From contig DVHC01000030.1 of NCBI GenBank assembly GCA_018712385.1, positions 1 to 37,396 on the forward strand: 37,396 bases of DNA, in the 5' to 3' direction. Made by a program: the position numbers and the translations under genes. This document shows positions 1 through 37,396 of this stretch, in pieces; positions within the stretch are counted from its first letter, which is position 1, and every line of letters starts with the position of its first letter. The DNA comes from Candidatus Onthousia excrementipullorum (lineage in GTDB: Bacteria; Bacillota_I; Bacilli_A; RF39; UBA660). Below the pieces are notes generated by a model. The model saw only the letters and a list, made by a program, of their open reading frames with translations, did not search any database and was not told the DNA's origin.

Positions 1-21
1 AAATTTAATTTTAGAAAACCA

Positions 22-75
22 AAAAAACTAGATTTCATTTTAAGAATTTTTATACTTAAAATTATCTAGTTTTTT
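22..75. terminator. Long hairpin at left edge, possible bidirectional terminator
   Basis: Arms AAAAAACTAGAT (22-33) and ATCTAGTTTTTT (64-75) are perfect inverted repeats. A second inner pairing, ATTTTAAG with CTTAAAAT, extends the stem. Runs of A on one side and T on the other would let it end transcription in either direction. It lies downstream of the ogt-like gene, which runs leftward. Confidence 0.55.
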
Positions 76-149
76 CTATTTCCTTTAATTACAATAATTT
101 TTTACTGAAATTTAGTTTTGAAATCAACTAAGAGAACTTTTTTGTTAGT

Positions 150-611
150 TTACATGTTCTCTTTTTCTAAATTTAATAAATATTCTTTTTTCTCTATGTC
201 AGAAACATAACTTCCTATTGTCTTATCATCTTTAACTACTCTATGACATGGTAGAAGAATAGGACAAGGATTTTCATTTAATATGGCAATAACAGGACTT
301 GTCATTTCTTCATTTCCTAAAAATCTAGCGACATCTTTATAAGTTAATGTTTCTCCATATGGTATATGACTTACTACTTCTAAGACTCTTTTTTCAAGTC
401 CTGATACTAAATAATTATAAAAGGAAAATGAAGTAAGTTCTCCTTTAAAATATAAATCTAATTCTTCTTTAACTTTAATACTTAATCTATTCTCTCTTTC
501 TTCTTCTGTTTGTTCATCAATAAAAGTTAATGATAAGACATCATAATGACTAGTATTAATTCTAATTATTCCAATAGGGCTCTCATAAAAAGAAAGATAA
601 CTAACATGCAT
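150..611 (-). CDS. ogt: Methylated-DNA--[protein]-cysteine S-methyltransferase (Ogt/AGT family)
   Basis: The 153-residue protein has the AGT layout: a divergent N-terminal domain (about 1-75), then the DNA-binding HTH segment GETLTYKDVARFLG and the active-site motif PCHRVV near residue 121. The Cys would accept an alkyl group from O6-alkylguanine in a suicide reaction. The conserved Tyr in the GETLTY segment is present. One feature is odd: the Arg finger, normally in an AARAVG-type helix between the HTH and PCHRV, aligns here with Ser in TSPVIAIL. The family assignment is firm, but full repair activity is less certain; it could be a weak enzyme or have drifted toward a lesion-binding role. 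It starts 12 nt after the stop of the VTT-protein gene, so the two probably share a transcript. Confidence 0.88.
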   Translation of the reverse strand: MHVSYLSFYESPIGIIRINTSHYDVLSLTFIDEQTEEERENRLSIKVKEELDLYFKGELTSFSFYNYLVSGLEKRVLEVVSHIPYGETLTYKDVARFLGNEEMTSPVIAILNENPCPILLPCHRVVKDDKTIGSYVSDIEKKEYLLNLEKENM

Positions 612-623
612 AATAACTACTCC

Positions 624-1196
624 TTAAAACAATTTTACAAATAGACTATAGAATATCAATGTGAGTGGTTTACCTACTAATATTATAATAAGAAATTTTC
701 TAAAGGTCAAATTACTAATTCCTGCGATATAGCATAATAAATCATCTGGGGCTCCTGGTAAAAGAATTCCCCAAAAGAATATTGCTTCAAACTTTTTTGT
801 TCTAATATATTTTAAGTATTTATTAATTGTCTCTTCTTTAAATAGTTTTTTTATAAGAGGAAGACCAAAGTTTCTACTTAGCATATAGGCAAATACACTA
901 CCTAGTGTTAGACCTAAGTAATTATAGATAAAGCCTTCTATTGGTCCAAAAGCAAGAGTTCCTGCAAGACAAGAAGCACCTCCTGGTATAACAGGGAATA
1001 CTACTTGAACTATTTGAATAAGTAAAAAGATTATGGGACCGATAATACCATAAGATTTTATTTTATCTACTAAAAGTTCAGGACTCGTTAAAAGATTCAT
1101 CTTAATAGCATAGATGATAAAAGCCACTAGAAGTATAGTTATGATAACTGTCATAATTGTCATTATTCTCTTTAATCTTTGTCCATCTTTATCCAT
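624..1196 (-). CDS. TVP38/TMEM64 (VTT-domain, DedA-like) membrane protein
   Basis: The 190-residue integral membrane protein has a TM helix at about 13-34 and a VTT (SNARE-associated Golgi) domain with the typical PVIPGGASCLAGTLAFGP re-entrant segment and the GSVFAYMLSRNFG motif. Further hydrophobic helices follow to the C-terminus. Proteins of the DedA/VTT superfamily are linked to phospholipid (including undecaprenyl phosphate) translocation; the substrate here is unknown. GGAGG sits about 7 nt before the chosen ATG. Family membership is clear and the exact role is inferred. Confidence 0.85.
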   Translation of the reverse strand: MDKDGQRLKRIMTIMTVIITILLVAFIIYAIKMNLLTSPELLVDKIKSYGIIGPIIFLLIQIVQVVFPVIPGGASCLAGTLAFGPIEGFIYNYLGLTLGSVFAYMLSRNFGLPLIKKLFKEETINKYLKYIRTKKFEAIFFWGILLPGAPDDLLCYIAGISNLTFRKFLIIILVGKPLTLIFYSLFVKLF

Positions 1197-1247
1197 CTTT
1201 ATTCCTCCATTTATTATTGTAACCCAAACTATTATTAATTACTACTA

Positions 1248-2159
1248 TTATTCTTTCTCATTTACATCTAAAGCGATTTCTGCAAGTTTTTTAGCAGTAT
1301 CTAAAGTACTCGCTGTCATTAAAAATCTATTAGTATGACAAAATAATGAGCCTTTTATTCCTGTTACTTCTTCTAAATCACTATTAGAAAGGCCTCCCCA
1401 GCTCTTTGGAAAATAGACTCTACTAGTTTTATCAGTAGTACTAATAGGAACTGTTTTAATACCATAACCTCCTCTATTAGAAGGATAGATTACAAACTTT
1501 ATTTTTTTACCAGCAAGAGATGTTAAAACTGTCTCTTCATAAGGTAAGTATTCATCTAAGATAAGAAGTGGTCCTTTAGTTTTATTAAGAAGTTTTTTTA
1601 CTTTATCCCCAGCTTCTACTTTACCTACTACATTTTTTAACTCTTCAGTTAATATAGACTCTGCAAGATTAACGGCTTTAATAAACTGTTCATCTTCATT
1701 ATCATTACTTAAGTAACTAGGATTATATATTTTAATAATATCACTTACTGTCTTTACTTTATAATTTGCTTTCACATCAGGGAAAATACCATTATCGATG
1801 GCATCTATTCCTTCAATAAAGTCTTTTACAAAATAATTATAGATAGCTTTCGTATTTTTTAGTTTCATTTTCTTTAAAAAGTCTATACCAAACTTTTCAA
1901 AAAGGAGTCCAAATGATGAGTATTTTATTCCGTTATCTCTAACTCTAGCATCACTTTGATGATGGTCAAACTTACCTTTGCCAATATCATAGACAAGGGT
2001 ATTAGGTGAGATATCTATAGGTACTTCACTTACTCTTATGACTTTAAAACTACCAAAATAAAGAGAAAGAAAAGCAGTTGCAAAGACTTCATCAGCATGC
2101 ATTGTTCCATTATGAGTAATACCATTCGCTTCCTTTATATCTTTAACTAATGTAATCAT
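1248..2159 (-). CDS. MYG1 family protein (DHH-like putative nuclease)
   Basis: The 303-residue protein carries the MYG1/UPF0160 signature: THNGTMHADEVFATAFLS at the N-terminus (His and Asp metal ligands), then VYDIGKGKFDHHQSDARV with the DHH-like DHHQ motif. The C-terminal part contains GSLFCHTNRFLM, as in the family. Eukaryotic MYG1 is a 3'-5' RNA exonuclease in mitochondria and nucleoli; the bacterial members are poorly characterised, so nuclease activity is inferred from the family. Its ATG overlaps the stop of the upstream glycosyltransferase by 4 nt, which suggests translational coupling. Confidence 0.85.
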   Translation of the reverse strand: MITLVKDIKEANGITHNGTMHADEVFATAFLSLYFGSFKVIRVSEVPIDISPNTLVYDIGKGKFDHHQSDARVRDNGIKYSSFGLLFEKFGIDFLKKMKLKNTKAIYNYFVKDFIEGIDAIDNGIFPDVKANYKVKTVSDIIKIYNPSYLSNDNEDEQFIKAVNLAESILTEELKNVVGKVEAGDKVKKLLNKTKGPLLILDEYLPYEETVLTSLAGKKIKFVIYPSNRGGYGIKTVPISTTDKTSRVYFPKSWGGLSNSDLEEVTGIKGSLFCHTNRFLMTASTLDTAKKLAEIALDVNEKE

Positions 2160-3403
2160 TTTTCAACCTCCTTTTCTATATTACCAGTATGTTCTATTTT
2201 TTCCCAAGTTAAATCTTTATTTTTCAAAGCCAAATACAAACACTTTACATAGCTTGCTAAAAATAAAGAGTTAAAAAACAAGGATTTTATCTTCATCTTT
2301 CTATTTAGTCTTAGATTATCTTTTTCTTTTATTAAAAGTATTCCTGTAAATAGTAATAGGACAATGTAAATTGCAAGTATTATTAAGAAAAATTGTAATA
2401 GTAAAGTATAAACTTCTATCTTTACAATAGAGTTTGATATTATTCTAAAGATTAGATTTGCAAGGTATAAAATAACACTAATAACAAACAAAACATAGGG
2501 TTTTACTCCTACTAAAGCAATATAGACAGAAGGATAGTTATTATCTTTTCTACTTGCTTTGTTCTTTAATAAAGGGTAATACTTTCTTCTGGAATCAAAA
2601 TAACCTTTTACCCATCTTGTTCTTTGTTTAATCGTAGTAGCATAATCAGTTGGTTGTTCATCAAAGTACTTGGCTTTAGTATTGTAAAAAGAAGTTAAAT
2701 CATTTAGAGTAGCATATAAAGTAAATTCATAATCTTCTGTTAGACTATTAAAGGGATATCCTCCTAGTTCTTCTAATATTTCTCCTTTAATATAAAATCC
2801 TGTACCACTAACAGTTAGAGTTAGATTATGTTTCATTTTATAATTATTAGAGAAGGTATTAATCATCGAAAAAGTTAGCGAAGAACATGCGGAAAAAATA
2901 CTAGAATTACCATTTTTAGTATTACGATAACCTATACCTATATCATACCCTTTTTTATAAGTTTTAACCATTTCTTTAAAATAATTTCTATCTAAAACAT
3001 TATCAGCATCGAAGATAAAATATGCATCATAGTGCTTTTTCTTTTTTAATATCTCTTTAATCGCATCGTCAAGGGCATAACCTTTTCTTCTTCTATTAGT
3101 TAAATTTTTACGATAGATAATATTAATATTTCTTTCTTTAGCGATAGAAACAGTCTTATCTTTCCTACTTTCAACGATAATATAAATATCTTTAGAATCT
3201 ATCTTAAAGGTTTGCTTTTTTATACTGTCTAAGAGATTAGAGATTACTTTAGATTCATCTCTTGCCGGTATTAAGACAGCAAAAGAAGGTTCATAATAAG
3301 TTCTTTTTAGTTTTATTTTAGAGCCTTTTAAAGCGACTATATATTCTTTAATTAATAAAAACCAAGCAATAAATATTAGAATTAAACAAATTAATGTTAT
3401 CAT
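2156..3403 (-). CDS. Glycosyltransferase family 2, membrane-bound
   Basis: I chose the ATG at 3403 because AAAGGAT lies just upstream and a longer reading would overlap the previous gene by about 100 nt. The protein (about 415 aa) begins with a TM helix, followed by a GT-A fold: FAVLIPARDES (nucleotide-binding strand), FIFDADNVLD (the DxD metal motif) and a TEDYEFTLY acid region, then QRTRWVKGY (Q/RxxRW motif of processive family-2 enzymes). Four or so TM helices close the protein. This resembles enzymes that make poly-N-acetylglucosamine or other exported glycans. The sugar is not predictable. It is coupled to the MYG1 gene downstream and follows a CmpB-type membrane protein. Confidence 0.87.
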   Translation of the reverse strand: MITLICLILIFIAWFLLIKEYIVALKGSKIKLKRTYYEPSFAVLIPARDESKVISNLLDSIKKQTFKIDSKDIYIIVESRKDKTVSIAKERNINIIYRKNLTNRRRKGYALDDAIKEILKKKKHYDAYFIFDADNVLDRNYFKEMVKTYKKGYDIGIGYRNTKNGNSSIFSACSSLTFSMINTFSNNYKMKHNLTLTVSGTGFYIKGEILEELGGYPFNSLTEDYEFTLYATLNDLTSFYNTKAKYFDEQPTDYATTIKQRTRWVKGYFDSRRKYYPLLKNKASRKDNNYPSVYIALVGVKPYVLFVISVILYLANLIFRIISNSIVKIEVYTLLLQFFLIILAIYIVLLLFTGILLIKEKDNLRLNRKMKIKSLFFNSLFLASYVKCLYLALKNKDLTWEKIEHTGNIEKEVEK

Positions 3404-3404
3404 A

Positions 3405-4088
3405 CTACTTATCCTTTCTAACTTTAAAGTCCATATTAGGAAAACTTTTAGATAGAACACTATCAGGATAGACTTTATCATATAATCTACCAACTGGGGT
3501 GATAGGCTCAATACTCTCTCTTCTCATAGCACTTCTAAATAAAGCAGTCCATGATATAAACATATCAATTATTAAGAATATTAGCAAGAAATAATAGATG
3601 ATATTACCAATATTTACAGGTATTTTTTCAATTAATTTAGATATAAAAGGATAAATTATTTTGGCAAAGATAAGAGCGAAGGCTCCCCATACCAACATAT
3701 AAGGAATTGTAGTTCTTCCTCCAATATTTAAAAAGTAACTAGAGTAATCCCAAGACCTCGTATGAGTAAATATTTCTTGTAATAAACTTATTAAGTATTC
3801 AAAACCTCCTCCTAATAGGCATCCATAGATATAGGTTTTAATATTAGAATAGTTTGGTTTAACTAATAAATAAACAAAAAGTACTGCCCCTGCTCCATAG
3901 ATAGGACTAAAAGGACCATAAATTACTCCTCGTCTTAATTCCCAGACAATATCTCCTGTGGTAAGATAAACTTTAACTAAATTAAGAATTTGTTCATAGA
4001 AAGCTCCAAAGATAGAACCTATTACAAATATTAAAAATAATTTCTTACCACAAAATCCTTTTGCAAATACTTCTCTTTTACTACTCAT
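3405..4088 (-). CDS. Putative ABC-transporter type IV / CmpB family membrane protein
   Basis: The 227-residue multi-pass protein matches the pattern I know for PF06541: RRGVIYGPFSPIYGAGAVL, then a GGGFEYLISLLQE segment and SWDYSSYFLNIGGRTTIPYMLVWG. There are about five hydrophobic helices and a basic, soluble C-terminal tail. Despite the family name, no transporter partner is present here and the function is unknown. The stop codon is 2 nt before the ATG of the glycosyltransferase, so the two are likely one operon and may act together at the membrane. Confidence 0.75.
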   Translation of the reverse strand: MSSKREVFAKGFCGKKLFLIFVIGSIFGAFYEQILNLVKVYLTTGDIVWELRRGVIYGPFSPIYGAGAVLFVYLLVKPNYSNIKTYIYGCLLGGGFEYLISLLQEIFTHTRSWDYSSYFLNIGGRTTIPYMLVWGAFALIFAKIIYPFISKLIEKIPVNIGNIIYYFLLIFLIIDMFISWTALFRSAMRRESIEPITPVGRLYDKVYPDSVLSKSFPNMDFKVRKDK

Positions 4089-4149
4089 ACTACATACCCC
4101 TTCAATTTGGTGTTATAATACCATATTTTATGTAAATTAGCAAGGAAAA

Positions 4150-4168
4150 GCAACCAAATAATGGTTGC
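4150..4168 (-). terminator. Rho-independent terminator of the 4.2-5.8 kb cassette
   Basis: On the minus strand GCAACCA-TTATT-TGGTTGC forms a 7-bp stem followed by TTTTCCTT. It sits about 20 nt after the stop of the 4189-4764 gene and closes the three-gene cassette. Confidence 0.75.
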
Positions 4169-4188
4169 ATATGTTAATTATCAATTGC

Positions 4189-4764
4189 TTACATAAATAT
4201 TTCTTTTGACCTTGAGTTAAAATTATCATAATTTTCTACTCTTAAATAATAAACTGCTATCTTACTACATAGAAAATAAAAACCAAATTGACTAAGAGAA
4301 TGAATTCTTTTTATTTTTCCCTTTTTATATAAATCAACAATTATATTTCTAACAAAACTACTACTTCTTGAAAAATCAATGTAATAATTATCCAAATAAC
4401 AATTAGTTAAACACATTTTACCACTTATAATATTATTTTTTATATTTAGCATTGTCTCTTCTTTAAAATCATGATTAAAAGGTATAAATGGAGCAATCAT
4501 GATATACTCATCTCTAGTCATATCACAAGTATTGGATAAAATCATTCCTTTAGTAATAAAAGTAACTTCTTCACCATCTTGATTTGTATATGAAAATGGA
4601 ATATTTTCTAAAATATCACCTTGAGATAATATATCTAAAGGTCTAGAAAACCAATTAGGTTTTGTAGTATCAAATTGTTTCATTAAGTCTTTTATCCCAT
4701 TCTTAATATTTGTATCTATAGTTGGAAATATCTGATAAGTATAATCAATAAATTTTTCAAGCAT
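4189..4764 (-). CDS. Uncharacterised protein, third gene of an orphan cassette
   Basis: I do not recognise a named family. The 191-residue soluble protein has an N-terminal helical part, then a compact region LSQGDILENIPFSY and GMILSNTCDMTRDEYIMIAPF, in which the SNTCDM motif with one Cys may be a functional centre. No signal peptide or TM helix is visible. Its ATG lies inside the last codons of the preceding gene (ATGCTTGA, 8-nt overlap), so the two are translationally coupled. Proteins with a QGDI...S(N/Q)xCD layout occur in accessory gene cassettes, but I cannot assign a role. Confidence 0.7.
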   Translation of the reverse strand: MLEKFIDYTYQIFPTIDTNIKNGIKDLMKQFDTTKPNWFSRPLDILSQGDILENIPFSYTNQDGEEVTFITKGMILSNTCDMTRDEYIMIAPFIPFNHDFKEETMLNIKNNIISGKMCLTNCYLDNYYIDFSRSSSFVRNIIVDLYKKGKIKRIHSLSQFGFYFLCSKIAVYYLRVENYDNFNSRSKEIFM

Positions 4765-5038
4765 AATAATCGTAAAAGTTTCCTTTTTTTTCTACAGAAA
4801 GTCTCTTTATTTCTTTTTCTGCTGCTATTTCATCATCTTTATCAAAACTTATTTCATTATCAAATAATTGTAATATTTCCTCTTTGGTAGTTTTATTTTT
4901 AACATAATAGAATACAAAATACTCATCTGGATTTAAATATGTGCCATTACAATTCGCATTACCTATTGTATTGATTGTTTCGACAATAGGATTTGGAGAA
5001 TATATTTGTGGACTAGTTGTTTGATTTATCATAAACAT
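4757..5038 (-). CDS. Small uncharacterised protein, second gene of orphan cassette
   Basis: The 93-residue protein has a low-complexity, Asn/Pro-rich N-terminal third and an acidic helical C-terminal half. It starts with ATG at 5038 after a strong GGGGGTGG ribosome site with 6-nt spacing; an alternative ATG two codons later is possible. It overlaps the next gene by 8 nt and follows the 252-residue gene by 17 nt. No family was recognised; it could bridge or regulate its two larger neighbours. Confidence 0.65.
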   Translation of the reverse strand: MFMINQTTSPQIYSPNPIVETINTIGNANCNGTYLNPDEYFVFYYVKNKTTKEEILQLFDNEISFDKDDEIAAEKEIKRLSVEKKGNFYDYYA

Positions 5039-5055
5039 TTATTACCACCCCCTAA

Positions 5056-5814
5056 TTATATTATTTTATTATTATCTATTTGTTCTTTTAAATTTATATT
5101 CTTGTTATAAAATGTTTTAAACATTTCTTCTAAATTTGCTAATTCAGTATTATAATCATCAAAATTATTAAAATTACACTTATCATTAACTTCTATAGAA
5201 AATGCTAATAACATTTTTTCTATTCTTAATTTTTTTTCTGATATTAAAGGTATAATAATATTTTGGTTTAAAGCTCCTTGTTCTATTTTCTTAGTAAACG
5301 AAACCATCTTTGCATCATTCAAAGATATAATGTAATAATATTTATTATTTATTTTTTGCGAAAGTTTTACTCCAACTTCACAAATATCTTTACTATTTAC
5401 ATTAGTATTGAATATATTAGTTAATATTTTTTCTATAGGGTTTGCATCTTCTTTTTCACAATTAAGGTTAATAGCAGAATATAATATTTTTAAATTGCAT
5501 TTATTTTTCAAAACATTGAAAACCATGAATGCTCTATTTTTTACATATTCATAACATTTATCAAAATCATCTATAAAATCATTATCAAAGCGAGTAACCA
5601 ATTGAACATTTATTTTTGACATATTAAATTTTGTATGGCCACCTATAGTATCTGACGTAATTCTTGGAATTATAAAATCTACATTTGTAGGAACTCCTGT
5701 CAAATTAAATGGAGAAAAATCTTTATTAAGTTCTTCATCTAAGATTTTCTGGTACTTTTTAAAATCATCTATTTCATTAAACCAAAATGTTACTTGCATA
5801 AAATTATATTTCAT
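5056..5814 (-). CDS. Uncharacterised protein, first gene of orphan cassette
   Basis: The 252-residue soluble protein has no TM helix or signal. It begins with a beta-rich segment (MQVTFWFNEIDDFKKY), has a central SAINLNCEKEDANPIEKIL segment and ends in a Lys/Asn-rich helix. The general shape recalls sporadically distributed TIGR04255-like proteins, but this is only an impression. AAAGGAG is present with rather long spacing (about 12 nt) to this ATG; MQVTF five codons later is an alternative start. It leads a compact operon of three genes lying between housekeeping genes and ending at the hairpin at 4150-4168. Confidence 0.68.
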   Translation of the reverse strand: MKYNFMQVTFWFNEIDDFKKYQKILDEELNKDFSPFNLTGVPTNVDFIIPRITSDTIGGHTKFNMSKINVQLVTRFDNDFIDDFDKCYEYVKNRAFMVFNVLKNKCNLKILYSAINLNCEKEDANPIEKILTNIFNTNVNSKDICEVGVKLSQKINNKYYYIISLNDAKMVSFTKKIEQGALNQNIIIPLISEKKLRIEKMLLAFSIEVNDKCNFNNFDDYNTELANLEEMFKTFYNKNINLKEQIDNNKII

Positions 5815-5866
5815 TAATATTTGTATCTCCTTTCAATGCTATTGTATCAAATAAATATATATAAGT

Positions 5867-6751
5867 CTACAAATTATATTTAATATTTTCTATATAATTA
5901 ATAACTTCATTTATTGTTTTATTAAAATCATCATAATTAGTATTAAACCACCTAAGATTAAACTGATGAATAAAGAAAGTATATTGTCTTTTAGCATAAT
6001 GTCTTGAATTTTTCTTAATATCATCTTTTATTTCATCTAAAGTTTTTTCATGATTAAAGTATGGAATAAATTCTTTATAACCTATCGCAGTATTTAAAGC
6101 TTTAGAAGTATTAAACTCATCTTTTAAAGATTCTACTTCTTCTAATAGTCCATTATTAAACATGACATCTACTCTTTTATTAATCTTATCATATAGAGTA
6201 TTTCTATCAGTAGTTAATCCTATAAAGATAGTATCTTTATATAAAAGGTTATTCCCATTATTAGTAATAGTCTCATTGTTTTCTAGTTTATTTAAGAGCC
6301 TTACTAATCTTTTTCTATTGTTTATATGAGGTAGTTCTTCTACATTATAAGATTTTATTTTATTAAGTATCTCTTCATTAGTTAAATCATTGTATTCTTT
6401 ATAAGTTGTTCCTTCTGTAAAATTATAATCATAAAGTGTTGCTTTTAAATATAGACCTGTCCCTCCTACTAAGATAATATTTTTATTTTCTTTTAGAAGC
6501 TTATCTATTAAGTGTCTTGCATCTTTTTGATAATCATAAACAGAATAGTTTTTTTCAAGTGATACATTACTAAGTAAATGATGAGGTACTCCTTCCATTT
6601 CTTCTTTAGTTACTTTGGCAGTACCTATATCTAATTTAACATAGACTTGCATAGCATCAAAATTAATAACTTCAGCATTGTATTTTTTAGCTAAAGCTAT
6701 ACTTAAAGCAGTTTTACCAACAGCAGTTGGTCCTAATATGGCAATTATCAT
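5867..6751 (-). CDS. miaA: tRNA dimethylallyltransferase MiaA
   Basis: The 294-residue protein starts with the P-loop GPTAVGKTALS and continues with VINFDAMQVYVKLDIGTAK (substrate and tRNA-binding region), VPHHLL and GGTGLYLKA, all hallmarks of MiaA. The C-terminal part has AIGYKEF and RHYAKRQYTFF, typical of the family. It transfers a dimethylallyl group from DMAPP to A37 of tRNAs reading UNN codons. GGAGAG precedes the ATG by 6 nt. The alpha/beta hydrolase gene lies 9 nt upstream, suggesting co-transcription. Confidence 0.97.
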   Translation of the reverse strand: MIIAILGPTAVGKTALSIALAKKYNAEVINFDAMQVYVKLDIGTAKVTKEEMEGVPHHLLSNVSLEKNYSVYDYQKDARHLIDKLLKENKNIILVGGTGLYLKATLYDYNFTEGTTYKEYNDLTNEEILNKIKSYNVEELPHINNRKRLVRLLNKLENNETITNNGNNLLYKDTIFIGLTTDRNTLYDKINKRVDVMFNNGLLEEVESLKDEFNTSKALNTAIGYKEFIPYFNHEKTLDEIKDDIKKNSRHYAKRQYTFFIHQFNLRWFNTNYDDFNKTINEVINYIENIKYNL

Positions 6752-6760
6752 AAATCTCTC

Positions 6761-7624
6761 CTATAAATTAAAATTTTTATTTATCCACTCAAAAATTAAA
6801 TTTGCAATTTCTTTTTCTTTATTTTTATAAGTATGACCTGTATTCTCAATTATTTTGTATTCAAAATTATTACAGTTTAATGCTTTATCTTTTAATAAAT
6901 CTAAATGTTGATAATAATCTTCTTCATTAGAGCCAGAAAAAGTGAGAATTGGGACATCTATTGTTTCAAATTGTTTCCAATGTTCTTTATTAGAAATAAC
7001 TGGTAAATTATCAAGATTAGAATTTTCATTATACCAATTATAATAAGTAAGAGAACTCATATACATATAATCTTCTATCATTTTATGAAGTAATTTTGTT
7101 GGTTCGTTATTATCTATATTTTTCTTTGCTTCCGCTAATAATTCTTTATAATCAGGCTCCAATAACAAATGGGAACCAATCATATCTGGAGCACTTGCAA
7201 GGATTATTCCTAAAATATTAGGATGTTTTTTATAATAATAGTAGATAACTTTATTACATCCATAACTATGCCCTAACAAAATGATTTTTTTATATCCTTT
7301 ATCTTTTGCAGTTTGTATCGCTAAATCTATATCATAAATACAGTCTTCAAACGTTTCATACATGCACCCGCATCTTTTAAATGAACCATCTTTCATGACT
7401 ATATCATTTTCTATAGAATGACCTCTGTTATGCTCATAAATAAAACCAATATTTTTTTCTGATAATACTTTTCCCCATACGGTAGCAAAGTAGTTGTCTA
7501 CAATTGTTCCACACATACCATGTATACAAATAACGCATATATCTTTTTCTTTACTTTCAAAATGTACCATAGGTAACATTAATCCATCTACAGTATAAGC
7601 ATTATTAATAAATTCAATATTCAT
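6761..7624 (-). CDS. Alpha/beta hydrolase
   Basis: The 287-residue protein has the alpha/beta-hydrolase fold: CVICIHGMCGTI (oxyanion-hole HG motif), LLGHSYGCNKV with the nucleophile Ser in GHSYG, an acid position near FSGSNEEDYY and the catalytic His in IENTGHTYKNKEK. No signal peptide is present, so it is cytoplasmic. The sequence around the nucleophile and the Cys/Tyr-rich insert resemble DUF1749-like or small-ester hydrolases; the substrate is unknown. AGGAG lies 8 nt before the start. It is likely read together with miaA. Confidence 0.88.
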   Translation of the reverse strand: MNIEFINNAYTVDGLMLPMVHFESKEKDICVICIHGMCGTIVDNYFATVWGKVLSEKNIGFIYEHNRGHSIENDIVMKDGSFKRCGCMYETFEDCIYDIDLAIQTAKDKGYKKIILLGHSYGCNKVIYYYYKKHPNILGIILASAPDMIGSHLLLEPDYKELLAEAKKNIDNNEPTKLLHKMIEDYMYMSSLTYYNWYNENSNLDNLPVISNKEHWKQFETIDVPILTFSGSNEEDYYQHLDLLKDKALNCNNFEYKIIENTGHTYKNKEKEIANLIFEWINKNFNL

Positions 7625-7722
7625 ATCAACTTCTCCTACAATAAGCTTTATTTTATTTATTAGTTTATATCAATAATTTTATTACGGATTTACTTGCAAA
7701 TGCAAACTTTTTCGTAATAGAA

Positions 7723-9042
7723 CTACATATCTATATTATCTTTATTAAGGCAAAATACAGCATACAAAGGAACAGACTTTATATTATTTTTAAAGCCAAA
7801 GTTTTTGGAAGATATTCTAATAGCATACTTAGGATTATATAATTTAATATAATTATTTAAACTTCTAGATTTAACGTGATTACTAGATTTTACTTCTAAA
7901 GGGATAATACTTCCTTTTTCTCCTTGTAAGATAAAATCAACTTCACTTTCATAATCGCCTTTCCAATAATTTAAATTAAGATTATTAATTATTAAAGAAG
8001 TAGCAACATAATTTTCAGTTAACATTCCTATCATAACTTCATTAACTGCTTCTCTATTTTTTATTAAATAAATAGGATATTCACTTAAGTTTGTTAAAAG
8101 TCCTACATCATTCATATATAATTTAAAAGAATCTAACTCTTCATACATTTTAAGAGGAACACCTATTTTTGTCTTAACACATTTATTTACAATACCTGCA
8201 TTAACTAACCAATTAATAGCATCTCCAAAAATAGAACTAGAACCACCACTTTTAATTAGTTTATATTGAAACTTTTTGTTATCTTTAGCAAGTTGTACTG
8301 GAATAGAGTCAAACGTTGCTAAAATTTTATTCGCTTCATTTCCATCTTCACAATATTTTGTAATATCATTTTTATAAGACTCTATTATACTTTTTTGATA
8401 ATCAATAGCATTAATAAAAGAATTACTATTAATATACTCTTTAACTACTTCTGGCATACCACCAACTACTAAGTAATCATAATATAAATCAAGGGCTTTC
8501 TTATGTTGTACTTCTGGCATTTCTTTATTACTATCAAAATGCTCTTTTATAGAATCTAGTAATAAAGAGTTACCTGTATTAATTAAAAACTCATCAAAAG
8601 ACATAGGATATATTGTTAGAAAATCTACTTTACCCACTGGAAAAGAAAAGTCTTTTTTATTTATATGAACACCAAGTAGGGAACCTGCTCCTATTACATA
8701 ATATTCACTTGCTTCCTCGCAGAAATATTTTAAGGAAGTTAAGGCTCTTGTATTCTTTTGTATCTCATCAAAGAATATCAAAGTATTATCTTTATCTATT
8801 TTTTTATTAAAGACAATCTCTAAATTTTTAATAATATAATCTGGTTCAATATTTTCATCAATAATATTACTAACAATATTATTAGTCTCAAAATTAACAT
8901 AGATAATATCTTTAAAATATCTATTACCAAACTCTTTTACTAAATATGTCTTACCTACTTGTCTTGCTCCATATAGAAGTAAAGGTTTTCTATTCTTTTT
9001 ATTTTTCCAATTAATAAGACTTTGCATAGCATTTCTTTCCAT
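7723..9042 (-). CDS. ATP-binding protein, AAA_14 / DUF4143 family (copy 1)
   Basis: I chose the ATG at 9042 (MERNAMQ) because AAGGTG precedes it. The protein (439 aa) has Walker A GARQVGKT near residue 28, Walker B TLIFFDEIQ, a sensor-like GAGSLLG, a winged-helix middle region and a C-terminal nuclease-like core with EVDFI followed by PLEVKSS (the D...ExK pattern of PD-(D/E)XK folds). Members are common in anaerobes and archaea, often as lone accessory genes; the role is unknown. Hairpins flank it (7681-7718 and 9075-9118), so it seems to be a single transcription unit inserted between the hydrolase and mutL. Confidence 0.88.
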   Translation of the reverse strand: MERNAMQSLINWKNKKNRKPLLLYGARQVGKTYLVKEFGNRYFKDIIYVNFETNNIVSNIIDENIEPDYIIKNLEIVFNKKIDKDNTLIFFDEIQKNTRALTSLKYFCEEASEYYVIGAGSLLGVHINKKDFSFPVGKVDFLTIYPMSFDEFLINTGNSLLLDSIKEHFDSNKEMPEVQHKKALDLYYDYLVVGGMPEVVKEYINSNSFINAIDYQKSIIESYKNDITKYCEDGNEANKILATFDSIPVQLAKDNKKFQYKLIKSGGSSSIFGDAINWLVNAGIVNKCVKTKIGVPLKMYEELDSFKLYMNDVGLLTNLSEYPIYLIKNREAVNEVMIGMLTENYVATSLIINNLNLNYWKGDYESEVDFILQGEKGSIIPLEVKSSNHVKSRSLNNYIKLYNPKYAIRISSKNFGFKNNIKSVPLYAVFCLNKDNIDM

Positions 9043-9074
9043 ATTATCACCTTCTTTAGCAAAATTATATAACA

Positions 9075-9118
9075 TAACTCCAAAAAAATCAATTATTTTA
9101 GTATTTTTTTGGAGTTAT
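9075..9118. terminator. Inverted repeat between mutL and the DUF4143-type ATPase
   Basis: Arms TAACTCCAAAAAAA (9075-9088) and TTTTTTTGGAGTTA (9105-9118) pair perfectly over 14 bp. It lies immediately after the mutL stop and before the ATPase start, so it probably ends the uvrC-pilin-mutL transcript. Confidence 0.65.
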
Positions 9119-9120
9119 AG

Positions 9121-10914
9121 TTAATTCATCGCTCTTTTAAAGAGTCTTTCTAAGTCATAATTACTATATGTAATAATAGTTGGTCTACCATGAGGACAAG
9201 TAAAAGGATTGTCAGTTCGTCTTAAGTTATCTAAAAGGATTTTAGCAGTATCTAAGTCTAAATAATCATTGGCTTTTATACTCATTTTACAAGCCATAGT
9301 AGATGCTGTCTTATAGATGAATTTTTCTTTATCAAATTCACCTTTTTCTAGGGTGATAGCAATTATCTTTTCAATAGCTTCCCTCTCATAACCTTCAAAA
9401 AACCAAGTAGGATGACTTCTAACAATAAAAGTATTATCACCAAACTCTTCTAAAGTAATACCAATACTCTTTAGAATATCCATATGTTCTTTAATTCTAA
9501 TAAACTCATCTTTAGGATATTCTAATCTAATAGGTACTAGTAAATCTATTACTTTATAATCATCTTTTAATAAGGCATTTAAGACTTTTTCATAATTAAT
9601 ACGCTCAGCCGCTGCATGTTGGTCTATTATATACATACCACTTGAGTTTTCTGCGATTATATAAGTCTTATGAACAATACCTACAGGTATCATTTCTTTG
9701 ATACGATAGTCATCTTTTTTCTCTTTTGCATCTTCAACTACTTCTTCAGTCTTAGTACCCGTTATCTTATTATCATTATCAAAGTCAAAAGATAATTCTT
9801 CTAGATTAGGAGATGTTTCTTTAACAGGTTCTTCTTCATCATCTAATTCATAGTTTATAGTATTAACAGGAAGAGAGTCTTCTACTTCATAAATAGTATT
9901 TAAATTCCTAATATTAGCATGGGGTACTAGTAATACTTCTTTTAGTTTAGAACTAATTACTTTTGTTATTAACTCTTTTAAACTATCTAATTTAGAGAAC
10001 TTTATATCCATCTTTTGCGGATGTATATTAATATCTATTAGAATTGGGTCGACATCTATATTTAAAACTATCATAGGAAACTTATCTTTAGGTATATAAG
10101 TATGATAACAGTCTATTAGACATCTATTTAAATCTAAATTCTTTATAACTCTACCATTTACTAAAGTAGCAATAACATTACGGCTTGTCTTGGCTATTTC
10201 TGGATAACCAATATAACCAGATATTACATAATCATCGTTTTCACCACTTATCTCTATCATTTTTTTAGCAACATCTATGCCATAGACAGCATAAATTACT
10301 TTTAATAAATTACCATCACCACTTGTATTTAATAACTCTTTTTCATTATTAGTTAAAACAAATCTAATAGATGGATATGATAGAGCCATTTTATTAACAT
10401 ATTCAATTATTAAAGCAAGTTCTGTATAAAGATTCTTTAAATACTTTAATCTTACTGGAGTATTATAGAATAAATCTCTTACTTCAATAGTTGTACCCAC
10501 ACTTAAATCACTATTTTCTACACTCTCTATTATCCCGCCATTTAAAGAGATACTTGTTCCTACTCCATCTTTACTAGTCTGTAAATAAACATGAGAAACT
10601 GAAGCGATAGATGGTAGGGCTTCTCCTCTAAAACCTAATGTTTCGATATTAAATAAATCATCTAAGTTTTTTAATTTACTAGTAGCATGACGTGAGAAAG
10701 CAAGCATCGCATCTTCTTTATTCATACCAATACCATTATCACTTACTACTATTTTCTTAGTACCAGAATCTATTAAATTAATCTTAATTTCCGTAGACTC
10801 TGCATCTATAGAGTTTTCTACTAATTCTTTAACAACGTTTAAACATCTTTCTACTACTTCTCCCGCTGCTATCTTATTAGCAAGTATTTCATCCATTACT
10901 TTAATAGTTGCCAT
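9121..10914 (-). CDS. mutL: DNA mismatch repair protein MutL (endonuclease type)
   Basis: The 597-residue protein has the GHKL ATPase core: IAAGEVVERCLNVVKELVENS, DNGIGM and GFRGEALPSIASV, followed by the transducer domain, an acidic linker (about 345-400) and the C-terminal dimerisation domain. The latter holds DQHAAAERINYE, matching the DQHA(X)2E(X)4E metal motif, plus CKMSIKAND and TCPHGRPT, so this is the nicking-endonuclease type found in bacteria lacking MutH. Its ATG overlaps the pilin stop by one base (TAATG), with GAGG upstream. No mutS is in the window. Confidence 0.97.
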   Translation of the reverse strand: MATIKVMDEILANKIAAGEVVERCLNVVKELVENSIDAESTEIKINLIDSGTKKIVVSDNGIGMNKEDAMLAFSRHATSKLKNLDDLFNIETLGFRGEALPSIASVSHVYLQTSKDGVGTSISLNGGIIESVENSDLSVGTTIEVRDLFYNTPVRLKYLKNLYTELALIIEYVNKMALSYPSIRFVLTNNEKELLNTSGDGNLLKVIYAVYGIDVAKKMIEISGENDDYVISGYIGYPEIAKTSRNVIATLVNGRVIKNLDLNRCLIDCYHTYIPKDKFPMIVLNIDVDPILIDINIHPQKMDIKFSKLDSLKELITKVISSKLKEVLLVPHANIRNLNTIYEVEDSLPVNTINYELDDEEEPVKETSPNLEELSFDFDNDNKITGTKTEEVVEDAKEKKDDYRIKEMIPVGIVHKTYIIAENSSGMYIIDQHAAAERINYEKVLNALLKDDYKVIDLLVPIRLEYPKDEFIRIKEHMDILKSIGITLEEFGDNTFIVRSHPTWFFEGYEREAIEKIIAITLEKGEFDKEKFIYKTASTMACKMSIKANDYLDLDTAKILLDNLRRTDNPFTCPHGRPTIITYSNYDLERLFKRAMN

Positions 10915-11375
10915 TACTCTACCTCACAGTCTGAATCAGCTTTTAATCTTTTAATACCTGAAATAGAATTAGAACAAGCAGGACTCTTATAACCAGCACA
11001 AACTAAGCAGGCTTCATAATCTATATCCATGTTATATCCAGTATTATTATTTCTTTTAACAATAGCATAACTTTCTAAATTACAAGTTTTAGTAGATTCA
11101 TGAGGGTCTTGTAGACTTTCAACATAACCTTCACACACTAATTTTTCTACATCGACTACTAAAGATTCTCCCTCATTAGGAATAGAACCAGTATGGTCAA
11201 TTAAATAGTTAGTAACTCCATCCTTAATATTTTGTTCAAAATCACTATAAGTAGCATTTCTAGCTTGATTTAAATATTTTGATATCGATGTATAGGCGAG
11301 ACCAATCACTATGCCTAATATAATTATGACAGCAAGTAATTCTAGCATTGTAAATCCTTTTTTATTCATTTTCAT
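10914..11375 (-). CDS. Type IV prepilin-like protein with N-terminal methylation motif
   Basis: The start is placed at 11375 (MKMNKKGFTMLE) because GAGGATAAAA lies just upstream; it overlaps uvrC by 14 nt. The short basic leader KMNKKG precedes FTMLELLAVIIILGIVIGLA, so a prepilin peptidase should cut between Gly and Phe and leave Glu at +5. The remaining soluble part (about 115 aa) is pilin-like and has five or more Cys, including CLVCAGYKSPAC. It may be a minor or competence-type pseudopilin. It sits in an operon between uvrC and mutL, which is unusual. A second prepilin lies in the DGR operon (19177-19569). Confidence 0.88.
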   Translation of the reverse strand: MKMNKKGFTMLELLAVIIILGIVIGLAYTSISKYLNQARNATYSDFEQNIKDGVTNYLIDHTGSIPNEGESLVVDVEKLVCEGYVESLQDPHESTKTCNLESYAIVKRNNNTGYNMDIDYEACLVCAGYKSPACSNSISGIKRLKADSDCEVE

Positions 11376-13140
11376 TTTTATCCTCCTCATGCAAGACATT
11401 ATAGAGATTTAAGGCTACAGTATCTCCTACTATTTCACTTAAATCCTCTATACTTGCTTCTTTCATTTTTTTCATAGAACCAAATTTCTTTAATAATTCT
11501 TTACGTCTTACTTCCCCTATTCCTGGTACTAAATCAAGGTAACTTGATAGTAGTCCTTTACTTTTAATATTACGATGATAACTAATGGCAAAGCGATGAA
11601 CTTCTTCTTGAATTTTAGATAAGTAAAGGAATAGATTACTATCACTTTTAATATCTAAAACTTTATAATTACTATCTATAACTGTATTAGTACGATGATG
11701 ACTATCTTTCTTAAGACCTATTATTGGTATTGATAGGTTCAAACTAGAAAGTATCTCTTTACAGACATTTACTTGAGTTTCTCCTCCATCCATAACGATT
11801 AAATCAGGTAGAGCTTCTCCATCCATAATCGCTTTATAATATCTTCGATATAATACTTCTCTCATCGCTCCTAAATCATCTTTAACATCAGTACTTATTT
11901 TATATTTACGATAATCATTCTTTAAAGGCTCAAAGTCACGAAAGACAACCATAGCCCCTACATAGTATGTTCCAAATAAATGAGAGTTATCAAAGCTTTC
12001 CATACGAGATACACTATCTACATTAAGAAGAGTTTTTAACTCATTTAAAGCTTCCATCTTTTTATTATCATCTTTCTTAAGTGTTTCTAACTCTTCATTT
12101 AAGACTACTTTAGAGTTTTCTTCGGCAAGGTCAACTAGTTTCTTTAACTCCCCTCTTTTAGGAACATGGACCTTTACTTTTAAATACTCACTAAGTAGTT
12201 CAGCATTTAAAGTATCAGGTATTAATATCTCATGGGCAAGAATATTTTTATCATAGAATTTAATAATGTACTCTTCCATATCATCAACGACATTATCTAG
12301 TGTCTGTAATGTTTCATGGTGTCTACCAAAGAGTATTCCTTCTCTTATAAAGAAAACTGTTATTGATAAGTAGTTATCTACTACTGTATAATTAAAGATA
12401 TCAAAGTTATAATTTTTCTTTAAGTCTATCTTTTGCTTAGTAAGAGTTATATCTATATCAGTTAACATCTCTCTTAATTCTAAAGCTTTCTCATAATTTA
12501 AAGCATTACTTGCTTTTTCCATTTCTTTTGTAATTTTCTCTTTAATAAAACTACTATTACCTTTAAGAAAGCTTGTTATCTCATCAGTCATAGATTTAAT
12601 AGTATCTTTATCTATTTCTTTAATACAGTAACCTAAGCATTCATTTATATGGTAATATAAACACTCTTTCTTAGGTAATTTCTCGCACTTTCTTAAGGGA
12701 TATAAACGATTAATCATATTAACTGTCTTTCTCGCTGAGCCTACATTAGGATACGGTCCAAATAGTTTATGGTCTTTTTTCTTTCTTTTAACATTTCTAA
12801 CTACTCTAAGTCGAGGATATTTTTCATTAGTAAGCTCTATATAAGGATAACTCTTATCATCTTTAAGTAAGATATTATATTTAGGGTCATATTTTTTAAT
12901 TAGGTTAATCTCTAATATTAAACTCTCTAACTCACTATCAGTTACAATATATTCAAAATCATCTATATCTTGAACTAACATTGCAGTCTTACCAGTTACA
13001 TTACCTCTAAAGTAACTACTAACACGTTTCTTCAAATTCTTAGCTTTACCTACATAGATAATATAACCATTCTTATCTTTCATCTGATAACTTCCAGGCA
13101 GTTCTGGAACAAGTTTTAATTTTTCTTTAAAGTCTTTCAT
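11362..13140 (-). CDS. uvrC: Excinuclease ABC subunit C
   Basis: The 592-residue protein begins with the GIY-YIG nuclease domain (LPGSYQMKDKNGYIIYVGKAKNL with the Arg/Glu residues downstream), then a Cys-containing segment, the UVR motif (about 200-235, EKALELREML), the RNase H-like C-terminal endonuclease domain (SRMESFDNSHLFG, VMDGG, IGLKKD) and tandem HhH motifs (LVPGIGEVRRKELLKKFGS). It makes both incisions in nucleotide excision repair with UvrA and UvrB. It begins the uvrC-pilin-mutL operon. Confidence 0.97.
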   Translation of the reverse strand: MKDFKEKLKLVPELPGSYQMKDKNGYIIYVGKAKNLKKRVSSYFRGNVTGKTAMLVQDIDDFEYIVTDSELESLILEINLIKKYDPKYNILLKDDKSYPYIELTNEKYPRLRVVRNVKRKKKDHKLFGPYPNVGSARKTVNMINRLYPLRKCEKLPKKECLYYHINECLGYCIKEIDKDTIKSMTDEITSFLKGNSSFIKEKITKEMEKASNALNYEKALELREMLTDIDITLTKQKIDLKKNYNFDIFNYTVVDNYLSITVFFIREGILFGRHHETLQTLDNVVDDMEEYIIKFYDKNILAHEILIPDTLNAELLSEYLKVKVHVPKRGELKKLVDLAEENSKVVLNEELETLKKDDNKKMEALNELKTLLNVDSVSRMESFDNSHLFGTYYVGAMVVFRDFEPLKNDYRKYKISTDVKDDLGAMREVLYRRYYKAIMDGEALPDLIVMDGGETQVNVCKEILSSLNLSIPIIGLKKDSHHRTNTVIDSNYKVLDIKSDSNLFLYLSKIQEEVHRFAISYHRNIKSKGLLSSYLDLVPGIGEVRRKELLKKFGSMKKMKEASIEDLSEIVGDTVALNLYNVLHEEDKNENE

Positions 13141-13154
13141 CTAAACCACACCCA

Positions 13155-13191
13155 ACTAAAAAATAAGTTATTTTACATAACTTATTTTAGA
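13155..13191 (-). terminator. Rho-independent terminator after the Rpn cluster
   Basis: On the minus strand AAAATAAGTTAT and ATAACTTATTTT form a 12-bp stem with a 5-nt loop, followed by more T residues. It lies about 20 nt past the stop of the 13214-13807 gene and just upstream of uvrC. Confidence 0.75.
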
Positions 13192-13213
13192 CTACATTTA
13201 TTATTTTTACAAG

Positions 13214-13807
13214 TTAAATCCAATAATTATGAAATATTAAAGCACCATTTAAAGGATTCTTAAAGTAATCTTTTTTAAACCAATTTAATAGACAAACTTG
13301 TGAATCATCAATTCCACTAAATGCACAAAATATTTTAAATCCTTTAATTCTAAAACTATAATCCTTCCAATACTTACAATCTCTACTAAGTAAATAAGCA
13401 AGATTTTCAGGATCATAATAATTATGTTTCTCTCGTATTATTTTATCAGGTTCTTCCATATTAACAATGTTTTCATCATTTTCGTCAAAATAAACTTTCC
13501 ATTTTTCTTTAGGATAATTATAATCCAAACAATCTTTTAAGTAAGCTGTTATTACAGTTAAAGGTGTTTTTTTGTATATTTCTATTATTAAATTCTGAAT
13601 GTTTTTATTAAACACGTCTTTCTTAATTGATAAGATTATTTCCTTACTGCTTTTCTTAATATTATAAAGATTTAAATCAACAACTTTGCCTAAAGAATCT
13701 ATAATATTTTTAATATCTCCATCACTAAAATAACCATCTTCAAAAAGGCCTAAAGGCCTTGTAACTCTAAGAGAAATAGCTACACTACAATCCATTACAC
13801 CAGTCAT
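13214..13807 (-). CDS. Uncharacterised protein downstream of the Rpn genes
   Basis: I do not recognise the family. The preferred start is the ATG at 13807 (MTGVMDCSVAI), which has AGGTGG upstream and leaves a 7-nt gap after the preceding ORF; a longer reading from 13843 would overlap it. The protein (about 197 aa) is soluble and mixed alpha/beta, with conserved-looking segments SLRVTRPLGLFEDGYFSDGD and a C-terminal aromatic-rich part ending in GALIFHNYWI. It is co-directional with the Rpn nuclease and its duplicated C-terminal ORF, inside the same terminator-bounded unit. It may be an effector, an immunity protein or an unrelated passenger. Confidence 0.62.
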   Translation of the reverse strand: MTGVMDCSVAISLRVTRPLGLFEDGYFSDGDIKNIIDSLGKVVDLNLYNIKKSSKEIILSIKKDVFNKNIQNLIIEIYKKTPLTVITAYLKDCLDYNYPKEKWKVYFDENDENIVNMEEPDKIIREKHNYYDPENLAYLLSRDCKYWKDYSFRIKGFKIFCAFSGIDDSQVCLLNWFKKDYFKNPLNGALIFHNYWI

Positions 13808-13814
13808 AATCCAC

Positions 13815-14087
13815 CTACATAAGTCTTGCAATTTGAGTTTCACTTAAACCAGTAGCTTGCATTATACTTTCTTTAGGTATACCTATATTAAGAAGATTCT
13901 TAGCAATAGATTTTTCTCTTTCTTTAGCACCTTGTTTAATGCCCTTTTTAATGCCTTTTTTCTCTCCTAACATTTCTCCTTCTGCTTTAAGACTATTCAT
14001 CATCTTTTCCGTTTCTTCCGCTTCATCATAAAACCCTACTGTATTAATATCTAAACTTAATTCTTTCAATTTATTAGCAACTTCCAT
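13815..14087 (-). CDS. Stand-alone duplicate of the Rpn C-terminal segment (RpnS-like, putative antitoxin)
   Basis: The 90-residue ORF repeats the last 86 residues of the adjacent Rpn nuclease: MEVANKLKELSLDINTVGF and DEAEE are identical, followed by a Lys/Gly repeat (KKGIKKGIKQGAKEREKS) and a tail that diverges into GIPKESIMQATGLSETQIA. Its ATG lies 16 nt past the nuclease stop, and the AAGGAG ribosome site overlaps that stop (TAAAGGAG). In published work on E. coli Rpn proteins, an internally started C-terminal form acts as an antitoxin for the full protein. Here the same segment is carried as a separate gene. Antitoxin function is inferred; it could also be a remnant of a truncated second Rpn gene. 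Confidence 0.75.
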   Translation of the reverse strand: MEVANKLKELSLDINTVGFYDEAEETEKMMNSLKAEGEMLGEKKGIKKGIKQGAKEREKSIAKNLLNIGIPKESIMQATGLSETQIARLM

Positions 14088-14104
14088 TAATTCAACATCT
14101 CCTT
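13891..14104 (-). repeat. Tandem duplicate, copy 1, of the Rpn C-terminal coding segment
   Basis: This stretch matches 14180-14381 almost base for base across the ribosome site, internal start and first 65 or so codons. Copy 1 is 12 nt longer because of four extra codons (the MLGE region) at the Lys/Gly repeat. Similarity ends abruptly at the last 20-25 codons. Confidence 0.88.
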
Positions 14105-14364
14105 TACATCAACATTGTTACTTGCTTTTTAGATAGTCCTGTATACTCACATACTTTTGGAATAGGCAATCCATCTTTAAGAAGATTCTTAGCAATAGAT
14201 TTTTCTCTTTCTTTAGCACCCTGCTTAATTCCCTTTTTAATACCTTCTTTTTCTCCTTCTGCTTTAAGACTTCTCATCATCTTTTCATTTTCTTCCGCTT
14301 CATCATAAAACCCTACTGTATTAATATCTAAACTTAATTCTTTCAATTTATTAGCAACTTCCAT
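14104..14364 (-). CDS. Putative internally initiated Rpn small form (RpnS-like)
   Basis: In the frame of the nuclease, the ATG at 14364 (MEVANKLKEL) is preceded by AAGGAG in the sequence GGAAGGAGATGTTGAATTAATG, with rather long spacing (about 11 nt). The same ribosome site and start were duplicated to form the separate 90-residue ORF at 13815-14087, which supports real use. The product would be 86 aa: helix, Lys/Gly repeat, HTH-like tail. This is an inference from the known intragenic antitoxin design of Rpn genes. Confidence 0.5.
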   Translation of the reverse strand: MEVANKLKELSLDINTVGFYDEAEENEKMMRSLKAEGEKEGIKKGIKQGAKEREKSIAKNLLKDGLPIPKVCEYTGLSKKQVTMLM

Positions 14365-15003
14365 TAATTCAACATCTCCTTCCGCTAATCTATCTATTTC
14401 TTCTATTTTTCTTAATCTTAGTATTAACATTTCTTTTTCTAACTTTGTAAGTACTAATCCTTTCTTATATTTAGCATAAACTTGTAGAAAACTTATATGA
14501 TTTTTTTCCCATTTAACATTTTCTACTCCCCCATTTTCATCTCTTGATTTAAATACTTCTATTACATTGTTCTTATTAAGATGATTAAAATTATTTAAAT
14601 TAATCTGTATGGCCTTTGGCATATTATTATAAGTATAGTTTTTATTAGATATATCTACTTTAATTTTATCTAAATAATTATCATTTCTTATTATTAATGC
14701 TAAACTATATTTATTATTTAATTCATAGTTTATTACATATCCTTCAACACCAAATAATATATCTGACCTTTTACCACGTTCTAGGGCATTACTTATAACA
14801 AATTCAGTATTCTTTTCATAATAAGTATTAAGTATTAATTCTTTTGGTATACCAGTTATCCTATGAGTCATATCTGCTCTGAAAAGAACACAATCAGACA
14901 TTACGGATTTAAAGATATAATCATTACTAGCAGGGAATACTTCTCCTTTTTCTTGTAGTTCTTTTATTCTTTCTTCAGGAGTCATCTTTTTTTTAGGGCT
15001 CAT
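14104..15003 (-). CDS. Rpn family recombination-promoting nuclease / PD-(D/E)XK protein
   Basis: The start is the ATG at 15003, with AAGAGGTG 6 nt upstream. The 299-residue protein has the family hallmarks: an early FPASNDYIFKSVMSD segment, then RGKRSDILFGVEGYVINYELN with the Asp and Glu of the PD-(D/E)XK core, KAIQINLNNF, and a helical C-terminal region that ends in a Lys/Gly repeat and an HTH-like tail TGLSKKQV. These genes are often labelled transposases, but characterised Rpn proteins are DNA nucleases tied to phage defence and recombination. The N-terminal extension (KKKMTPEERIKELQEKG) is charged. A TTGCAA/TATAAG promoter and palindromic leader lie upstream (15027-15163). Confidence 0.85.
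   Translation of the reverse strand: MSPKKKMTPEERIKELQEKGEVFPASNDYIFKSVMSDCVLFRADMTHRITGIPKELILNTYYEKNTEFVISNALERGKRSDILFGVEGYVINYELNNKYSLALIIRNDNYLDKIKVDISNKNYTYNNMPKAIQINLNNFNHLNKNNVIEVFKSRDENGGVENVKWEKNHISFLQVYAKYKKGLVLTKLEKEMLILRLRKIEEIDRLAEGDVELMEVANKLKELSLDINTVGFYDEAEENEKMMRSLKAEGEKEGIKKGIKQGAKEREKSIAKNLLKDGLPIPKVCEYTGLSKKQVTMLM
14180..14381 (-). repeat. Tandem duplicate, copy 2, inside the Rpn gene
   Basis: This is the partner of 13891-14104. It includes AAGGAG and the in-frame ATG at 14364. The two copies differ at few positions outside the Lys/Gly repeat, which suggests recent duplication or gene conversion. Confidence 0.88.
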
Positions 15004-15026
15004 TAACTTCACCTCTTTCTGCAATA

Positions 15027-15163
15027 CTTATAGCATAGTCTATAAATGATTGCAAAAAGGTAATTTTGTAAATTCAAAGAAAATATTCTTCCAATATTTA
15101 ATTTTCTCTAGAGGAATTTTAAATATTCATATCAAAAATTACTTGAATTTACAAAATTCATAC
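15027..15163 (-). promoter_or_regulatory. Rpn leader element A: palindromes plus sigma-A-type promoter
   Basis: Reading on the minus strand from 15163: GTATGAATTTTGTAAATTC, then about 65 nt, then GAATTTACAAAATTACC leading into TTTTTGCAA. TTGCAA (15050-15055) is followed after exactly 17 nt by TATAAG (15027-15032), a good -35/-10 pair for the Rpn gene. The outer AATTTTGTAAATTCAA blocks form an inverted repeat. The same organisation recurs at 30586-30756. The palindromes may bind the HTH-like Rpn tail or another regulator; that is inferred. Confidence 0.65.
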
Positions 15164-15248
15164 TTTTTTATTTTTTTTCATATTTCTCCTTTCTCCATCT
15201 TTTTTTACAAGTCGCTCTTCTATCTATAAAGTATCATAGCAGTTATAA

Positions 15249-15539
15249 TTAGTCAACGCTTTTTTGATACAAAATTAAAATAGCAGATAGAAGTTCTACC
15301 CGCTTTTTAAACTCTAAATATCTATTATTAATATATTTACTAATTTTAATAATTATCAAATTATCTATAATTAAATAGTTAATATTATATTTGTCTAAAT
15401 TATTAAAACTATTATTTAATAGATTAAATATCTTATTATCAATATCAAAAGTAATATATTTATCTTTCTTTAAAATAATAATTACATAATTAGGATATAA
15501 TCTTTTCAAAAATAAATACCTTGTCTTAATAATAATCAC
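15249..15539 (-). CDS. Small ORF downstream of the DGR template repeat
   Basis: The 96-codon reading frame lacks any ATG; it would begin at GTG 15539 or at one of the following ATT codons, after AGGAAGTG. The protein is basic and Ile/Lys/Asn-rich: KRLYPNYVIIILKKDKYITFDIDNKIFNLL, with alternating hydrophobic strands. The layout of the first half (strand, FD, helix, strand) loosely resembles the MutS-domain-I-like accessory protein at 17175-17558, so it might be a diverged second copy. The possible ribosome site lies within a hairpin (15542-15577). It could be a real accessory gene or a decayed remnant. Confidence 0.45.
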   Translation of the reverse strand: MIIIKTRYLFLKRLYPNYVIIILKKDKYITFDIDNKIFNLLNNSFNNLDKYNINYLIIDNLIIIKISKYINNRYLEFKKRVELLSAILILYQKSVD

Positions 15540-15540
15540 T

Positions 15541-15668
15541 TCCTATACACTTATAGGAATGTGACTTATCACATTCCATATGTATATTTAATTCTGCTTA
15601 AAAGCAAGGTTAATCTATGTCGATTCATCTTCTATTTAAAGTCTTAACCTTAAATACCTAAAATTAAT
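15541..15668 (-). ncRNA. Structured 3' flank of the DGR template RNA (putative spacer)
   Basis: Downstream of the TR on the RNA strand are several stems. AAGGTTAA (15644-15651 in RNA sense) pairs with TTAACCTT (15606-15613) around a 30-nt loop. GGAATGTGA and TCACATTCC (15556-15577) form a perfect 9-bp stem with a 4-nt loop, and CTATA/TATAG (15542-15557) forms another that overlaps it. In phage BPP-1, RNA next to the TR folds, binds RT-Avd and supplies the priming site; this stretch is a candidate equivalent. Confidence 0.5.
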
Positions 15669-15771
15669 CGGCTGGGCGGACCCCATTATTAGTATTGTTC
15701 GCATTATTGTTGTTAAGATATCCCGAACTATTCAGATTAAACACATTGTTAGAATTAGAGGCGTGGGGAGT
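15669..15771 (-). repeat. DGR template repeat (TR)
   Basis: The minus strand reads ACTCCCCACGCCTCT at its 5' end and GTCCGCCCAG at its 3' end, both identical to the variable repeat at 17851-17950. In the VR frame it encodes HASNSNNVFNLNSS, GYL, then NNNNANNTNNGVRP. All 13 variable positions are AAT or AAC, which allows changes to many residues by A-to-N mutation without making stops. The TR lies within the 3' untranslated part of the RT transcript, about 20 nt past the RT stop. Compared with the VR it has one extra codon (AAT). In its own frame it reaches a stop soon after GVRPAD, so it is not a gene. Confidence 0.95.
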
Positions 15772-15792
15772 ATTAACCATATAAAGATTAAC

Positions 15793-16860
15793 CTAATTAG
15801 TAAAGAAATACTTATCTACTAATCTTTTAATTTTAAGAGTTTTAAAACTATAATAATAGTTATTAATACTAGAAAAAGTACTATTAAAAGTTATTTTATC
15901 ATTATCATATAAATACCTAACTTCTTTAATTCTTTTCTTAACTCTTTTTAAAGTACTATTACTAATATTAATAATAGTTTTATTATTAATAACTCTAAAT
16001 CTATAGCCTAAAAAGATAAATCCTTCTTTACTATTTGTAATATTAGTTTTATTTTTATTTACTTTAAGTTTATAAACATCATTTAATTCTTGTTCTATCT
16101 TTTCTTTTACTTCTTTAAGGTATTTTTTATCTTGATGAATTAATATAAAATCATCCATATATTTTACGAAATACTTAATTTTATAGTCATGTATTATCTT
16201 ATGGTCTAATCTATTTAAGTAATAGATAGATAAAAACTGACTAGTCATATTACCTATAGGTACGCCTTTATCATAAAGGTAATATGGTAAAGATAAATTA
16301 TTTTTAGAATTTATCTTACTAATAGATTTATTAATATAATCTTTATTAGTACTATCTATAATATTACATATATATTTATATTCAAAAGTGTCACCTAAAT
16401 CTTCTTTTAACATATTTTTTAAAACATTATGATCTATTGAATAAAAGTATTTAGATATATCTAGCTTTAAGATATAAAACTTATCATACTTTTTCATCTT
16501 CTCTATATATTTTTTAACTAAATTAAGAGCATAATCTCTTCCTTTACCCTTTCTAGTAGCAGTATTTCTATCATCTAATTTACATTCTAATTTAGGCATT
16601 AAATAATATCTTGTAACATAATGATTAATAAGTTTATCTTTAATATTTAAAGACATAATAATTCTTTCTTTAGGATATTTAATTAAGAAGATATTATAAA
16701 ATCCTCCATTATAGTTTAAATCAACTAAATCATTACATACTTTCTTTATATTCATCATTTTATATTTTTCAAATTTATATATCTTATATTTATTTTTAGT
16801 GTTTTTACATATCTCTTTTTCATAAATTCTTAAAACATCATCAAACTTTACTTCTATCAT
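15793..16860 (-). CDS. DGR reverse transcriptase
   Basis: I favour the ATG at 16860 (MIEVKFDDVL), inside the end of the Avd-like gene; an ATG five codons earlier is possible. The 355-residue enzyme has RT motifs in order: RNTATRKGKGRDYAL, motif A LKLDISKYFYSIDH, motif B VPIGNMTSQFLSIYYLNRLDH (the IGNxTSQ pattern of DGR and group-II-type RTs), motif C YMDD in VKYMDDFILIH, then EGFIFLGYRF. It ends with a short thumb-like basic region. No maturase or endonuclease domain is present. With Avd it would copy TR RNA into adenine-mutagenised cDNA that replaces the VR. The TR follows directly. Confidence 0.96.
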   Translation of the reverse strand: MIEVKFDDVLRIYEKEICKNTKNKYKIYKFEKYKMMNIKKVCNDLVDLNYNGGFYNIFLIKYPKERIIMSLNIKDKLINHYVTRYYLMPKLECKLDDRNTATRKGKGRDYALNLVKKYIEKMKKYDKFYILKLDISKYFYSIDHNVLKNMLKEDLGDTFEYKYICNIIDSTNKDYINKSISKINSKNNLSLPYYLYDKGVPIGNMTSQFLSIYYLNRLDHKIIHDYKIKYFVKYMDDFILIHQDKKYLKEVKEKIEQELNDVYKLKVNKNKTNITNSKEGFIFLGYRFRVINNKTIINISNSTLKRVKKRIKEVRYLYDNDKITFNSTFSSINNYYYSFKTLKIKRLVDKYFFTN

Positions 16861-17182
16861 ACTTAATCCAACCATATAACATCTTCATAATAGTAGTAAG
16901 TTCAAATATAACTTTATCAAATACTTTTTTACTAATATATTTATTTCTATAACTTTTTTCAAAGTAAAAATCTAACATAGATAATTTAGATGATATCTTA
17001 TCTAAATAATTATTTCTATCTATACTACTATTCGCTTCATAAATAAGTTCTAATACTTTAAGAGAATCTCTCATAATAGCATCTTTCAAAATATATTCTC
17101 TTTTAGGATAATTAATTAAGATATCATCTAAATAAAAGATAAAGTTTTTCATCTTTATTACTAACTTAAATCTTTCATTCAT
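16841..17182 (-). CDS. avd: Accessory variability determinant (Avd-like, helical bundle)
   Basis: The protein (about 113 aa) is all-helical and basic: FYLDDILINYPKREYILKDAI, RDSLKVLELIYEANSS, LSMLDFYFEKSYRNKYIS and FDKVIFELTTIMKMLYGWIKY. This matches the 23S-rRNA-intervening-protein/Avd fold, which forms a pentameric barrel that binds the DGR RT and template RNA. Its ATG lies within the end of the MutS-like gene (start 17182 or 17188, GAGG upstream) and its end overlaps the RT start, so the three are translationally coupled. Confidence 0.88.
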   Translation of the reverse strand: MNERFKLVIKMKNFIFYLDDILINYPKREYILKDAIMRDSLKVLELIYEANSSIDRNNYLDKISSKLSMLDFYFEKSYRNKYISKKVFDKVIFELTTIMKMLYGWIKYDRSKV

Positions 17183-17558
17183 TAACATAATCCTCTATCA
17201 TTTTATAAAGTTTCTCTATTTTAGTAAAAGGCATTTCTCTTATTTTATCTTCTAAAGATTTCTTTTTAGTATCTAGATTATATTTATCTATACCTAGTTT
17301 TAAATAGTGATTATAGTTATTAAGTTTCTTAAAGTCTTTAGTATTATCATCTGTTTTTTCATCTATAATTTTATAACTAATCTTTTTAGATTCTAAATTA
17401 TTAATTACTTTAGATAAACTACTATGAGGAAAACCACATCTTTTATTAGTTATTTTATAGTTAAATAAATAATAAAGTATATAACTATCATCATCAAAGC
17501 ATTGATAAAATCCACCCATTTTTCTTAAAGTTATAAAGTTATTACTACTATTTTTCAT
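17175..17558 (-). CDS. MutS-domain-I-like DGR accessory protein
   Basis: The 127-residue protein looks like an isolated MutS N-terminal (mismatch-recognition-type) domain: GGFYQCFDDDSYILYYLFNYKIT parallels the FYEMF-type strand and helix of MutS, and CGFPHSSLSKVINNLESKKISYKII parallels the GVPxHxL..y...L...GyxV segment. The MutS ATPase and clamp domains are absent. From memory, surveys of DGRs list small MutS-like (MSL) proteins as alternative accessory genes. Its role is unknown and may be binding of cDNA/VR heteroduplexes. AGGAGAG precedes the ATG, and a TATAAT-like -10 lies in the upstream spacer. It leads the accessory-Avd-RT-TR operon. Confidence 0.75.
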   Translation of the reverse strand: MKNSSNNFITLRKMGGFYQCFDDDSYILYYLFNYKITNKRCGFPHSSLSKVINNLESKKISYKIIDEKTDDNTKDFKKLNNYNHYLKLGIDKYNLDTKKKSLEDKIREMPFTKIEKLYKMIEDYVNE

Positions 17559-17720
17559 TGTTACTTCTCTCCTATAACTAGATTATATAATATTATTAAA
17601 TAATTATAGTAGTAATTCTTTATCATGTTGTTATAATACATTCTCACATTTTAAAGATATACTTATTCTTATTGACTTTACTGTTAAAGGAATAGAAACA
17701 ACAGATAACGAAAAAAGGCA

Positions 17721-17760
17721 AAAAAAGCACGGCCAAAAGATTTCACCTTTTGGGGCCGTG
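17721..17760 (-). terminator. Strong GC-rich terminator after the DGR target gene
   Basis: On the minus strand CACGGCCCC, AAAAG, GTGAAAT, CTTTTGGCCGTG forms a 12-bp stem with a 2-nt G bulge, followed by CTTTTTTTG. It begins 17 nt after the target gene stop. Beyond ending the transcript, a hairpin just downstream of a VR can aid DGR target recognition in phage systems; that role is inferred here. Confidence 0.85.
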
Positions 17761-17776
17761 TTTTACTACTTCTTTA

Positions 17777-19174
17777 TTAACTTTGCAAAATATACGGATT
17801 ACTACTACTTCCATCACCGTCAACAATCTTGATACTAGATTTTAGAAAGACGACTGGGCGGACACCATTTGTAATGCTCGTAATATTGCTGTGAACATAC
17901 CCAGTGCTGCGCAGACTAAACACACGGTCAGAAGTAGAGGCGTGGGGAGTGATTGTCCATTGATGTGCTGAGTTAAATATCCAGTCATTATTGTAACAAT
18001 CACTTACACTATCCCAACTATATAATTTTTTATTTAAACAAGTATTTCTATCAGTTGTAGTTCCTCCACTTGTCGCATATCCATAATCACTCGGATACAT
18101 TAATCCTACTTTTCCAGTCCAACTTGTACTTCTGCCACTATATACTGTTGTTCCTCTTTCCCTTTCATAAAACATTGATGCAGTTACATCATTATTTGAA
18201 CCACTTCCACCTAAATACCATACAGTATCACCTATCATACTTTTGGCATCACTAGTTAAACTATTGGTCCAATAATCCCCATTATTTAAATTAGTATTTA
18301 ACGTTGCATTAGGCCAATCATTTATGTTATTAGAGTCCCAAGCAATATCTCCAATAGATTCATTTCTTATTAATTTAAGTCTTTGTTCAACATTACCTGT
18401 TCCATCATCTACACTAAATACTCCTATTATTCTCCATGTTTCATTATTAAAAGTTACATAGTTATTAGGATTTGCTCCTATATATCTATAATCTGTTAAA
18501 GCAGTTGTTTGTTCTGTGGCAGGATGAGAGAAAGTCCACATCTCTTTTTGTTGTTCACTTGTTGCACTATTGAAGTCTAAATCTTCTGGATTTGCTTTTG
18601 CAAGTATTGTATCAACTGCTGTTGGTACTGGTTGTGCTCTATCATAACTAGTAACAACTATCTTACTCTTATATTCTTTACCTTGAGCACTGTTATCTGC
18701 ATCATTATCTAACCACATCCATAATGTATATGTAACAGTATCACTTGGTTCTAGTGTCTCTTCACTCTTTATATCAAAGGTTCCTGTCCCATAACTACTA
18801 ACTTGTACTACTCCACTATCATATCCTGCATCATTAGTTAATCTCATCTTTAAATAATTATTTGTTAAAGTATTAGTAGCTTCTTCTTCTAATGATACAT
18901 GATAATAAGCATTTATATTACCAGTATTAGTTATTGTAAAAGTATATGGTGTTAACTTTTGACCTTGTGCATCTGTCATAGGAGCGGCATTATCTAGGTT
19001 TATATAATTACCATCTTCAAAGTCTACTTTTAATATACCTGCTGTTAAAGTAATCTTCTTATCTCCTTGTATAGTCATAGTAAGTAGTGCATAGCTTGCT
19101 CCTATTAATGCTATTACACTTATTACTATTGTTACTATTACTAATACTATATACTTTTTTCTTGTCTTATCCAT
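17777..19174 (-). CDS. DGR target: surface-anchored TasA-like protein with C-type-lectin-like variable domain
   Basis: The 465-residue protein begins with a basic segment and a hydrophobic anchor/signal (VLVIVTIVISVIALIGASYALL, shown in part), then a TasA/camelysin-like beta domain (about 35-185: ITLTAGILKVDFEDG, FTITNTGNINAYYHVSLE). A linker leads to a C-terminal domain (about 190-465) with WRIIGVFS, VGLMYPSDYGYA, WIFNSAHQWTITPHAS and NGVRPVVFLK, the pattern of formylglycine/C-type-lectin-like DGR variable proteins. The VR covers the HASTSDRVFSLRST to NGVRP region near the end. It should be displayed on the cell surface as a diversified ligand binder. GGGGAG lies 5 nt before the ATG; the pilin gene ends 2 nt upstream. 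Confidence 0.93.
   Translation of the reverse strand: MDKTRKKYIVLVIVTIVISVIALIGASYALLTMTIQGDKKITLTAGILKVDFEDGNYINLDNAAPMTDAQGQKLTPYTFTITNTGNINAYYHVSLEEEATNTLTNNYLKMRLTNDAGYDSGVVQVSSYGTGTFDIKSEETLEPSDTVTYTLWMWLDNDADNSAQGKEYKSKIVVTSYDRAQPVPTAVDTILAKANPEDLDFNSATSEQQKEMWTFSHPATEQTTALTDYRYIGANPNNYVTFNNETWRIIGVFSVDDGTGNVEQRLKLIRNESIGDIAWDSNNINDWPNATLNTNLNNGDYWTNSLTSDAKSMIGDTVWYLGGSGSNNDVTASMFYERERGTTVYSGRSTSWTGKVGLMYPSDYGYATSGGTTTDRNTCLNKKLYSWDSVSDCYNNDWIFNSAHQWTITPHASTSDRVFSLRSTGYVHSNITSITNGVRPVVFLKSSIKIVDGDGSSSNPYILQS
17851..17950 (-). repeat. DGR variable repeat (VR) at the end of the target gene
   Basis: It aligns end to end with the TR at 15669-15771. By my hand alignment, 13 differences fall on template adenines (for example AAT to ACT, AAT to CGT, AAC to CAC) and 8 on other bases, plus one missing AAT codon. 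Residues at the 13 template Asn codons are now T, D, R, S, R, H, S, N, I, S, I, a gap and N. The invariant GTCCGCCCAG at the 3' end is the likely initiation-of-mutagenic-homing sequence. Confidence 0.94.
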
Positions 19175-19176
19175 AC

Positions 19177-19569
19177 TTACTCCCCATCCTCAGTTTCATA
19201 GTTTGCTTTATCACATACTAAATGTGCTTTATATAGAAAGTCTTTATTACTAGTTTTCTCTACTTCTACATAACTCTTAGTAGTATTACAATCATTATCA
19301 TTAACATCTTTTATCATGTCAATATATTCTTCTAAAACTAGAGCACTGAGTAGTACTCTAGTCTTTTCTCCTACTTCTTTAGGTAGATAACTTCTATAAT
19401 CTGCAAAGTAATCTTTACTAGCTAGTATCATCATCTTTTCACTAGTATTATAGTACTCTAAATTACTAGTTTTAATTAGTTTATTAGCACTTAATAATAC
19501 TATAGTTACTAATATACCTAATATTATTATAGTTGCTAATAACTCTATTAAAGTAAATCCTTTACTCAT
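19177..19569 (-). CDS. Type IV prepilin-like protein in the DGR operon
   Basis: The 130-residue protein starts MSKGFTLIELLATIIILGIL: a five-residue-scale leader, Gly before Phe as the prepilin peptidase site, Glu at +5 and a hydrophobic helix. The soluble part is acidic, with two Cys near the C-terminus (NDNDCNTTKS, LVCDKA). Its ATG overlaps the VUT gene stop by 4 nt, and the DGR target starts 2 nt after its own stop. This placement suggests the pilin-like protein and the diversified protein are made together and may assemble or localise together at the surface. Confidence 0.9.
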   Translation of the reverse strand: MSKGFTLIELLATIIILGILVTIVLLSANKLIKTSNLEYYNTSEKMMILASKDYFADYRSYLPKEVGEKTRVLLSALVLEEYIDMIKDVNDNDCNTTKSYVEVEKTSNKDFLYKAHLVCDKANYETEDGE

Positions 19570-20174
19570 TTCTTTCTTCTTTTTCTTCTGCCCTGTGCTG
19601 GTAGTACTTTTTTCTCATCAAAATTAATTAAAATAATAGATATAATTGCTTCTACTAATATAGTAACAAAATATGTTCTCCAGAAAGCATCTACCATAGT
19701 CATTCTACTTATAAATAACATACTAATTAAATTATCTATTAACATAGCAAATATATAAGTTGCAAGTATTGCAAGTTTATTACCTTCTGTATTCATATAT
19801 AGGTAATAATAAATAGTTAAGTTAATCATTTGACTAGCAAGATATGCAAATATTTCTCCTGTTACAGGAATATAATCAATATCATGTTGTCCTAATAGAC
19901 TTGCTACTATTATAAATAATAACATTAAGCAAGCAGAATAACTAATACCATTCATAGTCTCTTTATAACCATATTTTTTAGTTATAATATTGGCTACAAA
20001 ATATCTAAATGGATATGCAAATATTGCAAAAGTTAGGCTTGCTTTACCTATATTAAAATCAAACTTACCTAATACCCAACCCAATATTGCTACTGCTGTT
20101 AATAATAATATATATACCCAGCTTGATACCTCTTCATGTCTTATTACTTCTTTTCTAGCACTCCCTTTTGTCAT
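19566..20174 (-). CDS. VUT family transporter (YhhQ-like, queuosine precursor type)
   Basis: The 202-residue integral membrane protein has about six TM helices and the VUT signature AYPFRYFVANIITKKYGYKETMNG. Characterised YhhQ proteins import queuosine precursors (preQ0/preQ1); a substrate cannot be assigned from the sequence alone. The C-terminus is very basic (RRKRRKK). GGAGGAG precedes the ATG. It is the first gene of the operon that continues with the prepilin and the DGR target. That link is probably chance, but it provides their promoter region (20175-20217). Confidence 0.88.
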   Translation of the reverse strand: MTKGSARKEVIRHEEVSSWVYILLLTAVAILGWVLGKFDFNIGKASLTFAIFAYPFRYFVANIITKKYGYKETMNGISYSACLMLLFIIVASLLGQHDIDYIPVTGEIFAYLASQMINLTIYYYLYMNTEGNKLAILATYIFAMLIDNLISMLFISRMTMVDAFWRTYFVTILVEAIISIILINFDEKKVLPAQGRRKRRKK

Positions 20175-20217
20175 TTTAAACTCCTCCTATTCTTATACAA
20201 TTACTATAGCACAAAAA

Positions 20218-20241
20218 AAAGAAAAGTAAAAGACCTTTTCT
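20218..20241 (-). terminator. Rho-independent terminator after the lipoprotein gene
   Basis: On the minus strand AAAGAAAAG, loop GTCTTTTA, CTTTTCTTT is followed by a run of T. It starts 3 nt past the stop of the 20245 gene. Confidence 0.75.
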
Positions 20242-20244
20242 TTC

Positions 20245-20703
20245 TTATTTACAAGTATATCCTGAATCTTCAGCTTCTTTTTTAGTATCTTCATATGTGG
20301 CATTGGCATCAGTAATTCCATCAAGATTATATTCTTTCAAAGCATCTTCACTTGCTTTCTCTAAATCAATTTCTAATGAAACATTATAGATATGATTAGT
20401 ACTATCATTATCAGTAGATAATTTAACTCCATCTTCATCAGATTCTTCGAATTGTGATTCCATCATAGATGCAAACATATCCCAATTATCAATGATAGTA
20501 TCATCTGTCGCTTCATTATCAATACTCATTTTAAGGTAATTAATCTTATCATCTTTGAAAGTCATAGTTATTTCTTGACTCATTTTAAGACCACTATCTT
20601 CTTCACTATTTGTACAAGTTAGAGTCTTTTCACTATTACCGCATCCTGTTATTAGTAATACTGAAACTGCTAAAATACCAAATAATTTTACTCCTCTCAC
20701 CAT
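20245..20703 (-). CDS. Small lipoprotein (DUF1307/YehR-like possible)
   Basis: The start is the ATG at 20703 (MVRGVKLFG), with GGAGGTG 3 nt before it; a longer reading from 20715 would begin upstream of that site. The signal peptide ends in LLITGC, a lipobox with the acylated Cys near residue 22. The mature part (about 130 aa) is acidic and beta-rich, with TLTCTNS and EITMTFKDDKINYLKMSI, similar in style to YehR/DUF1307 lipoproteins, and ends in SGYTCK. It should be anchored on the outer face of the membrane. Function is unknown. Confidence 0.85.
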   Translation of the reverse strand: MVRGVKLFGILAVSVLLITGCGNSEKTLTCTNSEEDSGLKMSQEITMTFKDDKINYLKMSIDNEATDDTIIDNWDMFASMMESQFEESDEDGVKLSTDNDSTNHIYNVSLEIDLEKASEDALKEYNLDGITDANATYEDTKKEAEDSGYTCK

Positions 20704-20785
20704 TTTCACCTCCATCTACTTATAGTATGAAATATATAATGAAAAAAGGCAAGAAATATTTTTAATAGTTATATTATTTTACATA

Positions 20786-22072
20786 TTAAGGCTTTAAAGC
20801 AGTAATTGGAATAATGTAAATACCTGTTTCTTCATCCTTTACTATTGCATCCCATAATCCACATATAATGCATTTAAATTTAGGCTCTACTTTTACTTCA
20901 TTAGAAAACTTTGTTAAACTTTCTTTAGCAGCTTCTATTTCGTTTGTACCTAACTTAATCTCAATCGCTCCATATTCACCAGTAGGAAGTTCAACAATTG
21001 CATCCACTTCTACACCATTATTATTATTTCTATAATGATAAAGTTTTCCATCTAAACTTTCTATATATACTCTTAAATCTCTTTCTACTAAAGCTTCAAA
21101 CATTAAACCAAAAGTTCTTATATCATTTTCTAATATTTTAGGCGTAATAGAAAGAATCGCACAAGCAAGTGATGGATCTGTAAAATGTCTTTTTGATGAC
21201 TTACCTACTCTTTCTTTAGATCTTAAATTAGTTGTATATGCTTCTTGGTTTTCAAGTAAATATAAATTTTCTAAAATATTTAAGTAATCTGCAATGGTAT
21301 TCCTACTTACAGTATATTCTTCATCTGTTGCTACCTCTTCTATATCTCTTATCAAAGTATTATTACTTACTATAGTACTCTCATTTCTCGCAAGTGACTT
21401 TAAAAGCATTCTCATTTTATTTTTATCTCTTAAAACTCCATCTTTTGAAATATCAGATTCTAAAACTGCATTTATATAACTTTGTGGTAGTATATGCAAA
21501 TCATTATCATCAGTAGATAAATTTTCAGGCCAGCCACCTCTAACTATCATTTTTGCAATTCCTTCATAAGTTGGTTTTATTTTGGCTGTTTTACATATTT
21601 TTTTACCTTCAAACATATCAGTTAAAGATATTTCCCCATTTGAATCTCCTGATTCATATAAACTCATAGAATACATTTTTAATCTATCTATTCTTCCGGC
21701 CCCAGAATGATGTATTTTACTTTTATCTCTAATTGTAGTTGACTCTGTCAATATATATTTTCCTTTTATTTTATCCATATCACATCTATGTCTAACTGCA
21801 TCCCAAACTGCAGGTATTCTGCCCCATTCATCTATTAATTCTGGATACTCTTCACCAAGGATAAGGCCAACATCAATTTCTGCTTTCGCTCTTGTATTAT
21901 AATTTTCTTCTGTCTCATCTAAATAAATAGCAGAATTACAATGATTAAGAGATGTCCAAGTCTTACCACACCATTTTGGCCCTTCAATACTTAAAGCTCC
22001 AAATATTTTTAGATACCTTTCAATTTTTTTGTCAATTAATCTTTCTTTATATCCTTCTTTTGTTAATGGCAT
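20786..22072 (-). CDS. ATP-binding protein, AAA_14 / DUF4143 family (copy 2)
   Basis: The 428-residue protein has Walker A GPKWCGKTW near residue 32, an ELIDEWGRIPAVWDAVRH region in the Walker B position, ILTESTT as sensor, a winged-helix centre (NTIADYLNILENLYLLEN) and a C-terminal nuclease-like core with GVEVDAIVELP and YGAIEIKLG (D...ExK). It belongs to the same broad family as the gene at 7723-9042 but to a different subgroup (GPKWCGKT against GARQVGKT). GAGGTGAAG precedes the ATG. Its upstream region carries four 23-bp repeats (22116-22207). It stands alone. Confidence 0.88.
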   Translation of the reverse strand: MPLTKEGYKERLIDKKIERYLKIFGALSIEGPKWCGKTWTSLNHCNSAIYLDETEENYNTRAKAEIDVGLILGEEYPELIDEWGRIPAVWDAVRHRCDMDKIKGKYILTESTTIRDKSKIHHSGAGRIDRLKMYSMSLYESGDSNGEISLTDMFEGKKICKTAKIKPTYEGIAKMIVRGGWPENLSTDDNDLHILPQSYINAVLESDISKDGVLRDKNKMRMLLKSLARNESTIVSNNTLIRDIEEVATDEEYTVSRNTIADYLNILENLYLLENQEAYTTNLRSKERVGKSSKRHFTDPSLACAILSITPKILENDIRTFGLMFEALVERDLRVYIESLDGKLYHYRNNNNGVEVDAIVELPTGEYGAIEIKLGTNEIEAAKESLTKFSNEVKVEPKFKCIICGLWDAIVKDEETGIYIIPITALKP

Positions 22073-22115
22073 ATTATCTTCACCTCACTAATATGATAGC
22101 ATAATTTATTAGACT

Positions 22116-22207
22116 GTGCAACTTTCTTTGATTCCGTTGTGCAGTTTTCTAGAATTTTATTGTGCAATTTTCTTGAACTAGACAGTGCAACTTTCACTAT
22201 TAATATT
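22116..22207. repeat. Four tandem 23-bp repeats between the DUF4143-type ATPase and dacF
   Basis: The motif GTGCA(A/G)(C/T)TTTC starts at 22116, 22139, 22162 and 22185, an exact 23-bp period. Two or three copies extend to TTTCT(T/A)GA. The first ten bases of each unit are conserved and the rest drifts. They lie 44-135 nt upstream of the ATPase and 65-156 nt upstream of the divergent dacF, so they may be an array of operator sites. Confidence 0.8.
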
Positions 22208-22271
22208 ATTAAACTAATAAAGAAAGTTATACTTTTATTTTTTTAGAATAAGTTTTATTAGGTGAAGTTTC

Positions 22272-23321
22272 ATGAAGAAAGTATTAGTTATATTATTACT
22301 ATTTTTAGTGCCCTTAAATGTTTTTTGTAAAGAAGATACTTTTGATACTGCTAGAAGTAGTATTATAGTCGACTTAAACAGTGGTCGTGTTTTATATGAA
22401 AATAATGCTGATGATGTAAGATTAATCGCATCAATTACTAAGATAATGACTTGTATTATCGCTATAGAAGAAGGAGATTTAGATAAAGAAATTAAAGCAG
22501 GAGAAGAAATACTTAAGATGTATGGGACTAGTATTTATTTAGAGTTAAATGAAAAGATGAAGTTAATTGATTTACTCTATGGCCTTATGCTTAGAAGTGG
22601 AAATGATGCATCAGTTGTAATTGCTAAAGCCGTAGCAGGAAGTGAAGAAGACTTTGTTAAAATGATGAATAAAAAAGCTAAAGAGATTGGTATGACTAAT
22701 ACTACTTTTAGTAATCCTCATGGTCTTGATGAAGAGACTAAGAACTACTCTACGGCAAGAGATATGGCAAAATTATCAAGATACGCTTATAAAAATAAGA
22801 CTTATAGAAAAATAATTGGTACTGAAGAATACCGTGTAAAGACTCTTAATAAGAGTTATCTTTGGTATAATAGAATGAAACTATTAGGAGATTATAAATA
22901 CTGTACAGGTGGTAAAAATGGTTATACTCCTAGTGCAGGTAAAACACTTGTCACTACTCATAAAAAGAATGATTTAAACATAACTATTGTTACTTTAGAT
23001 GATAATGATGAGTATAATAATCATGAAAGATTGGCAGAATATGCTTTTGATAATTATAGTAACTATAATATTGTTGATAAAAATGATTTTGACCTCGTTA
23101 TAGATGATAATAAGTACTATGTAAATAAATCTTTTACTTATCCTTTAACAGAAAAAGAAAAAGATAATGTTAAAGTCCTTGCTAGTATCGATGACTCATT
23201 AAAAAGTGGTAAAGTTGGTAATATTAATATTACTCTCAATAATAGGACTTTAAAGAAAATACCTCTTTATATAAAAGAAACAAAGAAAAAAGAAAACTTC
23301 TTTACTAAGTTGTTTTCCTAA
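22272..23321 (+). CDS. dacF: D-alanyl-D-alanine carboxypeptidase (DacF/PBP5 type, peptidase S11)
   Basis: The 349-residue protein has a signal peptide (about 1-20), then the S11 motifs: SITKIMT (SxxK with the nucleophile Ser), RSGNDAS (SxN) and GGKNGYTPSAGKT in the place of the usual KTG box, here KNG. The C-terminal beta-rich domain follows (about 255-340). It trims the terminal D-Ala of peptidoglycan stem peptides outside the cell. AGGTGAAG precedes the ATG. It is one of only two plus-strand genes and ends by overlapping the convergent phosphoesterase gene by 17 nt. Confidence 0.95.
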   Translation: MKKVLVILLLFLVPLNVFCKEDTFDTARSSIIVDLNSGRVLYENNADDVRLIASITKIMTCIIAIEEGDLDKEIKAGEEILKMYGTSIYLELNEKMKLIDLLYGLMLRSGNDASVVIAKAVAGSEEDFVKMMNKKAKEIGMTNTTFSNPHGLDEETKNYSTARDMAKLSRYAYKNKTYRKIIGTEEYRVKTLNKSYLWYNRMKLLGDYKYCTGGKNGYTPSAGKTLVTTHKKNDLNITIVTLDDNDEYNNHERLAEYAFDNYSNYNIVDKNDFDLVIDDNKYYVNKSFTYPLTEKEKDNVKVLASIDDSLKSGKVGNINITLNNRTLKKIPLYIKETKKKENFFTKLFS

Positions 23322-24198
23322 GTCTAAAAAAGTTAATAGATGGTCTTGCATTAATTCTAACATCATAAGTATCTGTTCCTATTCCACTTGTTATATAGAA
23401 TTCTGTATTATTAATTTTATAGTATGAATTTATATATTTAGAAGCATGGTCTTTAGAAGCTAGATTAAGTAAGTAAGGTATTCTAATCTCTCCTAAATGT
23501 GAATGCCCTGCTAATGCTAAATCAACGGGATATACTTCTACAAACTCATCTATATAATCCGGTTTATGAAATATTGTTATAGTATAAGTAGTATCATTAT
23601 AATTAGTAAAAGCCTTATCATAATTAATAGAATCATTATTAGTATTTAGTCCTACTAACATAATAGGTTCATTAGATTCATTATAGATAAGTTCATTACT
23701 ATCATCTAATACCTTAAAACCACAATCTACTAAAATAGATATGGCATCATCATTATCAGACTCCCCTAATACGGCATATTTACCTAAGGTAGAGTTTAGC
23801 TTCTTTAACTCTTTAACGAGTTTTTTTCTATTTTTAGGAGTTAAATCTTCATTTCCTAATAAGTCTCCTGTAAATAAAATTAAATCAGGATTTCTTTTGG
23901 TAATGGCATTAACAACTTCTTTTAATAAGTCATAATTACTATAATGTAAGTCTCCAAACTGAATAACTTTAAGTCCACTAAATGACTCTGGCAGTTTAGA
24001 GTTAACAATCGCTTCTTCATTAACTATTAGAGATGTTGTACCAATATTAGTAATGTAAAAAAATGTAAAAAAGACAAGTAAAAAGATTATAATAAGAGCT
24101 ATTACTATTCTCTTAACTATCTTTTTTACTTTTTCTGTCTGTTTTTCTCTATCTATATCTTTTTGTTTATCTTTATTTAATTCAATTCTACTATTCAT
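23305..24198 (-). CDS. Membrane-anchored metallophosphoesterase (YkuE/YaeI-like)
   Basis: The 297-residue protein has a charged N-terminus, one TM helix (about 30-50) and a calcineurin-like phosphoesterase domain with FGDLHYS (D-x-H), LFTGDLLG (GDxx), GESDNDD where GNxD/H is usual, FHKPDY and AGHSHLGEIRIP (GHxH). The GNHD-type motif is changed to GESD, as in some YkuE/LpxH-like paralogues. It probably acts on the outer face of the membrane; the substrate is unknown. GAGGG precedes the ATG. Confidence 0.9.
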   Translation of the reverse strand: MNSRIELNKDKQKDIDREKQTEKVKKIVKRIVIALIIIFLLVFFTFFYITNIGTTSLIVNEEAIVNSKLPESFSGLKVIQFGDLHYSNYDLLKEVVNAITKRNPDLILFTGDLLGNEDLTPKNRKKLVKELKKLNSTLGKYAVLGESDNDDAISILVDCGFKVLDDSNELIYNESNEPIMLVGLNTNNDSINYDKAFTNYNDTTYTITIFHKPDYIDEFVEVYPVDLALAGHSHLGEIRIPYLLNLASKDHASKYINSYYKINNTEFYITSGIGTDTYDVRINARPSINFFRLRKTT

Positions 24199-24250
24199 TA
24201 CTTATCCCTCTATAATAAGTATATAAGAAAATAAACTTTTTTTAAAGAGT

Positions 24251-25408
24251 CTATTTTCTTACTTTTTCTATTTCTTCTTTTAAAGTATCATATGTCATAC
24301 TGCCAAAAGATGTAAAGGCAATATTACCATTAGAGTTTATTATATAAGTATTAGGATAGGTTGTTACATAGTATTTATTAAATAATTTATTACTAGCATT
24401 TAATGATGTAAAGGTATAATTATTTTTATTTAAGAATTTCTTTATATCTTTTTTAGGATTACGTGATGTATTAGCGATTCCTAAAATAATAACATCGTCT
24501 TTATTTTGATTATAATCGTTATATAACTTCTCTATATTAGGTAGTTCATCTAAACAAGCGAAACAGTCTATAGCATAGAAATGTAAGATGATGGTTTTAC
24601 CTATATAGTCATCTAAAGTATGAGTATCACCATTTTGGTCTTTTAAAGTAAAGTTAATAGGAGTTGCTAGTTCTACTTTACCAGTACTAGTTACTGTCTC
24701 TTTATCTTTAATGCTTTCCATAGTAAAACCAGTATAGGATACAAAGATTCCCATAAAAATAATAATTAAGGCTCCTAATTTAACAACATAGTTTAAGATA
24801 TTTTGTTTTCTTTTAATTATATTTAAAACTTTTGTAGTAAATAGACCTAATATTATAAAAGGTAGTAAAAAACCTAAGGCATAAACTAAAACGAAAAGGT
24901 TTCCTATTAAAGCGGTACTTGCAGTAGATGCCATGATTAGGGTTGATGATAAGGCTGGTCCTACACAAGGAGTCCAAGCGAAAGAAAATAGAAAGCCCAT
25001 TAAAAAGGCAGTTTTCTTAGTCATTTTATTGGGATTAAAATTAATCTTTAATTTCTTTTCTTTATTTAGAAAATCTACTTTTAATATACCTAACTGGAAT
25101 AGTCCTAAGATTACGATTAAGATGCCCCCTACTTCTAAGAATATTTTTCTATTGTCTTTAAAGAATAGACCAAGTCCTGTAAAAGATAGTCCTAAGATAA
25201 AGAAAGACATAGATATTCCTAAAATAAAGAATAAGGTATAGATTAGAACTACTTTCTTTTTATAAGTAACATTGCCATCTTTATCTATCTCTTTTGCATT
25301 AGTAGCAAGGTAGCTCATATATAAAGGTATTAAAGGAATAACACAAGGTGAGAAAAAGGAGATTAATCCTTCTAAAAATATTCCTAATATTTGCATTAAC
25401 TCAGTCAT
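24251..25408 (-). CDS. CcdA-type membrane reductase fused to a TlpA-like thioredoxin
   Basis: The 385-residue fusion has a CcdA/DsbD-beta part (about 1-240, six TM helices, with FFSPCVIPLIP and FAWTPCVGP carrying the paired Cys) and a C-terminal TlpA/ResA-like thioredoxin domain (about 255-385: FTLKDQNG, FYAIDCFACLDELP with a CxxC centre, TTYPNTYIINSNG). It passes reducing power from cytoplasmic thioredoxin across the membrane to extracellular disulfides. One polypeptide doing both steps is known in Firmicutes. AGGAG lies upstream of the ATG. Confidence 0.93.
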   Translation of the reverse strand: MTELMQILGIFLEGLISFFSPCVIPLIPLYMSYLATNAKEIDKDGNVTYKKKVVLIYTLFFILGISMSFFILGLSFTGLGLFFKDNRKIFLEVGGILIVILGLFQLGILKVDFLNKEKKLKINFNPNKMTKKTAFLMGFLFSFAWTPCVGPALSSTLIMASTASTALIGNLFVLVYALGFLLPFIILGLFTTKVLNIIKRKQNILNYVVKLGALIIIFMGIFVSYTGFTMESIKDKETVTSTGKVELATPINFTLKDQNGDTHTLDDYIGKTIILHFYAIDCFACLDELPNIEKLYNDYNQNKDDVIILGIANTSRNPKKDIKKFLNKNNYTFTSLNASNKLFNKYYVTTYPNTYIINSNGNIAFTSFGSMTYDTLKEEIEKVRK

Positions 25409-25434
25409 TAAATCACTCTCCTAGAAGATTTTAA

Positions 25435-25461
25435 CAAAAAATAGAGTTAATAACAACTCTA
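25435..25461 (-). terminator. Terminator overlapping the lepA stop
   Basis: On the minus strand TAGAGTT, GTTATT, AACTCTA is followed by TTTTTTG. The stem includes the last bases of lepA, including its stop codon. Confidence 0.7.
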
Positions 25462-27258
25462 ATTTTCTTTAGTACTTAATATGGCTAGAAAAGCATCAGG
25501 TGGTACTTCTACACTACCTATTTGTTTCATCTTCTTTTTACCTTCTTTTTGCTTTTCAAGTAGTTTTTTCTTACGAGTAATATCACCACCATAACATTTG
25601 GCAAGGACATCTTTTCTTAAGGCTTTAATATCAGTTCTAGCGATTACTTTATTACCAATAGAAGCTTGTACTGGTACTTCGAATAGTTGTCTTGGTATTA
25701 CGTCTTTTAATCTATGAACTATTAATTTACCACGATTATAGGCAAAGTCTTTATGAACTATCATGCTAAGAGCATCTACTACTTCGCCATTTAACATAAT
25801 ATCTAATTTTACTAAGTCACTAGCTTCATACCCTGTTACTTCATAGTCAAATGAGGCATAACCTTTAGTAATTGATTTTAATTTATCAAAGAAGTCATAG
25901 ACTATTTCTGATAGAGGTAGTTTATAGATAAGGCAAACTCTAGTATCATCTAAATAATTCATATTAATAAAAATACCACGTTTATCTTGACATAATTCCA
26001 TTAATGGTCCGATATAGTCTTTTGGAGTATAAATAGATGTCTTAACAAAAGGCTCTTTTATTTCTTTTATCTTAACTTTAGGAGGCATTTTATTAGGAGC
26101 ATCTACTTCGATAGTGGAACCATCGGTAAGAGTTACTTTATAAATAACAGATGGAGTTGTGGCAATAACATCTATATTAAATTCTCGCTTAATTCTCTCT
26201 ATTGTTACTTCCATATGTAATAAGCCTAAAAAGCCTGTTCTAAAACCAAAGCCTAAAGCCACTGATGTTTCAGGTTCGTAAACTAGGGCCGCATCATTTA
26301 ATTTTAGTTTAGCAAGTGAATCTCTTAACTCTTCAAATTGATTAGTCTCAATTGGGTAAAGCCCACAGTAGACAACGCTTTTTAATTTCTTATAGCCTGG
26401 TAATGATTCTACTTTGTCTTTAGTAGAGTTTAAAGTAATTGTATCCCCTACGTGAACATCACTAATACTTTTAATAGAGGCATAGATATAACCTACTTCT
26501 CCTGTGCTTAGAGAGTTAACTTCTACTTCTTTAGGAGTATTTTTTAAAATAGATAAGACTTCATATGATGCTTTACTCTCTAGCATATAGATAGTATCAC
26601 CTTTTTTAACACTACCATTAAATATACGAACAGCGGTTAAAACTCCACGATAAGAGTCATAGATACTATCAAAAATTAATCCCTGTAAAGGTTTAGAAGC
26701 ATCTCCTTTAGGAGCAGGTATTTTTGTAATGATAGCATCTAGTAATTCTTTTATCCCCTCACCTGTTTTGGCACTAGTCAAGATAATATCTTCTTCATCA
26801 AAGCCTAAATTAGTAAGTTCTTCAGTTACTTTAGGAATATCGGCACTAGGTAGGTCTATTTTATTAATAACAGGAATGATAGTTAGGTTATTATCAAGAG
26901 CAAGATAGAGATTGGCAAGAGTTTGCGCTTCTATTCCTTGGGTAGCATCCACTACTAAAATAGCACCTTCACAAGAAGCAAGAGAACGATTAACCTCATA
27001 TGAGAAGTCAACATGACCTGGAGTATCTATTAAATTTAATAGATATGTTTCATTATTATATAGATAATTAATGGATACAGCGTTTAATTTAATAGTAATA
27101 CCGCGTTCTCTTTCTATATCCATAGAATCTAATAATTGGTCTTTCATTTCTCTTTCAGTAACTGCTTTAGTCTTTTCTAAAATTCTATCTGCTAAAGTAC
27201 TCTTACCATGATCTATATGAGCGATTATGGAAAAATTACGAATATTTTCTTGTTTCAC
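25459..27258 (-). CDS. lepA: Elongation factor 4 (LepA)
   Basis: The 599-residue GTPase has G motifs AHIDHGKST (P-loop), ERERGITIK (switch I), DTPGHVDF (switch II) and NKIDLPSA (NKxD), then the LepA-specific C-terminal domain ([21 protein letters not shown] and [14 protein letters not shown]). The start is probably GTG at 27258, with AGGTG 6 nt upstream; an in-frame GTG three codons earlier overlaps that site. It acts on stalled ribosomes. It belongs to the gpr-spoIIP-yqxA-lepA cluster but is now separated by an Rpn fragment and a hairpin. Confidence 0.97.
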
Positions 27259-27278
27259 TTTTATCACCTACTTAAAAA

Positions 27279-27306
27279 TAATATAGTAACATCAGTTACT
27301 ATATTA
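27279..27306 (-). terminator. Perfect 12-bp hairpin before lepA
   Basis: TAATATAGTAAC, loop ATCA, GTTACTATATTA is perfectly paired; on the minus strand it is followed by TTTTTAAG. It probably ends transcription through the Rpn fragment, so lepA likely depends on its own promoter or readthrough. Confidence 0.7.
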
Positions 27307-27314
27307 TCACATTT

Positions 27315-27776
27315 TTAAGAGTTTTTTAACTCTTGTATTTGTTTTTTAGATAAACCAGTTGTTTTAATAATATCGCTATTAGATAAATCCATATCTAACA
27401 TTCTCTTTGCTAGTTCTTCTTTCTCTTTCTCAAAGTTTTTTTTATCTTCTTCTTTCGCTTCCATTAACCCTTCAACTTCTTCACTAATCTTTTCTAAATC
27501 TTCTCGTTTGTTTAAAGTTAGTAAAGTTATAGCCCTCTCAAACTCACTTAACTCATCATTATTATAATATTTTTCACGGAATTTTAAAAGATTAATATTG
27601 TATATTATAAGATTTTCTGAAAGTACAATCCCCCGTTCAGGGTCCATTAATACAAACTTTATTATGTCTCTATCATCATATTGCCAATCTAAATCAAAGT
27701 TTATCTGAATACCTATATAACTATCATCATAATTTTCTCCACTAAAATTCACTCCAAAAATCGCTCGAATTTTCAA
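27315..27776 (-). pseudogene. Rpn-family nuclease, C-terminal fragment
   Basis: The 153-codon frame starts at TTG 27776. From about residue 20 it resembles the second half of an Rpn protein (YIGIQINFDLDW matches the QINLNNF region, then a helical part and the HTH-like tail KTTGLSKKQIQEL), but the PD-(D/E)XK catalytic half is missing. The first 13 codons (MKIRAIFGVNFSG) coincide with a copy of the Rpn leader repeat (27744-27783), which is non-coding elsewhere, so the frame seems to be a deletion product. It sits between the yqxA-like gene and lepA, which are adjacent in B. subtilis. A residual role for the C-terminal half as an antitoxin-like protein is possible. Confidence 0.75.
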
Positions 27777-27783
27777 AATTCAT
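27744..27783 (-). repeat. Rpn leader element B (partial)
   Basis: On the minus strand this 40-bp stretch begins ATGAATTTTGAAAATTC and ends GGAGTGAATTTT. By eye it matches 30588-30627 at 38 of 40 positions and the start of element A (15145-15163) closely. Here it runs into Rpn coding sequence with no promoter part. Confidence 0.85.
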
Positions 27784-27797
27784 ATAAATTTTATTTT

Positions 27798-28121
27798 TTA
27801 AGAAGATACCGCTTCATTTAACATCTCAAAGAAAGCATTCATTCCTTTATTAAAAACATCTCCTATTAATTCTGATAAGTCTAAACCTAGGTCTGATACT
27901 TTATTATCATAATTAACTTTATCTTTATTAAGATAGTCTTTGATAGTTACATCTTTCCCTGCTTCTATATCTTCTTCATACTCTTTTATCTGTTCTTCTG
28001 TTAACATATTTTCTCTATTCCTTGTATATTCATTATATCCTGAAGCTTGCATAAAGTATAAAACAAAGAAAAGAAATATCAAAATTATAATAATTAGTCT
28101 GGCAAGATTAGTTTTGGTCAC
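27798..28121 (-). CDS. YqxA-like small membrane protein
   Basis: The 107-residue protein starts at GTG 28121, with GAGGTG 7 nt upstream and inside the last codons of spoIIP (14-nt overlap). It has one N-terminal TM helix (LIIIILIFLFFVLYFMQ), an acidic middle and a C-terminal amphipathic helix. B. subtilis yqxA (DUF3679) occupies the same place between spoIIP and lepA and has the same architecture, so I assign it by position and shape rather than by clear sequence identity. Confidence 0.65.
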   Translation of the reverse strand: MTKTNLARLIIIILIFLFFVLYFMQASGYNEYTRNRENMLTEEQIKEYEEDIEAGKDVTIKDYLNKDKVNYDNKVSDLGLDLSELIGDVFNKGMNAFFEMLNEAVSS

Positions 28122-29082
28122 TTTTTATCACCTCTGTTAAGACATCACTTAAAACAAGAAGAGTCTCATAAACTTCATCAATTGTATTTTCAGGTCCCCC
28201 TACCTCTATTAAAATTGTTCTATTAGAAAAGTCTTGATTATAAATACCATTTACACCTTCTCCTTCTTTTTCATATATACCTTTAGAAAGTCCTGGTACT
28301 TTAGCATTTATCATTTCACTTATCTTAGTACTAAAGTCTAAATTTCCCTGATAACTAGGATTTTCTAGTCCTACTAAAAACATTACTTTAGCATAGTTCT
28401 TATCATTATAAGTTAGAGTTGTTTTATCATGAGATAAGGAGTCTCTATGTAAATCTATAAAATAGATTAGACTAGGATAATTAACTTTCGCTTGTTCCAT
28501 TAAAACTCTACTAGCATCATAACTTCCAGCATAGTTAAGTCCTAAACTACTTCTAATACTACTAATAGATTGTTCTTCTATTAAGACACTAAAGCCATTA
28601 TCTTCCAACTTTTCTTTTAAAACATAATCAGATAGTTTAACTGTTGGCATAACACTATATTCTGCAAAGGATGAGGGTTTATATTCTTCAGTATCATGAG
28701 AATTATATAGATATATTGTTGGTTCTTCATTTACAACATCTTCATTACTTACTTTTCTAACCTTTTTATCATCTAAATCTGTTTTTTTAGTTAGCCCTTT
28801 AAAATTAGTATCTAATATCGATAACGGATCTGTTAAATCTAAATCTATTAATTTAGTCATAAGTTGGTGAAAATAACTATAATTAGATTTACTATTAACA
28901 ATAAAAGGATTATTATTTTCAATTAGAAAATTTACTAAGTCACTATTTTGATGAGGAAGATTATATTTAGATAAAGCTTTAATAGTTAAAAGGAATGAAG
29001 AAAAAATCATAATAAAGAATAGTATGATTTTAGGTTTTATTTTTTTAGTTTTTTTATTCTTTGATATAAACTTTTTCTTCAT
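28108..29082 (-). CDS. spoIIP: Stage II sporulation protein P (SpoIIP)
   Basis: The 324-residue protein has a basic N-terminus, a TM anchor (about 20-38) and the SpoIIP amidase/endopeptidase domain: TIYLYNSHDTEEYKPSS (first His and Glu), YFIDLHRDS (second His), MFLVGLENPSYQ and ILIEVGGPENTIDEV. It cuts glycan peptides during engulfment together with SpoIID and SpoIIM. GGAG lies 7 nt before the ATG. Its neighbours (gpr upstream, yqxA-like downstream) agree with the B. subtilis order. Confidence 0.94.
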   Translation of the reverse strand: MKKKFISKNKKTKKIKPKIILFFIMIFSSFLLTIKALSKYNLPHQNSDLVNFLIENNNPFIVNSKSNYSYFHQLMTKLIDLDLTDPLSILDTNFKGLTKKTDLDDKKVRKVSNEDVVNEEPTIYLYNSHDTEEYKPSSFAEYSVMPTVKLSDYVLKEKLEDNGFSVLIEEQSISSIRSSLGLNYAGSYDASRVLMEQAKVNYPSLIYFIDLHRDSLSHDKTTLTYNDKNYAKVMFLVGLENPSYQGNLDFSTKISEMINAKVPGLSKGIYEKEGEGVNGIYNQDFSNRTILIEVGGPENTIDEVYETLLVLSDVLTEVIKSDQN

Positions 29083-29135
29083 AAAAAATCTCCTTTATTA
29101 CATAGTAATAAAAGAGTTATTAAAATTATGTCGAA

Positions 29136-30152
29136 TTAGTTTAATTCTAAGCTTTTATTTAAAGCTTTAGATAAAAGAAGGCTTAACTTTTCAATAACAA
29201 AGTCTATTTCTTTAGGTGTTACTAATAGATTATAACCTAGAGGTGTTAGTACTTCAGTAATTAAAGTTTTAATCTCATCTTCTTCTAAATTACCAATTAA
29301 GCCCATTACTTCTTCTCTTTCGCGCCTTTCTAAGGTCTTATCATGATTTTTATAATCTCTACTACTTGGAGGGACTAGTTTTAATTTATTATTATTAATA
29401 TTTTCTTTTTCATAAGAGAAATGTCTGAAGATATAATTTATAGTGTTACTAACTATAGTCGTTGCATCTACTACTGTTGGTATACCTATGGCAATTACCG
29501 GAAGTCCAAGTGTTTCCTTACTGATTTCAAAGCGATTATTTAAAAGCCCACTTCCTGGATGTATACCCGTATCAGTTATTTGAATAGTTTTATTAATACG
29601 TTCAAGACTAGATGCGGCAAGGGCATCGATTACGATTAAAAAGTCTGGTTTCGTTTTTTCTATTACTCCTTCTATTATTTCTTTGGTCTCAATTCCTGTT
29701 GTTCCCATGACACCTGGTACAAGAGAAGATATTACTCTATATTTAGAATCTAAGGGTAGCCCTAACTCAACTATTTGTCTTGTTATTTTAATAGAGTCAA
29801 TAGTTAAAGGACCCAAAGCATCAGGAGTTGCTTTTCTATTACCAAGACCAACTATTAAAGCACTATAATTATCTTTAATATTTATACTCTTTAATAAGTC
29901 TTTTAAAGCAAGAGTAGTAGCATGTAATAAATTATTAAAGTTATTCTCATCTGTTACATCTTCAAAATATATAGTCTTATATATACCTTCTTTTTTTGAG
30001 ACAAGCTTAGCATTATCTTTATCTAAGGTAATAGTTTCTACTTTAATATCCTTATATTGTTCCTCTTCTTTTTTATAACCTTTAAAGTTACTAAGGTGCT
30101 CTACTATTAAGTCTGTTCTAAGTCTATATTTACTTAAATCCACTTCGTGCAT
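29136..30152 (-). CDS. gpr: Germination protease GPR (spore endopeptidase)
   Basis: I chose ATG 30152 (MHEVDLSKYRLRTDL); a GTG three codons earlier would sit too close to the AGAGGG site. The 338-residue protein has the GPR signatures: the N-terminal YRLRTDL propeptide cleavage region, IVGLGNRKATPDALGP, SLVPGVMGTTGIET, DALAAS and HPGSGLLNNR. GPR degrades small acid-soluble spore proteins early in germination. Its presence with spoIIP argues for a sporulating lineage. The gene is divergent from rpsT. Confidence 0.95.
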   Translation of the reverse strand: MHEVDLSKYRLRTDLIVEHLSNFKGYKKEEEQYKDIKVETITLDKDNAKLVSKKEGIYKTIYFEDVTDENNFNNLLHATTLALKDLLKSINIKDNYSALIVGLGNRKATPDALGPLTIDSIKITRQIVELGLPLDSKYRVISSLVPGVMGTTGIETKEIIEGVIEKTKPDFLIVIDALAASSLERINKTIQITDTGIHPGSGLLNNRFEISKETLGLPVIAIGIPTVVDATTIVSNTINYIFRHFSYEKENINNNKLKLVPPSSRDYKNHDKTLERREREEVMGLIGNLEEDEIKTLITEVLTPLGYNLLVTPKEIDFVIEKLSLLLSKALNKSLELN

Positions 30153-30205
30153 ATAAATCACAACCCTCTTTCTATTTATATTATTAACAAAAAGTACAAA
30201 AATAT

Positions 30206-30234
30206 TTGCAAAATATACTATTATTTGGTAAAAT
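30206..30234 (+). promoter_or_regulatory. Promoter of rpsT
   Basis: TTGCAA (30206-30211) and TAAAAT (30229-30234) are separated by exactly 17 nt. They lie 31 nt before the rpsT ATG, which has AGGTG 5 nt upstream. Confidence 0.7.
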
Positions 30235-30264
30235 TAGATTGTTTACAAAAAGTGAGGTGAAAAC

Positions 30265-30528
30265 ATGCCAAATATTAGAAGTGCTAAGAAAAGAGTACGT
30301 AGTAATGCTAGAAAAGCAGATGTTAATACTTTAGTTAGATCTAGTATGAGAACTGCTGTTAAGAATTGCGAAAAAGCAGTAAACACAGGTAATAAAGAAG
30401 AAGCTGCTAATAAATTAAATATTGCATTACAAAGAGTTGATAAAGCTTGTACTAGTGGATTAGTTCATAAGAATAAAGCTGCTAGATTAAAATCAAGACT
30501 TACTAAAGCAGTTAATGCTATGGAATAA
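30265..30528 (+). CDS. rpsT: 30S ribosomal protein S20
   Basis: The 87-residue, strongly basic protein begins MPNIRSAKKRVRSNARK and contains NKAARLKSRLTKAVNAM, both typical of S20. It binds 16S rRNA in early 30S assembly. It is single, with its own promoter and a strong terminator. Confidence 0.97.
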   Translation: MPNIRSAKKRVRSNARKADVNTLVRSSMRTAVKNCEKAVNTGNKEEAANKLNIALQRVDKACTSGLVHKNKAARLKSRLTKAVNAME

Positions 30529-30531
30529 TAA

Positions 30532-30569
30532 AAGAAATGTGGATAGTGTACACGCACATTTCTTTTTTT
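30532..30569 (+). terminator. Rho-independent terminator of rpsT
   Basis: AAGAAATGTG pairs with CACATTTCTT (30555-30564), followed by a run of T, beginning 3 nt after the stop codon. Confidence 0.85.
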
Positions 30570-30585
30570 GTATTTTTTTTAAAAA

Positions 30586-30756
30586 GTATGAATTTTGAAA
30601 ATTCGAGCTAATTTTGGAGTGAATTTTTGTAAATTTGGCCATTTTTGACCAATTTTCGACCTGTTTTTACTCCAGATTTTGAAAATTCACTTTTTGCAAA
30701 GATTGAATCTATTTGTTATAGTGATAGCGAAAGGAGAAAAGTTTATTATGAAGTAG
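30586..30756 (+). promoter_or_regulatory. Orphan Rpn-type leader (element C) with promoter, RBS and a two-codon ORF
   Basis: It starts GTATGAATTTTGAAAATTC and later has GATTTTGAAAATTCAC running into TTTTTGCAA, the same plan as element A. TTGCAA (30694-30699) and TATAGT (30717-30722) are 17 nt apart, followed by AAGGAG (30731-30736) and ATG AAG TAG (30748-30756). No Rpn gene follows; the next 140 nt hold only AT-rich sequence up to the rbgA terminator. It looks like the expression signals of a lost Rpn gene, though a short transcript could still be made. Confidence 0.7.
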
Positions 30757-30876
30757 TACATGTATATATATTTCTATTTTGATAACCTAATTTCTTGTGT
30801 TTTTTTATTATAATTATTACTCCTTTATTAAAGATATCATAATAAACAAAAATCCTTTCAAAGTTCATCTCTCACG

Positions 30877-30909
30877 AAAAGACTAGAAGGCTCCATACTC
30901 TAGTCTTTT
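30877..30909 (-). terminator. Terminator of rbgA, overlapping its stop
   Basis: Arms AAAAGACTAGA (30877-30887) and TCTAGTCTTTT (30899-30909) pair perfectly over 11 bp. On the minus strand the hairpin ends in TCTTTTCG. Confidence 0.7.
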
Positions 30910-31781
30910 TCTAATCTATCTAAAGTTATTTCTTTAAAAACATTATTTTTAATATCATTTAAAATAATACTAGATACTCTCTCATAATCAGTAATATTAC
31001 CTTTAGTAACACAGCCTCTTTTCTTTGCAATTTCTTCCATTACTTCTATATTAGTCATATTATCTAATTGAATATTATAACGGTTCTCTAATTTATCTTT
31101 GTATAGTTTTGTTAAGATATCTATAGCAAATAAAGCTAGATCTTCTTTGTTAAGTATCTCTTCTTTAATAGATGAAAATATGGCAAGTATCCTCGCTTCA
31201 TATTGGTCTTCTAATTTAGGCCATAGAATACCAGGTGAGTCTAATAAATCTATATCCTTATTAATTCTAATCCAAGATAGGCTCTTAGTAAAACCAGGTT
31301 TATTCCCTACTCCTGCAGCCTTTTTACCTACTAGTCTATTAATTAAAGTACTCTTTCCAACATTAGGTATACCTATAATTAACGCTCTTAAGTTACGAGG
31401 TTTTAGACCTTTAGATTTTCTTTTATTATTTAATTCTTTACTAACACTTTCACTCAAGTTTAGGACTTCTTTAACATTCTTATTATTAGCAAGGTCAACT
31501 GGTACTACAATATAGCCTAATTTCTCATAATAACTAATAAATTTATCAGTTTCCTTTTTATCACATAAATCATACTTAGTCATGATTAATATTCTAGGCT
31601 TATCTTTAACTAAATCATCAATATCTTTAATCTTAGATGAGATAGGCATTCTTGCATCTATTACTTCATAGATTATATCGATTAGATTAATCTTTTCTCT
31701 TATTTCTCTTTTAGTTTTAGCCATATGGCCTGGATACCACCCGATATGTTGTGATGCCAAACTTTTTTCTTTATTTTCCAT
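30900..31781 (-). CDS. rbgA: Ribosome biogenesis GTPase RbgA (YlqF)
   Basis: I chose ATG 31781 (MENKEKSLASQHIGWYPGHM), with AAGTG upstream; a GTG three codons earlier is less likely. The 293-residue protein has circularly permuted G motifs: TKYDLCD (G4) before GIPNVGKSTLINRL (G1) and DSPGILWP (G3), plus the IGWYPGHMAKTKREI start typical of YlqF. It acts late in 50S assembly. Its start lies inside the end of the RhuM gene, so they may be transcribed together. Confidence 0.96.
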   Translation of the reverse strand: MENKEKSLASQHIGWYPGHMAKTKREIREKINLIDIIYEVIDARMPISSKIKDIDDLVKDKPRILIMTKYDLCDKKETDKFISYYEKLGYIVVPVDLANNKNVKEVLNLSESVSKELNNKRKSKGLKPRNLRALIIGIPNVGKSTLINRLVGKKAAGVGNKPGFTKSLSWIRINKDIDLLDSPGILWPKLEDQYEARILAIFSSIKEEILNKEDLALFAIDILTKLYKDKLENRYNIQLDNMTNIEVMEEIAKKRGCVTKGNITDYERVSSIILNDIKNNVFKEITLDRLEKD

Positions 31782-32820
31782 TTTTATCACTTCTTTTCTC
31801 TATCATTTTTGTTTCATTTAGAAAATTATCAAAATCAGATTTATATAATTTATCTTGTTTTACTTTAAATTTATCATATTCTCTATATGCTAATTCTTGT
31901 GCAACCTTAGCAGATATTTTCCCGGCATTATGTAGGATTTCTTTTCCATTAAATTGCAAAAATGCATTTAATTTTTCTACCCAATCTTTCATAGTCATCG
32001 CATTATGATTTTCAGCTTGCAATTCAGCATAATCTAAATACATAGTAACAATTCTATTTAAATCCTTCAGTTCTTTTTCATTTAAATAGTTTTTTGCAAT
32101 ATCAACATCATATCTATATATTGGACCATCAGGTGAATTTTTCCAGTTAGTTAAACCCATATGTTCTTTATTAGAATCAACCCTATTATATATAATTTCA
32201 GCTGCTGTTTGACCAGTTATTGCATAATGCAATTTGTTCTGTACGGTTTTAAAGAATTCTTTTGTTATTTCTGAATCTTTGTCATAATCAACACTACATG
32301 AAGAATATATATCAGTGATTTTTTGATAAAATCTTCTTTCACTAGAACGAATATTTCTAATACGCTCTAACATTTCCTCAAAATAATCTTCACCAAATAT
32401 ATAATTTGGATTTTTTAATCTTTCATCATCCATAACAAAACCTTTAATCATATATTCTTTTAAAACTTTTGTAGCCCAAATTCTAAAATTTGTTGCCTTC
32501 TTTGAATTAACACGATAACCAACAGCAATAATCATGTCTAAATTATATATTTTAGGTTTTCTTCCACCAGAACTTATGTCGGAAATTCCGACGGAAGTTT
32601 CTGCACTAAGTTCACCTTCCTTTAAAATGTTATTTATATGGTCTGTAATTGTACTTCTAGCAGTACCAAATAATTCTGCAATCAAGCTTTGTGTTAGCCA
32701 CAAATCATTATTAATTAACATCACACTAATTTTAACATTATCCTTTCCATCTTTATATATTAAAAAATCATGTGTTGTTGTTTGTAATGATTCATTATCA
32801 TTTCTTATTTTTCCACTCAT
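31771..32820 (-). CDS. RhuM family protein (intact copy)
   Basis: The 349-residue protein has the RhuM layout: an N-terminal DNA-binding-like domain (LTQSLIAELFGTARSTITDHI), the conserved KIYNLDMIIAVGYRVNSKKATNFRIWATKVLKEYMIKGFVMDDERL region (shown only by position 112-155 for reference), then IRNIRSSERRFYQKITDIY and the C-terminal NRVDSNKEHMGLTNW and WVEKLNAFLQFNG segments. Its biochemical role is unknown; members occur in pathogenicity and accessory islands. GAAGGTG precedes the ATG. A truncated relative lies at 35653-36318. Confidence 0.9.
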   Translation of the reverse strand: MSGKIRNDNESLQTTTHDFLIYKDGKDNVKISVMLINNDLWLTQSLIAELFGTARSTITDHINNILKEGELSAETSVGISDISSGGRKPKIYNLDMIIAVGYRVNSKKATNFRIWATKVLKEYMIKGFVMDDERLKNPNYIFGEDYFEEMLERIRNIRSSERRFYQKITDIYSSCSVDYDKDSEITKEFFKTVQNKLHYAITGQTAAEIIYNRVDSNKEHMGLTNWKNSPDGPIYRYDVDIAKNYLNEKELKDLNRIVTMYLDYAELQAENHNAMTMKDWVEKLNAFLQFNGKEILHNAGKISAKVAQELAYREYDKFKVKQDKLYKSDFDNFLNETKMIEKRSDKNGK

Positions 32821-33041
32821 AAATTACACCTTCTTTCTAAATAAAAGTTTCTGTTTACTTAAACATACAGCAATGTATCAACAAAGATTATTAATTGTAA
32901 TCAAAACACTATTTTTGTTTTTGCCATTAGTACTACATTATATTCTCATAGAATTTGTGCAACAAATTGTCGCATAACATCATTATCTTATATTATTAAT
33001 GTTTTTTTACTGATATATTACGTTGCACCTTTTTTAATCAA

Positions 33042-33125
33042 CTAACGAAAATATGTAAAAGCTCGTTTTTCTAATTTCTTTATTTTATAAAGGTTTGGAG
33101 ATGTTTTTTCATCATCTATATTCAT
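33042..33125 (-). CDS. Possible 27-residue ORF in the RhuM-GNAT spacer
   Basis: The spacer 32821-33148 (about 330 nt) contains no clear gene. This short frame (MNIDDEKTSPNLYKIKKLEK and seven more residues) has AAGTGAT before its ATG, directly after the GNAT gene. It may be a remnant of a lost gene start. The spacer also holds the palindrome AATTTGTGCAACAAATT at about 32952-32968, in the RhuM upstream region. Confidence 0.25.
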   Translation of the reverse strand: MNIDDEKTSPNLYKIKKLEKRAFTYFR

Positions 33126-33148
33126 TTTTATCACTTACTTCTATAGTT

Positions 33149-33925
33149 TTATTTATCTTTCTCTAACCAAAAACCATTTTTATCATCATGATATTTATAT
33201 TTATATAAATGATTGTTATAATTCACTTCTACGTCATGTCTGCCATTTTTATGCCATATTGAATATTCATAATTTGTTTCGAATAATTCATCTAATTTTG
33301 CTTTAGTTTTTAATGCTATATCAAAATATATATCATTTTCTGGTACTTTTTTAATATTTCTTAATTTGATATGATTAGTAATAGTTTTCAAAATTTGCCA
33401 ACCCTTCATATCCTCTTCTACATTAAAAGGTTCAAAACCTAAATCTAAATACAGCTTAGCAGCAAGCCAAGTATGTGTTTGTGTGTGCAATAACAGCTTT
33501 TTATGTCCTAATTCATTTGCTAATTTAATAACTTTATTAATCATAGGCTTAGATAAATGATAACCTTGGTATTGTTTTTTTATAGCAAGCCAATCGACGA
33601 CAGCATCATATCCAAATTCTTTTTCTGATAATAAAGAAATTGTTGCCGTACCAACTTTTTCTCCAACATCGTTGATTATAAAAAATAATCGTTTTGGAAG
33701 TTCTTTTAAAAATGAACCATAAAAATCATGAAATATTTTCAATCCTTCTTTCATGCTCATAAATTCACCAGATTCAATATGAATTTTTGACCATTCTTCT
33801 TCATCTCCTGATTTATAAAATTCATAATGAAATCCTTTTGGCAAAGTATCATCACCAAATTTTGAAGTATCAGAATAAGTCATCAATAATTCATGATATT
33901 CTAAAGTTTTTTCAATTGAATTCAT
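33149..33925 (-). CDS. GNAT family N-acetyltransferase
   Basis: The 258-residue protein has a GNAT domain in its first 165 residues: VGTATISLLSE (strand 4), VDWLAIKKQYQGYHLSKPMI (the acetyl-CoA-binding Q/RxxGxG/A region in modified form, QYQGYHL), then LLHTQTHTWLAAKLYLDLGFEPF (motif B). A C-terminal extension of about 90 residues ends in NYNNHLYKYKYHDDKNG. Cytoplasmic, substrate unknown. GAAGGTGATGAG precedes the ATG. Confidence 0.87.
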   Translation of the reverse strand: MNSIEKTLEYHELLMTYSDTSKFGDDTLPKGFHYEFYKSGDEEEWSKIHIESGEFMSMKEGLKIFHDFYGSFLKELPKRLFFIINDVGEKVGTATISLLSEKEFGYDAVVDWLAIKKQYQGYHLSKPMINKVIKLANELGHKKLLLHTQTHTWLAAKLYLDLGFEPFNVEEDMKGWQILKTITNHIKLRNIKKVPENDIYFDIALKTKAKLDELFETNYEYSIWHKNGRHDVEVNYNNHLYKYKYHDDKNGFWLEKDK

Positions 33926-34327
33926 CTCATCACCTTCCTTAGCAATTCTATATATTTTTGTTCATTTAAAAATTATTTTATAAATCATTCTAAAATTTGT
34001 TTTATCAATATTTATAATATTATATTTAGCCATAAAACTACACACATAATTGATATACATTCAAATATTAATTAATACTAATTTTATACTTCTTTTAATT
34101 TGCTTTTTTCTAATTTAAATTTATATGGGGGATTACCCTGGAGTATCAACTAAATTACTTTGATCTATTTTGAATAAAAATTACTCATTTTTTGCTATTT
34201 TCTACTTTTTTCTTTAAAAAACGTGAAAGATTTAAATGTCACAAACGCTTTATTTATAAGGATTTCTCGGAGGGGTTAAATAAAACGGTATCAAGCATTA
34301 TACTACTTGCTTTATTTTCATTCATAG
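33926..34327. other. 402-nt spacer with an unexplained GC-richer island and one tiny ORF
   Basis: No clear gene lies here. A 23-codon frame (34254-34325, minus, MNENKASSIMLDTVLFNPSE then KSL) begins 2 nt after the 34328 gene stop with GGGAG upstream. Around 34124-34150 (plus) ATATGGGGGATTACCCTGGAG and at 34260-34276 ATTTCTCGGAGGGGTTA stand out from the AT-rich surroundings. I see no integrase or recombinase that would make them attachment sites. Confidence 0.4.
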
Positions 34328-34987
34328 TTAGTCACTCCCTAATTTTAAACATATTTCATTATAATTGATTCCCTCTATTATTAAATCATAGTATCCATCA
34401 TTTTCTGCAGGTTGAGGACAAATCTTAATTTTTATTCCATTTTTAAGAGTTATTTTAACTACATTAAAATAATCTCCACCTGCTGGTATAGTAATTAGTG
34501 ATGAATTATCACCATTACTAATCCATTTATTATATTCATTATGAAAACCATTTACTTGAAAACTTAATATTTTATCATACTCACCAGTTGTATCAATAAT
34601 ATGTTTTATTCTAAAACTTTCTTCAATTCTCTTGCCATTATTATCAAAGTCCCACCCATAAACTTCATGATGTCCGTTAAAATAGTCTATTTCGTTTTTA
34701 TTGACACTACTGATATGCTTTTTTAATTCTTCTGAACTTATTTTTCTATATTCTATATGAATTAGAGAATAAAATATAAAATTTATTATTAAACAATAAT
34801 TGTTATCAAATAATATATATAGAGGTTCTTCTAACATATCATATATAATTTCATTATTATTCTTTTCAGGTACTCTATCATCAGCAGAAAAAATTCTTTT
34901 TATTTTAGAATCTTTAATTTTTTCTTTTAAAATATTAAAAATAAATTCTATTTCGGTTTTGGTCTCTATGTCATTCCACATATACAT
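34328..34987 (-). CDS. Uncharacterised protein
   Basis: The 219-residue soluble protein starts at ATG 34987 after TAGGAGG with 6-nt spacing. It has EEPLYILFDNNYCLIINFIFYS (a beta-hairpin-like core), GHHEVYGWDFDNNGKRIEESF and PAGGDYFNVVKITLKNGIKI. I recognise no family. A beta-rich fold of this size in an accessory zone could be an immunity-type protein, but no toxin is adjacent. It ends next to the 402-nt spacer. Confidence 0.6.
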   Translation of the reverse strand: MYMWNDIETKTEIEFIFNILKEKIKDSKIKRIFSADDRVPEKNNNEIIYDMLEEPLYILFDNNYCLIINFIFYSLIHIEYRKISSEELKKHISSVNKNEIDYFNGHHEVYGWDFDNNGKRIEESFRIKHIIDTTGEYDKILSFQVNGFHNEYNKWISNGDNSSLITIPAGGDYFNVVKITLKNGIKIKICPQPAENDGYYDLIIEGINYNEICLKLGSD

Positions 34988-35064
34988 AAAATACCTCCTA
35001 TTACAAACTACTATTTATTTCTACAAATAGCAAGTACAAATATTACTTTTAAGGTTGCCATTTT

Positions 35065-35550
35065 TTATTCATTTAAATTACTTTTTGCAATTAAATTATC
35101 AACAAAATGATTTGATGGATTTTTATTTAGAATAACTGCTTTTATTCCTTTAGGAAAAATATTATACTGCTCTATTTTATCAATGTCCACCCATTCAAAA
35201 TTTATCCACTCTCCCTCTAGTCCTTTGAATTTTATCTCATTAATAGGATTCTTATAAATAGCTTTATATATAATATTTAATTGATGGTTATTATATCCTT
35301 TATCATTAACAAATTCTTCACTTAAGGCAAAAAAGGAAAATTCTAAATTATCCCAACCAAGCTCTTCTTTAATTTCTCTTTTAATTGCATTTAAACTTTC
35401 CTCTAATTCTAAAATTTTCCCTCCAGGAAGTGCATAATAACTTCTCCCTTTAACATTAAATAATAATATTTTACTCTGATTATCATTATAAATTAAAGCT
35501 GATACCCTAGCACTAAATTTAAAATCATCTCTTATAAACTCTAAGTCCAC
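35065..35550 (-). CDS. Nudix hydrolase
   Basis: The 161-residue protein starts at GTG 35550 with AAGGG upstream. The Nudix box GX5EX7REUXEEXGU is complete (G-KILEL-E-ESLNAIK-REIKEELGW, residues about 44-67) and is preceded by YYALPGGKI. The C-terminal part (GEWINFEWVDIDKIEQYNIFP) is typical of MutT-like and CoA- or sugar-nucleotide-type enzymes. It hydrolyses a nucleoside diphosphate linked to an unknown group. It stands between an orphan gene and the truncated RhuM operon. Confidence 0.9.
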   Translation of the reverse strand: MDLEFIRDDFKFSARVSALIYNDNQSKILLFNVKGRSYYALPGGKILELEESLNAIKREIKEELGWDNLEFSFFALSEEFVNDKGYNNHQLNIIYKAIYKNPINEIKFKGLEGEWINFEWVDIDKIEQYNIFPKGIKAVILNKNPSNHFVDNLIAKSNLNE

Positions 35551-35652
35551 GTTCTTTTCCCTTTCTTATTATTTATTTAACTTTTAATTACAGATTTGCT
35601 TGTTAACCTCAACAATCCAATCACTTTCTCATATTACATTCATTTTATCAAA

Positions 35653-36318
35653 TTAATTTAATTTAGTCAGCATCGCCGACCAAATTTTATTAAACTTCAT
35701 TATATCTACTCTTTCATGAATAAGCTCTGCCGCAGTATGTTCATGAACAGCATAATGTAATTTATTTTGAACTGTAGCAAAGAACTTTTTTGTTATATTA
35801 CTTCTTGGGTCATAATCTATAGAAGTTGCATAGATATCTGTTACTTGTTGATAGAAGTTTCTTTCACTAGAACGAATATCTCTAATTCTCTGTAATAGTT
35901 CTCTAAAATATCTATTACCACCTTGTTTCAATCTATCATCATCAAGTGCAAAACCTTTTTGTATATACTCATGTAATCTTTTTATTGCCCATATTCTAAA
36001 TCTAACTGCAACATCAGATTGAACACGATAGCCTAAAGCGATTATCATATCTAGATTATAATGGTCTATATTTCTTTTAACATTTCTATTACCTTCTTTT
36101 TTAACTAACAAAAATTTTTTGTGAGTTGAAATATCTTGTAACTCTCCATCTTTATAAATATTTTTAATATGAAAACTAATATCTTGTTGTGAAGTCTTAT
36201 ATATTTCTGCAATTTGATTTTGAGTTAACCAAATATCTTCATCAATAAATTTAACACTAACTTTAGTAACACCGTCTTTATCTTCATAAATCATAATATT
36301 ATTTTGCTTATCACTCAT
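35653..36318 (-). pseudogene. RhuM family protein, C-terminally truncated
   Basis: The 221-codon frame matches the intact RhuM through LTQNQIAEIYKTSQQDISFHI, the HYNLDMIIALGYRVQSDVAV region, IRDIRSSERNFYQQVTDIY and AAELIHERVD, then abruptly ends in an unrelated tail IMKFNKIWSAMLTKLN. About 120 residues found in the intact copy are missing and no continuation is visible in the next 100 nt. AGGTG precedes the ATG. It is probably a deletion remnant, though a shortened active form cannot be excluded. It is the last gene of a three-gene unit. Confidence 0.8.
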
Positions 36319-36327
36319 ATTTTCACC

Positions 36328-36738
36328 TCATTTATAAGTTTCTCTAGCTTTAAATATAAAATTTTGCAAGGCATCGAGTACTTTTTGACTTTGTTCTTCT
36401 CTTAATCTTAACTCTTCTTTATATTCATCTACTGTATATTTCTTTAATCTTTTCAAAACAAAGCTTCTATTTTCTTCTAAAACTTCAATAATATTATTTA
36501 TCATTACTAGTTCTTGATAAGTTATCTCCTTTTCAGATAAAAACTGTGTATCTAAAACAAATTCATAATGAAAATCTTTATCAGTACAAACTGGTTTTGC
36601 AATTATTATTAATTTTGATTCAATATCTACTAAAAATTCAGAACTACTAAAATTGGTTTTATATTGATATCCTGGAATAATAAACTTATCAATTATCTTT
36701 TTTATTTCTTTAACACTATTTATTTTAGTCATTATCAT
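36328..36738 (-). CDS. Uncharacterised 136-residue protein
   Basis: Start choice: ATG 36738 has AAGG 5 nt upstream; ATG 36732 is an alternative and a GTG at 36750 is less likely. The protein has a beta-rich first half (FLVDIESKLIIIAKPVCTDKDFHYEFVLD) and a helical, Glu/Lys-rich second half (ELRLREEQSQKVLDALQNF). No family was recognised. It lies 9 nt before the truncated RhuM and directly after the 36747 gene, in one operon. Confidence 0.6.
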   Translation of the reverse strand: MIMTKINSVKEIKKIIDKFIIPGYQYKTNFSSSEFLVDIESKLIIIAKPVCTDKDFHYEFVLDTQFLSEKEITYQELVMINNIIEVLEENRSFVLKRLKKYTVDEYKEELRLREEQSQKVLDALQNFIFKARETYK

Positions 36739-36746
36739 CACATCCT

Positions 36747-37022
36747 TCACTTTTCATTAATAATATCTAAATAAAGTTTTTCATAATCATCAGCACTTTT
36801 TAAATCAATATCTTTATAATATTCAAGTAAACTATAATATAATTCTCTTATATTTTCACCATACCAATATACTAAATCTAATATATTATCTAAAGTAAAT
36901 TCTATCTCTTTTTTATCAGACATTTTATTACTAATTATATAATCTACTTTATCTTTAAGAATACCTATTTTTTTATCTAATAATACTTCTAATTTTTTTA
37001 TTTCTGTTACTATTTTCTTCAT
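36747..37022 (-). CDS. Small helical protein of unknown function
   Basis: I chose ATG 37022 because GAGG lies 6 nt upstream; the longer reading starts with TTG. The 91-residue acidic protein is almost all helix (KKIVTEIKKLEVLLDKKIG, LDNILDLVYWYGENIRELYY). It may act as a small partner of its neighbour. No family was recognised. Confidence 0.58.
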   Translation of the reverse strand: MKKIVTEIKKLEVLLDKKIGILKDKVDYIISNKMSDKKEIEFTLDNILDLVYWYGENIRELYYSLLEYYKDIDLKSADDYEKLYLDIINEK

Positions 37023-37111
37023 CGATACCTCAATCAATCTAATAAATAATTAATTAAATTTATCTTATCATTAGAATAATTGTTCGTCAACACTTTTTGA
37101 AATATTTTTGA

Positions 37112-37168
37112 TACGAATTTTCGTAAATAAAAACTAGATACTTTCATACTTCATATAATATCTAGTTT
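37112..37168. promoter_or_regulatory. Palindrome and hairpin upstream of the last operon
   Basis: TACGAATTTTCGTA (37112-37125) is a perfect palindrome with a 2-nt centre, suited to a dimeric regulator. It is followed by AAACTAGATA (37131-37140) pairing with TATCTAGTTT (37159-37168). The region 37023-37396 otherwise holds no convincing gene; the only plus-strand trace is a roughly 30-codon frame without a proper start near 37274-37380. Confidence 0.4.
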
Positions 37169-37396
37169 AAATTTATTATATAATTTTAAAACATAATCTT
37201 TATATACCTATTAAAGCTAGTTAATTTACAAAAATAATTATCTATGTTATTATGATTTATAATAATGATAGTGTGAAAAGTTTTATGGAAAACTAGACAT
37301 ACTAGATGAAAATGATATTGAGATGAAAATCTTAATTCAAAACTATCAAAAAGGTAGTAAATTGTTCTTTGAAAAATAGAATTAATGGAAATTATG

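Follow-up and report, generated by a model that had tools for sequence, protein, structure and literature searches.

The diversity-generating retroelement (DGR) of the Bordetella phage BPP-1 (brt, avd, TR and mtd) combines a reverse transcriptase (RT) bearing an SQ motif, the accessory variability determinant (Avd) and a TR with AAY codons, and acts on a C-terminal VR that is carried by a C-type-lectin fold and followed by a stem-loop; BPP-1 DGR components have been expressed in laboratory E. coli (PMC12875486). MutS-like accessory genes (MSL) feature in surveys of DGRs, and we know of no role for most of the DGR targets found in cells. The window analyzed here, a stretch of 37,396 nucleotides of contig DVHC01000030.1 from the uncultured gut bacterium Candidatus Onthousia excrementipullorum, contains a complete chromosomal DGR at positions 15545-19174, all on the minus strand, comprising the RT, Avd, a MutS-domain-I-like protein, TR, VR and an exported target. 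Each of the BPP-1 features listed above recurs in it; the differences lie in its chromosomal setting, the extra MutS-I-like protein, the placement of the TR after the RT and a cell-surface target. Its neighbors are what we take to be the housekeeping genes mutL, uvrC, miaA, lepA and rpsT, a setting that favors a chromosomal, host-serving cassette and not a phage. While the mechanism is already known, the architecture of the target, the number of cassettes and the possible display on a biofilm-type fiber are unusual. We place at roughly 85% the probability of our main reading, namely that this is a host-serving chromosomal DGR diversifying the lectin domain of a membrane-anchored exported protein.

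The RT (360 aa; 15793..16875) displays the YMDD and IGNMTSQ motifs and matches Pfam RVT_1 (E 6.9e-19), its top PDB sequence match being 8ub7_A, 'Reverse transcriptase' (1.8e-20). Related RTs at E<=1e-20 are present in 29 of 35 genomes of the genus, and IGNMTSQ, a DGR-type SQ motif, is found in 40 of 73 related RTs. In NCBIfam the RT also matched Drt3a and a retron RT, both below the cut-off, as might be expected if the enzyme came from a defense or retron system and the repeat were incidental; we consider this extremely improbable, as it is contradicted by the TR/VR pattern with its A-biased VR, and the IGNMTSQ motif, the adjoining Avd and the recurrence of this arrangement across dozens of loci also speak against it. 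The Avd-like protein (115 aa; 16841..17188) is recognized by Pfam bAvd (1.4e-9; 38.9 bits against a curated cut-off of 40) and NCBIfam DivGenRetAVD (2.6e-13; 50 bits against 80), both below the curated cut-offs. The third protein (127 aa; 17175..17558) matches Pfam MutS_I above the cut-off (4.8e-6); it has an orthologue in genome G032 (9.5e-6) and occupies the equivalent position in syntenic orthologues; in the literature searched we found no description of a MutS-like protein with a DGR. The initial annotation had proposed a complete DGR from the RT motifs, the Avd-like protein, the 13 Asn codons of the TR and a C-terminal VR with GVRPVV, and this proposal is borne out. It had overlooked the MutS-domain-I-like ORF, the TR and VR being out of step, two further DGRs and a large family of paralogous targets.

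Two genes flank the cassette. A small ORF of 96 aa (15249..15539, minus strand), for which the Pfam search gave no match, is kept beside this DGR type, with orthologues in G015, G004 and G016 (90%, 43% and 33% identity, respectively). Upstream of the target and in the same direction is a prepilin-like protein (19177..19569; N_methyl 3.9e-6), whose G032 orthologue is missing the GFTLIE motif; that it belongs with the DGR is uncertain. Stem-loops are predicted 3' of the TR (15545..15587; fold -18 kcal/mol, z -5.5) and, GC-rich and with a T-run, after the stop codon of the target (17726..17763; fold -19.8 kcal/mol, z -3.4). The latter is a putative terminator and/or VR-downstream hairpin, and the other two DGRs of the genome, C1 and C58, have hairpins in the equivalent position.

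The TR lies downstream of the RT at about 15669-15771 and has exactly 13 Asn codons in frame (ASNSNNVFNLNSSGYLNNNNANNTNNGVRP). The VR (17851..17950) spans target codons ~409-442 of 465, including GVRPVV, and has an IMH-like, GC-rich end, TGTCCGCCCAG; the present TR carries TTCGGGATATCTT. In a search of the 1.5-Mb genome the TR matched this VR with E 2.7e-14 and 76% identity; apart from this, it yielded only a 28-nt fragment where the C7 paralogue ends, along with short matches at chance level. Between the two repeats 13 of the 22 mismatches fall at A and 9 at other bases, with one 3-nt gap (hypergeometric P 0.002); across comparisons the non-A mismatches number 8-9 of 21-22, plus the codon gap. 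An ungapped alignment with 20 non-A mismatches was rejected, the codon gap accounting for half of them. When the TR of the sister genome G021 is instead aligned with the window VR, 14 of the 15 mismatches fall at A, with no gap (P 7e-7). Since its own TR leaves the non-A mismatches and the gap, and the G021 TR fits, the alignments indicate that the present VR was not written by the present TR and that an ancestral-type TR wrote it in an A-specific manner. The cassette has evidently worked in the past, its TR having been altered since, which implies that either the TR changed recently or local retrohoming has stopped or slowed.

Outside the VR, the target DNA served as a control and showed no A bias (57 of 162 mismatches at A, P 0.93), and none was found in comparisons of TR with TR. 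Between orthologues, 42% of the VR codons differ in their amino acid, compared with 0-8% in the tail and 14-22% in the remaining parts, indicating an excess of change in the VR. An alternative origin for the VR differences would be exchange of tracts by gene conversion within the set of ~20 paralogues, with no part played by reverse transcription. The paralogue family is large, with alignable lectin domains, and the TR of G032 is a chimera, which suggests that recombination happens; nevertheless, the excess of mismatches at TR adenines goes far beyond chance and is not a bias that conversion predicts, and among the paralogues of the genome there is no VR with which the window TR can be aligned over its full length, making conversion a very improbable source.

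The genome encodes three DGRs (that of the window, C58 and C1) and about 20 paralogous targets. All 20 VR changes of C58 and all 12 of C1 fall at TR adenines (13 of 15 in a second count for C1), and dozens of related loci have a cassette of the same type and layout with a textbook A-bias (for instance, 23/23 mismatches at A in L069 and 22/22 in L121). This raises the alternative that the window DGR is decaying, i.e. that it once diversified its target but its TR drifted and local retrohoming ended, with C58 and C1 as the live cassettes. Non-A mismatches and a gap between its own TR and VR, compared with none in C58 and 0-2 in the core of C1, would fit such a history, as would the RT of G021, which is interrupted by insertion-like sequence and implies that members of this lineage can lose the system, and the chimeric TR of G032, which has lost its fit to its own VR. 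Conversely, the RT, Avd and MSL reading frames of the window are fully open, RT orthologues retain 94-95% protein identity, and the 5' part and 3' end of the TR are identical in the window, G015 and G021. We see decay as a real possibility, albeit not the one we favor; the RT of this host-serving DGR may be active at present. That the TR/VR mismatch is solved by a sister TR means that the templates themselves change and may recombine; hence, a DGR scored by its own TR alone can be wrongly called dead.

The target (465 aa; 17777..19174) comprises an N-terminal membrane helix, a β-sandwich domain and a C-type-lectin-like domain with the VR. Its predicted signal/anchor helix (residues 3-32 in the AF2 model; 19079..19168), with a SYALLT motif, supports the earlier claim of export. 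The C-terminal domain (residues ~227-465; 17780..18496) was modeled by AF2 with pLDDT 90.6 and pTM 0.89, and nearly all PDB matches listed for it are C-type-lectin-like domains. The best among those listed is 9QA6, which has 18% identity and superposes on 189 residues at 2.6 A (Z 17.1); 2Y3C, 8Q4E and 4EPS give Z 5-6.5 and many C-type-lectin-like domains Z 4.6-6.5. The DUF6273 profile scores 0.04-0.057 with the window target, under the cut-off, and paralogues in the same genome score over it. Neither the target nor the profiles of its domains found a significant match when PDB sequences were searched, so the evidence for the fold comes from AF2 and the structure search. By these predictions the domain has a C-type-lectin fold, probably of the DUF6273 type, in agreement with the lectin-like C-terminus for which structure prediction had been proposed as a check.

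Residues ~47-178 (18641..19036) are predicted to form the β-sandwich (AF2 strands 48-177), which the initial annotation had called TasA/camelysin-like. VIA matches to it (Z about 5-6.6) include many generic β-sandwiches, amid which is 7UEG, a donor-strand bundling-pilus subunit (Z 6.3); no TasA chain is among the structural matches listed. The window target does not match the camelysin (PF12389) and TasA (NF046066) HMMs, and of 28 family members one matches each, weakly (1.5e-4 and 0.0047, respectively). In the congener G005 stand-alone homologues of the domain adjoin a SipW-type peptidase, which favors the TasA-like idea. A TasA-like N-domain is plausible. We found no description of a TasA-like fusion in a DGR target in the literature searched. 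Neither an S26 nor a SipW-type peptidase was found in the organism's own 91%-complete MAG; as 33 of 35 genus genomes have SipW-type matches this is probably assembly loss, and the absence was set aside as evidence against secretion cleavage.

We give about an even chance to a simpler view of the target as an ordinary adhesin anchored in the membrane by its retained helix, with the β-sandwich as a spacer and no TasA-type fiber. The lack of HMM matches and of a peptidase in the MAG is in line with this, as are the DGR targets of L115 and L131, in which this lectin domain is borne by a membrane helix alone, and the prevalence of membrane anchoring among cellular DGR targets in the literature (PMC8144416); the SipW-type matches across the genus and the SipW-adjoining homologues in G005 point the other way. 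A bolder and rather unlikely proposal is that in uncultured gut Bacilli stand-alone TasA-like subunits, built with a SipW-type peptidase, form the shaft of donor-strand fibers. A large family of fusions between TasA and lectin domains would decorate this shaft with DGR-diversified tips, one TR serving two tandem VRs in some of them, and every cell would thus have a biofilm fiber whose adhesive properties could be rewritten.

Under our main reading, the RT would copy TR RNA with errors opposite adenines, assisted by Avd and possibly by the MutS-I-like protein, and the cDNA would replace the 3'-terminal VR of the neighboring target gene. The 13 Asn codons would thereby yield varied residues on the lectin domain and may alter binding by the exported membrane-anchored protein, with the putatively TasA-like β-sandwich keeping the lectin away from the membrane or in a fiber. 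Target-family profile matches number 12-77 per genome in each of eight genus genomes checked, and together with the three DGRs and about 20 lectin-tipped proteins this suggests strong selection for variable cell-surface binding. In the literature searched we found no report of DGRs in gut Mollicutes.

Among cellular systems, the Treponema denticola variable protein (2Y3C), a DGR target, is likewise a bacterial surface protein whose C-type-lectin fold is diversified by a DGR (Z 5.2); here, in contrast, a DUF6273-type lectin sits on a putatively TasA-like β-sandwich, and one small genome has three DGRs and about 20 paralogues. The DUF6273 N-domain of the Thomasclavelia ramosa IgA peptidase (9QA6) has the same C-type-lectin-like fold, fused there to a peptidase and in the window to a putatively TasA-like domain; the passages on that enzyme in PMC12237041 and PMC12402451 make no mention of DGRs. 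Cellular membrane-anchored DGR targets (Roux et al. 2021, PMC8144416) likewise have an N-terminal membrane segment, modular N-terminal domains and a C-terminal C-Lec VR. Donor-strand fibers of TasA and the archaeal bundling pilus (PMC9674648, PMC9715654) similarly have a SYAxF-type leader followed by a β-sandwich, to which the window target, as judged from sequence and predicted fold, adds a C-terminal lectin domain; this combination of a TasA-like and a DUF6273 lectin domain offers a defined, testable scaffold for the cellular display of a diversified domain.

The minus-strand cassette of the window comprises all the parts of a diversity-generating retroelement (DGR), as the initial annotation had proposed: the gene for the 465-aa exported target (17777-19174) is followed by an Avd-like ORF (16841-17188), a reverse transcriptase (RT; 15793-16875) bearing both the expected motifs, YMDD and IGNMTSQ, and lastly the template repeat (TR; about 15669-15771), for which the count of 13 Asn codons was confirmed. 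Absent from that annotation was a MutS-domain-I-like (MSL) ORF at 17175-17558 (Pfam MutS domain I, 4.8e-6, above the cut-off). The similarity between the TR and the variable repeat (VR; 17851-17950), at the 3' end of the target gene, is far above chance (E 2.7e-14 in a search of the 1.5-Mb genome). Since the cassette is surrounded by genes that we take to be housekeeping (mutL, uvrC, miaA, lepA and rpsT), it is chromosomal rather than part of a prophage. Adjoining the TR is a small ORF (15249-15539) with no Pfam match, which is retained beside the same type of DGR in three congeners (90, 43 and 33% identity) and is maybe a further accessory. An AT-rich repeat of ~200 bp with inverted arms is dispersed near DGR and target loci of this genome (67-85% identity), with copies at 15051-15256 of the window and in fetched loci L036 (4732-4942), L050 (1386-1597), L041 (718-926) and L039 (11161-11371).

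Comparison of the window VR with its own TR revealed 22 mismatches, 13 of them at A, and a 3-nt gap (P 0.002), a bias below what a working DGR should give. A syntenic operon was found in congeners, and in the sister genome G021 the middle and the 3' part of the TR diverge from those of the window TR; the G021 TR aligns with the window VR without a gap, and 14 of the 15 mismatches are at A (P 7e-7). As controls, neither the target gene outside the VR (57/162 mismatches at A, P 0.93) nor the differences between TRs displayed an A bias. Given this gap-free fit and the unbiased controls, an older TR allele most likely served as the template from which adenine-specific retrohoming wrote the window VR, and the window TR was altered later. 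The TRs of the window, G021 and the congener G015 are identical in their 5' segment and GTCCGCCCAGCCG end and vary over the middle and the 3' part; that of another congener (L172 5857-6005, G032:C39) is a chimera of a window-type 5' half and a C1-type 3' half. This chimera suggests that TRs may exchange parts by recombination; the source genomes being MAGs, it could instead be a misassembly. Across three orthologous targets, the amino acid differs at 42% of VR codons; the figure is 14-22% elsewhere in the protein and 0-8% over its final 24 codons. As the TR and VR no longer match, the present activity of the window cassette is uncertain. The G021 RT orthologue is broken at IGN|MTSQ by an insertion-sequence-like element with inverted ends (L174 ~4690-4760, L175 ~3428-3526).

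The genome encodes five RVT_1 proteins, three of which are DGR-type (in the window and on contigs C58 and C1), each with its own TR and adjoining Avd-like and MSL-like genes; for C1 and C58 these neighbours are recognised less by HMM than by their position and weak alignment. With the C58 and C1 RTs only 41-45% identical to that of the window, the three DGRs represent separate lineages. The C58 element (L004/L037, G000:C58:9716-13429), in which the TR lies between the target and the MSL-like gene, presents a textbook pattern of 20/20 VR mismatches at A (P 1.5e-11). In the C1 element (L003/L036, G000:C1:18542-23976) a single TR serves two tandem VRs of one 663-aa target, both in tandem lectin domains, with 12/12 and 13/15 core mismatches at A, and also matches VRs of other targets more weakly. 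Both cassettes look recently active. The genome is unusually rich in DGRs and targets: about 20 of its proteins combine the N-domain with one or two lectin domains. The target-family profile finds 12-77 matches in each of eight genus genomes checked, and 29 of 35 genus genomes encode DGR-type RTs. A TR/VR-like pair at P<0.01 was recovered in 76 related loci fetched (some entering under two ids), and in many of them almost every mismatch is at A. The named relatives are MAGs, mostly titled uncultured Bacilli; one locus titled Candidatus Saccharibacteria (L151) has a related RT and a strongly A-biased TR/VR pair (25/27).

The AF2 model of the target predicts a membrane helix at residues 3-32 and a beta-sandwich at 48-177, with a flexible linker before the C-terminal domain; modelled alone, the latter reached pLDDT 90.6 and pTM 0.89. 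Among solved structures, this C-terminal domain best matches the lectin-like N-domain of the IgA peptidase of T. ramosa (Z 17.1; 2.6 A over 189 residues), and the other matches listed are nearly all C-type-lectin-like domains, among them 2Y3C (Treponema variable protein), 8Q4E (Legionella Lcl domain) and 4EPS (Bacteroides fimbrial protein). Two reports respectively name that peptidase domain DUF6273 (PMC12402451) and describe it as C-type-lectin-like (PMC12237041). Because of these predicted fold matches, and because the DUF6273 model matches paralogues of the target above the cut-off, the lectin-like reading is supported at the level of the fold.

The TasA/camelysin-like N-domain proposed earlier fared less uniformly: the leader motif (GASYALLT) and predicted beta-sandwich resemble those of TasA, but no TasA/camelysin HMM confirms the window target, single family members matching weakly. 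Its clearest pilus match is 7UEG, the Pyrobaculum bundling pili subunit (Z 6.3, among many generic sandwiches); these pili assemble by donor-strand complementation (PMC9715654), which is also used by TasA (PMC9674648). The strongest support is genomic: the congener G005 encodes a SipW-type peptidase amid five stand-alone TasA-like homologues of the target N-domain (L199 2477-6715, G005:C8; phmmer E 7e-11 to 6e-16), and two stand-alone homologues occur in the own genome on C45 (6.6e-21) and C62 (1.2e-10). Such homologues together with SipW are what a shaft-and-tip arrangement would be expected to look like. No S26/SipW-type signal peptidase was found in the own MAG (91% complete); nearly all congeners have them, and the absence is probably a gap. 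The same lectin domain sits on a bare membrane helix in other DGR targets of the group (L115, L131), and a type IV prepilin N-terminus (N_methyl 2.4e-9) is found on a DGR target whose VR has 20/23 mismatches at A (L143 8691-9761). A protein on C52 of the own genome (L191 2802-4712) joins a prepilin-like N-terminus (GFMLVET) to tandem DUF6273-type lectin domains; it adjoins a second pilin-like gene and what is presumably a PilB/GspE-type ATPase, and is a possible pilus-tip lectin. The occurrence of bare-helix, prepilin and TasA-like N-termini indicates that the lectin domain has shifted among several display anchors, the TasA-like being one. Fibre display of the diversified lectin is fairly put as a hypothesis and not as a finding. 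The window cassette is a genuine DGR with a mechanism of known kind; no description of the combination of TasA-like and lectin-like domains in its target was found in the literature searched.
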